This document shows, in pieces, positions 1-49,990 of a stretch of DNA of 49,990 nucleotides (positions within the stretch are counted from its first letter, which is position 1; the number at the start of each line of letters is the position of its first letter). Location of the stretch: positions 1 through 49,990 of the forward strand of contig JANLFN010000017.1 in the NCBI GenBank assembly GCA_024655885.1, given 5' to 3'. Under the pieces are notes generated by a model, which was given only the letters and a program-made list of their open reading frames with translations, was not told the DNA's origin and made no database searches. This stretch comes from Eubacteriales bacterium (GTDB lineage: Bacteria; Bacillota; Clostridia; Acetivibrionales; JANLFN01). Made by a program: the position numbers and the translations under genes.

Positions 1-72
1 CACTCCCTGTACTTCACACGATTTATTCTATCACAAAACGGCGGGACAAAACAATGAGATTTTTCTTGCCCG

Positions 73-1227
73 TTAATCATTTATTTCGACATTTTCTTCA
101 TCCCCTTCTTCCAGTCTCTGTAAAGAAAGCCTTTGTTTTTTTATTTGCCGGAGTTCTTCCCTGTCGGTCGTAATGAGGTTCTTTTCCTCCTGCGAAGCCC
201 GGAACTCAATGGCTATGTGGTTGGCTCCGGCATAAAACAGGCCGTGACCTCTTGCAAAGGTTGTAACTTTTGCCATTTCATCATCCGACAGTTTTAAGAC
301 CTTCTTTAAAGCCTCGGCTTCATCTTCCTCCAGCTGCAAGACAAATTTCAGCTTGGAGTTATTGATAATGCCCTTCCCGTATTTGCCTCCCTCCAAGGCA
401 AAGAAATCGGCAATATCCTGTGTGCCGCCGACAGCCGCACCGCCGTAGCCACGGATGATTTTGAAGATTTCCAGTACAAATTCGGCGGTCAGCTTATTCC
501 CGGCAGTACCGATAAGCTTCCAGAGCTCGTCAAGAAAAATCACCTTTTTTTGTGTCCGGTCCTCCTTTATCTTGTCCCAGAACAGGTCAACAACAATAAA
601 CATGCCGATGGGGAGCAGGTTATCCTTCAATTCGCTGATATCTGCGACTATATACCTGTTGTTCAAATCCACATTTGTCTGCTGGTTAAAGGCTTTCAGG
701 GAACCTTTGACCAGCCGCTTCAAAAGCAGTGCCAGCCTCTGCGTTCTGGGATCGGCCTCCAATATGCCGTACAGGTCGCCCAGAACCGGCATGGGCTTGA
801 ATTTCCGTTCCAGTGTAAAGGTAGGGCTGAATTCATCACTATACAGGCTTTCATTGTCAAAAGTAATTCCTTTTTTTGCGTAGACTTCAATTAGTTTTTC
901 GTCCAAGTATTCCCGTTCCTCCGTAGTCATATCGGAAAACACCAATGAAAAAAAGACGTGCAGCTTTTGAAGCTTGGACATGAGCAGGCTTTCTTCTTTG
1001 ACCTGCTTTACATTCTCAAAGTCTTCATCCTCAAATTCCAGCTCCAGTGTGGATTTCCGTATTTCCATGATGTTGATGCAGTCACCGGAAGCGGGAGATA
1101 TTTTGATATACTGGCCGCCAATGGCAAGACAGGCTTTTTTGAATTCGTGGCCTTTGAGGGGGGCTATAATCATGACCGGAATGTTTTGCAGCCTGAGCCG
1201 TAATGCAAGTAATTGGATAAGGTGTCT
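73..1227 (-). pseudogene. VirB4-like conjugation ATPase, C-terminal half only
   Basis: C-terminal half of a VirB4/TraE-type ATPase that would power a type IV secretion channel at the membrane. The first ATG is at 1173, but family-like sequence (L-R-L-R-L-Q before the I-I-A-P-L-K-G motif) continues upstream to a TGA at 1228-1230. The frame therefore has no start of its own and has lost the roughly 400 residues that carry Walker A. The remaining part keeps the Walker B-like segment V-I-F-L-D-E-L-W-K and the G-G-T-Q-D-I motif. It lies directly behind the TraG/M23 fusion in the same direction, the usual order in Gram-positive ICEs. The upstream joint falls in the first codons of another small gene, so a deletion is the simplest explanation. 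It is unlikely to be functional. Confidence 0.8.
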
Positions 1228-1244
1228 TCATCGTTGATTTCCAT
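1170..1244 (-). pseudogene. 5' stub of a small ICE gene cut by the VirB4 deletion
   Basis: A short frame of 24 codons starts with ATG at 1244, right after the stop of the M23 part, and begins M-E-I-N-D-E-D-T-L-S. After about ten codons it runs out of frame into VirB4 sequence and stops. I read it as the start of a lost gene that stood between the peptidase and virB4. Its original product is unknown. Confidence 0.35.
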
Positions 1245-1245
1245 G

Positions 1246-3993
1246 TCACAGGCCCTCCTCTTCCAGTTTCTCTTTATTCAATTCCACATCCTTACCATAC
1301 TTATTGTTCTCAAGAAGCTTCAGGCAGTAATACGGGTTTATGAGCGTTTCCTTTTGTGAAAACCAGCCCTTGCTTATCACCCACATCTGCAGGTGAATAT
1401 GCGATGGTGTTCCCGTATCCGCTCCCGGTGGAGCATTGCTGTTAAAGCTGCCGGAGGAGCCTACATAGCCGATGACTTCACCGGCTTTAACTTCAATTCC
1501 GGGATAATCATACACCTTGCCGCTCATGTCCCTATATCTTTGCAGGCGATCTGCATAATTCTCCATATGGGCATAATAGTATTCGCGCAGACCGTCCATA
1601 CTTTCAAGCAGTACCCGCCAGCCGCCAAGACCGTTCCATCCGATTTTCCTTATCTTGCAATCCTCAATGGCAAGGATGGGAGTATTCCTTTCTGCAAAGA
1701 TGTCGTTGCCCTCATGGCTGGCCGCTTTGCCGTCGTGTGTCCGTCCTGCTCCGAAGTCATTGCTGTAGCTTGCTTCATATTCCTTTGCTATGGGGAAGTA
1801 AGCTTTGAGGCAGTATTTGCGGTACTTGATTTTGATAAGCCCATTGTCAACCTTATAATTCACAACATCATTGCTGGAATAGATGATCCGGGTGGAAGTA
1901 CCCATGTCTGTCAAATATTCTTTTTCAAGCACATGATATCCGTAATCCTCGTTATATACCTTTTTTACAGACGTATAGGAGGAAGGCTCAGTTATTTCAT
2001 CATAGAAATACTCATAACCGGCATAATTGCAAAGCAGGCTTTGAAGAAGTTCAAGATTGCGATTATAGAAGTCTATGATATCCCCGTCCGTATCAGAGTC
2101 ACCCTGCAGGTATTCACTGATTTTGCCATCTTTCAATGCCTGATAAGCCCCCGTCAGGTCTGCCCTGCTACCGGTCCGTACCTTTTTTGTCTGTGCAATT
2201 GCCAGAACGGTAATCCAGTCATCCTTGTATCGGAGCGCATCCACCGCCAGCTCTGAAAAAGTACCCGATGGGGTTGAGCTGTCGCCGGTAAAAAGAGACT
2301 GGATAAAAAGAACCGGGAGGACGACAGCGATGATGAGCAGCGCCACCAGGACAGCAAGAATTCCGGGAAGGTATTTAACCCCTTCTGCCGCCAGACCGGT
2401 AAAATCGCCATAGGCTGCTCTGGCTGCTGCAATGGCAAGCTGTATATATTCACCGGGTTTGTTCTTCGACATCTCACCACCTCTTTTCATTTGTCTGACA
2501 ATAGTAAACAGGTCATCGGTTCTGAGCCAGATTTTATTAATCAGGTTCTGAGTGATGGTTCTTACAATATCCCGGTCCCGCAGGGTATTGATCAGAGAAG
2601 TATAGCTCTGGGTTGCCACAATATTCACGCATTTCGGTTCACGGCTCTGGGCATAGAATTCCGCATCGGTAGCGGTGACAAACTCCTGATACTCGTCCGC
2701 TATGAAAAACACGGGACGGCTGGTGTTGGCGCCTTCCCGGACAAGCCGCTGCATAACCTCGCTCTGGAATTCCAGCTTCATATATGCCGCAATGGTTTTT
2801 GCCAGGTTCCGGTACTGGGCAATATTCATTTTCAGAATGACGATTTTTCCCTTATCAATGACATCCTGGAAGCCTTCAAAATTCAGTTCTTCAATAGGTG
2901 GGGAAAAGGTATTCCGGATTTCCGGGTCGGTGTAAAAGAATTGGGTCATCTGTGTGACAACCGATTGAATAATACTCAAAGTGTTCTCAGAAAGATTTGT
3001 GTACTCATTGTCGAAATAATCCAGAGCGGTTTCAAACTCTTCGTCCTCCTCATCGGTGAGCAGGCCGTTGTTGCTGTCTTCAATAAGTTCCGATATTCTC
3101 GTATTCAAATATGCCTTGTTGTTGACCAGCTTGTTTATCTCGACAAAGGTCGTATAACCCCCGTTGTAAAGCCTGGAAAGCTTGATGCACTCCGCAATAA
3201 GAAGCTCTGCCTTGTCCAGCCAGTATCCGTCGGAGGTTCCACGGGGTGAAAACAGCGACAATACCGTTTTACTCCTGTTGGCAAGGACAAGGGGACGCAG
3301 GTTGGGCTTGTGTACCGGATTGTATTTATACTCTCCACCCAGTTCTATGATAATTACATCATCCTGACGTCCGGCTTCTTCGGCAAATTTGACCACCTGC
3401 CTGTAGAAATTGCCCTTCACATCCAGGATAAGCATCCCGGGCTTCAGATTCGGATCATAAGCTTTATAGAACATGGCCTGCTTGGTGAAGGGATACATGG
3501 CTGATGCGGTTTTTCCCGTACCAATGGTCCCGGTAATGAGGAAGTTCTGGTACATCCCTTTCTCATCCACGACAATCCAGGTTGGCTGCGCAACCTTATC
3601 AATACTTAACCGTTTGTGCTTCAGGCCGATAATCATTTGCAGCCTGTCTTCATCAAAGGGATAGGGTGGCGGTCTTATTTCCAATAGCTCATCTGTTTTG
3701 CCACTCTTCGGCAGCAGCTTGATGAATATATTCCTGTAGAACAAATCAGCGGTAATAGCAATTCCGGCAATGGAAGCCCCTATATATTCGATTTTCAAGA
3801 TGTACCAGGCTTCCGGGTATTTTTCGATCAGATCAACAGTCTTGAAAGCTTCGCCGCCGGTGACAAAGGATGTCAGGTCAAGGACAGGCTTTGACAGCCG
3901 GAAGTGAAGATCACAGGAAAGCAATGTAACAAAGGCCACAAAGAAATACCTGCCGGAAATAAATTTGAATACTTTATCCGATATGTCTGGCAT
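1246..3993 (-). CDS. In-frame fusion: TraG/VirD4 coupling ATPase (truncated) + membrane M23 peptidase
   Basis: A single 915-residue frame made of two ICE proteins. Residues 1 to about 500 are a TraG/VirD4 coupling protein: N-terminal membrane segments, Walker A G-T-I-G-T-G-K-T at 155-162, Walker B-like V-F-F-I-A-D-E at 428-434, and the T-D-D-L-F motif, after which the normal C-terminal end is missing. From residue 508 it is a second protein that begins M-S-K-N-K and has its own Shine-Dalgarno (AGAGGTGGTG) at 2475-2486. That part has a transmembrane helix and a LytM/M23 metallopeptidase domain with H-E-G-N-D and H-I-H-L motifs, which would open peptidoglycan for the conjugation channel. The start at 3993 follows AGGTGGTG. 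The retained internal RBS and start show that a deletion joined two separate genes. The peptidase could still be made alone; the coupling activity is doubtful. Confidence 0.85.
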   Translation of the reverse strand: MPDISDKVFKFISGRYFFVAFVTLLSCDLHFRLSKPVLDLTSFVTGGEAFKTVDLIEKYPEAWYILKIEYIGASIAGIAITADLFYRNIFIKLLPKSGKTDELLEIRPPPYPFDEDRLQMIIGLKHKRLSIDKVAQPTWIVVDEKGMYQNFLITGTIGTGKTASAMYPFTKQAMFYKAYDPNLKPGMLILDVKGNFYRQVVKFAEEAGRQDDVIIIELGGEYKYNPVHKPNLRPLVLANRSKTVLSLFSPRGTSDGYWLDKAELLIAECIKLSRLYNGGYTTFVEINKLVNNKAYLNTRISELIEDSNNGLLTDEEDEEFETALDYFDNEYTNLSENTLSIIQSVVTQMTQFFYTDPEIRNTFSPPIEELNFEGFQDVIDKGKIVILKMNIAQYRNLAKTIAAYMKLEFQSEVMQRLVREGANTSRPVFFIADEYQEFVTATDAEFYAQSREPKCVNIVATQSYTSLINTLRDRDIVRTITQNLINKIWLRTDDLFTIVRQMKRGGEMSKNKPGEYIQLAIAAARAAYGDFTGLAAEGVKYLPGILAVLVALLIIAVVLPVLFIQSLFTGDSSTPSGTFSELAVDALRYKDDWITVLAIAQTKKVRTGSRADLTGAYQALKDGKISEYLQGDSDTDGDIIDFYNRNLELLQSLLCNYAGYEYFYDEITEPSSYTSVKKVYNEDYGYHVLEKEYLTDMGTSTRIIYSSNDVVNYKVDNGLIKIKYRKYCLKAYFPIAKEYEASYSNDFGAGRTHDGKAASHEGNDIFAERNTPILAIEDCKIRKIGWNGLGGWRVLLESMDGLREYYYAHMENYADRLQRYRDMSGKVYDYPGIEVKAGEVIGYVGSSGSFNSNAPPGADTGTPSHIHLQMWVISKGWFSQKETLINPYYCLKLLENNKYGKDVELNKEKLEEEGL
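2470..2486 (-). promoter_or_regulatory. Internal RBS and start codon of the former stand-alone M23 gene
   Basis: AGAGGTGGTGAG directly precedes an in-frame ATG (2472-2470) inside the fused gene. A ribosome-binding site this good in the middle of a coding frame is the main evidence that the fusion is secondary. It would give a 408-residue peptidase. Confidence 0.75.
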
Positions 3994-4191
3994 AGTACAC
4001 CACCTATTCTATTATTTTTTAAAAAAGCAAAGAAAGGCAACAAAAAAAGCAACTGCATTTAACAGTTACTTTTCTCTCAAATTGAATGAGGTAAGTCGCG
4101 GCTCCAGGACGGAACAACATCCAACCTCAATCTTATTTTACAACATTTATTATACCCATGTCAAACAAAATTAATCAAAAGTCAAATTAAA

Positions 4192-4965
4192 TTATGTAGC
4201 CCTGTCAATATCATCTGGAGATTTTGGAAATGTTGTTTTATTCATAATAAAGAAACCATACTCAACAAACCCTTTAAAAGGATCCTTAAGATTTTCTGTT
4301 TTTCTTTTTATTATATTATATAATCGACATATCCACTTTTCAAACTCGTCTACTGGCTCTCGTTTATCAAGTTCGTTCTCATAATAGTGCCGAATAATCC
4401 CAGCCATAATATCTGCAAGCTGCACACCTGGTGTTATTCCTGAGCTTACAAACAAAGGAACCTCTAAAATCTTTTCAAATGTCTTTCCCAATGCTGATTT
4501 GTAAAGAAAATTGTTAAATGCAATTGAAATTTTCTTGTCATCAGCTTCATTCTTTTCGTCAAAAATGACAAGTGCCATTGGATAGTTATGAGTTCTACAA
4601 AAAAGCTCAATACGCTTTAAAAGATAGAAATACTGCTTAGGCAGTATGCCATCTTCGATGTAAGGCTCAAAGTCAGGTCTTTCCATGATTACAGCAAACA
4701 CATTTATGTCATAGTTTTCAACCAAGTCGATAAGCCTGTCCACATACTCTTTATTAATGGTACGGTTTTTTGTTATTGTTTGCCTTCTTATAAGATCAGT
4801 GGATTTTATTTCATCCTGCTTCCCATATAAGTCCATTTTTATCTTATAGATGTCATGAGTTATTCTTTTTACATCAGTTTCTCTGATACAGGCTGAAATT
4901 AAAACAGGCCTTTTTGTACTGTCTTTAGGCCTTGGGTGCCCACTCTCATCAATAAATACTAACAT
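4192..4965 (-). CDS. DUF3800 family protein
   Basis: A 257-residue protein of the DUF3800 family, which has a predicted RNase H-like fold and unknown biochemical role. It shows the two hallmark motifs: F-I-D-E-S-G at residues 4-9 and Q-L-A-D-I-M-A-G near residue 208, where acidic residues could bind metal. The start at 4965 has a strong Shine-Dalgarno (AAGGGGGAT) six bases upstream. DUF3800 genes are common on mobile elements and in defence islands. Here it lies 0.2 kb behind an orphan AbiEi antitoxin and is visibly richer in A+T than the ICE core genes, which suggests cargo of separate origin. A nuclease or toxin role is possible but not shown. Confidence 0.8.
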   Translation of the reverse strand: MLVFIDESGHPRPKDSTKRPVLISACIRETDVKRITHDIYKIKMDLYGKQDEIKSTDLIRRQTITKNRTINKEYVDRLIDLVENYDINVFAVIMERPDFEPYIEDGILPKQYFYLLKRIELFCRTHNYPMALVIFDEKNEADDKKISIAFNNFLYKSALGKTFEKILEVPLFVSSGITPGVQLADIMAGIIRHYYENELDKREPVDEFEKWICRLYNIIKRKTENLKDPFKGFVEYGFFIMNKTTFPKSPDDIDRAT

Positions 4966-4997
4966 TATTATCCCCCTTATGCATTACCAATTATAGA

Positions 4998-5075
4998 TTA
5001 CTGCAAATCAGGAGGTATTTCAAGCTTAAGACAATTTGTTCTTAATTCTTGATGATTATAGGCATAGATTGACAT
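4998..5075 (-). CDS. Possible 25-residue small protein or gene fragment
   Basis: A short open frame starting ATG at 5075 with AAGGGAGA about ten bases upstream, ending TAA at 4998. It begins M-S-I-Y-A-Y-N-H and resembles nothing I recognise. It occupies most of the gap between the AbiEii stub and the DUF3800 gene and may be the start of a gene removed by deletion. Confidence 0.2.
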   Translation of the reverse strand: MSIYAYNHQELRTNCLKLEIPPDLQ

Positions 5076-5121
5076 AAATAGGAGTTCTCCCTTCTTGATT
5101 TACCAGACACTGTGTAGAAAA

Positions 5122-5157
5122 TCAGACGATGTATATATCCTTAATTGGCTTTGTCAT
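5122..5157 (-). pseudogene. AbiEii toxin gene stub (about 8 codons left)
   Basis: An ATG overlaps the stop of the AbiEi gene (ATATGA), the usual arrangement of an abiEi-abiEii operon. The first codons read M-T-K-P-I-K-D-I, like the start of AbiEii nucleotidyltransferase toxins from memory of the family. After that the frame meets unrelated sequence and stops at 5122. The rest of the toxin, normally around 300 residues, is absent. The overlap and spacing are seen directly; the identification of such a short stub is inference. Confidence 0.5.
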
Positions 5158-5759
5158 ATGAGAACCTCCAGATATTTTTTCATTATTGCACTTACGCGAA
5201 GTATTTCAGCATACTGCATGAGCTTCTGGATATTTCTGTCCTTTGTGCGAATATATTTGTCCAATGCTTCGCGGACAATATCCTGCCCGATTTTATTTCT
5301 ATAATAAATCAAATCGCATATTGTTTTTTCCTTATCATATACTTTAACCGGATGTCCATCTACACTCACAGTCATCTGTCCTGCAGCATACCGGCAAGGA
5401 GCAAAGTAATAAATCTGTATAGGCGGATATTCAGGCAGCACAGGCTTTCGTGCCTTAATAGGTATTGCCAGAGAATACTCCTTGGGAATATGCGTAGTCA
5501 GTTCATGCCAGGAGAGTGCCGACAGAAGGCAAAGCACACCTTGCGGAACCGACCTGGATGCTTCAAGCAGTTCACTCATTTCGTGAGCTTTTTCCGGAAT
5601 CCGATACAAGCCTCTCCGGATTCTTTCCAGCGTTCCTTCTTCAACCAGCAGACTGATATTATATGCAGACAGCCCCAATTGTTTGAGTTCAGCAACTGTC
5701 AAAGTGCCGCCTGTTTTATTAAAGCCCTCGATAATTTCATTTACTTTAAAACTTTTCAT
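5154..5759 (-). CDS. abiEi: AbiEi-type antitoxin (type IV TA), now without its toxin
   Basis: A 201-residue protein with the AbiEi layout: an N-terminal winged-helix region (about residues 1-60, ending G-L-Y-R-I-P) and a C-terminal domain with the A-L-S-W-H-E-L-T and K-E-K-T-I-C-D-L motifs. In the family it represses its own promoter and neutralises the AbiEii nucleotidyltransferase, giving abortive infection and element maintenance. I chose ATG 5759 over the GTG at 5768 because the Shine-Dalgarno AAAGGTGA overlaps the GTG and lies seven bases before the ATG. An inverted repeat 20 bases upstream is a likely operator. The toxin gene is reduced to a stub, so this is an orphan antitoxin that may survive as a repressor or as protection against related toxins. 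Confidence 0.82.
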   Translation of the reverse strand: MKSFKVNEIIEGFNKTGGTLTVAELKQLGLSAYNISLLVEEGTLERIRRGLYRIPEKAHEMSELLEASRSVPQGVLCLLSALSWHELTTHIPKEYSLAIPIKARKPVLPEYPPIQIYYFAPCRYAAGQMTVSVDGHPVKVYDKEKTICDLIYYRNKIGQDIVREALDKYIRTKDRNIQKLMQYAEILRVSAIMKKYLEVLI

Positions 5760-5780
5760 ATATATCACCTTTGAATTATG

Positions 5781-5808
5781 CGTCGGTTTTTTTAAATAAT
5801 AACCGACG
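5781..5808. promoter_or_regulatory. Inverted repeat upstream of abiEi, likely AbiEi operator
   Basis: Perfect 8-bp arms CGTCGGTT and AACCGACG are separated by 12 A+T-rich bases, about 20 bp before the abiEi start. AbiEi proteins are known to bind inverted repeats in their own promoters, so autoregulation is the likely role. Confidence 0.55.
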
Positions 5809-5940
5809 TTTTGTTTAATTAATCATATCATTTCCAGTTTATAAAGGCAATAATCAATTATGAAATGTTTTAAGTAATTTCTCAGACCAATGGTGGGACT
5901 TATAAAGCTCATATTTATACAGCCGCTGGCTGCAGATTTG

Positions 5941-6001
5941 GACGCCCCGTTTTACGCCCGGCAAAGTTTACTTTGCCGTGGCAGTGGAAAACGTGGGCGT
6001 C
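5941..6001. repeat. Two-tier hairpin in a gene-free stretch
   Basis: An outer imperfect repeat (GACGCCC-CGTTTT at 5941-5953 with AAAACGTGGGCGTC at 5988-6001) encloses a perfect 9-bp stem, CGGCAAAGT / ACTTTGCCG, with a 2-base loop at 5959-5978. No gene is visible between 5809 and 6036. The structure lacks a T-run, so it does not look like a terminator. A nick site, an RNA structure or a remnant of another element are possible. Confidence 0.45.
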
Positions 6002-6036
6002 CACACCACACTACAAGGCCATACGTTGAGGTCGTT

Positions 6037-7464
6037 TTACTGCCGGAGGAAAGCCTGGAAAACCTTACGATATAGGGCTTGCTGGGAAAAAATACTTAAT
6101 TCATTCCTTAATACACCTCTTAATTTATGGCTTAATGTTGAAACGGGATGTATTAAGCTCTCTAAAATCAGCTTATGGAAAATTTGTAGCCTATCCGGTA
6201 AACGCCGATGGTATAAGCAGGAGAATCCTGGATCGTTCCGGCAGCGGATAACCTGTAAAACCTCCTGAAAAGCTCTGTGACTCGGGACAGCTTTTCTTCC
6301 TTTTTGCATTTGAGGTTTATAATCTCCTCCCAAAAATGCAATAGCTTTCTGTGTAAGCCGGAAAAGCCCGGTTTCATATTGTGGCTTTTGATTATCCAGC
6401 GTAATGGCCTCACCGTCCAGGGGGTCCAGATAACCCGCTGCAACAAGCTTGTTCAGCATTGCCTTTTTGATATTTGTCTCCCGTTCCCGGATTTCGCTGT
6501 TATATCTGGCAAGCCTTTTTTCTACATCCGAATAATCCAGGATGCCGTCTTTTGCAAATTCCAGCAGATGCCTGTAACCTTTCCCGGGAACAAATTCCTT
6601 CAATACCTTTTCTTTTTCAAGCTTATATCGCCGGTTCTTCCTGACCCTGTCCGCCTCCCGGATTTCCTCCAGCTTTTGCAGTCCCTTTTCAGTAAGCAGG
6701 TAAGTATTTTCATCAACTTTGGTGAAATATCCGACTCTTGTAAGTTTTTCAAGGGAAGACCGCTTCCAGCACATTTCTCGTTCAATAGCCTTGCCTGAAA
6801 GCTTTTTTCCCAGGTACTGACGGTAAGCCTCCAGGCTGAATTCATTATTCCGGCAAAATTCAAGAATAAATTTATGAACACTGGAGAAGTTGAAGTTGTT
6901 CTTATATTCCTCAAGCTTCTGTTTTAAATACTCCTGATAGAATTTATAAAAGTAGTTATTTACTTCATATCTATAATTGAGACGTATTCTTACTTTCAGG
7001 GTATGCTTGATAGAACTGTCGCTGTCTGTATAGTTTATCTTTTCTTCATAAAACCTGTTTCCCTCTGTGGTGTCATTCAATAGGCCCAGATATGCAAGAT
7101 AACCCAGCCGCATTTTTGTATAGTCAAGAAAGTTGTTGCGGTCTTCATCAGAGGCAAAAGCATCCCTTGCATATTCATCTATGGTTTTCTGCGTCAATAT
7201 CCCTTTATTCTGCTGGCTGGCATTGAATATATGCTCATCAAAGCTGTTCATCCTGAACTGACGAAGTTTTTCCGCTTTCCTCCGGCTGTGTCCCTTCTCA
7301 AATTCAATTCTCCGCTGAATCCTCCGGTATATGGAATTGCTGCTGCCAATCCCCGGAGCAGAGGCAAGACTGATAAGGTCAAAAATTTTTTGATCAAGAG
7401 TATACTCCTGCTTGTTCGGCATAACCTTGTAAAGGTACAGTCCCTTTTCCCCAAGTTCCGGCAT
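6037..7464 (-). CDS. Uncharacterised ICE-associated protein with winged-helix-like repeats, 3' end probably frameshifted
   Basis: I do not recognise a named family. The 475-residue frame begins after AGAGGTAAAATC-ATG. It is rich in charged residues and contains at least two stretches that look like winged helices, ending in L-T-R-V-G-Y-F-T-K and L-V-A-A-G-Y-L-D-P, in the style of replication-relaxation or plasmid DNA-binding proteins. The sequence is protein-like up to about residue 400 (Q-K-G-R-K-A-V-P-S-H-R). After that the tail loses this character, while another frame on the same strand reads L-S-A-A-G-T-I-Q-D-S and stops near 6168. A late frameshift is therefore likely. It overlaps no neighbour and follows the small membrane protein by four bases, so the two share a transcript. 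DNA processing during transfer or replication is a guess. Confidence 0.5.
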   Translation of the reverse strand: MPELGEKGLYLYKVMPNKQEYTLDQKIFDLISLASAPGIGSSNSIYRRIQRRIEFEKGHSRRKAEKLRQFRMNSFDEHIFNASQQNKGILTQKTIDEYARDAFASDEDRNNFLDYTKMRLGYLAYLGLLNDTTEGNRFYEEKINYTDSDSSIKHTLKVRIRLNYRYEVNNYFYKFYQEYLKQKLEEYKNNFNFSSVHKFILEFCRNNEFSLEAYRQYLGKKLSGKAIEREMCWKRSSLEKLTRVGYFTKVDENTYLLTEKGLQKLEEIREADRVRKNRRYKLEKEKVLKEFVPGKGYRHLLEFAKDGILDYSDVEKRLARYNSEIRERETNIKKAMLNKLVAAGYLDPLDGEAITLDNQKPQYETGLFRLTQKAIAFLGGDYKPQMQKGRKAVPSHRAFQEVLQVIRCRNDPGFSCLYHRRLPDRLQIFHKLILESLIHPVSTLSHKLRGVLRNELSIFSQQALYRKVFQAFLRQ

Positions 7465-7468
7465 GATT

Positions 7469-7759
7469 TTACCTCTGGTCCTGTTCCTGCTTTATCCGGA
7501 GTTTATCTCCCTGTACCTTGTGCAGAAGCTTCTTTTCCACGATCTCAAAGGAGACATAGCAGATAATATACAGGAAAAAGATAAAAGCGAGGACAAAGTA
7601 CCATACATGAGGTTTTCCGGCAAGCTCACGGAATGCTGAACTATTTTTGAGATAAAAATACCCTGCAGCAATGGCAGGGTAGAGAAGGATTGTAAACCAG
7701 AATTCACGTTTTCGCAGTGTCTTTTTTAGGTGCCTGGTAAGCGCACTCTGAATGTTCAT
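7469..7759 (-). CDS. Small ICE membrane protein, two transmembrane helices
   Basis: A protein of 96 residues from ATG 7759, preferred over ATG 7774 because GGGAG lies eight bases upstream of it. It has a basic N-terminus (R-H-L-K-K-T-L-R-K-R), two hydrophobic helices (around W-F-T-I-L-L-Y-P-A-I-A-A-G and Y-F-V-L-A-F-I-F-F-L-Y-I-I) and a charged C-terminal tail. It sits four bases before the downstream uncharacterised ICE gene and just behind a palindrome. Small membrane proteins of this layout are common in conjugation operons, but I cannot assign a family. Confidence 0.6.
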   Translation of the reverse strand: MNIQSALTRHLKKTLRKREFWFTILLYPAIAAGYFYLKNSSAFRELAGKPHVWYFVLAFIFFLYIICYVSFEIVEKKLLHKVQGDKLRIKQEQDQR

Positions 7760-7788
7760 TTCATCAACTCCCATTATTCAAATTATAG

Positions 7789-7805
7789 TGTCTGAGAATC
7801 AGACA
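7789..7805. promoter_or_regulatory. Palindrome TGTCTGA-N3-TCAGACA, copy 1
   Basis: Perfect 7-bp arms around GAA, 30 bp upstream of the start of the small membrane protein gene. Nearly the same palindrome stands in front of the phosphoribosyltransferase gene at 11470-11484. Two copies in front of two ICE genes suggest binding sites for one regulator. Confidence 0.45.
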
Positions 7806-7851
7806 AATTATATTTTATAAGAGTTACCAGTTTATCTTAAGAGTATTTCAT

Positions 7852-9402
7852 CTATTTGATTTTATCAAGAAAATCTGCAACTAGCTTTATATTTGTTAAA
7901 ATTGCAATTGCAGCAATAATCATGCAAATATTAATAAATATCGATACGCCCCAGTAAATATAAAAATTCCTTTTACTTTTTCTAATAATCGTATCATCTG
8001 GTATATCTTCTTTAATGAGAATTTGCTTGAACGATTCAATAAGCTGGTTATAATCTTTAAGGATGATATTCAATCTAAGTTTGTTATAACTCAAATAATA
8101 AAGGCCACTTATAGTAAGAAATATAATATATATTACTGCTGAAATTTTCAAAATATTTATACTTGCTTTTGTAGCATAGCCAATCATTGTTGCAACCACT
8201 ACACCTACGGATGTAAGAAGATTTTTGTTTAACGTTTCCAATATAGAGTTAATCTCATTAGATATCTCCTTAGCTTTATTAGAAAAAATATCCCTAATTT
8301 TCCTACGTTCGTTTAGGTACTGTTCAACATTTTCTTTCAAATATATATTAAAATTAGCTAGTACAGATTTATATATATCATATGACTTTTTGAGCAGAAG
8401 CCCATAATGGTCTATATTGCACTCTTCACAAAGAAATATTGTAGACAGATTCCTTAATATACTTATTTTATCAGAGCTGCTGCCATCACTGTAAACCCAC
8501 TGATAAATCTTATAAAGATATTTTACTTGCTTAAATTCATAATCTAAATTACTTTTATATTTTATTACTATCTTTTTGTAACCATTTATAGTACTCAGAG
8601 TGTCTCCATGCTCTGATATAGAATAATCAGCAAAAAAAGGGATAACAAGGTCTGTTATCTTTTTTAGTAAAGCATTTTTTAAATCTTCTGAAAACAAATA
8701 CCTGTCCTGATCAAAATCGAAGAAAAGGTATTCTGGAAGAAGCCACTTAGTACCACCAATCCAATTGCAGTTTTCATTGCGAGACTCAATAATTTCTAAT
8801 AACCTCCGCCAATCAACCATCACAGATGTATTACTGACAATCCATTCGCGTATTTCATTTAATGATTTACCGCCAATAATAAATGTCAGACCATTTTCTA
8901 ACACAATGTTGTCATTTAATATTATGAACAGGTTTTTTAATTCAGGTTTAAGCAATGAGCATTCAATTTCATTAAAACTAAAACTCTTTATAACATCTAC
9001 CAATCTTTTAACAGTTGAATAAATAATAATATTAAAATTTCTAAACTCAGAATAGGAAGCTTTAATTTTTTCTACGATTTTAGACTTATCAATAGTAACT
9101 TCAATATCTACAATATCGTAAACAAAAACTAAATCATCAATATCCTCCTTAATGGCTTCTTTGTTATAGCCCTCCTTTTTTATAAAAATACTACTTACGC
9201 TATTTTGATGGGATATTACTATTTTAAACGCTGTATCTAAAAAATTAAAGATGTCAGAGTAATCATACCCCGCTACCTTCATGCACTCATCTTTATCTAT
9301 CTGCTTTCTAAATACAACGACATTTGTATCTTCAGAAGAGTTAAAATAGGAAAGGCCAATAAGTTTGAAAAAATTATTCAGTTTCTCATTTAATAATTTC
9401 AT
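7852..9402 (-). CDS. Uncharacterised membrane protein, partner of the NA37-like protein
   Basis: A 516-residue protein of no family I can name. The first about 390 residues are soluble-looking, rich in Ile, Lys and Asn, with helical, partly coiled-coil segments toward the end (I-S-N-E-I-N-S-I-L-E). They are followed by two hydrophobic helices at about 403-445 and a last one near 485-507, so the protein probably sits in the inner membrane with a large cytoplasmic sensor-like region. It starts 22 bases behind the NA37-like gene with GGGG before the ATG. The pair therefore forms an operon under the LexA-box promoter. The strong A+T bias sets both apart from the ICE backbone. A DNA-binding protein paired with a membrane effector suggests phage defence by membrane damage, in the way Kiwa or Abi systems are organised; this is inference. 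Confidence 0.6.
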   Translation of the reverse strand: MKLLNEKLNNFFKLIGLSYFNSSEDTNVVVFRKQIDKDECMKVAGYDYSDIFNFLDTAFKIVISHQNSVSSIFIKKEGYNKEAIKEDIDDLVFVYDIVDIEVTIDKSKIVEKIKASYSEFRNFNIIIYSTVKRLVDVIKSFSFNEIECSLLKPELKNLFIILNDNIVLENGLTFIIGGKSLNEIREWIVSNTSVMVDWRRLLEIIESRNENCNWIGGTKWLLPEYLFFDFDQDRYLFSEDLKNALLKKITDLVIPFFADYSISEHGDTLSTINGYKKIVIKYKSNLDYEFKQVKYLYKIYQWVYSDGSSSDKISILRNLSTIFLCEECNIDHYGLLLKKSYDIYKSVLANFNIYLKENVEQYLNERRKIRDIFSNKAKEISNEINSILETLNKNLLTSVGVVVATMIGYATKASINILKISAVIYIIFLTISGLYYLSYNKLRLNIILKDYNQLIESFKQILIKEDIPDDTIIRKSKRNFYIYWGVSIFINICMIIAAIAILTNIKLVADFLDKIK

Positions 9403-9424
9403 AATACTACCCCAAAGTTAACAA

Positions 9425-10471
9425 CTAAAAAATTTTTTCACTGTAGGTCACATTTTTAACTATTATGTCTACTTCCTTTTTATTGTCATAATGCTTTATT
9501 TCAAATTTACTAGCATCATTAGATGTTTCTATTTCAACACTTATCTCAATTCCGGTGTTAGTTTTAATTTTCTTCTTGCGCAACTTTTCCCTAACCCATT
9601 GCTTATCGATTTCAAAAGTATAATCACCTAGCTGCTCAGATATATATGATTTATACTTTTCTCTAAGTTCTTCTTGATCACCAAATGCAGTATCCGCAAA
9701 TGTCGTAACATTTATATTATCAGCTGTTTTCAATGTATTTATAAGGAGCGACCTCAAGTCTTCAGTCTTTTCCAAATCATCCTTAAAGTACTCGTTTATA
9801 AACACTTCAGTAAACTTTTTAAAATTCTTTGTATTATCTCTATTTGTTTTAGCAAGTCGACAATGTAAAAAACTGTTTACAAAGAAATTAGCTACTAGAC
9901 TGTCGGTTTTACTTCTTACTGCCTGTTTATCAAGAAGTATAATATCATATTCATTTTCTGGATCATAACGTTTAAAAAAAACACACTTATGTAACTTCTG
10001 TTTGTCATTTGGCATACCTGATCCACTAATTAAAATTTCAATTTTTGTTCTGCCTTCTACCTGCTTTACCTGTGTTTGGACAATTTCACTAAAATCCATT
10101 TTTAGCAGCGCTACATATTTTTGTTCTTCGACCTTATATACACATATTACAAAATTGGCTGGAGAAATATTCGGATGCTTCATAGCATCATATAAATATC
10201 TGGCAATCTGTTGTGATGAGGTAATAAACTTATCATCATTATCAATAATACACTGACAGTTATCTCTTACAACGTTTATTTGGTTTTCAAATTTTGCAAT
10301 TCTTGTATTCTCATCAGATATTGAGTTTTTTATATGCGATTTCAATAAATCTTTTACTTTTTCATTTAATTCCAACTCAAAATCAGCAAGTATAATTTTT
10401 TCTTCCTTATTATTCAGTATATGAACTACGGCTTTTAAAATTGATACTCCATTAACATTTCTCATATCCAT
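9425..10471 (-). CDS. NA37/NdpA (YejK-like) nucleoid-associated family protein
   Basis: A 348-residue protein matching the 37-kDa nucleoid-associated (NdpA/YejK) family in layout. The N-terminal V-V-H-I-L-N-N-K-E-E segment is followed by a long helical region, then the central strand pair around N-F-V-I-C-V-Y-K-V and Y-V-A-L-L-K-M-D-F that marks the family, and a C-terminal part with basic K-L-R-K-K-K-I. Family members bind DNA or the nucleoid; their biochemical role is poorly known. The start at 10471 has GGAGGG nine bases upstream. It is the first gene of a two-gene operon whose promoter contains a LexA-type box. NA37 genes in small mobile cassettes next to a membrane protein are suggestive of defence, and here the operon is cargo placed between two ICE genes. 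Confidence 0.7.
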   Translation of the reverse strand: MDMRNVNGVSILKAVVHILNNKEEKIILADFELELNEKVKDLLKSHIKNSISDENTRIAKFENQINVVRDNCQCIIDNDDKFITSSQQIARYLYDAMKHPNISPANFVICVYKVEEQKYVALLKMDFSEIVQTQVKQVEGRTKIEILISGSGMPNDKQKLHKCVFFKRYDPENEYDIILLDKQAVRSKTDSLVANFFVNSFLHCRLAKTNRDNTKNFKKFTEVFINEYFKDDLEKTEDLRSLLINTLKTADNINVTTFADTAFGDQEELREKYKSYISEQLGDYTFEIDKQWVREKLRKKKIKTNTGIEISVEIETSNDASKFEIKHYDNKKEVDIIVKNVTYSEKIF

Positions 10472-10568
10472 ACCTTATAACCCTCCATATGTTTATAAGG
10501 TAATATTCTACATTTTATTAGTATTTCCTTCATTTATTTACATTTTTTCATTCATATGTGTGTAATTC

Positions 10569-10598
10569 ATTATATCGAACACTTGTTCTTTTTGTCAA
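10569..10598 (-). promoter_or_regulatory. SOS-type promoter of the NA37/membrane operon (LexA box between -35 and -10)
   Basis: On the minus strand TTGACA (10598-10593) and TATAAT (10574-10569) are separated by 18 bases. Inside the spacer stands the perfect palindrome GAAC-AAGT-GTTC (10588-10577), preceded and followed by the bases expected of a Gram-positive LexA box (CGAACNNNNGTTC type). Both promoter hexamers match consensus exactly. Repression by LexA and induction by DNA damage is the natural reading; an element-encoded repressor with a similar site is the alternative. Confidence 0.75.
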
Positions 10599-10650
10599 TT
10601 AGTATTTCCCGTTTTTTTCATTTAAATTTTAGTAGTATGATATACTCCCA

Positions 10651-11469
10651 TTAAATCGCCTTTTCCATCAAACCGGATTTTTCTTTAAATACTCGTCGAT
10701 TTTCTTTGAGGATTCTTTGAACGCTGACTTCATATGCTCGATTTCGGATAGCGTCAACATTTGCGAATTTAAGCAGGTATTTTCCTTCCGCATTGGTGAG
10801 CTCTTCGATTGCTCTGGCAATCCCTTTTTCCTGCAAGAATCCTTCAAGGTCATCCCTCCCGAATTTGTTCAAAACACCTTTATATATTTCAGGCTGTAAT
10901 GCAATTGTGGCTGAATCCTTACCAAAAGCAAGAGCCTAAACCGCTGCCACATTGCCCCCATAATCCTTTATAAAACGACGCAGGGCAGAAACTGTTCCAC
11001 CTTGTGTTACCACATCATCCAATATAATGTAATTATATCCTTTGCAAACTGTTCCGTCAAACACCTGACGGTTCAGAAGTCTTTGCATTGCACAAGCTCC
11101 CGTATGATGTGAAGAACTGATTTGGAATATATCCTCATGAATTCTTAAGCCGGTCATGCTGCCTGCGATTTTAGCATAAGCAAGAGGAATCACGTTATAT
11201 CCTGTCCGTTCCTTTGCAAGAACAGGAATAAGTCCAGCATCAGGATATTTTTCTTTTATCATCATCAACCTGTCACGTTTGATACACTTTTTTACAAGTT
11301 CAACTGCTGCAATTTCATTACCGGCCTTTGCCTGCATAAACAATTCACGGTTTCCATGGTTTCTAAGAAAATCTATGGAGGTATGACCGATGCCGGCAGG
11401 AAAATCACCCTCCCAGGGAATTATTCTGCTGTGTTTCAGATACATCATCCCTGCCGCCACGTTTTCCAT
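10651..11469 (-). pseudogene. Phosphoribosyltransferase-like ICE protein interrupted by an in-frame TAG
   Basis: The frame from ATG 11469 gives 177 residues and stops at TAG 10938-10936. The same frame then continues without interruption to 10651 (A-L-A-F-G-K-D-S-A-T and onward), making a protein of about 272 residues if the amber codon were read. Residues 147-169 carry the type I phosphoribosyltransferase PRPP loop, Y-I-I-L-D-D-V-V-T-Q-G-G-T. The stop falls just after the fold core, so the second part is a C-terminal extension also seen as a separate frame beginning M-N-K-F-G-R. A nonsense mutation in a decaying element is most likely. The ATG abuts a palindrome and lacks a clear RBS; M8 or M9 could be the real start. 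Confidence 0.7.
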
Positions 11470-11484
11470 GTCTGATTATCAGAC
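11470..11484. promoter_or_regulatory. Palindrome GTCTGA-N3-TCAGAC, copy 2
   Basis: Perfect 6-bp arms around TTA, touching the ATG of the phosphoribosyltransferase frame. It has the same arms as the palindrome at 7789-7805. Confidence 0.45.
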
Positions 11485-11501
11485 GAGAGAATTCATATAT
11501 T

Positions 11502-12389
11502 CTATTCCAGCACCATGTTCAGAGATTTTGATTTTGCAAGCGCTACCAGGTCGTCGTTATAGTCCTTCCCCCTTGAAAATTCCTCTAACACCGCATAACC
11601 TTTCTCTTTCAGCTCTTGCATAAATTTAGCGGAAGCTGCCCGTCCCCACCGGTCATTATCCAGGCACAGAATGACGTTTCTTATCTCCGGTCTATCTAGC
11701 AGATACTGCTTCAATGCCGCATTTCCCAGGCATCCAAGCGAAATCCTATGGTCTTCGGTATAATCCAGCTTTTTCATTTTGAATAGAGTTGCATGAGACA
11801 TGGCATCAATGGGAGCTTCAAAAACATAAAGGAGATTGCTCCGGCCTTCCATATGGAAGCAGAACCGTTTGTCGGAACCGGGACAGTCCCTCCGGTAGGA
11901 CACTCCCGAAAAGGTGCCCCGTTCACAGGCAAAGCGGATATTTCCATCCTTGTCGGTGCCAACAAATACGCAGTTACCCTGTTCTGACTGATAGAGCTTT
12001 TCCAGGTGCATCATGTCAGCAATAATCGAAGCGTCAATTTTGCGGGTTTTATTGAGATAAGCAGAAACCCGGCGATAATCCCTGGCTTTTGGCGGCAGTA
12101 CCAATTCAGTGACGTTTTCTTCTTTACTTTCTGCATAATCTTCCGATATAAATATATCTCTTGGTTTTGCTGTAAACCTTTGCAATTCTCTTCCTGTCAG
12201 AATCCTGACAGCCTCATTGAAACTTTTCCCTTCATATTTTATGAGGAAGTCCAGGGTATTACCCCCCATGTCCCTTGAAAACCAGTGCCAGCGGTTGTTC
12301 GATATTACAAGGCTGTCATGCTCCTCAAGCCTGTATTCCCTTGGAGTGCTTTTGATGAGACGATACCCCTGTGAATGGAGATAGTCCAA
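11502..12389 (-). pseudogene. DUF3991/TOPRIM primase-like protein, N-terminus lost
   Basis: A 295-residue remnant of the DUF3991-TOPRIM proteins that ICEs carry for replication priming. It keeps the N-terminal zinc-ribbon-like region in part (S-N-N-R-W-H-W-F-S-R) and the TOPRIM motifs: F-E-A-P-I-D-A-M-S with the catalytic Glu near residue 195, and L-C-L-D-N-D with the Asp pair near 247. The only available start is a TTG at 12389 without a ribosome-binding site, and a TAA stands in frame a few codons upstream. The first residues are therefore missing. Just upstream lies a ParB-like frame cut after 48 codons, so a deletion removed the rest of parB and the primase start together. Confidence 0.7.
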
Positions 12390-12398
12390 AAGGTGGTT

Positions 12399-12545
12399 TT
12401 AAGGATGATATTTGATACTGTTCACCGGCAGGCTGACAATCAGGTCACTGTTGTTTACGGCTATATTTATATAACCACTGCCTGTATTGCTTGCCCGTGC
12501 CTTTTCTGCAATTTTACTTATCAGGTCAACAGCCACGGCGTTCAT
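12399..12545 (-). pseudogene. ParB-like protein, N-terminal 48 residues only
   Basis: Starts at ATG 12545 with GGAAAGG directly upstream, overlapping the end of parA, as parA-parB pairs do. It ends I-V-S-L-P-V-N-S-I-K-Y-H-P and then TAA. The phrase resembles the first strand of ParB nuclease-like domains, which normally continues for some 200 residues. The break coincides with the missing primase start. Partition or plasmid-like maintenance of the ICE would have been the role. Confidence 0.5.
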
Positions 12546-13035
12546 CCTTTCCCAGTTTGTTTATAATTTCATTCGCTAAGCATTTATAGTCATGGCTTCC
12601 TCTCGAATTCTCCTGGTAAATGTTTACCGGCTGCTTATTTGCCTGTGCTTTGGGAATAGCCTGGCTGACACGGATGATGGTATCAAAAGCAAGGCCGGTA
12701 GGTTTCAAGTCCTCTGACAGGTTTTCTTCGCTGCCGGAATTCCTGGACATTTCTCTTTCCAGCTTCGCTGTGAGTATGTTGGATGCAATCATATACAGAT
12801 TGACAATGCCGGTTTCCAGAACTGCTGAGTCAATAGGAATCTCGCCATGTAGAACCTCATAGATAGTTGGACTGTTGAAGTTATCAATCCCCAGGCTGGA
12901 TGAGGCGTTACCCTGTGGGTCCATGTCGATAAGCAAGGTCTTATGCCCCTTTTCCGCCAGGACAGAAGACAGATTTACGGCTGTACTGGTCTTGGAGCAG
13001 CCACCCTTTTGATTGACAATGGAAATTGTAATCAT
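12526..13035 (-). pseudogene. parA: ParA ATPase with a large internal deletion
   Basis: About 169 residues from ATG 13035, chosen because AAAGGAAG lies nine bases upstream and overlaps the alternative GTG at 13044. The N-terminal part has the deviant Walker A K-G-G-C-S-K-T-S and the following L-L-I-D-M-D-P-Q-G-N motif. After about residue 110 (M-S-R-N-S-G-S-E-E) it jumps to the C-terminal end of ParA (D-T-I-I-R-V-S-Q-A-I-P-K-A-Q). The central part with the I-I-I-D-T-P-P motif, roughly 90-100 residues, is missing although the reading frame is kept. ParA proteins are about 260 residues long. ATP binding may remain but partition should be lost. Confidence 0.75.
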
Positions 13036-13119
13036 GATATGCACTTCCTTTGAATTACATTATGGGAGGGGAGGAATAATTTAGATTTCAAAGCTTTTTT
13101 CTTTGTTTTTAGGTTTGGC

Positions 13120-13248
13120 TTATTTGCGTTTACCGGTATAGTTTGAAAGGATTTGTTTTTCCAACTGGCGGCTGAGCTTCAATGCTTTTCTGTAGTAACC
13201 GTTGGAATAGGCATCGGTCATTTCCTTGCGAAGTTTTTCATCCACCAT
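13120..13248 (-). CDS. Spo0E-like small regulator
   Basis: A 42-residue peptide from ATG 13248, chosen because AAAGGA stands nine bases upstream. The sequence M-V-D-E-K-L-R-K-E-M and L-K-L-S-R-Q-L-E-K-Q-I fits the two-helix Spo0E aspartyl-phosphatase family, which dephosphorylates Spo0A~P and delays sporulation. The family signature S-Q-E-L-D reads S-R-Q-L-E here, so activity is uncertain. Its place ahead of parA on an ICE would let the element influence the host's decision to sporulate. Confidence 0.55.
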   Translation of the reverse strand: MVDEKLRKEMTDAYSNGYYRKALKLSRQLEKQILSNYTGKRK

Positions 13249-13274
13249 GTGAATCAGTCCTTTCAGAAGGCGAC

Positions 13275-13302
13275 AAAAAAGCACAGCCGAGAATGACTGT
13301 GC
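13275..13302 (-). terminator. Intrinsic terminator behind the reverse transcriptase unit
   Basis: Minus-strand stem GCACAG/CTGTGC with a 10-base loop followed by six T residues. It separates the reverse transcriptase transcript from the Spo0E-parA genes. Confidence 0.7.
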
Positions 13303-13474
13303 AAGCCAGAATAATATACTACTTAAAAAATGTTTTCCTAACAAACTATTATAGTTTCAAACAATGCTGTTAATGACAATTAAGTCTCTATTGCACCGTG
13401 TGAAAAAATACTAACGGTTTTTCATTCTGGAGTTCATTTGGTTTGAAATTTAATGATATGCATAAGAACAAATT

Positions 13475-14791
13475 TTATTTAATCAGATCTAATTTCTGCC
13501 TGATTTTTCGCATATGCTTTTTTGTTGCTCTATTAATTGCTTCACCTTTTCCAAATATCATTTCAGCCCTTTTAACATATGAGATAAAATTCCCCTTACC
13601 CTTATAAATACCTTTAATAGAGTATTTCTCATATATATTCTTACAACTTATCTTATTCCCTTTTTTTGTAACCCCATTACTTTTTATTATAGTTTTAAGT
13701 TTCCGATACATCCTATAATAGTACTTTGATATAGTTTTATCTCTAATCGTGACTACATTGCCATCAAACGTAAACCCTAAATAATTCAATAAGTTTTTAC
13801 CATTATTAACCCTGTCAAGCACGAGTTCATTACAACTAATTACAAAATTATCTTTAAATTCAAATATTTGAGTTTTATCTGGTTGTAAATCCAACCTAGG
13901 TATTGATTTGATAATACTATTTATATAGGTAAACTGATTTTTAAAAACTTCCTCACTGCGTTTTGGTAGCACAATAATAAAATCATCACTGTAACGCATA
14001 TACAAGCCGTTATTGTCGCAAACATAATCATTTATCCTTTTATCAAATTGTAACATATAGATATTCGACAAAACAGCACTAATAGCCGAACCTTGAGGTA
14101 TTCCGTAGTCTTCCTCATGTTTTTTTACATACTGCTTTTTATACAGCTTAAATTGATCTAAAGTTAATACTTTCTCTAATTGATTGAGCTTTTTAATTCC
14201 GTCTTCACTATGAGGCAACCCGTTTAAATCCAATAAACTTTCCAAATCCCATACGGAGTATTTAGTAATATTTTTATAAACAGCATAGTAATCAGCCGGA
14301 AGTTCTTTTGTCCCTAGCAAATCATTCAGCATATTTTTTAAATATTTATGATCTAAGCTATCAAAAAACTTTGTAAAATCGCCAATAATAATGTAGCAGC
14401 TTTCCTTTTTTCTTATAAAATCTATTGCTTGTTTAGCAAAGTGTATATTATTCTTTCTTAATTCATCTCTGTACGCAATAGCTGAATTGCTTATGCCATC
14501 ATTTTCAGCTCTTTTGTTATACAATTGATTAAGTTTATATCCATAAAATTGAAATATACATCTATCTATATGTGCAGAATAGCAAAGCTCACGTTCCTTT
14601 TTTATAATTCCTTTCTCCTTACTATACTTATTAAATGTTTGTATGTAGTGAATAAAGGGATAAAAACTATGGGTTTCTATATTCTTTGGATTATTAATGT
14701 AACCCCATACATCATCTAAAGAAACTCTGTTATCAAAATGTGCATAATTTCTCCTACTTTTGTTTTTCGCTTTCCATTCATAGAGTTTCAC
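13475..14791 (-). CDS. Stand-alone reverse transcriptase, candidate defence RT
   Basis: A 438-residue reverse transcriptase from a GTG at 14791, preferred because GGGGG lies seven bases upstream; frames from ATG 14821 or 14839 lack an RBS. RT motifs are in order: G-D-F-T-K-F-F-D-S-L at about 137-146 (first catalytic Asp), a long insertion of about 80 residues, G-I-P-Q-G-S-A-I-S at 230-238, Y-S-D-D at 267-270, and N-Y-L-G-F at 336-340. The basic C-terminal part (about 350-438) is thumb-like; no maturase X domain or HNH domain is visible, which argues against a group II intron. It lacks retron and DGR signatures, and no template/variable repeat pair is seen. High A+T content and its position on an ICE fit the UG/Abi-type defence RTs. 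It has its own promoter and a long leader. Confidence 0.75.
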   Translation of the reverse strand: MKLYEWKAKNKSRRNYAHFDNRVSLDDVWGYINNPKNIETHSFYPFIHYIQTFNKYSKEKGIIKKERELCYSAHIDRCIFQFYGYKLNQLYNKRAENDGISNSAIAYRDELRKNNIHFAKQAIDFIRKKESCYIIIGDFTKFFDSLDHKYLKNMLNDLLGTKELPADYYAVYKNITKYSVWDLESLLDLNGLPHSEDGIKKLNQLEKVLTLDQFKLYKKQYVKKHEEDYGIPQGSAISAVLSNIYMLQFDKRINDYVCDNNGLYMRYSDDFIIVLPKRSEEVFKNQFTYINSIIKSIPRLDLQPDKTQIFEFKDNFVISCNELVLDRVNNGKNLLNYLGFTFDGNVVTIRDKTISKYYYRMYRKLKTIIKSNGVTKKGNKISCKNIYEKYSIKGIYKGKGNFISYVKRAEMIFGKGEAINRATKKHMRKIRQKLDLIK

Positions 14792-14797
14792 ATTTTT

Positions 14798-14832
14798 CCC
14801 CCGTAATAGCGTAATACCCATCAACACGGGGG
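14798..14832. promoter_or_regulatory. Hairpin sequestering the RT gene's ribosome-binding site
   Basis: CCCCCGT (14798-14804) pairs with ACGGGGG (14826-14832). On the mRNA the G-run next to the GTG start is one arm of this stem, so translation of the RT may be limited by the structure at the end of the leader. Confidence 0.5.
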
Positions 14833-15101
14833 GCAGCATCCCTAAGCTGACAGGTATAACTCAACATGGTATTCATTTTTCGCCTGAGCGATTTGTGTCA
14901 AGAATTCCAGCTACCCAAATTCGCCCTAATACTAAACTATGTTATAATAGTTAAGGAGGCAAGTTCAATAGAGATGATTATAATGTGTCTTACAATGCTG
15001 ATACTCAATGAACTCTGTTCAACTCTGGAGGGACTATTTGAAACAATAATCTCCAAGCAGTTGACAACAATCTCCATCCCTCATGTCCAATTACATAAGG
15101 C
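14805..15101 (-). ncRNA. Long leader upstream of the reverse transcriptase, candidate RT-associated RNA
   Basis: A gene-free stretch of about 310 bases lies between a consensus promoter and the RT start. It contains small stems such as AACTAT/ATAGTT and G-A-A-T-T/A-A-T-T-C pairs, and ends in the RBS-sequestering hairpin. Retrons and several defence RTs encode a structured RNA in exactly this place. I cannot fold it reliably by eye, so the RNA function is inference. Confidence 0.35.
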
Positions 15102-15107
15102 ATAATC

Positions 15108-15136
15108 ATTATATCCTTTTCCAGTTTCAGGGTCAA
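15108..15136 (-). promoter_or_regulatory. Consensus sigma-A promoter for the RT leader
   Basis: Minus-strand TTGACC (15136-15131) and TATAAT (15113-15108) with a 17-base spacer. Transcription would start near 15101. Confidence 0.7.
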
Positions 15137-15350
15137 GGATTTTTTGGTACATTTTTGGTGCATTTGTTTTATTTAGGTAATAAAGACTTCACAAAGTACT
15201 CCTGACTCCTGGAATAGAAAATTGCAGTAAAAAAGGTTCTGTAATAAGAGTGTTAGAGGAGCGCAGAATAAAAAATTGCTGATTATTGAGCACAATCTTT
15301 TTTAGAAAACACTATTGTTGTACAACTGTTGTAAAATTGTTGTAGTAAAC
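15137..15350. other. Gene-free right end of the ICE remnant beside tRNA-Thr
   Basis: No gene is visible. The stretch holds near-direct repeats GGTACATTTTTGGTGCATTT (15148-15167) and a cluster of three ACAACA words on the minus strand (15312-15346). Such short repeats near a tRNA 3' end could be recombinase arm sites, but no integrase gene is present in the window to support this. Confidence 0.3.
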
Positions 15351-15380
15351 AAAAAACTTCCGAAGCCTAAACCTCGGAAG
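15351..15380 (-). terminator. Terminator of the sigH-tRNA transcript
   Basis: Stem CTTCCGA/TCGGAAG followed by T6 on the minus strand, 12 bases past the tRNA-Thr CCA end. Confidence 0.75.
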
Positions 15381-15392
15381 CCTTGATTTCAC

Positions 15393-15468
15393 TGGAGCCC
15401 TCAATCAGAATCGAACTGATGACCTCATCCTTACCATGGATGCGCTCTGCCTACTGAGCTATGAGGGC
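15393..15468 (-). tRNA. tRNA-Thr (anticodon GGU)
   Basis: A 76-base cloverleaf with acceptor stem GCCCTCA/TGAGGGC, D-arm, anticodon arm CATCC-ATGGTAA-GGATG (anticodon GGT in DNA), T-loop GTTCGATTC and an encoded CCA. It lies four bases behind tRNA-Gly. The ICE remnant begins past its 3' end, a common integration position. Confidence 0.95.
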
Positions 15469-15471
15469 ACA

Positions 15472-15545
15472 TGGAGCGGGTGATGGGAATCGAACCCACG
15501 CAGTCAGCTTGGGAAGCTGATATTCTACCATTGAATTACACCCGC
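15472..15545 (-). tRNA. tRNA-Gly (anticodon CCC)
   Basis: A 74-base cloverleaf with acceptor stem GCGGGTG/CACCCGC, anticodon arm TCAGC-TTCCCAA-GCTGA (anticodon CCC, reads GGG), T-loop GTTCGATTC and an encoded CCA. It is co-oriented with sigH upstream. Confidence 0.95.
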
Positions 15546-15665
15546 ATTGACTAAATCTTATTTGTTAATTCAGTCCTTGCAACCTATAATTTTTTCAGAG
15601 AACGAAAGGAATTATAACATATTTAAATACTTAAGTCCAGAGTGTTATGGCCCCTTTAAACAGTA

Positions 15666-16310
15666 TTAGGCCTTTCCCTCTTCAAGATATTTCTCTAATT
15701 TACGTTTTACTCTCTGTAGCGCATTGTCAATCGATTTTACACGCCTGTCCAGGTCCTCGCCGATTTCCTGGTATGATTTGCCTTGCAAATACAGGGACAA
15801 GACCTCCCATTCCAAGCCGCTCAATATCTCTCCCATTTTCATCTCTATCCCCGTAAACTCTTCCCTGTTGATGACCATTTCCTCCGGGTCTGCAACCCTT
15901 TCTTCGCTGATAACATCCATAAGCGTACGGTCGGATTCTTCGTCGAAAATAGGCTTATTAAGAGAAACGTAGGAATTCAGAGGGATGTGTTTTTGTCTTG
16001 TAGCCGTTTTAATTGCCGTAATAATCTGCCTTGTGATGCAGAGCTCCGCAAAGGCGCGGAAGGATGAAAGCTTGTCCTCTCTAAAGTCTCTAATCGCCTT
16101 ATAAAGGCCTATCATCCCTTCCTGGATAATATCTTCCCTGTCGGCGCCAATAAGAAAATAGGTTCTTGCTTTGGCACGAACAAAACTTTTGTACTTGTTT
16201 ATTAGATATTCGAGGGCTTTATTATTACCTGACCTTGCATACTCAATTATTTCCTCATCAAGCAACGCACCATAAGAAACCGGTGCCTCGGCATGCACAT
16301 CCGACTTCAA
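15666..16310 (-). CDS. sigH: RNA polymerase sigma factor SigH (Spo0H)
   Basis: A 214-residue sigma-70 family protein of SigH type, which directs transition-phase and early sporulation transcription. Region 2 is clear (D-R-E-D-I-I-Q-E-G-M-I-G-L-Y-K-A-I-R-D-F at about 56-75), followed by the S-S-F-R-A-F-A segment. Region 4 has the helix-turn-helix G-K-S-Y-Q-E-I-G-E-D-L. The start is a TTG at 16310 with a G-rich Shine-Dalgarno nine bases upstream, which would moderate its level. It is the last protein gene of the cysE-to-sigH row, followed by tRNA-Gly and tRNA-Thr. In many Clostridia secE and nusG come next; here the ICE remnant stands in that position. Confidence 0.93.
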   Translation of the reverse strand: MKSDVHAEAPVSYGALLDEEIIEYARSGNNKALEYLINKYKSFVRAKARTYFLIGADREDIIQEGMIGLYKAIRDFREDKLSSFRAFAELCITRQIITAIKTATRQKHIPLNSYVSLNKPIFDEESDRTLMDVISEERVADPEEMVINREEFTGIEMKMGEILSGLEWEVLSLYLQGKSYQEIGEDLDRRVKSIDNALQRVKRKLEKYLEEGKA

Positions 16311-16428
16311 TATAACGCCCCCCCAGTATATGCAAAAAATCCGAATGCATTTATAATCCTATAATTCAGCTGTTCCGAACAGAGTACACACATACATAAT
16401 TATACGTAAGACCAACTTTTATGTCAAG

Positions 16429-16938
16429 TTAAAACTTACTCCTTCGCATTTTCTCCAGTTTCTCCAACATTTCGGGTTTTATGCGGGATTCTATGGTATT
16501 TACCCTGTCAATCTTTCTATTTTCCCCCGAATCCGCCCTCCTGGAGGCTAAGGAGATCTCTTCCTTCAACTCCCACGGCGTCATTCGGATGCCGCCGTTG
16601 CTTAAAATTATCGTCTGCTCAAGGTAATCGGATGTTACAACCCTGATTGTACAAGTATTTCCCAGTTTGTGAACAAATTTTTCAATGTAATTATCGGCTG
16701 TTTCATTTTCTCTTGTGAATACCACCGTCAGGTTATCGAAAATTTCCTGCTTTTCCTGGCTCCCTTTTACCAGATGGGCGTCGAAAACCACAATCGTATT
16801 TATTTTTTTATAGCCCTGGTAATTCGATAGGATATTGAGCAGCTTATTCCTGCATTCCTCCAGGGTTTCATTCTTTAGATCAAAAACATCGCCCCAGGCG
16901 TTGATCACGTTGTATCCGTCTATTATCAAGTACTCCAT
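16429..16938 (-). CDS. rae1: Rae1/YacP NYN-domain ribosome-associated endoribonuclease
   Basis: A 169-residue PIN/NYN-domain protein equal in size to Bacillus subtilis YacP (Rae1), which cleaves mRNA in the ribosomal A site. Acidic nuclease positions are visible: Y-L-I-I-D-G-Y-N-V-I at 3-12, V-V-F-D-A-H-L-V at about 49-56, and T-A-D-N-Y-I-E at about 80-86, followed by V-V-T-S-D. It starts six bases after the end of rlmB, so the two are co-translated or coupled. Gene order rlmB-yacP-sigH is conserved in Firmicutes, which supports the assignment. Confidence 0.92.
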   Translation of the reverse strand: MEYLIIDGYNVINAWGDVFDLKNETLEECRNKLLNILSNYQGYKKINTIVVFDAHLVKGSQEKQEIFDNLTVVFTRENETADNYIEKFVHKLGNTCTIRVVTSDYLEQTIILSNGGIRMTPWELKEEISLASRRADSGENRKIDRVNTIESRIKPEMLEKLEKMRRSKF

Positions 16939-16944
16939 GAAACG

Positions 16945-17781
16945 TTACCGTTTTCCTCTTTGTCTAAGAATTTCATACAATACAATAGCCCCTGCAACAG
17001 CGGCGTTTAAGGATGAAATTCGGCCATGCATCGGAATGTTCACCAAAAAATCGCACTTTTCCCGCACAAGCCGGCTTATGCCTTCACCTTCACTTCCTAT
17101 AACCAGGGCAATGGAGCCCGTCAAATCAGTTTCATAAAAGGGCTTTTCACCTGAAGCGTCGGTCCCTACAACCCAGATATTTTTCTTTTTTAAATACTCG
17201 ATGGTCTGGGCAATATTCGTGACCTTTGCTACAGGCACATACTCCACCGCACCGGCGGAAGCCTTGGACACCGCCGCAGTCAATCCTACAGCCCTTCTTT
17301 TGGGTATGATTACGCCATGAGCCCCTACCGCATCGGCGGTTCTTAAAACCGAGCCCAGGTTGTGGGTATCGGTTATTTCATCCAGTATGATGAGAAAAGC
17401 GGGTTCTCCCTTTGCATCCACTTCTTCCAGAATATCGTCAATATCCACATATTCCTTCACCGCAGCGTATGCAATGACCCCCTGGTGTGCGTGTGTTGAC
17501 GCAAGGCTGTCCAGCCTGGCCTTTTCGACCTCCTGCACCACAATTCTTTTTTCTTTGGCAAGGGATAGGATGTGCTTTATAGACCCTTCCCTCTCCCCTT
17601 TGGCCACCAGTATTTTGTCAATGGGCCTGTTTGATTTTAAGGCCTCAAGCACCGGATTTCTTCCCTCGATTTTATCCAAATGCTCACCGGAAAGGTCCTT
17701 TTGGGCCTGTTTCTCTTTCGGTCCGGCTCCTGAAGTCCATTTATTCCCTCCCGGATTTTTTTCCCGGTTCGTTCTCGCCAT
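16945..17781 (-). CDS. rlmB: 23S rRNA (guanosine-2'-O)-methyltransferase RlmB
   Basis: SpoU/TrmH-family knotted methyltransferase, about 278 residues, that 2'-O-methylates a 23S rRNA guanosine using S-adenosylmethionine. The N-terminal substrate-binding domain begins I-E-G-R-N-P-V-L-E-A-L. The three SpoU motifs follow: D-T-H-N-L-G-S-V-L-R-T-A, L-V-I-G-S-E-G-E-G-I-S, and I-P-M-H-G-R-I-S-S-L-N-A-A-V-A at the C-terminus. An unusually polar, Lys/Gly-rich stretch precedes the domain, as in several Clostridia. ATG 17781 is preferred over GTG 17787 for its spacing from GGAAGAG, but either is possible. Confidence 0.93.
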   Translation of the reverse strand: MARTNREKNPGGNKWTSGAGPKEKQAQKDLSGEHLDKIEGRNPVLEALKSNRPIDKILVAKGEREGSIKHILSLAKEKRIVVQEVEKARLDSLASTHAHQGVIAYAAVKEYVDIDDILEEVDAKGEPAFLIILDEITDTHNLGSVLRTADAVGAHGVIIPKRRAVGLTAAVSKASAGAVEYVPVAKVTNIAQTIEYLKKKNIWVVGTDASGEKPFYETDLTGSIALVIGSEGEGISRLVREKCDFLVNIPMHGRISSLNAAVAGAIVLYEILRQRGKR

Positions 17782-17966
17782 TTTCACTCATCTCTTCCAT
17801 TAAGCGATGTTAAATATTTGGTTTCATCCGTGTATATCCTTTTATTCCCTCTTACTTGATGAAGGGGTCCGTCGTATCACCAATATCAAAAATCACAGCC
17901 CTAAATTGATGCATCAATATCCAATACAAAGGGGCGACAACCTGCATAAATTCCAAAGAACCAGGG

Positions 17967-18401
17967 TTAGCCCTGGTTCTTGATCTCTGAAACCGACATC
18001 TTTAAAATGCGCATAAGGCGGCTGTAGTCCTTTTTTAGGTAAAGGTAGCCGATTAAGGATTCAAACCCCGTTGCATATTTGTATTCGGTCACATTCGCGT
18101 TTTTCGGTATGGTGCCCGATTTCGCGTTTCTGCCCCTGCGCACAATATCCAGTTCCTCCGGGGACAAGGAATCCATAAGCCTGTGGATTATATCCGACTG
18201 CGCCTTTGCCTTCACGAAATCAGTAGAGCGCTTATGAAGCCTGTGCACAGGAGCATTTTCCTCGCTGACAATCAGGGTTCGGACATAGAGCTCATAAACC
18301 GCGTCTCCCATGTATGCGAGGAGCAGGGGTGAATACCGTCCCTCTTCAATACCACTGAAATTAAATTCGCCTGCCAAGGTTTGTAAAAAGTTCTCATTCA
18401 T
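17967..18401 (-). CDS. mrnC: Mini-ribonuclease III
   Basis: A 144-residue RNase III catalytic domain without a dsRNA-binding domain, which matures 23S rRNA ends in Firmicutes. The signature L-A-Y-M-G-D-A-V-Y-E is at about 29-38 with the metal-binding Asp and Glu. The second acidic patch follows R-G-R-N-A-K-S-G-T, at E-Y-K-Y-A-T-G-F-E-S-L-I-G-Y-L-Y. It sits between cysS and rlmB as in Bacillus and Clostridium, about 90 bases after cysS. Confidence 0.93.
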   Translation of the reverse strand: MNENFLQTLAGEFNFSGIEEGRYSPLLLAYMGDAVYELYVRTLIVSEENAPVHRLHKRSTDFVKAKAQSDIIHRLMDSLSPEELDIVRRGRNAKSGTIPKNANVTEYKYATGFESLIGYLYLKKDYSRLMRILKMSVSEIKNQG

Positions 18402-18494
18402 CCGTTCTTTTATATCCTCTAAAAAAATAATCCATCCTTTTATCTGCCGTCTTTCAAACCATTAATTTTAAACTTTGAAAGGCAATGCTTCCAT

Positions 18495-19883
18495 TCACTT
18501 CCGCACAACTTTTACCCCCTGGGGCGTGTCCTCAAGGGTTATTCCCATGGCCTTCAGCGTATCTCTTATTTCGTCCGCCTTTTGCCAGTTTTTTTCCTTC
18601 CTGGCCTGCTGACGCCGGTTGATCAAGTCCTCTATTTCCGGTTCCAGTTCAGGCGCCTTCTCCTCTTTCTCCCTTACCTTGTCCAAATCCAGTCCCAGTA
18701 TGGAATCAAAATTAAGCAGCAGTTCATACAGCCCCTGGGATTTGGCAGGCTGCCTTATAACACTCCACACCACGCCAAGGGCTTTGGGGATATTCAAGTC
18801 ATCGTTTACCGCCTCTTCAAACTCTCTCTTAAATTGGGAAACGACGCCGCTCTCAACCCTCTCGTTGCCCTTTTTATGAGCCCATGCGCCTTCCAGGAGC
18901 CGGTCGAGGGACACCTGTGCCGCCTGAAGGCCATCCCACGTAAAGTTCAGTTTACTCCTGTAGTGGGCATTCAGGCAAAAATATCGGAAGGCCAGAGGGT
19001 TAAAGCCCTTTGCTTTTAAATCGGCAACGGTATAAGTATTGCCAAGGCTTTTGGACATTTTTCCGTTATCCACCAGCAAAAACTCTCCATGCATCCAGCG
19101 CCTTACTGCCGGTTTGCCGAGAAGCGCCTGGGACTGGGCTATTTCATTTTCATGATGGACCGGAATATGGTCCACTCCCCCGGTGTGGATGTCAAAAAAA
19201 TCTCCCAGGTACTTCCTGCTCATGGCCGAGCATTCTATATGCCAGCCGGGATAGCCCATTCCCCATGGGCTGGGCCACTGCATAATATGCTCCCTGGGCG
19301 CTTTCTTCCACAGCGCAAAATCGGCAGGATGCCTTTTTTCCTCATTGATTTCAACCCTGGCACCTGCAATCTGCCCCTCAAGGTCTATCCCTGAGAGTTT
19401 CCCGTAATCCTTAAACTTGCCTATATCAAAATAAATCCCGTCACTGGTTTCATAGCCGTACCCCTTTTCAATCAAGCCCCGGACAAATTCGATCATTTCA
19501 GGGATATGCTCGGTGGCCTTGGGCACAAGCTCGGGTTTTTCTATATTCAAGGCCTTAATATCGTTGAAGAAAACCTCCGTATAGTAGCCGGCGATCTCCC
19601 AGGGTGATTTTTTTTGCTCTTTGGCTGTTTTCATCATTTTGTCTTCGCCTTCATCCGCGTCGGAAACGAGATGCCCCACATCGGTAATATTCATAACATG
19701 CTTTAACTTATAGCCGTTGTACTTGAGAACTCTTCTTAATATATCCATAAACACATAGGTTCTCAAATTTCCAATATGTGCGTAGCTATAAACCGTTGGT
19801 CCGCATGAGTATATTCTTACTTCCTCTCCCTCCAGCGGTTCAAATTCTTCTTTTTCTCTCGACAGCGTATTATACAGTTTCAT
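18495..19883 (-). CDS. cysS: Cysteinyl-tRNA synthetase
   Basis: A 462-residue class I aminoacyl-tRNA synthetase that charges tRNA-Cys. Signatures: C-G-P-T-V-Y at 27-32 with the zinc-binding Cys, the HIGH-type H-I-G-N at 36-39, the zinc ligands I-E-C-S-A-M and [13 protein letters not shown], and K-M-S-K-S for ATP binding. The DALR-type and C-terminal helical parts are complete. It follows cysE by about 140 bases and should be under the same Cys T-box control. Confidence 0.96.
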
Positions 19884-20020
19884 TCGCTTCCCCTTCTCTC
19901 AAATGCGTATAAGCCGTTGGCTGTATACCCGGCAATAAAATATAATTATATAGTAACACGTAGCAAGAGGGCTAAGTATGAAATTCACAATAATTATTTT
20001 ATACAAAATTTGCAGTCTTG

Positions 20021-20731
20021 TCATTCATTTTCGCGCCGAATATTGACATAACTTTCATGCACGGTTGTCTTCAGTTTATTATCCAGCGGCATTTCACCCT
20101 TGACGGAAGTCATATTCTCCAGCCGTTCAATTCTGGCCAGCAGCCTGCACAATTCCTGGGCCACAGGATCAGGCATATGAATCTGGTCCAGTTCAATAGA
20201 GGCGGCCACCTTCTTGCCGTCCTTTTTAACCGCTCTGCCGGGAACTCCCATAACGGTAGTATCCGGTTCAACCTCACTGAGCACAACGGCATTGGCGCCG
20301 ATTCTTGCGTTGTCGCCCACCTTAAAAGGACCGAGAATTTTTGCTCCTGCGCCGATCAACACATTGTTCCCGATGGTAGGGTGTCTTTTTCCTTTATCCT
20401 TCCCTGTTCCCCCCAGCGTAACCCCGTGGTAGATAGTGCAGTTATCGCCGACCTCGGCCGTTTCACCTATGACCACACCCATACCGTGGTCGATGAACAG
20501 CGCCCTCCCGATTATTGCGCCGGGATGGATCTCAATCCCCGTTATGAACCTGCCTATCTGTGATATCCACCTGGCTATAAAAAAGACATTTCTTTTATAG
20601 AACCAGTGCGCAACTCTATGAAACAAGATAGCGTGAAATCCCGGGTAGAGGAATATGACCTCCAGCACACTCTTTGCCGCCGGGTCTCTCTGTGCAATTG
20701 ACTTCGCATCACTTAGCAGCTCTTTAAACAT
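20021..20731 (-). CDS. cysE: Serine O-acetyltransferase
   Basis: A 236-residue CysE of the short type typical of Firmicutes. It transfers acetyl from acetyl-CoA to L-serine in the first step of cysteine synthesis. A helical N-terminal domain with F-H-R-V-A-H-W-F-Y is followed by the left-handed beta-helix of hexapeptide repeats ([30 protein letters not shown]). The active-site His residues lie in I-D-H-G and R-H-P-T. A Cys-type T-box leader directly upstream makes its expression depend on uncharged tRNA-Cys. It is first in the cysE-cysS-mrnC-rlmB-rae1-sigH row. Confidence 0.96.
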
Positions 20732-20787
20732 AATATTGCCCCTTAATCCAAAATTTAATCCTGTTGTACTATTCGCTTACACATTTG

Positions 20788-21024
20788 AAAAAACCCCGCC
20801 TCATTGTATGCAATAGAGGCGAGGTCTTCGCGGTTCCACTCTAATTAGATAAACCATCTCGTCGGCATAACGGAGCTTCTCCGTGAAAACCTAACCCTTT
20901 TAAGGCTCAGCCTTCAAATTCACAGGTGCACTTTCCCCCACCGCCGCCCGGAACAGCTTTCAGCCAGTGGCTGCTCCTCTCTGAAGGGATAAGCAAGGTA
21001 CTCTACCTGATCATTATTTCTTAC
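20788..21024 (-). promoter_or_regulatory. T-box riboswitch (cysteine type) upstream of cysE
   Basis: Contains the canonical T-box AGAGTGGAACCGCG (20842-20829, minus strand), which pairs with the tRNA acceptor end. A terminator follows: stem around CCTCGCCTC/GAGGCGGGG at 20824-20794 and a T-run at 20793-20788. Upstream are Stem I-like structures. A TGC followed by A at 20930-20928 is a plausible Cys specifier codon. The T-box and terminator are seen directly; the exact specifier is inference supported by the cysE-cysS genes it controls. Confidence 0.92.
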
Positions 21025-21158
21025 CATATTGTTTAGTTTTAATTTTATCAGAAGAAATATGCTATGTAAATACTGTGTGGGCTTGAATTATCCCGATGAA
21101 ATTGCCCGCAGCAAAAAATTAGGGATAGAATTTACTATCCCTTTCCCTGTTACTTATT

Positions 21159-22109
21159 TTATTCCTGACGCCCGTGCTTATGGTGCTCCTCCATCCCTTG
21201 TACCATTTCCTCTTCTTCCTCCAGAGCCCCCGGGAAATCAAATTTTTGGGGCGGGAAGAATTCGTCCACAGGAAATTCAATTGTTTCAAACAGTTCGCAA
21301 GGATTTTCATCCGTTGATGCTATGCACTCTTTATTGGGAACACAGAAATCAAAGGCCGGTATAAGCAGCTGTACAAGCCTTGCAAGCTTGATTATTGAAA
21401 ACAAGCCGATGGTTACTACAACCCTTCTCGAAGGAATATGGCCTTCATGTCTTGCTTCGTCAGTCCCTCTTTCGTCGCTATCAAACTCCACATCCTCTTC
21501 ATCTTCAATGGCTTCCAAAATCCTTCCGGGTACCTGGTCGATGCAGGAGCAGTCGTCAAAGAGTTTATCCAAAACATCTTCTATTTTCGCATTGAGGCAT
21601 ATGGGCTCTGCCACCTCCACTTTGGCAATAGGCTGGTTATCCTGCTGCAAGGATGAAGCCGCAGGTGAATATGGTTCAACATAATGGGACTTGAATATCT
21701 TTACATTGCCTTCCGAGCCGAACAAGACCACCTTCTTGCTGAACACTACAATGCCCTGTCTGGGTATGGCCCTTGTGCCCCCGGTCATCTTCGGGACAAA
21801 GAAATCTAAGGAAACTTTGATGAAAAACTTGACATCTACCGTAAAAAATCCTCTTTTGAACGGGACCTCTTCCACATCGGTAAAAACATCAAGCACCACC
21901 GATCTTTTGCACTTGACGTTAATTGCCCTGTTTATAATCCTTTGCATACTTTCAGGATTTTTGAACAAAACTTTTGCATTCTCTATGCAGTCCTTTTCTT
22001 TACAGGAGTCATATATTTTTTCAACCTGTATGCATACCGCTTCCCTGATCTTTGACAAATCTTTTTCGCTTATCAATCCCGCAACAACTTTGTCATGATT
22101 ATAGCTCAT
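21159..22109 (-). CDS. Uncharacterised Cys-containing protein, surface/spore-like family, paralogue 1
   Basis: A 316-residue protein of no named family that I recognise. The middle is a predicted beta-rich domain (R-G-F-F-T-V-D-V-K-F-F-I-K-V). The C-terminal block V-Q-L-L-I-P-A-F-D-F-C, then N-K-E-C and F-F-P-P-Q-K-F-D-F, recurs in the protein at 39024-39845, so the two are paralogues. There is no signal peptide; the C-terminus is acidic and then His-rich. Pairs of conserved Cys residues and this layout resemble clostridial spore-coat proteins, but that is inference. It has its own transcription unit between the T-box region and a divergent plus-strand gene. Confidence 0.5.
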   Translation of the reverse strand: MSYNHDKVVAGLISEKDLSKIREAVCIQVEKIYDSCKEKDCIENAKVLFKNPESMQRIINRAINVKCKRSVVLDVFTDVEEVPFKRGFFTVDVKFFIKVSLDFFVPKMTGGTRAIPRQGIVVFSKKVVLFGSEGNVKIFKSHYVEPYSPAASSLQQDNQPIAKVEVAEPICLNAKIEDVLDKLFDDCSCIDQVPGRILEAIEDEEDVEFDSDERGTDEARHEGHIPSRRVVVTIGLFSIIKLARLVQLLIPAFDFCVPNKECIASTDENPCELFETIEFPVDEFFPPQKFDFPGALEEEEEMVQGMEEHHKHGRQE

Positions 22110-22383
22110 TGCATCATCCCCCTTAACTTATAAGCTATTTTTTGATTTCCCTCTCAATTACATAATATGTTGCCCTCCGTATTTGGTGATATATTAATGA
22201 ATTTTTAATCGATATGTTTTACAACGCTTCTTTTGCGCTATTTTTCAGATATCACAGCCGGCAACGGCTGGCTGCCTGATGTAAATTCTTTTGTGCAGCA
22301 TATAATAAACAAAGAAAAATCATATATATATATTATTGCCCCATAATAGAATTCGGTTCTTGATTTTTAGTGAGGTGGAATAA

Positions 22384-23775
22384 ATGTATAATTCTAATAA
22401 TAAACAGTACATATTCAAGCAGTCCTCCGGCAAGGTATTCAACTTCTTTTATGAAGAAAAGCTGGGTCTTTGCTATAGTGTGCTTACCAATCAAAAAACC
22501 TGGACAGAGCCCGTCTCTCTTCAAAAGAACATACATTATAATTTTCATATGGATATGGACTATGAGGATTGTTTCCACATCATTTACCAGGATAAGCAGG
22601 GGAATATATTCTACAGCAAAATGGGCAACGACAGCATAAGTACGGTTCCGGTGCTAAACAGCAAACAGGCGTCTTCATACAACAAGCATCTATTCCTCGT
22701 CCATTCAAAAAACGCCATGCATTTTTTTTATACCCTTCAGCACAACAATTCGACTATGCTGGCCCATCAAATCCTTGCAAACGGCCAGGCCGAAGTACCC
22801 AAAATTATTGATTACGTAATGGACAACACTTGCCCCTATACGGTCATTTGCGATAAATCAGGCAGCATCTACGCTTTCTACCAGTCCTCCGACGGCAGGT
22901 ATATCCAGCTGGGATATAAAAGATACCTGCAGCCTCAAAAGCTATGGGGGGAATTCGTCCCAATAACAAAACTCAAGGGTATTGCAGAGTACCCCAGGGC
23001 TGTTGTCGACAGCAAAGGCACCATCCATCTATGCTACCAGTGCCGTTTCGAAAAGTACAACAATCTGATTTACCAGCAGAAGGTCCCGGACAGGAACATG
23101 TGGACCAATGAATTTACCGTCCACTCCTCGTCCCATTCCTTTGCCGATTTCTCCGTTGTCTGTACCGGCAGCGACATCACCGTCTATTGGGTAAGGGATG
23201 ATATTATATACTGCAGCAGTTCCGGCGACTACGGAATCACCTGGAGCAAGCCGGCCCGGTATCCGTTTTCTGCGGGAAGGCAGATGGTATGCGTGTACTA
23301 CAAAACAAACAGCCCCTATGAAGCCGACAGAATCATTTCCTCCTGTGTTCCCGGGAGCTTTATAAACGGCTTTCGGCTGGCATTCTACAAAACCTCTGAA
23401 GATGCGGGCGGCAAAAGCATGTCCGCGGAAGAACTGCGAAAAATGATCGTCGAAAGCCTCCAGATGTTAAAAACAAGTGTGGAGGAATTAAAGGAAGCCG
23501 ATACCGCTCTCAAGGGAAACATCACAGACCTGTATTCGGCGCAGCAGAATATAAACAGGGAAATAACCAAATGCAATGTCCGATTGAGTAATATGGAAAA
23601 TGAAATAGGCCGGGCAATGGCCGCTTATAAAAATTTTGATTACAACCAGCTGAAGGAAAGATTCGTCTCCGAATTGGATTTAAAGTCCCTATTCCATCAA
23701 TATGAAATGGAGCTGCAGGAAATAAAAAGAGAAATATCTGACTTAAAAGAGGAAATGGCTCAAAAGAAGTCCTAG
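22384..23775 (+). CDS. Predicted beta-propeller plus coiled-coil protein
   Basis: A 463-residue protein with a two-part build. Residues 1 to about 335 are a series of similar blade-like repeats, each with a strand pair such as I-Y-A-F-Y-Q-S-S-D-G-R-Y and I-H-L-C-Y-Q-C-R-F-E, and an Asp-box-like turn S-G-D-Y-G-I-T-W, as in sialidase-type propellers. Residues from about 345 are a Lys/Glu-rich coiled coil. No signal peptide is present, so a spore-surface or cytoplasmic role is possible. The start follows GAGGTGG. It is one of few plus-strand genes here, divergent from paralogue 1 of the Cys-containing family. Function unknown. Confidence 0.6.
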   Translation: MYNSNNKQYIFKQSSGKVFNFFYEEKLGLCYSVLTNQKTWTEPVSLQKNIHYNFHMDMDYEDCFHIIYQDKQGNIFYSKMGNDSISTVPVLNSKQASSYNKHLFLVHSKNAMHFFYTLQHNNSTMLAHQILANGQAEVPKIIDYVMDNTCPYTVICDKSGSIYAFYQSSDGRYIQLGYKRYLQPQKLWGEFVPITKLKGIAEYPRAVVDSKGTIHLCYQCRFEKYNNLIYQQKVPDRNMWTNEFTVHSSSHSFADFSVVCTGSDITVYWVRDDIIYCSSSGDYGITWSKPARYPFSAGRQMVCVYYKTNSPYEADRIISSCVPGSFINGFRLAFYKTSEDAGGKSMSAEELRKMIVESLQMLKTSVEELKEADTALKGNITDLYSAQQNINREITKCNVRLSNMENEIGRAMAAYKNFDYNQLKERFVSELDLKSLFHQYEMELQEIKREISDLKEEMAQKKS

Positions 23776-23833
23776 CTTTTCAAGACCGGTTTAGGTAAAC
23801 TTTTCCATTAGAAGATTAAGCAGTTAAAACGAA

Positions 23834-23880
23834 AACGTCAACAAAAAACCTCCTTTGACAGGAGCTCTTCTGTTGACGTT
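23834..23880 (-). terminator. Nested hairpin terminator of the candidate small RNA
   Basis: An outer 10-bp stem AACGTCAACA/TGTTGACGTT encloses an inner CTCC/GGAG stem followed, on the minus strand, by T6. It is oriented to end a minus-strand transcript. Confidence 0.6.
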
Positions 23881-24058
23881 AAAACCCAAAATGGCGTTTC
23901 CCTATATTTTGACACCTAGCCCTACGCTAGGTGGGTGTCCTGCTGGACGCTTCAACCTTCCCCCGCCGTTGCACCCGTTCAAGCGACAAGTGTCGGAATT
24001 AGGTTGGGGCCTGATATCTACTGCCAAACACCGGACTCCCTTATGTCTGATGTAGGTT
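23881..24058 (-). ncRNA. Structured small RNA, 6S-like candidate
   Basis: No protein gene fits this stretch. On the minus strand GGTGT/ACACC and CAACCT/AGGTTG build a long interrupted stem with a central open region and an apical CGACA-CT-TGTCG hairpin. An ACCTAGC/GCTAGGT hairpin lies on the 3' strand. A TATTAT at 24068-24063 could be the -10 and a terminator follows, giving an RNA of about 190-215 bases. Size and the open central bubble fit 6S RNA. The SRP RNA signature and tmRNA features are absent. Confidence 0.4.
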
Positions 24059-24263
24059 CAAAATAATAGGTTTATCCGCTCATTTCAGGATTAATTGCAT
24101 CTTACAAAATTATTATAACATCAAAACAGCAGATTTAACAATAAAATATTATCCCTTTTAAATCATTTTTACCCAATATTCCAGTATCAGACGCTATTAT
24201 GCTTTCAAAATCAAACAATACAAGCATTTTAGCTTCTGCCGGCCCGTTTTGGCTCGATAGGTC

Positions 24264-24521
24264 TCAGTATATTTTTTCATATTTATTCTTTTTATATGCG
24301 GGAATTATTTTATAAATTTCTCTGATTGGGGTCTTATTTTTTATCCCTTCACTGACCAGGAGCTCCTTGAACTCAGCAGGAAATTTGATGCAATACCCGC
24401 ACCCATCCTTGGCGATATGGCACGGTGTAGAAACGACTTCAAAGATATAGCCCTTTTTTTCAAAAATACTGCACAGTTTATATGCAAAGTTACCTGAGTC
24501 TAATAGTGCCAGGCAGTCCAT
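24264..24521 (-). CDS. DUF3343 family protein
   Basis: An 85-residue protein of the DUF3343 family, proposed from genome context to be selenium or sulfur carriers. The family motif with Cys residues is visible: V-S-T-P-C-H-I-A-K-D-G-C-G-Y-C-I-K-F at about 30-47. The N-terminal D-C-L-A-L-L-D-S-G-N-F-A-Y-K helix is typical. It stands alone between the candidate RNA and the OGG-type glycosylase. A second, more diverged DUF3343-like gene is at 38669. The role is unproven. Confidence 0.7.
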   Translation of the reverse strand: MDCLALLDSGNFAYKLCSIFEKKGYIFEVVSTPCHIAKDGCGYCIKFPAEFKELLVSEGIKNKTPIREIYKIIPAYKKNKYEKIY

Positions 24522-24649
24522 ACCATCACTCCTTTTGCTGAAAGCGGCAGGTTAAGTTTAAGGCCGGGTTGAGAAAAATACAGTATTATAATACTGGAGG
24601 TAATCCTGGAGTGTTACTGGATTCTGTCATAGGGCAATGGCCGCCCGGT

Positions 24650-25489
24650 TTACTTGACACCCATTTTGTTTTCCCTTGCATAATAAAAGAGGTACTGCTG
24701 CGCAAATCCGGCCAGCCCATCAAAATATTCCCGTGCAAAGCTTTGAATTTCCTCAAAGCGGGCGGTTCTATGGAAATACAATCTTTCCATAACCCTTTTT
24801 ACCCACACGTCCGTCGGGAACACATCATGCTTTGTGCCGCTGTATAGCAGGACACAGTCGGCAACCTTTGCACCAACACCGGGAAGCCGCATGAGCTCGC
24901 TCCTGGCTTCACCCGTACTGAGGCCGGCCAATTTTTCCAGGCAAACCTCATGGTCCCTCACCATCCTGGAGGTTTTGGCGATGTACTTACACCTGTACCC
25001 TCCTCCACAAATATTCAGGCCCTCAATGCTGGAGCTTGCAAGGCTTTCAACCGTAGGAAACGTGTAATGGCTGCCGCCGGCAAACCTTATTTCAGCCCCG
25101 TACAGCCTGCATAAGGTTTTTATGGTATTCTTAATTCTCGGGATGTTATTATTGGAAGATATGATGTAAGAAATCAGCATCTCCCACGGTTCCTGCTTCA
25201 AAAGCCTTATCCCGTGGCCGAACTCCACGGCTTTTCTCATAATTCCATCTTTTGAAATCCTGCTTTTCACCTCACTGTAATCCCTGCCCAGGTCAAAATA
25301 ATCGTACCATAGGTCCTTAAAATCCTGCAGGGACGTATTTGAAAGCACCAGCACCCCGTCATGGAAACGGATATTTGCCGCTTTGCCTTTAACCACTCCG
25401 GTGTAGCTTCCATCCCCTTCTTTGATCCACCTGAAGCACTGCCCGCATTCAAAGGTGTGGGTGGGAGAGAAGTCCTTTACTCCTTCCAC
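24650..25489 (-). CDS. ogg: 8-oxoguanine DNA glycosylase, OGG1 type
   Basis: A bifunctional HhH-GPD glycosylase/lyase that removes 8-oxoguanine. The hairpin and catalytic Lys lie in L-P-G-V-G-A-K-V-A-D-C (Lys208 from the GTG), and the catalytic Asp in P-T-D-V-W-V (Asp227), matching human Lys249 and Asp268. The N-terminal domain contains F-E-C-G-Q-C-F-R-W. GTG 25489 is the first standard start and gives 279 residues. Family-like sequence continues upstream (Y-D-I-T-E-D-G-N-R-V-I), and a strong AGGGGGTGG stands just before an in-frame ATA at 25537. The real N-terminus may therefore be 16 codons longer with a non-standard or mutated start. It is transcribed alone. Confidence 0.9.
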   Translation of the reverse strand: MEGVKDFSPTHTFECGQCFRWIKEGDGSYTGVVKGKAANIRFHDGVLVLSNTSLQDFKDLWYDYFDLGRDYSEVKSRISKDGIMRKAVEFGHGIRLLKQEPWEMLISYIISSNNNIPRIKNTIKTLCRLYGAEIRFAGGSHYTFPTVESLASSSIEGLNICGGGYRCKYIAKTSRMVRDHEVCLEKLAGLSTGEARSELMRLPGVGAKVADCVLLYSGTKHDVFPTDVWVKRVMERLYFHRTARFEEIQSFAREYFDGLAGFAQQYLFYYARENKMGVK

Positions 25490-25728
25490 AATAACTCTAT
25501 TGCCGTCTTCGGTTATATCATAGCCCCTGTAGTCTATGGCAAGCCACCCCCTTCTCTTTACATACTATACATATATTCCCCTTTTTTTGCGTCATAAATA
25601 AAAATACTGAAAAATGTGAATCGGACAAAAAGTTTTAACACTATGCCGCCCGCCGCAATAATATATTATAAAGATAGCCCGCTTTATAGGCCCATGGAAT
25701 CACTTTTTAACCGGCAGGAGAGAGACGT

Positions 25729-26196
25729 ATGAAGATATATATCAGTTCATCCTGGAAGAACCGTGAAGAGGTTCGAAAATTAGCAGTAACTTTAAGAAGG
25801 CACGGCTGTGAAGTATTTGATTTCACAGACCCTGCCTGCAGAAAAACCCATGAAGCGCCGCCCGAAATGTTCCCGGAACAATTCGACCCCTCAAAGCACC
25901 GCTACAAAGAGTATATCGACAGGCCGGAGTGGCGCGACGCAGTGGCGGAAAACCGTGAAGCCATTGCAAATTCCGATTTGATCCTTCTTCTTTTGCCATG
26001 CGGCATTGATGCAACGGCAGACTGGGCTTACGGTGTGGGCCTGGGGAAGCCCTCCATCATTGTAGGACAGCCCAGGGCCGGAGAAAGGAGTGCAGTCCAC
26101 CTCTGGGCCGAAGCAATACTGGAATCCGCAGACGAGGCCGTTTCATACATCCTAAGTAAAAATCAGGAACATTTGAAAACTATGAAAAATAATTAA
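25729..26196 (+). CDS. Nucleoside 2-deoxyribosyltransferase-like protein
   Basis: A 155-residue Rossmann-like protein. It starts M-K-I-Y-I-S-S-S-W-K-N-R-E, which fits the nucleotide-binding first strand of the nucleoside 2-deoxyribosyltransferase/TIR-like superfamily. N-S-D-L-I-L-L-L-L-P and A-D-W-A-Y-G-V-G-L-G-K follow, as in that family. A catalytic Glu is not certain. It has GGAGAG before the ATG and appears to be monocistronic. Nucleoside salvage or a signalling role are both possible. Confidence 0.6.
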   Translation: MKIYISSSWKNREEVRKLAVTLRRHGCEVFDFTDPACRKTHEAPPEMFPEQFDPSKHRYKEYIDRPEWRDAVAENREAIANSDLILLLLPCGIDATADWAYGVGLGKPSIIVGQPRAGERSAVHLWAEAILESADEAVSYILSKNQEHLKTMKNN

Positions 26197-26255
26197 CATA
26201 ATACTTCTTTCATTAATACTATGTAAATATATTAATATTTATAGATAGGGTTATT

Positions 26256-26681
26256 ATGCCGGAAGCCGATTATAACAGTATAAAACCTGGGGACAGCTAT
26301 ATACTTTACAAGCAAATCACCGAGGATATGGTCCGGTCCTTTGCGGATTTCACCGGAGATTACAACCCGGTGCATATAGATGATTCCTATTGCAAAGAGC
26401 ATGGTCTGGACTCGCGAATCGTTCATGGAATGTTGACCATTTCCTTTCTTTCCACCTTCATCGGTATGCATTTGCCGGGGAACGGGGCGGTCTGGCTCTC
26501 TCAGCGCATAGACTTCATAGCGCCGGTAAAAATAGGCGATACCATAAAAATTCACGGCACCGTTATTAAAAAGGACAGCGGCAATGTCCTGGGGCTGAAC
26601 ATCGTCACAATCAAATTCCGGATATTTAATCAACTGGATAAAATGGTTGTCCGGGGCACGGTTAAAGTATCCGTAAAATAA
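26256..26681 (+). CDS. MaoC-like (R)-specific hydratase
   Basis: A 141-residue hot-dog-fold protein of the MaoC/PhaJ type that interconverts enoyl and (R)-3-hydroxyacyl thioesters. The catalytic Asp/His pair is in F-T-G-D-Y-N-P-V-H-I-D (D35, H40). Length is normal for a single-domain member. It is the first gene of a tight plus-strand operon with an SDR, an FkbH-like protein and an acyl carrier protein, so its substrate is probably ACP-bound. Confidence 0.88.
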   Translation: MPEADYNSIKPGDSYILYKQITEDMVRSFADFTGDYNPVHIDDSYCKEHGLDSRIVHGMLTISFLSTFIGMHLPGNGAVWLSQRIDFIAPVKIGDTIKIHGTVIKKDSGNVLGLNIVTIKFRIFNQLDKMVVRGTVKVSVK

Positions 26682-26701
26682 TTAGAAACGGGGGACGGAT
26701 T

Positions 26702-27439
26702 TTGGGAGGCAAAGTCATCCTGATCACCGGCGGAAGCCGGGGACTGGGCTCCAAATTGGTGAAGCGGCTCTCAGCCGAAAATGAAAATACAGTTTATTTT
26801 ACTTATCTCAATTCTGAAAAAAAAGCCGCAGAATTGGCGGCCCAATTTAATAATGTGACAGCCTTGAAATGTGACCAGAGAAGTGAAAGTCAAATTATAG
26901 ACTGCGTATCAAAAATAGACTCCCTGCACGGCAGGCTTGATGTCCTTGTCAATAATGCCTGCAACTCATTTAAGCCCTGTGAACTCCTGTCCACAGACTG
27001 GGCCGCATTCCAGGACTGCTTTGACGTCAACGTAAAGGGGGCCTACTTTTTCACCAGGGAAGCGGCAAAGATAATGAAAAGGCAAGGTGCAGGAAAAATA
27101 ATAAACGTATTGTCTTCCTATGTACTAAATGTACCGCCTGAAAAACTGTCCTTCTACATCACCGCCAAATATGCCCTTTTAGGTATTTCCAGGGCGGCCG
27201 CCGTTGAACTGGGCAAATGGGGCGTCACAGTCAACATGATTTCCCCGGGGCTTATGGCCACAGACCTTTCGGGCCACCTGCCTAAAAAGTACTTTGATAT
27301 GCAGGCACAAAAGCATCCCATGAAAAGGATGGCTTCCACCGATGATGCGGCGGATGTGGTAGAATTTCTGATTTCGGATAAAGCGAAGTTTCTCAACGGT
27401 ACAAATATCCCTGTCAACGGAGGCGAGGTTTTCCTATGA
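26702..27439 (+). CDS. Short-chain dehydrogenase/reductase, FabG-like
   Basis: A 245-residue NAD(P)-dependent SDR. The nucleotide-binding motif T-G-G-S-R-G-L-G is at 9-16, N-N-A at 84-86, and the catalytic Ser138/139, Tyr152 and Lys156 (Y-x3-K) are all present. The start is TTG at 26702, with GGGGGACGG upstream; no in-frame ATG precedes it. It would reduce a 3-keto group on an ACP or CoA thioester, the partner reaction to the MaoC hydratase 20 bases upstream. Its stop overlaps the next start (ATGA), so the two are translationally coupled. Confidence 0.85.
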   Translation: MGGKVILITGGSRGLGSKLVKRLSAENENTVYFTYLNSEKKAAELAAQFNNVTALKCDQRSESQIIDCVSKIDSLHGRLDVLVNNACNSFKPCELLSTDWAAFQDCFDVNVKGAYFFTREAAKIMKRQGAGKIINVLSSYVLNVPPEKLSFYITAKYALLGISRAAAVELGKWGVTVNMISPGLMATDLSGHLPKKYFDMQAQKHPMKRMASTDDAADVVEFLISDKAKFLNGTNIPVNGGEVFL

Positions 27440-29151
27440 TGAATTCAATAAACATAGCCCTATTAGGGAATAGCACCACAGACTATATCGCATCTTCCTT
27501 AAGCGAAGAGTGTAAAAGGCACGGTATTTCAGCCAGCATATACAATTCTCCGTTCAACCAGTACCAGCAAGAAGTTTTAAACCCTGTCAGCGGATTTTAT
27601 GCGTCTGCCCCCGAGTTGGCCTTGCTCCTCCTGGAAGGCCGGCTGCTGTTTCCTGAATGGTATGATTTTACCTTTTTGCGGAGCGACGACAAAGAAAAAG
27701 CGTCTGAAATACAGACGGTTTTTGATTCTATTGTGTCTGTGGTGGAAAAAATTCATCAAAACAGCGGCACAAAGATCCTGGTCAACAACTTTAAGATCCC
27801 TTACCACACCCCCCTGGGAATACTGGACAATAAATCCGGCATGGGATTGAAGCAAATGATCGCCCATCTCAATCAAAAACTTGAAGAATTCGCTTCGGAT
27901 AAAGAATACGTATACATTTTCGACTACAACGGGTTATCTTCCCATTTCGGCCATATCAGGGCGGAATCCCGGAAGATGTACTACATCACAAAAAGTCTCA
28001 CCTCTTTTTCCTTTTCAAAGCTTCTGGCAAAGGAGTACATGAGGTATATACTGCCGTTAAAATCGAAAACCAAAAAATGCCTTGTTCTGGACCTGGATAA
28101 TACCCTTTGGGGGGGCGTTGCGGGAGAAGACGGACTTTCAGGGATAAAACTGGATATTTCCGGAGCGGGGAGGGCCTTTTACGATTTCCAGCAGGAAATA
28201 GTAAGCCTGCACAGCAAAGGCATCATTTTGGCCGTCAACAGTAAAAACAACTATGAAGACGCAGTAAACATTATTGAAAACCATCCCCACATGCTGCTGA
28301 GAAAAAAATATTTTTCATGCCTTAAAATCAACTGGCAAAATAAAGCGGACAATCTAAAGGAAATTGCCAACGAGCTCAATATAGGAGTGGACAGTCTGGT
28401 ATTTTTCGACGACAGCCCTGTGGAGAGAGAGTTTGTCAAGACGGCCCTGCCCCAGGTAACCGTGGTGGAAGTGCCTGAGGATGCCAGCAAATATGCGGAA
28501 GCCCTGCGGGAACTGGTTGAATTTGAATCCTTGAGTATAACCGAGGAGGATATCAATAGAAATAAAATGTATGAGGAAAGCAGAAAAAGGAATGAAATCC
28601 TCCAGCACAGCAAAGATCTGGAAGAGTTCCTGAAAAATCTTGAGTCAAAGGTCGTTATAGAATATGCGAATCCGTTCAATATACCCAGGATTGCCCAACT
28701 GACCCAAAAAACCAACCAGTTTAACATGACTACAAAAAGATATCTGGTTGAGGATATTGAAAATATGGCCGGCAGCGGAGAATATAAGGTATTTTCCTGT
28801 TCCGTATCCGACAAATTCGGCGATAACGGCATCGTGGGAGTTTGCATTGTAAAAACCGAGGCCCCAAAGGCCTTCATTGACACATTCCTGTTAAGCTGCC
28901 GGGTGCTGGGCAGAAATGTGGAATTTGCATTTCTTTCCGGTATCGTCGGTATACTCAGAGAAAACGGGTTTGATTCCATAACCGCCCTATATATAAGAAC
29001 CGAAAAGAATAAAGCCAATCAGGATTTCTATTCCCAGGCCGGCTTTATGAAAATAAATGAAAAGGACGGCATGGTCTCCTATATCCTGAATAGCCGAGAT
29101 AAGCTAAAGGAATTCAAGCATATCGACGTATCAATTAAAAAGGAGGAATGA
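27436..29151 (+). CDS. FkbH-like HAD-IIIC protein with C-terminal acetyltransferase-like domain
   Basis: A 571-residue protein of the FkbH type. HAD motif I, D-L-D-N-T-L-W-G-G, is at 219-227, and V-F-F-D-D-S-P-V-E-R follows near 320. The C-terminal about 150 residues look GNAT-like (C-R-V-L-G-R-N-V-E-F-A-F). FkbH proteins take glyceryl units from 1,3-bisphosphoglycerate and load them onto an ACP; others occur in surface-polysaccharide loci with less clear roles. The gene starts inside the SDR stop and is followed four bases later by an ACP gene, which strongly suggests an acyl-ACP pathway. The N-terminal 200 residues form the usual extra domain. Confidence 0.85.
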   Translation: MMNSINIALLGNSTTDYIASSLSEECKRHGISASIYNSPFNQYQQEVLNPVSGFYASAPELALLLLEGRLLFPEWYDFTFLRSDDKEKASEIQTVFDSIVSVVEKIHQNSGTKILVNNFKIPYHTPLGILDNKSGMGLKQMIAHLNQKLEEFASDKEYVYIFDYNGLSSHFGHIRAESRKMYYITKSLTSFSFSKLLAKEYMRYILPLKSKTKKCLVLDLDNTLWGGVAGEDGLSGIKLDISGAGRAFYDFQQEIVSLHSKGIILAVNSKNNYEDAVNIIENHPHMLLRKKYFSCLKINWQNKADNLKEIANELNIGVDSLVFFDDSPVEREFVKTALPQVTVVEVPEDASKYAEALRELVEFESLSITEEDINRNKMYEESRKRNEILQHSKDLEEFLKNLESKVVIEYANPFNIPRIAQLTQKTNQFNMTTKRYLVEDIENMAGSGEYKVFSCSVSDKFGDNGIVGVCIVKTEAPKAFIDTFLLSCRVLGRNVEFAFLSGIVGILRENGFDSITALYIRTEKNKANQDFYSQAGFMKINEKDGMVSYILNSRDKLKEFKHIDVSIKKEE

Positions 29152-29155
29152 ATCA

Positions 29156-29383
29156 ATGGATGCAAAATTTGCAAGCCTGGTGGCCGGAGCTCTCAAAATC
29201 GATCCCTCCCGGCTTCATAATGATTCTACCGCACAAACCGTTCCCGAATGGGATTCGCTCACCCATTGGGCCGTCATCGGTATGCTGGAGGAAGCCTATG
29301 GAGTGGAATTCACAATGGATGAGGCAACCGAGTTTAAAAATCTTGGAGAGATATATGAAACCTTGATGAAAAAACTTTCTTAA
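29156..29383 (+). CDS. Acyl carrier protein
   Basis: A 75-residue acidic four-helix carrier. The phosphopantetheine attachment serine is in W-D-S-L-T-H (Ser34), in place of the common D-S-L-D. AGGAGG stands ahead of the start at the end of the FkbH-like gene. It is the last gene of the MaoC-SDR-FkbH-ACP operon and is unlikely to be the fatty-acid-synthesis ACP, because the neighbours are specialised. Confidence 0.92.
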   Translation: MDAKFASLVAGALKIDPSRLHNDSTAQTVPEWDSLTHWAVIGMLEEAYGVEFTMDEATEFKNLGEIYETLMKKLS

Positions 29384-29386
29384 GCA

Positions 29387-29415
29387 CAGGGGCAGGAATT
29401 CCCTCCCCCTGTTTT
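29387..29415 (+). terminator. Terminator of the acyl-ACP operon
   Basis: An imperfect stem CAGGGGCAGG/CCTCCCCCTG directly behind the ACP stop is followed by TTTTCATTTTT. Confidence 0.7.
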
Positions 29416-29448
29416 CATTTTTGACACTCCGGTTACACGGAATGGCGT

Positions 29449-31152
29449 CTATTTTTTTTTGATCTCATCAAACAAATAAGTCCTGTCATATTTACCCCCT
29501 TTAAAGGGGATTGGGTTGGAAGTCTTTCCGGCCGTATCCAATAAATCCTGTCCGTCTGATTTTATTTCAAATGGGATTCCGGCGCTGTAAAGAATGGTAG
29601 GTGAAATATCCAAAAAAGAGGCTACTTTTTTATCTTCCTTATAGTGCTTATTGTCCGGAGTAATAATAAATAGAGGCACAAATTCAAAATACCTGTTATC
29701 CACAGTAAATGAAGCCTGTTTATAATCGCTGGTATCTATATCGGGGGTGTGGTCTCCGTATATGAATATGTATGTATTTTTACAGCTGGCCTTTATGTCG
29801 GTTACAAAATTTTTTATTGACTGGTCCACATAGGATATGGAGTTAAAATAATTTCTCACCGTTTCATCCTTAATATCATCGTACCTGCTGTTGTTATAAT
29901 AATTCCTTGCATTTGTGAAGGGTCCATGGCTGGTCATTGTTATTATATACGAAAGATAAGGCTGTTCCAGGGTTTTTATGGTTTTTGCGGCAAAGTTGAA
30001 TACATCCTGGTCCGGCGCTCCCCAACCCACATCCTTCATACCCATTTTAAGCATGTCATAGAACTCCTCAAACCCCATTTTAGGAAATGCGGTGTCACGA
30101 TTAAAAAAACTTCCTAAATTTCCATGAAACGCCACGGTTTTGTATGAACTGCTCACAAGCCTGTAGAGCATGGAATTGGGATAACTGTAATTTGAAAGCT
30201 TCAATGCAGGAAATCCGTCCAAGGGTTCGAGGCTGTTTATTGTAGAGAACTCGGCGTCCGATGTGCTTCCCCCTTTATGATAGCTCATGGCATACGGGTA
30301 ATATACGGCCTGTTCGGTCAGTGAATGGAGATAAGGGGCTATATAATCGCCATCATATTTTTGATTGGCCACATTGGCGTCCATAGATTCTACCTGAATG
30401 ATTATAAAATTCGGCTTATCCTCCGCAGCCTTTTCATTGATCAGCGCCTTGCCGTATTCAAAGCTGCTTATCATCTGTTTTTCATTTCCTTTCAGCAAAA
30501 GGCTTGTGACCTCGTTTACTGCAGTTCCATAGCGCTCTGTAATAAGTGATTCGCCCTTGTACCTGTCATTGACAAATTGGATGATAGAACTGCCTGCATT
30601 ATAGTTGTTCAATTCAATGGATGCAATCATAGATATGGATGTGATGACAATAAGCAGCCTGTAAAGGCCCCTTTTCTTTCTTGCATTGTATATCCGGTAA
30701 AAATTTATGGCAATATAGATGAAAGCAGGGAAATCCACAAGAACAACAAGCAATTTAAAGCTTATGGGGGCCGCAAAACTTTTTACCGCCGTAAAGCCTT
30801 CGTCAAAAAGAGTAAACCACTGTAGTATATGGAGATAGTTATGGTAATATAAGTAATATGAAATATTGGCCAATATATATACTGTCTGTAATATATACAC
30901 GGCTATAAAAAATATCCTGGATTTTATCCTTAAAATCAACGGATAGATAGCCAAAGCCAGCAGGATGGACATACGAAATTTGTATTTAAATATTTCCTCC
31001 GTCTGTGAGGGAATAATATAATAATTGAACAGCGTTATTTTTAAAGCGTTTAAAATAAGGAAAAAAGCAATTACCGTTACAGCTTCAATTCCGGCTCTAT
31101 TTTCAACTTTCTTCAGGGCACCTGTTAACTTTAAAGTACAATTTTTAGTCAT
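29449..31152 (-). CDS. LtaS-family membrane sulfatase/phosphoglycerol transferase
   Basis: A 567-residue protein from ATG 31152, preferred over 31191 because AAGGA lies upstream of it. Five N-terminal transmembrane helices (about 22-180) are followed by an extracellular alkaline-phosphatase-fold domain. Key residues of lipoteichoic acid synthases are visible: Glu255 in Q-V-E-S-M, the nucleophile Thr297 in G-G-S-T-S-D, and the metal-binding Asp-His in I-Y-G-D-H-T-P-D near 470. It would polymerise or transfer glycerol-phosphate on the cell surface. It converges with the acyl-ACP operon and precedes the sugar genes, so it may decorate the glycan made here instead of making lipoteichoic acid. Confidence 0.85.
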   Translation of the reverse strand: MTKNCTLKLTGALKKVENRAGIEAVTVIAFFLILNALKITLFNYYIIPSQTEEIFKYKFRMSILLALAIYPLILRIKSRIFFIAVYILQTVYILANISYYLYYHNYLHILQWFTLFDEGFTAVKSFAAPISFKLLVVLVDFPAFIYIAINFYRIYNARKKRGLYRLLIVITSISMIASIELNNYNAGSSIIQFVNDRYKGESLITERYGTAVNEVTSLLLKGNEKQMISSFEYGKALINEKAAEDKPNFIIIQVESMDANVANQKYDGDYIAPYLHSLTEQAVYYPYAMSYHKGGSTSDAEFSTINSLEPLDGFPALKLSNYSYPNSMLYRLVSSSYKTVAFHGNLGSFFNRDTAFPKMGFEEFYDMLKMGMKDVGWGAPDQDVFNFAAKTIKTLEQPYLSYIITMTSHGPFTNARNYYNNSRYDDIKDETVRNYFNSISYVDQSIKNFVTDIKASCKNTYIFIYGDHTPDIDTSDYKQASFTVDNRYFEFVPLFIITPDNKHYKEDKKVASFLDISPTILYSAGIPFEIKSDGQDLLDTAGKTSNPIPFKGGKYDRTYLFDEIKKK

Positions 31153-31267
31153 TATGATACAGTCCTTTTCCGTCAGGATACAGGATATCATTGTTTTATG
31201 TATTATTTATGTTAATTTTGTGAATAAATTTTTAACTTTTTGGGCTTTTATTGTAATAATTTCTTAT

Positions 31268-31290
31268 TGACATTTTTACAAGTAGACAGG
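31268..31290. repeat. Putative terminal inverted repeat of an IS3-type element (one end)
   Basis: TGACATTTTTACAAGTAGAC and the next bases stand just past the transposase stop, in the position of an IS3-family end. The other end was not found. Confidence 0.4.
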
Positions 31291-31305
31291 TGAAAATTTA
31301 AAAAT

Positions 31306-31464
31306 TTATGCAACTAAGGTCTGATTCCGAAATTCCAGCGGAGTCAGACCTTTTAGTTTTTCCTGTAGTCTTCTTGCATTATAGAATTTAATGGAATAAT
31401 CAACTGCCTTCTTAAGAGTGCATATTCTCTGATCCTTTAAGTACTTTTTAACATCTTGAATATG
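31306..31464 (-). pseudogene. IS3-family transposase, C-terminal fragment
   Basis: About 52 codons of a DDE transposase (orfB) remain: A-V-D-Y-S-I-K-F-Y-N-A-R-R-L-Q, then L-K-G-L-T-P-L-E-F-R-N-Q, the typical end of IS3/IS150 transposases, and a TAA at 31306. The frame is closed upstream by a stop at 31465-31467. It is an insertion sequence remnant at the edge of the sugar locus, and its 5' break coincides with a repeated 51-bp element. Confidence 0.75.
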
Positions 31465-31491
31465 TTAGAATTTTGTTATGCTAAAAAACAC
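31441..31491. repeat. 51-bp palindromic element, copy 1
   Basis: Arms GTACTTTTTAACAT and ATGCTAAAAAACAC flank a 23-base centre. A second copy with the same arm and centre lengths is at 48620-48670, and both centres end in TAGAA-N-TTTGTT. Confidence 0.65.
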
Positions 31492-31688
31492 TGGAAGCCT
31501 GCAAAGCATAATCCGAATACCGTACTCCGTCATACAGCTCTTCCGGACTGAATGCATTGAATTTTATAGGTTTTGCAGGTACTCCCACAGCCGTACAGTT
31601 TTCAGGTATATTCCTGATAAGCTGAGCCACTTCCCTGCCAAAGTTACCGGCTCCGATAATCAATATATCATAACCCAGTCCCCACCTA
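31481..31688 (-). pseudogene. NeuD-type acyltransferase remnant with internal in-frame deletion
   Basis: The frame begins like the N-terminus of NeuD/PglD proteins (D-I-L-I-I-G-A-G-N-F-G-R-E-V-A-Q-L) and jumps after L-I-R-N-I straight to their C-terminal end (P-E-N-C-T-A-V-G-V-P-A-K-P-I-K). It misses the roughly 150 residues of the beta-helix in between. The reading frame is kept across the joint. The likely ATG after GGTGGGGA is out of frame by one base, so expression is doubtful. It lies directly behind the intact NeuD paralogue. Confidence 0.7.
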
Positions 31689-31700
31689 TATGGATGCGTC

Positions 31701-32345
31701 CTATTCTCCGAAATACATAGCTTTGGAAGGCCTGCTCAAAACAATGTTATGATCTTCCACATCAAAGCTCACAATGGAGCCCATTCCTATCTTGGCCCTC
31801 CTTCCTATCACCTTTTTTTCCATTATGACACAGTTGGATCCCAGTAAAGAACCCTCTTTTATCCATACGCTTCCGGCAATGATGCAGTTTACAAGGCAGG
31901 AGCAAAAATCGCTGATGACCGCGTCGTGCCCTACCACCGTCCTTATGTTTAAAAAAACATGCCTCCCGATATTCACATTGGATGAAACGATGCAGTCGAT
32001 CCCGATAATGGAGCCTTCTCCCACAACCGCATTCCTGGCCACCCTGGCCGACGGGTGTATAAGGACCGGAAACTTCAGATTGTACTGTTTAATCCTTTCA
32101 TAGATGTTCTCCTTTGCGGCAGGGTCGCTCATTGCCAAAACGACGCTGGTCTTGCCGCCCAGGTCCTTCAATATTTCCCCGGTACCCAATATTTTGTAGC
32201 CGTTGCTTGCCTCCTTGCCGTTTCCTTTAATGTCATCGATACAGCCCAGGATGTTCCAGCGTGGTTCTACGGCATTGATATCCTCGATAAGCTCCGCCAC
32301 TTGTCTGGCCATTCCGCCGGACCCGTACAAAATAATATCTTCCAT
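31701..32345 (-). CDS. NeuD/PglD-type sugar O/N-acyltransferase
   Basis: A 214-residue protein with a small nucleotide-binding N-terminal domain (I-I-L-Y-G-S-G-G-M-A-R-Q) and a left-handed beta-helix of hexapeptide repeats (A-V-V-G-E-G-S-I-I-G, V-N-I-G-R-H-V-F-L-N). The catalytic His of the family is in V-V-G-H-D-A-V-I. Such enzymes acylate UDP- or dTDP-amino sugars using acetyl-CoA or other acyl donors. It lies ten bases behind the DegT aminotransferase, which would make the amino sugar. An ACP-bound acyl donor from the nearby operon is possible, but inference. Confidence 0.88.
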   Translation of the reverse strand: MEDIILYGSGGMARQVAELIEDINAVEPRWNILGCIDDIKGNGKEASNGYKILGTGEILKDLGGKTSVVLAMSDPAAKENIYERIKQYNLKFPVLIHPSARVARNAVVGEGSIIGIDCIVSSNVNIGRHVFLNIRTVVGHDAVISDFCSCLVNCIIAGSVWIKEGSLLGSNCVIMEKKVIGRRAKIGMGSIVSFDVEDHNIVLSRPSKAMYFGE

Positions 32346-32355
32346 GCACTACCAC

Positions 32356-33492
32356 TCACATATCCCTCAGAGATTTTATAATGTCACAGATTTTTTCTAC
32401 ATCCTCATTTTCCATACTGCCGTACAGCGGAAGGGAAAGCACCTGTTCGGCTATTCTCTCGGCTACAGGCAGGTTGTGTTTATCCGCCGACGGCAAATTC
32501 CTGTAACACGGGAAATGGCTGCAGAGGGGATAAAAATATTTTCTTGTGAATATATTGTATTCCTTGAGTTTTTCATGCAGCTGGTCTCTAGTGATGCCAA
32601 ACTCCTCTCCATTAATTTGAATTACAAAATACGGATAATTATGGGTAACCCCTTCCAGGTCCTTGCCGAAGCTGATGCCGGGAACACCCTGCAGCAAGTT
32701 GCGGTACAGGTAGGTGATCTCTTTCCTCCGCTCTATTTCTATTGGTACCGACTTTAACAATAAAAGTCCTATGGCTGCCTGGATCTCATTCAATTTTCCG
32801 TTGATGCCCGGCTCGGTCACGCTTTCTTCGCTTTTGATCCCGAAGTTCCGCAAGGCATCTGCCCTCTCTTTCAGGTAGGGATTGTTAAATGCCAGGGCCC
32901 CACCCTCAATGGTGTGGTAGATCTTGGTTGCATGAAAGCTGAAGGCGGAAATGTCGCCAAAGGCACCTATGGGCTTGCCCCCCACCTCCACTCCAAAAGC
33001 GTGGGCGGCATCATAGATCACCTTGAGGCCATGCTTTTGCGCTATGCCCTCAATTTCCTCCGTCCTGCAGGGATTGCCAAAAACGTGCACCGGCATAATG
33101 GCGGTGGTTTCAGGCGAAATCAAATCCTCTATTTTCTGAGGGTCCATTGTAAAGGTTTCCTCTTCAATATCGCAAAATACCGGCTTGAGACCATTCCAGT
33201 AAAGGGCATGGCTGGTTGCCGCAAAGGTGAAAGGTGTCGTTATGACCTCCCCATGTAATCTTAAAACCCTGCAGGCCAGCTGTAATGCCGTTGTTCCGTT
33301 GGAAAACAGCGACAGGTGTTGAACCCTGAGGAAAGCAGCCAGTTCTCTCTCAAGCAGCCTTGCCATTTTCCCGTTATTGGTAAGCTGCCTGTTCTCCCAT
33401 ATGGCTTCAAGCATGGCCTTGAGCTCCGTCAAATCGGGAAGCAGCGGTGCCGTAACATACACCGGCCTGGCAAAAGGTTCTACAGTACTCAT
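32356..33492 (-). CDS. DegT/DnrJ/EryC1-type sugar aminotransferase
   Basis: A 378-residue PLP-dependent aminotransferase of nucleotide sugars. From ATG 33492 (GGGAGTG upstream; the GTG at 33501 overlaps this RBS) the PLP lysine is in S-F-H-A-T-K (Lys190), the PLP-binding Asp in Y-D-A-A-H-A-F-G (Asp161), and S-N-G-T-T-A-L contacts phosphate. With RmlA/RmlB nearby the likely substrate is dTDP-4-keto-6-deoxyglucose, giving a 4-amino (or, after isomerisation, 3-amino) sugar. It forms an operon with the downstream acyltransferase and follows a glycosyltransferase gene. Confidence 0.9.
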   Translation of the reverse strand: MSTVEPFARPVYVTAPLLPDLTELKAMLEAIWENRQLTNNGKMARLLERELAAFLRVQHLSLFSNGTTALQLACRVLRLHGEVITTPFTFAATSHALYWNGLKPVFCDIEEETFTMDPQKIEDLISPETTAIMPVHVFGNPCRTEEIEGIAQKHGLKVIYDAAHAFGVEVGGKPIGAFGDISAFSFHATKIYHTIEGGALAFNNPYLKERADALRNFGIKSEESVTEPGINGKLNEIQAAIGLLLLKSVPIEIERRKEITYLYRNLLQGVPGISFGKDLEGVTHNYPYFVIQINGEEFGITRDQLHEKLKEYNIFTRKYFYPLCSHFPCYRNLPSADKHNLPVAERIAEQVLSLPLYGSMENEDVEKICDIIKSLRDM

Positions 33493-33526
33493 AAAATACA
33501 CTCCCTACATTGTTATAGCCAATATT

Positions 33527-34405
33527 TCAGTTTGCATTTTCAATATAATACCTAAAGTTTTCTTCTGCTAAATGCCTGTTGTAGCAGGATTGTTCCATGG
33601 ACCGGCCGTCGTGGACCGAACCGCAGTAGGCCGACCTTTTTCCCGCAGCCAGCTCTTCAACGTACTTCCTGTATTTCCACCCGTGTAATGCCTTGAATTG
33701 GGGATTCCTGTACTTTTCATTGCGAAGATCGAAACAGTTCCTTGGTTTGTCCTTAAGGAGGCAATAACCTTTTGCTCCGCACTCATCACAGGAAATTGAC
33801 TGGACCTGGTCAATTTCCACTGCCGGAAAGAATCCCGCTTTAAATGGAGTATAATTGCAAATTCTGAAGCATATTTCCGCATCGCCCAGACAGCATTCTT
33901 CACTCCAATAGCCGATCTGATCCAGGAGTTCGGGCCGCAGGCACTGGCAGCAGCCTTCTACAAAACCTCTGTGCAGCTGCAGGTAGCCGGTGCCGTTTTT
34001 TTCTTTTTCAATAAGAGGTTGCCTGTATCTATCATAGTACTCCCGGCTTACGGCCCCCAGCAACCCTACCTCCGGGAACTGGCGAAACGCTTCCAGAAAC
34101 CGGCTTATCCAGTCGGGTGTGTGAATGTTCACATCGCTGTCCACTGTTATAAAGTACTGGTCTTTCGCCCTTTTAGCCAGGTTATAATTCCCCGCATATA
34201 CCGGTCCCCTGTTGGCTTCAAACCTGGTCCTGGATTTTATCCTGGAGTCCTTTAAATCCTGCAGATATTCCCATGTCCCATCCTGGGAATTATTGTCCAC
34301 CAGATGAAGCTCAAACTCATCGGTGGTCGCCAAAAGAGCTTTCAGATTTCTGGCCGTCAGTCCTAATCTATTCCATGTAATAAAGCTTACCAGCGGGGGT
34401 ATCAT
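33527..34405 (-). CDS. GT2 glycosyltransferase with C-terminal Cys motif, paralogue A
   Basis: A 292-residue GT-A glycosyltransferase. The start ATG 34405 follows GAAAGGG. Nucleotide-sugar binding is visible in L-V-D-N-N-S-Q-D-G-T and in D-S-D-V (DXD). The C-terminal part carries S-C-D-E-C and further Cys residues (K-G-Y-C, R-N-C) in a pattern shared by the paralogues at 34579 and 35707, so it may be a small zinc-binding module. No transmembrane helix is seen. It probably transfers a sugar of this locus onto a carrier or protein. Confidence 0.85.
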   Translation of the reverse strand: MIPPLVSFITWNRLGLTARNLKALLATTDEFELHLVDNNSQDGTWEYLQDLKDSRIKSRTRFEANRGPVYAGNYNLAKRAKDQYFITVDSDVNIHTPDWISRFLEAFRQFPEVGLLGAVSREYYDRYRQPLIEKEKNGTGYLQLHRGFVEGCCQCLRPELLDQIGYWSEECCLGDAEICFRICNYTPFKAGFFPAVEIDQVQSISCDECGAKGYCLLKDKPRNCFDLRNEKYRNPQFKALHGWKYRKYVEELAAGKRSAYCGSVHDGRSMEQSCYNRHLAEENFRYYIENAN

Positions 34406-34578
34406 TGTAATCAGCCCTTTCTTTGCCACAGCCCGATTAATTTTGCTCTATACATATAAAACCCGAAATTGTCCTCAGTTCAGTCCTTGTGAGAGTGACA
34501 AAACTTTTTATCGTACAAAAATATGGTCTCCATTCTATTCTAAAACGCCGTCTTTCCTCTCCTTGACACAGAATTCGT

Positions 34579-35478
34579 TTAATTGGCATTTACCACGTAA
34601 AAATTGAAATTTTCCTGTGCCCACGCCATATTGTACACATGAGTCCTGATAGATTCAGGACTGTGGATGGAGGCGCAGTATACCGTCCTTTTCCCCTGCT
34701 GGAGCTCATTAAAGTACTCAAGATATTTCCAGCGAAAGAGTTCTGCAAAGAATTCATTTTTGTGCTTGCTGTCGCGGATGCTGAAGCAGGTGGTGCTTGT
34801 CTTGTCGAGATGGCACCATTCCCTGCCCTCACAGGCCGTACAGGGTATGGATTGCACCATATCAATGGTGATATCGGTGACAAACCCGGCCTTAAACTTG
34901 GTATAATTATTTACCCTTACAGACATCTCCGCATCCCCATATCCGTTTTCCTCACACCAGAAGCCCACCTCATCAATCAGTTCAGGCCTCAGGCACTGGC
35001 AATGCCCGGGAACAAAATCAAGTATGACCCCTACCTTGCCATCCTTTAATTGAAGGTAGCTCACACCCTCCTTTTCCATAGGTATGACAGGAGGCAAATA
35101 GCTGGGATAGGGGTGAGCCCTTGGCACGCCTAAAAGTCCAACCTCCGGGAGCTTGTCGAACACCCGCATAAAACGAGTGATCCAGTCAGGAGTATAGATA
35201 TATACGTCACTGTCCAGTGCGATAAAATACTGGCCCGGTTTTCTCTGCACAAGGTTGTAGTTTACCGCATAAATGGGCCCCGCATTGACGGGAAACCGGA
35301 TTTTCGATTTAATGCGGCTGTCATTCAGGCTTTGGATAAATTCCCAGGTATCGTCCTGGGAATTGTTATCCACTATATGAAGTTCAAAATCATCCGTTGT
35401 TCTCAAAAGAGCATTGAGGTTTCTTACCGTCAGTCCCAACCTGTTGAAGGTTAAATAGCTTACCAGCGGTGGAGTCAT
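34579..35478 (-). CDS. GT2 glycosyltransferase with C-terminal Cys motif, paralogue B
   Basis: A 299-residue close paralogue of the previous gene. The N-terminal P-P-L-V-S-Y-L-T-F-N-R-L-G, D-N-N-S-Q-D-D-T and the DXD-type A-L-D-S-D-V-Y-I are conserved. The C-terminal Cys pattern C-T-A-C, W-C and T-C-F-S matches paralogues A and C, and the ends V-N-A-N/E-N-A-N align. GGGAGAGGG precedes the start. Tandem copies suggest sequential addition of similar sugars or recent duplication. Confidence 0.87.
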   Translation of the reverse strand: MTPPLVSYLTFNRLGLTVRNLNALLRTTDDFELHIVDNNSQDDTWEFIQSLNDSRIKSKIRFPVNAGPIYAVNYNLVQRKPGQYFIALDSDVYIYTPDWITRFMRVFDKLPEVGLLGVPRAHPYPSYLPPVIPMEKEGVSYLQLKDGKVGVILDFVPGHCQCLRPELIDEVGFWCEENGYGDAEMSVRVNNYTKFKAGFVTDITIDMVQSIPCTACEGREWCHLDKTSTTCFSIRDSKHKNEFFAELFRWKYLEYFNELQQGKRTVYCASIHSPESIRTHVYNMAWAQENFNFYVVNAN

Positions 35479-35706
35479 TTTAAACCCTCTCCCTATAGAA
35501 ATATTATAATAAAAGCCTTAAGGTTCCTTTTGTGAAATATATTTAACAGAAATCAGTAAACCAAGGTCGATGCATCATTTCCCGGATATTTACAAAATAT
35601 TGGCTGATGCTGAAATTATAAAGAATTACAAAAATAAACTTTTATCCTATAAAATTTCAGCATAGAGCGGTAAAACTATTTTTTGTGTAATGAACCAGCT
35701 CTGCCA

Positions 35707-36252
35707 CTAATTTTCGTTTTCAATATAATGCCCGAAGTTTTCCAAAACCCAATCCCTGTGGTATGAATGCTTTCTCGTGGACTCGGCGTCAAAAATGAAC
35801 CCGCAGTAGACCGTCCTTTTCCCTTCCTGCAATTCCTTAAAAAATTCAAGGTGTTTCCATTTAAACTCATTTACAAAGGGTTCGTTTTTGTATGTTTTGT
35901 CACGAATGGTAAAGCATGTCTCTTTCCTCTTATCCAGCTTGCACAGCTCTCTGGCTTCACACAGGTCGCAGCTTATGGTCTGTGTCATATCAATGGAAAC
36001 ATCCGTCACATATCCGGCTTTAAAAAAGGTTCAGGTTCAATGCATAAATGGGTCCGGCATTCACGGGAAACCTGGTTTTAGATTTTATCCGGCTGTTGTT
36101 CAAGCTTTCTATAAAGGCCTAGGTGTCATCCCTTGAGTTGCTGTCAATGATATGATTTCAAAGTCTTCATCCGCTGCCAGGACGGATTTCAAATTTTTTG
36201 CCGTCAGCCCTAAACGGTTAAAAGTTATATAGCTTACAAAAGGAGGTACCAT
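35707..36252 (-). pseudogene. GT2 glycosyltransferase paralogue C, frameshifted and internally deleted
   Basis: A start after AGGAGGTACC gives the family N-terminus (V-P-P-F-V-S-Y-I-T-F-N-R-L-G). One base is then lost in the codons for F-E-I-H-I-I-D-S, a TAG replaces the conserved Trp of D-D-T-W, and after Y-A-L-N-L about 100 codons are missing before the C-terminal part resumes near 36020. The last 100 residues (T-D-V-S-I-D-M-T-Q-T-I-S-C and onward) are intact with all Cys residues. Three separate lesions make this a clear pseudogene. Confidence 0.85.
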
Positions 36253-36448
36253 GAATTCATCTCTTTCCATATATAAATGTGTTTTACCTATAATTCATAT
36301 TATGTAAATTAAATGATTATGTTACATTGTTTTCTCATTTTAAAGAAAATACAAAATACTCTTATCTCCTGCTTAATTTCAATTTTTATACACCTTTCAG
36401 TCTATTTCAAAATATTATAATTAGTAGACATAAAAGAGGAGGTTTGTA

Positions 36449-37510
36449 ATGAAAGCGCTCATATTAAGTGGAGGCACCGGTACCCGGCTGAGGCCGTTAA
36501 CCTATACGAATGCCAAACAATTAATACCGGTGGCAAACAAGCCTATATTATACTATATTATTGAAAAAATATCTAAAGTAGGAATAGAAGATGTAGGGAT
36601 CATCGTAGGCGACACCCATCAGGAAATTAAAATAGCCGTTGGGAACGGCAACAGGTGGGGCATACGCACCACATTTATCCATCAGCCCTTCCCTCTTGGA
36701 CTGGCTCATGCGGTCAAAACAGCTTCATCTTTTATTGGCGACAGCGATTTCATAATGATTTTAGGCGATAACCTGTTTCAAATGGAACTGGATGAGATTA
36801 TAAACAATTTCTATCTCAATAATTCCAATGCCTCCCTCCTGCTTCACAGGGTGGATAACCCTTCTGAGTTCGGTGTTGCTGTGGTGGAAAACGGCCGGAT
36901 CGTAAAATTGGTGGAAAAACCCGAAGATTTCATCAGCGACCTGATTGTCACCGGCGTATATGTCTTTGACAAGAGCATTTTTAATGCCATTAGCCATATC
37001 AATCCATCTCCCAGGGGGGAACTGGAAATCACCGACGCCATCCAGAAGCTCCTGGAAATGGGGGGCAAGGTTTCCTATACCCTCACCAGCGGCTGGTGGA
37101 AGGATACGGGAAAGATTTGTGATGTCCTGGAGGCAAACCGGCTTATCCTGGATTCACCAGACGGCATTGCCGGATCCTCATGCGTCCTGGGTACCCTGTT
37201 CAACAACAGGATACACATGGGACAAAATGTAACGGTTGAGAACAGCGTCATACAGGGACCTGCCGTTATTGGAGACGACGCCGTTATCACGGGCAGCTGC
37301 ATCGGACCTTACACATCGGTGGGAAAAAGAGTGGAAATCATAAACAGTCATATAGAAAACAGCATCGTGCTTGACAATACCAAGGTAGAAAATATAGGAA
37401 AAAAGATCAGCGGCAGCCTCATAGGAAAAAACGTGACCATCAAAAACAGCAAGAGCGGGCAGGACTCTCTGAGTTTTCTTCTGGGAGACGACAGCAAAAT
37501 TGCAATGTAA
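36449..37510 (+). CDS. rmlA: Glucose-1-phosphate thymidylyltransferase
   Basis: A 353-residue nucleotidylyltransferase with an extra C-terminal beta-helix (long form). Motif G-G-T-G-T-R-L-R-P-L-T is at 8-18, V-E-K-P and G-V-Y-V-F-D follow in the core, and hexapeptide repeats start near 250. It makes dTDP-glucose from dTTP and glucose-1-phosphate. AGAGGAGG precedes the start. It is followed by rmlB on the same strand, divergent from the glycosyltransferases. Some long-form members use other sugar phosphates, so acetyl-transfer or bifunctional activity cannot be excluded. Confidence 0.92.
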   Translation: MKALILSGGTGTRLRPLTYTNAKQLIPVANKPILYYIIEKISKVGIEDVGIIVGDTHQEIKIAVGNGNRWGIRTTFIHQPFPLGLAHAVKTASSFIGDSDFIMILGDNLFQMELDEIINNFYLNNSNASLLLHRVDNPSEFGVAVVENGRIVKLVEKPEDFISDLIVTGVYVFDKSIFNAISHINPSPRGELEITDAIQKLLEMGGKVSYTLTSGWWKDTGKICDVLEANRLILDSPDGIAGSSCVLGTLFNNRIHMGQNVTVENSVIQGPAVIGDDAVITGSCIGPYTSVGKRVEIINSHIENSIVLDNTKVENIGKKISGSLIGKNVTIKNSKSGQDSLSFLLGDDSKIAM

Positions 37511-37561
37511 GGGGACACACATCTATTTTCTGTTCTCTGCAGTGTCGGAATGTCCCCTTTT
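37509..37561 (+). terminator. Hairpin between rmlA and rmlB
   Basis: AAGGGGACA and TGTCCCCTTTT are the arms of a stem directly behind the rmlA stop. It may attenuate rmlB, which has its own RBS 23 bases later. Confidence 0.55.
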
Positions 37562-37583
37562 GGCTATACGGAGGTGTATTTGG

Positions 37584-38564
37584 ATGAAAGTCATACTTGT
37601 GACCGGTGGAGCAGGCTTTATAGGCAGCAACTTTATAAAGTATTTTTTAAAAAGAAATAAGAACTATATTGTGGTTAACATGGATAAATTGACCTATGCC
37701 GGGAATTTAAACAATTTGAAGGAATTGGAGAGCTCTCCCAGGTATCATTTCGTGAAGGGAGATATATGCAATAATGAACTGGTCAATTACGTCTTAAAAA
37801 AATACAGACCGTGTTATATAATCAATTTTGCCGCGGAATCCCATGTGGACAGAAGTATCGATCACCCCTTCACCGCGGCGGATACAAATATTATAGGCAC
37901 CCTTACGCTGCTTGAAGGGGCTCGCTTTATCTGGAGCAAACCAGGAACAGCGGGAAACCGTTTTATTCAAATTTCAACAGACGAGGTATACGGAAGCATT
38001 AACAATGACACCGACTACTTCACGGAAGAATCAAGCCTAATGCCCAACAGCCCTTATTCAGCTTCAAAGGCCGGTGCCGATCTCTTGGTAAGGGCTTTTT
38101 CAAAAACCTACGGCGTTCCGGCAATTATCACCCGGAGCTGCAACAACTACGGTCCTTACCAAAATATTGAGAAGTTTATACCCACGTGCATCACCCATGC
38201 CCTGCAGGATAAGCCCATTCCCATTTATGGAGACGGGGAAAACAAGCGTGAGTGGATCCACGTGCTGGACCACTGCACCGGAATTATACGCGCCCTGTTT
38301 TACGGCAAGCCCGGTGAGATTTACAATATTGGAAGCGGCGAAGAGATTTCAAATATAGAACTGGCAAAGCACATTTTAAAATACCTGAACAAGCCGGAAA
38401 GCGCTCTTAAAATGGTTAGCGACAGGCCGGGGCACGACAGGCGCTATGCCATGAACAGCTATAAAGCAAGGAGCAACCTGAACTGGTCATGCAAATACAG
38501 TTTTTCAGACGGGTTGAAGGAAACAATCCAGTGGTATAAAAGCAACCGGTCCTGGCGGGAATAA
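37584..38564 (+). CDS. rmlB: dTDP-glucose 4,6-dehydratase
   Basis: A 326-residue extended SDR from ATG 37584, which follows GGAGGTG; the longer frame from 37500 is not protein-like. The motif G-G-A-G-F-I-G-S is at 8-15, S-T-D-E-V-Y-G and the catalytic Y-S-A-S-K follow, and the E-F/D-E dehydratase residues lie in I-S-T-D-E-V. It converts dTDP-glucose to dTDP-4-keto-6-deoxyglucose. No rmlC or rmlD is present, which points away from rhamnose and toward an amino sugar made by the DegT enzyme. Confidence 0.94.
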   Translation: MKVILVTGGAGFIGSNFIKYFLKRNKNYIVVNMDKLTYAGNLNNLKELESSPRYHFVKGDICNNELVNYVLKKYRPCYIINFAAESHVDRSIDHPFTAADTNIIGTLTLLEGARFIWSKPGTAGNRFIQISTDEVYGSINNDTDYFTEESSLMPNSPYSASKAGADLLVRAFSKTYGVPAIITRSCNNYGPYQNIEKFIPTCITHALQDKPIPIYGDGENKREWIHVLDHCTGIIRALFYGKPGEIYNIGSGEEISNIELAKHILKYLNKPESALKMVSDRPGHDRRYAMNSYKARSNLNWSCKYSFSDGLKETIQWYKSNRSWRE

Positions 38565-38567
38565 TAG

Positions 38568-38600
38568 GAAAGGGGCCACCTTTTTTGGTCAGCCCCTTTC
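38568..38600 (+). terminator. Terminator behind rmlB
   Basis: A perfect 9-bp stem GAAAGGGGC/GCCCCTTTC spans the T-rich loop 12 bases after the rmlB stop; it may act in both directions. Confidence 0.65.
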
Positions 38601-38654
38601 TTAATTTGCATTTACGGCATAAAAACGGATGTTCCCCACTGCCCGGTCTTTATG
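38601..38654 (-). pseudogene. C-terminal relic of a fourth GT2 paralogue
   Basis: Seventeen codons read H-K-D-R-A-V-G-N-I-R-F-Y-A-V-N-A-N and then TAA. This aligns with the ends of paralogues A-C (E-N-F-R-Y-Y-I-E-N-A-N and similar). Nothing upstream continues the family, so a deletion removed the rest. Confidence 0.65.
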
Positions 38655-38668
38655 ACGTTAATAAAATA

Positions 38669-38932
38669 TTAAAATAGTACTTCTGTATAAAAGCTTTCGC
38701 CAGAGTGGACGATCTCTTTATATATACGGCAGTTTGGAAGACCGGAGCGTCTTATGGCTTGAAGGGCTCTTTGCAGTTCACTCTCCGGAAATTTTACCCC
38801 CATGCTGCACATATCCGTCATTATGGGCCTGGGCAAATAGGCCAGTTCGCATGTAATTCCATTCGCCTTCATGCGGCGCTCCAATAAAAATGCATGAGTT
38901 CTGGTCTGCAGTGAAGTATAATAATTCGTCAT
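38669..38932 (-). CDS. DUF3343-like small protein
   Basis: An 87-residue protein from M-T-N-Y-Y (ATG 38932), more likely than the upstream starts. It resembles DUF3343: a first helix T-H-A-F-L-L-E-R-R-M-K, then L-P-R-P-I-M-T-D-M-C-S-M-G-V-K-F, which keeps the Cys and following Gly of the family motif. It is a diverged relative of the protein at 24264. Selenium or sulfur transfer is the proposed family role and is unproven. Confidence 0.55.
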   Translation of the reverse strand: MTNYYTSLQTRTHAFLLERRMKANGITCELAYLPRPIMTDMCSMGVKFPESELQRALQAIRRSGLPNCRIYKEIVHSGESFYTEVLF

Positions 38933-39023
38933 AATTTTCACTCCTATAAACACGCGGAACTGCATGTTCCCACGCAGTTCCATGTGTGACCTGGCTCTCC
39001 AACACTACGAAATAGCGACAGCT

Positions 39024-39845
39024 TTAATCCCAATTATCTTTTCTTGCGCTATCGAGGGGATTCCATTTCTGATCAGGGAAGAATTGTGTTGGGAATGGAG
39101 TCAAGGCCCTATTATTGAATGTGGAGCAGTTCTGCGTTGCGGCATTCTGTTGTTCCGGAGGCACCGGACAGTAGCCGAACGAGGGGATCAGCAGCTGTAC
39201 TACACATTCACACTTAATCACAAAAAATACCCCTATATCCAGGCTCAACACGCCTGTTGTCGTATTAATGGTGTCGTTGAACGCATCGGCGATGGCCTCA
39301 ACTTTAAGACTGGTGCCGTCTATATCCACAATCCTGCTGGGATATTCCGGATAGCGGATGAGCCCTATCTGGGTCAGGCTGTCGGGACAGTAGATTTCAT
39401 TAATTGTCAAATTAAAGGCCGAAACATCGTCCAGGGTCAGGTTCTGGTTAACCCCGTCCGAATATACGACGGTATAGCCTATTCTTACAAACAGCTTGAG
39501 TTTTTTAAACTTCGGTTTGGTAAGAGAATCCGTCTTTGAAACAACCCTTATGTCCTGAATGTTAAAGTTGATAGCCCCTTCATAGGAAAATGTGGGATTG
39601 ATCACCCCTGAACCGGGAATAAGGGCAATATTCCTTGTAATACAATCTCTAAGGGCTACCTGGTCAAAAACCTTCGGGACCTCAATGCATACCAGTTCGT
39701 TTGGCGGCGGAAAATGATCGGGGTTTAGTATTTGTCCGGCTTCAATTTTTATGCTTGAGCTGCCAACATTGTCATTTTGCACCTTAAATACCTCCTTATT
39801 ACATAATGCACTAGGATCAATCAACATAAACCTTCCGTAATTCAT
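39024..39845 (-). CDS. Uncharacterised Cys-containing protein, surface/spore-like family, paralogue 2
   Basis: A 273-residue protein whose C-terminal block V-Q-L-L-I-P-S-F-G-Y-C, then C-S-T-F and F-P-T-Q-F-F-P-D-Q matches the protein at 21159-22109. The middle contains V-C-I-E-V-P-K-V-F-D-Q and a beta-rich stretch K-F-K-K-L-K-L-F-V-R-I-G-Y. No signal peptide is visible. Clostridial spore-surface proteins often have such short Cys-containing, beta-rich layouts, but the assignment is inference. Its place next to the glycan locus makes it a candidate acceptor or coat partner. Confidence 0.5.
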   Translation of the reverse strand: MNYGRFMLIDPSALCNKEVFKVQNDNVGSSSIKIEAGQILNPDHFPPPNELVCIEVPKVFDQVALRDCITRNIALIPGSGVINPTFSYEGAINFNIQDIRVVSKTDSLTKPKFKKLKLFVRIGYTVVYSDGVNQNLTLDDVSAFNLTINEIYCPDSLTQIGLIRYPEYPSRIVDIDGTSLKVEAIADAFNDTINTTTGVLSLDIGVFFVIKCECVVQLLIPSFGYCPVPPEQQNAATQNCSTFNNRALTPFPTQFFPDQKWNPLDSARKDNWD

Positions 39846-39971
39846 CCATTCTTTTTTCTTTTGGTGCCTCTTATAGTATCATTATATTTTGAGCGCAGAA
39901 AAAGGTTACATGTTTTCGTCGTTATGTATATGAAAATTTACATAAAAAATATTTCTATCTCGAATTCATGA

Positions 39972-40014
39972 AAAAATGGTCTATGTCCGATTTATAGCGG
40001 CATAGACCATTTTT
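39972..40014 (-). terminator. Strong terminator behind the chemoreceptor gene
   Basis: Fourteen perfectly paired bases (AAAAATGGTCTATG/CATAGACCATTTTT) with a 15-base loop and a T-run in both directions. Confidence 0.85.
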
Positions 40015-40058
40015 GAATACGATAGAGTATATATTATTTTGACTTTTGATTCTTTGGC

Positions 40059-40910
40059 TTAGCCGCTTAAAGCTTCATCCAATGTTTTGACCTTTGCCAT
40101 TTGAGAGAGCTGCTTTACAACGCCCACAATCTCGTCGGCGGTCGCGGCAATCTCTTCTGCCGCTGCAGCCTGACTTTCGGATGTAACACTGGTTTTACCG
40201 ATCTGTTCACCGATGGTCTCAATGGCATTTTTCATGTCCAGAAGAGATTTGGCTATCTTTTCTGCCGATTCCTTGCTGAGGGTGGAAAGCTTGCCCATCT
40301 CGTTGGCCACCACGCTGAAGCCCCGCCCCGCATCTCCTGCTCTGGCCGCCTCAATGGTGGCATTCAATGCCAGGAGGTTGGACTGGGAAGAAATCCCTTT
40401 GATGGCCTGGATGATGCTGTCGATTTCGCTGATCTTATCCCGGGTCCGGGAGGTAAAGTCCACGATTTCCCTGATAAAGGAGGAAAGCTGCTGGGAACCG
40501 GAGGCCACTTCCTCTATTCCGGCGTTCAGCTGTTCCATCGAATTAAAAAGTGAAGCGGCGCTCCTCTCAATCTGGGTTTCAACGTCCATACTCCTGGAAA
40601 CCGAAACGATGGCGACAACTTCCCCCTTTTCATCGACCACAGGCGTCAGGACCCCCTTTGCCGGAACCCCGAAAAAAGCCTCGGGCACCAGGGATACAAT
40701 CTGCTTTTTTTCTCTCCTTATGGTCGTAATCACGTCTGTTTCGGGGAACTCATCTCCCACCTTCAAGTCGGTCTTAAGCTTGCTTCCGTGCTCACAGGCT
40801 GAATAGCTCATGGTCTTGAGGTCAAATATCAGCAAGGTCATATCCTCCTGCATGATCTCCTGCAAAACCGGCATAATGTCCATAAACGGCTGTAGATACT
40901 TTTGCTCCAT
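40059..40910 (-). CDS. Soluble methyl-accepting chemotaxis protein
   Basis: About 283 residues without any transmembrane helix. The N-terminal about 110 residues form a small sensor-like domain ([14 protein letters not shown], then [12 protein letters not shown]). The signalling hairpin tip [20 protein letters not shown] follows, then [11 protein letters not shown] and a short return helix. GGAG before ATG 40910 favours it over 40925. It lies just behind the methyltransferase genes with no promoter of its own that I can see clearly, so it may sense a methyl donor or metabolic state. Confidence 0.88.
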
Positions 40911-41116
40911 GATGCTCAACTCCATGCAATAATTTTTGCTTACCAGCTGTTATTATAAGGCCTAAAATCCATTATTTTAAATAATAACACATATATTTAC
41001 ATACGTATAGCGTGCCATTAGACCTATTAGTCCCATATTGGACCTTGAAGGCATAAGCCGACAAATATACGGAATACGGCTTGCAGTCCCGGCAGTACCT
41101 CCTTGACTGGAAAATT

Positions 41117-41151
41117 AAAAAAAGAGCGAAGTAAAACTCTTCACTCTTTTT
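41117..41151 (-). terminator. Terminator behind URO-D paralogue 1
   Basis: Minus-strand GAGTGAAG/CTTCGCTC stem, with one mismatch, followed by T7. It isolates the methyltransferase genes from the chemoreceptor gene, arguing for a separate chemoreceptor transcript. Confidence 0.7.
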
Positions 41152-41195
41152 CAGCCGGAAAACCAAACTTGAAACTGCCGGCAGGCAGGCGGTTT

Positions 41196-42320
41196 TTACC
41201 TGCCAAGGGCGGCATCCACCATGGCTTGGACGTTTTCCGGTTTTGCATTGGCAGGTATGCTGCAGCCCGCCGCCATTATCAGTCCCTGAGGCAGGAATTC
41301 GTCCACAAGCCGCCTGGAATAGGCATATACCTCATCCGGCGAGGCAAGGGTTAAAAGGGAGGGCGAAACATTGCCCATGAAGCACATATGCCCCGCCAAT
41401 ACTTCATGTGCTTTGAAGATATCGGTGGTGCTGTCGGTGTGGAATATGCAGACACCCTTGGGAAGCTCAAGGAAGTATTTAACGAAGCGGTCCCAGTTCA
41501 TATCCAGGTGCAGGTAGATGTACTTCCCCGTCTCAGCCATTAAATGGATGGCCTTTTTGGTATAAGACCAGGCGAACTTCTCAAAATCCTTGTATGAAAG
41601 GAAATCGCCGGCTTCCCGCGCTCCCCCGGTAAATACCGCAAAGTCGGGGGCAGAGGTCAGGTTGTTTTTTATATTCTGCACGGTTTCTTCCATCATAACA
41701 TCCATGGCGGCAAGCACCTTGTCGGGTATCCTGTGCAAATCCCTCATGAATCTTGCTATTCCACGGGCTGCGCACAGCGACCCGAAGGGGGCTCCTGCGC
41801 CTGCACCGGTGGACAAGGCCACAACCCCGGCATCTTTGAATTTCTCTTGGATCCTGGGAGCCAAGGACATGTTCTTACCCATTTCTTCCAGAGCGTTTCC
41901 CAGGTACTTGTTGGCATAATCAGCAAAATAAAAGCTCCAGCCTTTGTCGATGATCACATCGTAGTCTTCCTCCGTCATATAGCCCACTTCATCCACCTGC
42001 CAGAGCATATCCTCGGGCAGCTCCCGGCCGGGAAGCTTGATCTTTGCAAGGGAGAAAATGCCGTTGTTGGACGGGAATACGGGAACCATGCCTGTGCCGT
42101 CCACTTCACCGTCTCCAAGCTTCAATATGGCCTTCAGGATAAGCTCATTGCCGTATTCCGGGTCCTTGATAATGGCTGAAAGCTTTTCGCCCATATACCT
42201 GAGGGCAAAGGCGTCCACATTCAACACGATGGGAGGCCTGTCTGTCTTCTGGGTGGAAATTGCTTTTTTAAGCCTTTCTATGTGTTCATTGAATAATTGC
42301 TGACCTGTTTTATTGCTCAT
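41196..42320 (-). CDS. URO-D-family corrinoid methyltransferase, paralogue 1
   Basis: A 374-residue TIM-barrel protein of the uroporphyrinogen decarboxylase superfamily, MtaA/CmuA branch, which moves methyl groups to or from corrinoid proteins. The zinc site H-x-C...C of MtaA is altered: H271-L-D273 replaces H-x-C, while C353 in A-A-G-C-S-I-P-A-N-A-K is kept. All four paralogues here share this H-x-D form. The N-terminus (K-T-D-R-P-P-I-V-L) and G-G-A-R-E-A-G-D-F are family hallmarks. It lies 61 bases behind paralogue 2; a degenerate corrinoid-gene end may precede it. The methyl donor is unknown. Confidence 0.85.
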   Translation of the reverse strand: MSNKTGQQLFNEHIERLKKAISTQKTDRPPIVLNVDAFALRYMGEKLSAIIKDPEYGNELILKAILKLGDGEVDGTGMVPVFPSNNGIFSLAKIKLPGRELPEDMLWQVDEVGYMTEEDYDVIIDKGWSFYFADYANKYLGNALEEMGKNMSLAPRIQEKFKDAGVVALSTGAGAGAPFGSLCAARGIARFMRDLHRIPDKVLAAMDVMMEETVQNIKNNLTSAPDFAVFTGGAREAGDFLSYKDFEKFAWSYTKKAIHLMAETGKYIYLHLDMNWDRFVKYFLELPKGVCIFHTDSTTDIFKAHEVLAGHMCFMGNVSPSLLTLASPDEVYAYSRRLVDEFLPQGLIMAAGCSIPANAKPENVQAMVDAALGR

Positions 42321-42381
42321 AGCATTGCACCTCCATACATTTTGGGGATATTGTTACCCCTTTTTATAGCGCACTCAATTT

Positions 42382-43491
42382 TTAATTGTCAAAGGCCGCG
42401 GCAAGCATGGCTTTTACATTTTCCGGCTTCGCGTTGGCAGGCACACAGCAGCCTGCTGCCATAATAAAGCCTATAGGCGAGAATTCATCCACCAGTCTCT
42501 TGCTGTATTCGTATACATCATCCGGTGTATACAGGGTTAAAAGTGAAGGAGAGACGTCGCCCATAAAGCACATATGGCCCTGCAGCACCTCTTTCGCTTT
42601 AAATATGTCGGTAGTGCTGTCTGGATGAAAAATACACCTGCCTTTAGGCAGTTCAAGGAAGTAATTCAGAAAACGGTCCCAGCTCAAATCCAGGTGCAGA
42701 TAGGCATTGGCCCCTTCCTCCACCATGACTTCCACCAGCTTTTTAAAGTAAGGCCACACAAACCGTTCAAATGCCTTTATGGACAGGAAATCTCCCGCTC
42801 CGCGCCCTCCCCCGATAAATACGGAATAGGGGTTTACGGTGCGTATTTGCTGTCTTAAGCTTTCCACCCTGCTCACCATGGCGGCGTCTATGGCAGCCTG
42901 CACTTTATCGGGTATCCGGTGCAGGTCCCTCATGAATTTGGGTATGGTGCGTCCCCCGCAAAATGCGGAAAACGGCAGCCCCGTCATAACAGGAGGCAGT
43001 ATTACGATGCCCGCATCCTCGTACATCTTGGCCGCCTTGGCTGCAAATTTCCCCACGTACTGCATCTCATCCAGCACATTGTCCAGCCTGTTTTTGCAGA
43101 CATCCGTAAAAAAATAATCCCATCCCTTGTCTATCACCGTGTCATAGTCTTCTTCAGTCATGACCCCTCTTTCGTCGATCTGCCACTGCATATCGTCGGG
43201 CAGCTCGCGCCCGGGCACCTTTACATGGGCCAGATAAGAGGCTCCCATAATGGGCGGATATTCGGCAGTCCCTACCACACAGTCAATATCCCCCATGGCC
43301 TGCAGGCCTTTAAGGACCAGTTCCTGTCCGTATTCCAAATTTTTGACAAGGTCCGACAGCTTCCCACCTGCATACCTGACACAAAAAGCGCCCGCATGCA
43401 GCATCACAGGGGTCCTATCGGTTTTTTTCATGGCAACCGCGGTTTTAATCCTGTTCAAGTGCTCATTGTACAGTTCTTGTCCGGTCTTCAT
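42382..43491 (-). CDS. URO-D-family corrinoid methyltransferase, paralogue 2
   Basis: A 369-residue paralogue, closest to paralogue 1. H266-L-D268 and C348 are the probable metal-site residues. K-T-D-R-T-P-V-M-L and G-G-G-R-G-A-G-D-F are conserved. GGGGGTG precedes the start by eight bases and the preceding codons still read like the end of a corrinoid protein (M-L-G-V-stop). A promoter like those of the other units is present near 43557. It is followed directly by paralogue 1, and both could work with the corrinoid protein encoded at 45138. Confidence 0.85.
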   Translation of the reverse strand: MKTGQELYNEHLNRIKTAVAMKKTDRTPVMLHAGAFCVRYAGGKLSDLVKNLEYGQELVLKGLQAMGDIDCVVGTAEYPPIMGASYLAHVKVPGRELPDDMQWQIDERGVMTEEDYDTVIDKGWDYFFTDVCKNRLDNVLDEMQYVGKFAAKAAKMYEDAGIVILPPVMTGLPFSAFCGGRTIPKFMRDLHRIPDKVQAAIDAAMVSRVESLRQQIRTVNPYSVFIGGGRGAGDFLSIKAFERFVWPYFKKLVEVMVEEGANAYLHLDLSWDRFLNYFLELPKGRCIFHPDSTTDIFKAKEVLQGHMCFMGDVSPSLLTLYTPDDVYEYSKRLVDEFSPIGFIMAAGCCVPANAKPENVKAMLAAAFDN

Positions 43492-43764
43492 ACTATTTAC
43501 ACCCCCAGCATTTTATATGTATATATATAATATTATCATTCCTGTCTATATTACGCATTAAACAAAAAGCTAAAAACCAGGGCATGGAACTCTGCACTGT
43601 GTATAATGCAATAAATGAAACAGGCTTGCTTCAAGGATGTAAATGAAAACATCCGGGACTGCCCGTATAAATCATCATCCGCGTGCAATCCCGGAAATTT
43701 TTGTCTATACCTATTATTTTAAGGAATTACTTCTGCAACACTGTACTCACAGTGCCTTTGAGCC

Positions 43765-44964
43765 TTATTGCCCCATGCCTGCAGGAGTTCCGGAAGCCTG
43801 TGGCTTCGGTTTCAAGTTGATGATCAGGAAGATCACCGTAAAAACCGCAAAGCCTACCACACTGAACTGGAACGGGAATCTCAGGGACGTGATCTGGAAG
43901 ATTCCCTGGATCAGGGCAAAGAAGTACGCCGACAAGAAGCCGCCAATGCTCATGAAGGCCATCATAATGGACATGGCAAAGGCAGTTGCAGAGGGCGGAA
44001 CAGACGCGCCTATAAACATCATGATAGCCGTACTGGCAATACCGTTGCCTATTCCATACAGAGCGGTGGCGATTGTGAGCATGGTCAAATTAGTACCCCA
44101 GGCCAGCAAGGCAAAAGCGGCCGTCATGAGTACAAGCCCCACGGGTATGCAGAACCTGGTCAATCTCTTGTAGACCGCACCGAAAATCGCACCGGCGGCC
44201 ATTCCGCCTACGGTGAAAAAGGTGAGGGCAACGCCTGCACCGGCGGCGGTTCCATAATTGTTGGCCAGTATCAAAGACGACATCCCCGTCAGCATGGGGT
44301 ACATCATCAGGGTCCAAACCGCAATGAGGAGAGACCATCCATACACCGAACCCGGAATTTTAACTTTCTCAGGAGCAGCGCCCGCCGGACCTGCAGGCGC
44401 CTCAAATTTCTGGGGCTCAGGCAGCAGGAAGAAAACAAGGATCAGCGACAGTAAACCTAAGAGATAGGTAAAAAAGGTATAGCGCCAGTTCACTGCGCAC
44501 AGAATTCCTCCCAGCATCTGAAATACAATACCGCCGATGTTCATGACAACGCCGTTTAAACCCATTATGTTTGCCCTTGACTTCTCTTCAACCAGGTTAA
44601 AGATCAATGCGCCTCCAAGGGGTGACATAAGGCCGGTAGCTGCGCCAAAGATAAACCTTGTAACTAAAATAACCGTTATATCATTTAAGAAGTATGGGGC
44701 GAAGCCCGAAGCAACAAATAAAATAATGGAAATAAATATAAGAGTCCTGTATCTGATGGCGGTACCAGCTATTTTTCCGCCTATCAGGGAAAATGGAATC
44801 ATGGCCAAAGACGGCAGTGTGGCAATCAGCAATATCGAAGTAAAAGGCACATCAGGAAAGGCCTGACCAATGCTTGCGAGGGCGGGAGAAGTTGCTCCGA
44901 TGCCCATACCGAGAAATGAGAGTGCGAATATGGCAATAATGATCATTGTTTGACTTTTTTTCAT
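43765..44964 (-). CDS. MFS transporter of the methyl-transfer island
   Basis: About 399 residues with 12 predicted transmembrane helices. The start ATG 44964 has AAGAAGGGATGG upstream; the longer frame is not supported. Major-facilitator features include G-G-K-I-A-G-T-A-I-R-Y-R between helices 2 and 3. The C-terminus is Pro/Ala-rich. It stands between the corrinoid protein gene and paralogue 2, so uptake of the methylated substrate or export of the product is likely. A C-terminal fragment of a homologue is at 46238. Confidence 0.85.
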   Translation of the reverse strand: MKKSQTMIIIAIFALSFLGMGIGATSPALASIGQAFPDVPFTSILLIATLPSLAMIPFSLIGGKIAGTAIRYRTLIFISIILFVASGFAPYFLNDITVILVTRFIFGAATGLMSPLGGALIFNLVEEKSRANIMGLNGVVMNIGGIVFQMLGGILCAVNWRYTFFTYLLGLLSLILVFFLLPEPQKFEAPAGPAGAAPEKVKIPGSVYGWSLLIAVWTLMMYPMLTGMSSLILANNYGTAAGAGVALTFFTVGGMAAGAIFGAVYKRLTRFCIPVGLVLMTAAFALLAWGTNLTMLTIATALYGIGNGIASTAIMMFIGASVPPSATAFAMSIMMAFMSIGGFLSAYFFALIQGIFQITSLRFPFQFSVVGFAVFTVIFLIINLKPKPQASGTPAGMGQ

Positions 44965-45137
44965 TTTTAAACCATCCCTTCTTTCTTTATTTTTTCTTGC
45001 ATACAGTCGTAAGCAGTAATGAATGGTATTATTCAAAAATTAATACATAATTCCAATTGCCTTTATACAGACGCCGCCATCATGGCCTTTGCCTTTTCGA
45101 CCCCGGCACCAAGCTGTATATCCCGGGTCTTCCCGAA

Positions 45138-45764
45138 CTATACCCCCATGTATTTTTTGGAATACTCCACCGTCTCCTGGGCGTTTTTGCATACATGGTC
45201 GGCTCCCACATACTTGCAGGTGGCTTCGTCCACCGGGCCTCCACCGATCAGTATCTTGATGTCCTTGCGCAGCCCTTCTTTCTCCAGGGTCTGGATGCAC
45301 TCCTTGATGTTGTCGAAAGCAGTGGTCAAGAGGCAGGAAATTCCGATGACCTTAGGCTTGTACTTCTTGATGGCCTCTACATATTTCGCCGTGGGCACGT
45401 CAACACCCAGGTCGATGACGTTGAAGCCGTTGCTGCTCATAACGGTGGTGACAATGTTCTTGCCGATGTCATGGATGTCGTCATAGATGGTGCCCATGAC
45501 AAAAGTGCCGTACTTGGATGCGGTCCCCGCACCCCCCATGCCTCCGAGCAGCTGGGAAGCCTCGTTGAATATTTCCGCCGACATGATCAGCTCGGACAGG
45601 AAGTATTCCTTTTCCTCAAACCTCTTTCCCACAATGCCCATACCTTCCTGCAGGGATGCGATGATGTCCAGTGGTGCTACATTCTGGCTCTTCAATGCTT
45701 TAATCTCTTCCAGCACGCGGTCTTCATCCAGCTCGGCCATGGCTTCCACCAATTTTTGACTCAT
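45138..45764 (-). CDS. Corrinoid-binding methyl carrier protein (MtaC/MtbC type)
   Basis: A 208-residue B12-binding protein. It starts at ATG 45764 with AAAGGGGG eight bases upstream, which is why I reject the longer frame from 45827. The N-terminal helical cap (about 1-85) and the cobalamin signature D96-I-H98-D-I-G101 are present, with S-C-L-L and G-G-G-P further on. It carries a methyl group on cobalt between a substrate methyltransferase and an acceptor. It lies at the head of a transcript with the MFS gene and has a long structured leader. A partial homologue ends at 49945. Confidence 0.95.
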   Translation of the reverse strand: MSQKLVEAMAELDEDRVLEEIKALKSQNVAPLDIIASLQEGMGIVGKRFEEKEYFLSELIMSAEIFNEASQLLGGMGGAGTASKYGTFVMGTIYDDIHDIGKNIVTTVMSSNGFNVIDLGVDVPTAKYVEAIKKYKPKVIGISCLLTTAFDNIKECIQTLEKEGLRKDIKILIGGGPVDEATCKYVGADHVCKNAQETVEYSKKYMGV

Positions 45765-45969
45765 AATAATTACCCCCTTTGGTGTTTGAAAGTATGTATG
45801 TTTATACAAGCAGGAGTCCATTTCCACACAATACTTTGAGGCAGTCCTGGGATTTGCCTGGAAACAGCTTAAGATGCGGTAGCATAAGTCCCGGCTTTAT
45901 GCCCGGGCTACCCTGCTGCATGATGTGGCCATGAAACTCATGCTCAACATACTAAAAAATACTAACATA
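45765..45969 (-). promoter_or_regulatory. Structured leader of the corrinoid protein gene, riboswitch candidate
   Basis: About 210 bases without a gene. TTGAG (45947-45943) can pair with CTCAA (45840-45836), closing a multi-stem region. Inside are a CATGA-GTT-TCATG hairpin, GGTAGC/GCTACC (45912-45907 with 45883-45878) and two mutually exclusive inner pairings. It does not show the cobalamin-riboswitch B12 box or THF-switch features. Confidence 0.45.
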
Positions 45970-45991
45970 TTTACGCAAGTAAAGCATTATA
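45970..45991 (-). promoter_or_regulatory. Promoter and palindrome of the corrinoid/MFS unit
   Basis: TATAAT (45991-45986) lies in TTTTGTATAATG. It is followed by the palindrome TTTACTTGCGTAAA (45983-45970). The stretch CAAGTAAA-N-CATTATACAAAA is shared with the promoter of paralogue 3 at 48155-48182. Confidence 0.6.
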
Positions 45992-46144
45992 CAAAATGTG
46001 AAAAAAATATTCCCACTTTTTCTTGCACTATGTATAAAATCCAACATAAAATGCCACTATTTTGGGTCAATGCATTTGATGTATTTGAAGCTTTCTTCTA
46101 AATTTAGAGATGTTTTTCGGAATATTTGTCGAAATGGATATTGT

Positions 46145-46193
46145 AAAAAACCCAAGATGGCTGCGAATAAACTAGCAGCCCATCTTGGGTTTT
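46145..46193 (-). terminator. Terminator behind the MFS fragment
   Basis: AACCCAAGATGG-CTGC pairs with GCAG-CCCATCTTGGGTT; T-runs flank both sides. Confidence 0.8.
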
Positions 46194-46237
46194 GTGTTAA
46201 AAGCAAGCGCTCCTGCAGCCCTATGGCCGCAGTGCTT

Positions 46238-46650
46238 TTAGTGTCCTACGCCCGCAGAGGCTCCCTGCGCCGGGGCCTTGAGCTTTAAGTTCATAAGGGT
46301 GTATACTACCGCAAAACCGGTAAGGCATATGAGTCCGAACAAGTATGGGAACCTCATGGAGGTTATCCCAAAAGACTTCATGATAAATTCGAAAAAGAAG
46401 CCTGAGCCAAAGCCGCCGATGCTCATGAAAGCGATCAGCAGGGGCATTGCGAATGCCATTCCCGCCGGAGGCACAAGGGCTCCCGTAGCCATGGTGATGG
46501 AGGGCATTACAAACCCGAAACCGATTCCCACGATGGTGGCGCCTACGGTGAGAATCATCAGGTTGTTGCCCCAGGTCATGAAAATATAGCCGGCAGCCGT
46601 TATGATCAGTGCAATAGAGAGAGTGAACCTGGTGGCCGCTCCGGAAAACG
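46238..46650 (-). pseudogene. MFS transporter, C-terminal third only
   Basis: About 135 codons match the last third of the intact MFS protein: A-T-R-F-T-L-S-I-A-L-I, then L-V-P-P-A-G-M-A-F-A-M, F-M-S-I-G-G-F-G-S-G-F-F and A-S-A-G-V-G-H at the end. The reading frame is open upstream to 46936, but that part is not MFS-like and contains the terminator of the next gene, so it is not coding. The N-terminal two thirds were deleted. Confidence 0.8.
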
Positions 46651-46854
46651 TTATGGTAATATTTTTAAATTTTTCCCTGTTTTGTAATTTGAGGTTTGAT
46701 TGTCCGAATAAAATGAGTTGAAGGGTTTTCCCATATTTTTCATTCAAAAACTCCGGATCAGAAAAGTAACATCCGCATAACGATTTTACTGCAAAAAAAC
46801 TGCCTCGCCCATCCACAGGCTGGGTTAGAAAAGCTCCAACAGCATGAAATTCCC

Positions 46855-46883
46855 AAAAAAGCTGCCGGAAATACAGGCAGCTT
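46855..46883 (-). terminator. Terminator behind URO-D paralogue 3
   Basis: Minus-strand AAAGCTGCC-N9-GGCAGCTTTTTT, 78 bases past the stop of paralogue 3. Confidence 0.8.
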
Positions 46884-46960
46884 TCTCTGGGAATTTTACT
46901 AAAGCAAATTAAAATTAAAAGAATATAGGCATTCACCCTTTTATCCTTTTTTCAGGGTCT

Positions 46961-48076
46961 TTACTTTCCTGATGCAGCGGCAACCATCGCTTTTACGTTC
47001 TCAAACTTGGCATTCATGGGTATGGTGCAGCCGGAAGAAAGAATGAGCCCGTTTCCTATATCACTTTTCAGTTTAATACAGTAGTTGTACACTTCATCCG
47101 GAGTGCCCAGAGCGAGCAGACCCGCCGGAACGTCACCCTTGAAGACCATTTTTCCTTCCAGCAACTTCAGGAACTTTTCCTTGCTGGTGACGCCGTCAGA
47201 CTCAAAGATACCCATTTTGGCGGGTATTTCAGTGAAATATTCAAGGTCCCTCGTCCAGTCGGAGTCTACGTGGAAGCTGATCATAAAACCTTCTTCTATG
47301 GCTGTCTCAGCAACTTTTTTCACTCTTCTCCAGATAAAACGCTCCCAAAGCTTGGGCGTGAAAAACTCGCTGGCGCCGCGGGCCGAGCCGCCGAACACCA
47401 CAGGAGGCATGGAATTGTTCTCCTTGGCCGTTCTTATCTGTTGCCTTAACTGTTCCAGGTTTTCCTGTTCAATGACATCCAGAACCGCATCCACCTTATC
47501 CGGCATTTTGTACAAATCCTTTATGAACTTGGGGTATGAACGCCCGAAGCTCAAATGCTCGGTTACATTTCCCATAAAAGCGGAGGAAGTCCCGATATAC
47601 CCTGCATCCATAGCCTTCTGGGTAGCCATGGGCATAAACTTCATGGAATCCCCCATGGCGGCCATATCCAAGCCAAGCCTGTTTGCCAGTACATCCTGCA
47701 TAACCGGCTGCCAGCCCTTCTCAAGGATGGCGTCGTAATCTTCCACCCTCAGAGTTTCCTCCTCCACAATCTGCCACATGACGTTATCCGGAAGTTCCTT
47801 TCCCGGAAGTTTAACCTTGGTCAGCAGGGCTGTAAAGCACAAGGGATTTGCAGGGCTAACGCTTCCTTCCACGTCTCCAAGCTCCTGTACCGTGTCAAAT
47901 ACCGTCTGAAAGGAGAGTTCGGGATTGGAAACGAAGTCGGACATCTTAACGCCCTTGTGCACTGCGCAGAAGGAATCTGCATTGATGATTACAGGTGTCC
48001 TGTCGGGCTTTTCGAATCTTAAGGCTTTCATGTACCTATCCATATGCTCTTGGTATAATTCTTTTCCGGTTTTCAT
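46961..48076 (-). CDS. URO-D-family corrinoid methyltransferase, paralogue 3 (most diverged)
   Basis: A 371-residue member with the same fold but more changes. The metal-site region reads F-H269-V-D271-S-D-W, and C350 is in S-S-G-C-T-I-P-M-N-A-K. The segment L-E-L-P-K-G of the others is T-E-I-P-A-K, and G-G-S-A-R-G-A-S-E replaces the glycine-rich loop, so its substrate or partner may differ. It starts two bases after a corrinoid-gene relic that supplies its GGGGGTG Shine-Dalgarno. It has its own promoter and terminator. Confidence 0.83.
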   Translation of the reverse strand: MKTGKELYQEHMDRYMKALRFEKPDRTPVIINADSFCAVHKGVKMSDFVSNPELSFQTVFDTVQELGDVEGSVSPANPLCFTALLTKVKLPGKELPDNVMWQIVEEETLRVEDYDAILEKGWQPVMQDVLANRLGLDMAAMGDSMKFMPMATQKAMDAGYIGTSSAFMGNVTEHLSFGRSYPKFIKDLYKMPDKVDAVLDVIEQENLEQLRQQIRTAKENNSMPPVVFGGSARGASEFFTPKLWERFIWRRVKKVAETAIEEGFMISFHVDSDWTRDLEYFTEIPAKMGIFESDGVTSKEKFLKLLEGKMVFKGDVPAGLLALGTPDEVYNYCIKLKSDIGNGLILSSGCTIPMNAKFENVKAMVAAASGK

Positions 48077-48077
48077 G

Positions 48078-48118
48078 TTACTGCACCCCCATATATTTTT
48101 TTAAGTATCCTACCGTTT
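48078..48118 (-). pseudogene. 3' relic of a corrinoid protein gene
   Basis: Thirteen codons read T-V-G-Y-L-K-K-Y-M-G-V-Q-stop. They align codon by codon with the end of the partial corrinoid gene at the window edge (T-V-E-Y-S-K-K-Y-M-G-V-Q) and with the complete one. The rest of the gene is gone. Confidence 0.7.
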
Positions 48119-48124
48119 AATGTA

Positions 48125-48148
48125 TATATGACCATGTATATGACCATG
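48125..48148. repeat. Tandem 12-bp repeat in the paralogue 3 leader
   Basis: Two perfect copies of TATATGACCATG lie between the promoter and the corrinoid relic. A regulator site is possible. Confidence 0.5.
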
Positions 48149-48154
48149 TTATCA

Positions 48155-48178
48155 TACTTGTACAAGTAAATCATTATA
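48155..48178 (-). promoter_or_regulatory. Promoter and palindrome of URO-D paralogue 3
   Basis: TATAAT (48178-48173) in TTTTTGTATAATG is followed by the perfect 14-bp palindrome TACTTGTACAAGTA (48168-48155), in the same position as the palindrome of the corrinoid unit. Confidence 0.6.
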
Positions 48179-48619
48179 CAAAAAGTAAGAAAAAACCCCG
48201 TTCAAAATTTTACATTATGTAGTATGTTCTTGACATAATGTGATAACAGTAAAGGATCGTTAAACCTTGTAGAGACAACAGCCAACAACGCCGGAGCTTT
48301 CCTCCGATGATGTATTTCCCTCTACGGAAGCGGCAGGTATGTAATTTTCCCGGACAAGTGTTTTCTTATATTTATATATATTATAACATATATATTATAA
48401 CAAATTATTTAAAAGATTTACAAGCCGAACTTTATCCGAAGTGTCTTTTTGCTTTTAGTGTGCCAGTAAATTACCAGACCTGTCCCTCATCCCCCTGCCC
48501 CTTCCCCCGGAGCACCGGTGGAAGGGAAATGAGAATACGCCTTGAATCAATCTTCGGTAAGGGAGCCGACAAGCTTTCCGAGAAACCGCAAATCCTTTCG
48601 TTACAAAATTTATATTGAT
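48179..48619. other. Gene-free spacer
   Basis: No convincing gene. An inverted repeat ACATTATGT/ACATAATGT lies near 48212-48241. A 103-codon plus-strand frame at 48307-48618 has no recognisable protein character and no clear RBS. Confidence 0.4.
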
Positions 48620-48670
48620 GTACTTTTTAACATTTTGGACGCACTAGAAATTTGTTATGTTAAAAAGCAC
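48620..48670. repeat. 51-bp palindromic element, copy 2
   Basis: Arms GTACTTTTTAACAT and ATGTTAAAAAGCAC flank a 23-base centre. It has the same architecture and left arm as copy 1 at 31441-31491. Confidence 0.65.
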
Positions 48671-48719
48671 TAGTTGTTTCAGAAAGCGAGGAGTGCCGGT
48701 AATTCATAAAATCACGCAT

Positions 48720-48758
48720 AAAAAATGCCAGGAGACCCTTAAAACTAGGGATCTCCTG
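48720..48758 (-). terminator. Terminator behind URO-D paralogue 4
   Basis: Minus-strand stem CAGGAGATCCCT/AGGGTCTCCTG with one bulge, followed by GCATTTTTT. Confidence 0.75.
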
Positions 48759-48791
48759 ATAAAATGCCAGGAAAAGCAGGGCGCAGCCATG

Positions 48792-49943
48792 TTATTTTCC
48801 TAAAGCCGCTGCAACCACAGCCTCAACATTTTCCGGTTTAGCATTGGAAGGTACCGAACACCCGGTAGACATGATCAGCCCTTTATCTCCCACCCTGTCC
48901 ATCAGCTTCTTGCAGTAAGCATAGACCTCGTCCGGTGTCCCCAGCGTCAACAATGCCGGGTGAACGTCGCCGTAAAAGGCGGTATGCCCATACAAGATGT
49001 CGGCGGCCTTGAACATGTCGGTGGTGCCGTCAGGCCCGAAGATCATTTTGTTTTTAGGCAGTTCCAGGAAATAATGCACAAAGCGGTCCCAGCAGCAGTC
49101 CAGGTGCAGGTAGCAGTACGATCCCTCTTCAATAACGGTGTTCGCGGCTTCCTTCAGATACCTCCAGGAAAATTTCTCAAAATCTTTTATGGAGAGGAAA
49201 TCCCCCGCTTCACGGCCTCCGCCCGTGAATACGGTTAGGGGCTTGGAGGCGCGGATGGCGTCTCTTAAATTCTTCAAGTTTTCCTCATGGGCTACGTTTA
49301 ATGCCTCTGTGACCTTGTCGGGCATCTTTTTTATATCCCTCAGGAATTCCCCCGTACCACGTGCGGCAGATAATCCCCCAAAAGGCGATCCAGCCATCAG
49401 AAAGCCGGTTAAAGGTGTGCCCCCCTCCTGCGGAACCGTCATGGTCACATACCCCGCGTCGATATACTTTTGCGCCACCAGAGGTGACAGCCGCATTGCG
49501 GTTTCCATATCCTTTTTTGACTGTTCGGTTTCGGGAAGGTACTTTTTCACAAACTGCTCCGAATAATAGGCAAATCCCTTTTCAATGATCAGGTCGTAGT
49601 CCTCTACCGTCATTGGCCTGATCTCATCAATCTGCCAAATCATGTTGTCCGGGAGTTCACGCCCGGGAAGTTTTGTCCTGGAAAAGAAAAAGGCTCCCAT
49701 GGGCATAGCAGGAAAGGAGCCGGGCCCTCCGCAGTCGATATCCCCAAGCTTTTGCAATGCCTTAATAATCAGGTCGTTGCCGTACTCCGGATCGTTTACC
49801 AGGTCGGACACCTTACCGCCTCCATACTGCACCAGAAAGGCATCGGCATTCAGGGTGATGGGCGGCCTGTCGGTCTTCTCGTTTTTAACCGCCTTGGTCA
49901 GCCTGGCAAGATGCTCATCATATAATTCCTTGCCGGTTTTCAT
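48792..49943 (-). CDS. URO-D-family corrinoid methyltransferase, paralogue 4
   Basis: A 383-residue paralogue with an insertion of about 10 residues near 170-185. H280-L-D282 and C362 are the probable metal-site residues. K-T-D-R-P-P-I-T-L and G-G-G-R-E-A-G-D-F-L-S are conserved. Its ATG lies one base after the stop of a corrinoid protein gene, and the Shine-Dalgarno GGGGGTG is the Gly-Val codon pair of that gene, so the two are translationally coupled. This is the intact form of the corrinoid+URO-D pair from which the other units seem to derive. Confidence 0.87.
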   Translation of the reverse strand: MKTGKELYDEHLARLTKAVKNEKTDRPPITLNADAFLVQYGGGKVSDLVNDPEYGNDLIIKALQKLGDIDCGGPGSFPAMPMGAFFFSRTKLPGRELPDNMIWQIDEIRPMTVEDYDLIIEKGFAYYSEQFVKKYLPETEQSKKDMETAMRLSPLVAQKYIDAGYVTMTVPQEGGTPLTGFLMAGSPFGGLSAARGTGEFLRDIKKMPDKVTEALNVAHEENLKNLRDAIRASKPLTVFTGGGREAGDFLSIKDFEKFSWRYLKEAANTVIEEGSYCYLHLDCCWDRFVHYFLELPKNKMIFGPDGTTDMFKAADILYGHTAFYGDVHPALLTLGTPDEVYAYCKKLMDRVGDKGLIMSTGCSVPSNAKPENVEAVVAAALGK

Positions 49944-49944
49944 A

Positions 49945-49990
49945 TTACTGCACCCCCATGTACTTCTTGGAATACTCCACCGTTTCCTGG
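49945..49990 (-). CDS. Corrinoid protein gene, 3' end only (cut by the window edge)
   Basis: Fourteen codons and a stop read Q-E-T-V-E-Y-S-K-K-Y-M-G-V-Q. This equals the end of the corrinoid protein at 45138 apart from one added Gln. The rest lies beyond the window. Confidence 0.8.
   Translation of the reverse strand, partial: QETVEYSKKYMGVQ

Follow-up and report, generated by a model that had tools for sequence, protein, structure and literature searches.

This locus raises the question of what a reverse transcriptase (RT) gene standing alone behind its own promoter and a long leader might be making. It lies in a window of 49,990 nucleotides, the whole stretch analysed here, from contig JANLFN010000017.1 of a Eubacteriales bacterium. 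An earlier note on this DNA had described a stand-alone RT with a Y-S-D-D motif, a consensus promoter of its own and a leader of about 310 nt, and had proposed that it is a defence RT with an RNA of its own; these points have stood up, with defence itself a prediction from homology. The locus is, in our judgement, very probably an anti-phage system of the DRT2 type, from a branch that is mostly Bacillota, in which tandem copying of a 141-nt template would bring forth a hidden gene, Neo.

The RT gene occupies 13475..14791 on the minus strand and encodes 438 aa from a GTG start that is preceded by GGGGGAAAAAT and agrees in position with the starts of relatives; the open reading frame itself opens further upstream, at the ATG at 14839 (13475-14839 from this first ATG). 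The frame and the catalytic residues are intact, with D138 present and Y-S-D-D at residues 267-270, and RVT_1 is the sole Pfam domain. By its sequence the protein is a DRT2 (UG2) defence RT. It scores 391.5 bits with the NCBIfam Drt2 model NF041746, narrowly passing the curated cut-off of 390, and 486.3 bits with the PADLOC Drt2 model, while among solved structures the highest-ranking sequence matches are DRT2 entries, 9c0i among them (E 4.2e-56). The relationship to KpnDRT2 of Klebsiella pneumoniae (PDB 9c0i) is nevertheless distant, at 194 bits. The segment between motif A and the P-Q-G motif, which the earlier note had singled out as an unusual insertion, is indeed long (Asp138 to Pro232), but Klebsiella DRT2 has one of nearly equal length (Asp140 to Pro232 in the 9c0i alignment).

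Of particular relevance is the comparison with the RNA of KpnDRT2, which carries a template with permuted -10 and -35 boxes; rolling-circle copying joins the boxes and opens an endless neo frame, and this creation of a gene by reverse transcription has been shown for Klebsiella DRT2 and related homologues (PMC12039810 and PMC11100668). The window follows the same plan: a single RT with an RNA upstream, composed of a 5' handle, a central template and a 3' pseudoknot; a permuted -35/-10 pair that the junction would bring back to 17-bp spacing; and a predicted unit divisible by three that would give a stop-free hydrophobic repeat. The predicted cDNA repeat unit (neo) covers 14931..15071 on the plus strand, 141 nt or 47 codons as against 120 nt in KpnDRT2, and is free of stops in tandem. 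On the cDNA strand of the window TATAAT (14943..14948, plus) comes before TTGACA (15061..15066, plus), the permuted order; tandem 141-nt copies place TTGACA and TATAAT 17 bp apart (5 + 12) with zero mismatches in both boxes, as the -35 and -10 of a predicted junction promoter that has this spacing after tandem copying only. The 17-bp spacing is a criterion of the finder used. The predicted junction of the 141-nt unit reads TTGACAACAAT followed directly by ACTAAACTATG.

Four tandem copies of the unit contain no stop in frame 1, 12 stops in frame 0 and 36 in frame 2. The predicted repeat, LNYVIIVKEASSIEMIIMCLTMLILNELCSTLEGLFETIISKQLTTI, is hydrophobic at 26 of its 47 residues (A, V, I, L, M, F, W or C). 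Among 5000 dinucleotide shuffles of the unit, 213 had any stop-free circular frame. A possible ribosome site for Neo, at 14953..14976 on the plus strand, consists of AAGGAGG (14953-14959) and an ATG (14974-14976) at a spacing of 14 nt, the start being uncertain. Under the frame-blind settings described below this unit is the only candidate in the window leader; when the settings are relaxed, the window yields 19 candidate units, one of them of 105 nt by way of the second TATAAT, with no box mismatch. The chromosome itself holds neither the assembled promoter nor the endless frame, both of which would arise only if the RNA were copied round and round.

The same features were sought in the leaders of relatives. 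With the single protein as query, no relative came up in genome_contigs or viral_contigs; a scan with alignment A1 supplied the best 80 of 137 relatives in genome_contigs and 6 in viral_contigs. Protein searches matched 24 plasmid and 3 phage records, and 5 of these 27 (H3, H20, H25, H26 and H27) were used; at the DNA level, a single short match came from the plasmid collection. Eleven loci were excluded beforehand (the window's own genome; L012, on which the gene of L011 continues as a second piece). The 99 loci yielded 94 usable leaders, L018, L064, L076, L088 and L091 being set aside because their 5' ends were short or broken, and the removal of 6 that were identical in the last 330 nt left 88 distinct leaders, including that of the window. 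The finder allowed at most one mismatch per box, demanded 17-bp spacing and a unit length of 90-200 nt with boundary homology of 3 nt or more, and took no account of the reading frame.

With the frame thus ignored, a candidate unit was found in 73 of the 88 leaders; its length is divisible by three in 70 of these and it is stop-free in 69, over 20 different lengths from 111 to 186 nt. The reverse strands of the same leaders gave 44 candidates in 88, with 19 multiples of three and 5 open; shuffled leaders (20 per leader) gave 597 in 1760, with 205 multiples of three and 42 open. Because the relatives share ancestry, these counts are not independent events. No candidate was found in 15 of the 88 leaders; the candidates of L084, L099 and L107 are not multiples of three, that of L095 further has no open frame, and some of the failing leaders retain the scaffold (by eye) or the 5' handle (by model). 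As a positive control, L103 scores 562 bits to the solved Klebsiella DRT2, and the Klebsiella-like loci L101-L103 return a 117-nt unit with TGT (ACA in RNA), 117 nt being the commonest published unit length and ACA the published motif (PMC12039810). A hidden gene can thus be read by simple rules in 69 of the 88 leaders, and 65 of these are other than L101-L103 and their relative L019, which stand apart from the window in the tree described below.

What the open frame is for can be asked of its substitutions, which over 11 independent pairs number 99, 83 and 116 by codon position (p = 0.064); the third-position excess is too weak to show selection on the Neo protein beyond openness of the frame. 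This weakness would suit an alternative in which the RT and RNA are as described here and the repetitive cDNA acts as DNA, as reported for DRT9, the open frame being incidental. So would the statement in PMC11100668 that Neo annotation is more challenging in divergent DRT2 clades, and so would three relatives, L066, L068 and L071, that keep the scaffold on an RNA which by eye looks too short for such a template. A repeat acting as DNA, however, has no need of lengths that are multiples of three in 70 of 73 cases over 20 lengths, nor of 69 open frames, nor of a 17-bp distance between -35 and -10, and we regard this alternative as improbable beside a Neo made by tandem copying.

The three relatives deserve description in their own right. 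In L066, L068 and L071 the 3' pseudoknot scaffold is retained, judged by eye, and the RNA is about 180-190 nt long by the same judgement; the finder saw no neo unit in them, nor did model R1 find the 5' handle, and the RNA looks too short to hold a template of at least 110 nt. Their protein start appears Cys-rich by eye. This sub-branch of DRT2-like RTs may make a different product. One MAG holds both L057 and L059, whose RTs the tree does not tell apart: the leader of L059 is complete and contains a 144-nt unit, and in L057 the scaffold is retained, with other sequence replacing the handle and the template.

The variation on KpnDRT2 lies in the short motifs that would guide the jump from one round of copying to the next, which form an ACA pair there and an AUU pair in the window. 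Predicted jump motif 1 is the AUU at the template 5' end (15069..15071, minus strand) and motif 2 the AUU just 3' of the template (14928..14930, minus), with the same letters at a distance of 141, a match of only 3 nt; in cDNA terms AAT bounds the unit at both places. In the window's branch both ends carry AUU or AUUG in the RNA, in place of ACA. When units were chosen by frame and not by homology (n = 79, including 20 tied leaders for which the first was taken), an identical 3-mer stood at both ends in 36 of the 79, and it was always AAT in cDNA, compared with 51 of 948 at shifted positions; the other 43 units have no common 3-mer at that offset. End-to-end identity peaks at offsets 3 to 5 (63-73%), the next value being 52% at offset 8. 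Pairing of AUU-2 with the RNA just 5' of AUU-1, the counterpart of Klebsiella SL2, was looked for by eye and not seen. The frame register relative to the -10 box is common to 51 of 69 units and differs between branches, the Klebsiella-like L101-L103 having another register than the window.

In a quick tree, a branch with full SH-aLRT support holds 80 of 86 rows, including the window, and is mostly Bacillota where the organism is named; the Klebsiella-like L101-L103, L019, L104 and L109 fall outside it. The tree leaves out L011 and L077, which were too short, and its AUU label was given by a loose rule, with L072, L078, L086, L094, L096 and L098 as doubtful rows. Because AUU stands at both ends in place of the ACA-1/ACA-2 pair, the locus is filed as a variant. 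No description of an AUU jump motif was found in the article texts and legends consulted, among them the preprint form of PMC11100668, and a literature search on the RT-6 RNA discussed below gave no paper. We think it likely that a large, mostly Bacillota branch of DRT2 forms its hidden genes through the rolling-circle scheme of Klebsiella but with a jump code of its own, AUU(G), in place of ACA, and we infer that the exchange of AUU for ACA is specific to the window's branch; sister lineages possibly use other pairs, GUAU for example. The paired change of the jump motif offers a natural test of the template-jumping model. If the reading is right, the guide motif can change provided that both ends change together, divergent DRT2 clades in which Neo is hard to annotate may be of the AUU kind, and the hidden gene is readable from sequence alone.

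The RNA that would serve as template follows a promoter on the minus strand (15108..15136), TTGACC (15136-15131) and TATAAT (15113-15108) separated by 17 bp; in its -10 box one position is invariant and two are conserved in at least 90% of 38 sequences (alignment A3). The leader runs from 14792 to 15102. Besides the RT, the sole listed minus-strand ORF of at least 50 aa in it is one of 52 aa at 15005-15163, and on the plus strand an open frame at 14866-15105 crosses it. The predicted non-coding RNA occupies 14805..15102 (minus strand), its 5' end placed by the promoter and an Rfam match and its 3' end by the last conserved helix. The match is to RF03027 (RT-6) at 15102-15030, with 51.0 bits against a gathering score of 46.7, which all 8 of 8 other AUU-branch loci tested also pass. 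RT-6 takes in just the 5' handle together with the opening bases of the template, one end of a DRT2 RNA. Another family, RF03016 (RT-12), marks the RT-proximal RNA in L101-L103 and their relative L019 (4 of 4) and does not match the window; neither family matched in 6 other loci tested. The two families may represent opposite ends of a single type of RNA, each recognised in a different branch.

The leaders were aligned in a 3' part (A2) and a 5' part (A3), each of 38 sequences including the window; the rows were picked for carrying the AUU motif, and its invariance in these alignments is thus by construction. The leader is a structured, covarying, pseudoknotted RNA belonging to the RT. The stem-loop SL1 of the 5' handle, 8 bp at 15079..15100 (minus, as are the helices that follow), is paired in 98.7% of cells and shows changes on both sides at 8 of 8 pairs over the 38 sequences; the pseudoknot helix (14831..14916, joining 14916-14910 to 14837-14831) is paired in 100% of cells, with both-side changes at 7 of 7 pairs, and the scaffold helix (14814..14857, joining 14857-14846 to 14825-14814) in 98.4%, with such changes at 10 of 12. 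Taken jointly, the scaffold and pseudoknot reach values that 0 of 500 shuffles attained by four measures and 2 of 500 by a fifth, and pairing falls to 31-47% when the helices are slid. At the 3' end of the template a hairpin with covarying arms (14935..14952) holds the complement of the -10 box in its loop; it has at least 5 bp in 36 of 38 sequences, against a mean of 19 with permuted partners, and 0 of 2000 permutations were as good in mean score. Here the window again differs from KpnDRT2, in which the -10 complement pairs with RNA upstream of the template (PMC12039810). In folding energy the leader is no better than its shuffles (z -1.25), and its structure would have been missed if judged by energy alone.

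One might instead take the leader for a cis-regulatory RNA, an attenuator or a switch at the ribosome binding site (RBS), with the RT working alone, and both the closeness of the RNA end to the RT start and a hairpin able to cover the RBS in the window sequence would fit that idea. A hairpin over the RBS had been reported in the earlier note, and a pairing of CCCCCGU with ACGGGGG is present and strong here; it is particular to the window's sequence, its cognate pairing in the 38 sequences being no better than permuted (354 of 2000 as good), and we have rejected it as a functional switch. The conserved helices, moreover, lie upstream and follow the plan of a DRT2 RNA, and regulation in cis leaves the template rules of the survey unexplained, so that we consider this account very unlikely. 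Least likely of all, to the point that we hardly credit it, is a group II intron RT, whether decayed or standing alone, or else a retron, to which the distant similarity to maturase and retron models might point but which is contradicted by scores far under the cut-offs (77.5 bits against 300 for the group II maturase; 58.3 against 235 for the retron model St85 and 20.4 against 600 for TIR) where the Drt2 model passes its own, by the intact frame and catalytic residues, by the DRT2 entries as best structure matches, and by Rfam, which at gathering scores finds no intron RNA in the window. The two outcomes that the earlier note had named as speaking against its reading, an RT that groups with group II maturases and a leader unconserved among homologues, have not come about.

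With the template-copying DRT2 preferred, the steps of the infection response can be drawn by analogy with Klebsiella DRT2 (PMC12039810 and PMC11100668), from which binding, copying, triggering, transcription, toxicity and defence would all carry over. The present analysis itself shows the family of the RT, the fold of the RNA, the length of the unit, the spacing of the promoter boxes, the open frame and the matching jump motifs. The RNA and the RT would be made from one promoter, as their positions suggest, and the RT would grip the RNA at two places, its 5' handle and its 3' pseudoknot. Upon phage infection the enzyme would copy the 141-nt template up to AUU-1, whereupon the new cDNA 3' end would re-anneal to AUU-2 and copying would restart, giving a tandem cDNA. 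Once this became double-stranded, every junction would set TTGACA 17 bp from TATAAT, and the junction transcript would encode an endless hydrophobic protein of 47-residue repeats, Neo, which would presumably stop the growth of the infected cell.

As to the extent and mobility of the system, a comparison with one relative is informative. In Desulfosporosinus hippei (L020) the RT is 75% identical and the DNA is 78% identical over 15120-13476, from promoter to stop, and the DNA similarity goes no further within the 7.3 kb compared; since it spans promoter to stop only, these three elements (promoter, RNA, RT) appear to form a single cassette. To the left of the RT are a protein with a TraG P-loop (VirB4-like at 153.8 bits, under the NCBIfam cut-off of 325), an M23 peptidase protein, AbiEi, a DUF3991-Toprim protein and a ParA-type ATPase; to the right are two tRNA genes, a sigma-70 family gene and a serine acetyltransferase. 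A mobile element ending near the tRNAs is likely. Carriage of the RT on an ICE, put forward in the earlier note, is only suggested by the conjugation-type genes on the same side; the element ends were sought and not found, nor was an integrase among nine left-side ORFs scanned. The stretch 15100-15400 occurs once in the genome.

Some further features of the window were noticed. The AbiEi-type protein (5154-5768), on the same side as the RT, scores 213 bits with PADLOC, and the adjoining 475-aa ORF (6037-7464) has no PADLOC match. At 7852-10471 a nucleoid-associated NA37 protein (140.6 bits) adjoins a 516-aa protein for which Pfam, PADLOC and NCBIfam give no match at E 0.01, and the two possibly form a two-gene cargo unit. 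A 6S RNA lies at 23879-24094 on the minus strand (65.1 bits). RTs of the kind described here are uncommon: counting the window's own genome in each case, the Drt2 model finds them in 3 of 58 genomes from the order at E 1e-40 and in 3 of 391 from the class at E 1e-60, and alignment A1 finds them in 4 of 398 from the phylum at E 1e-60.
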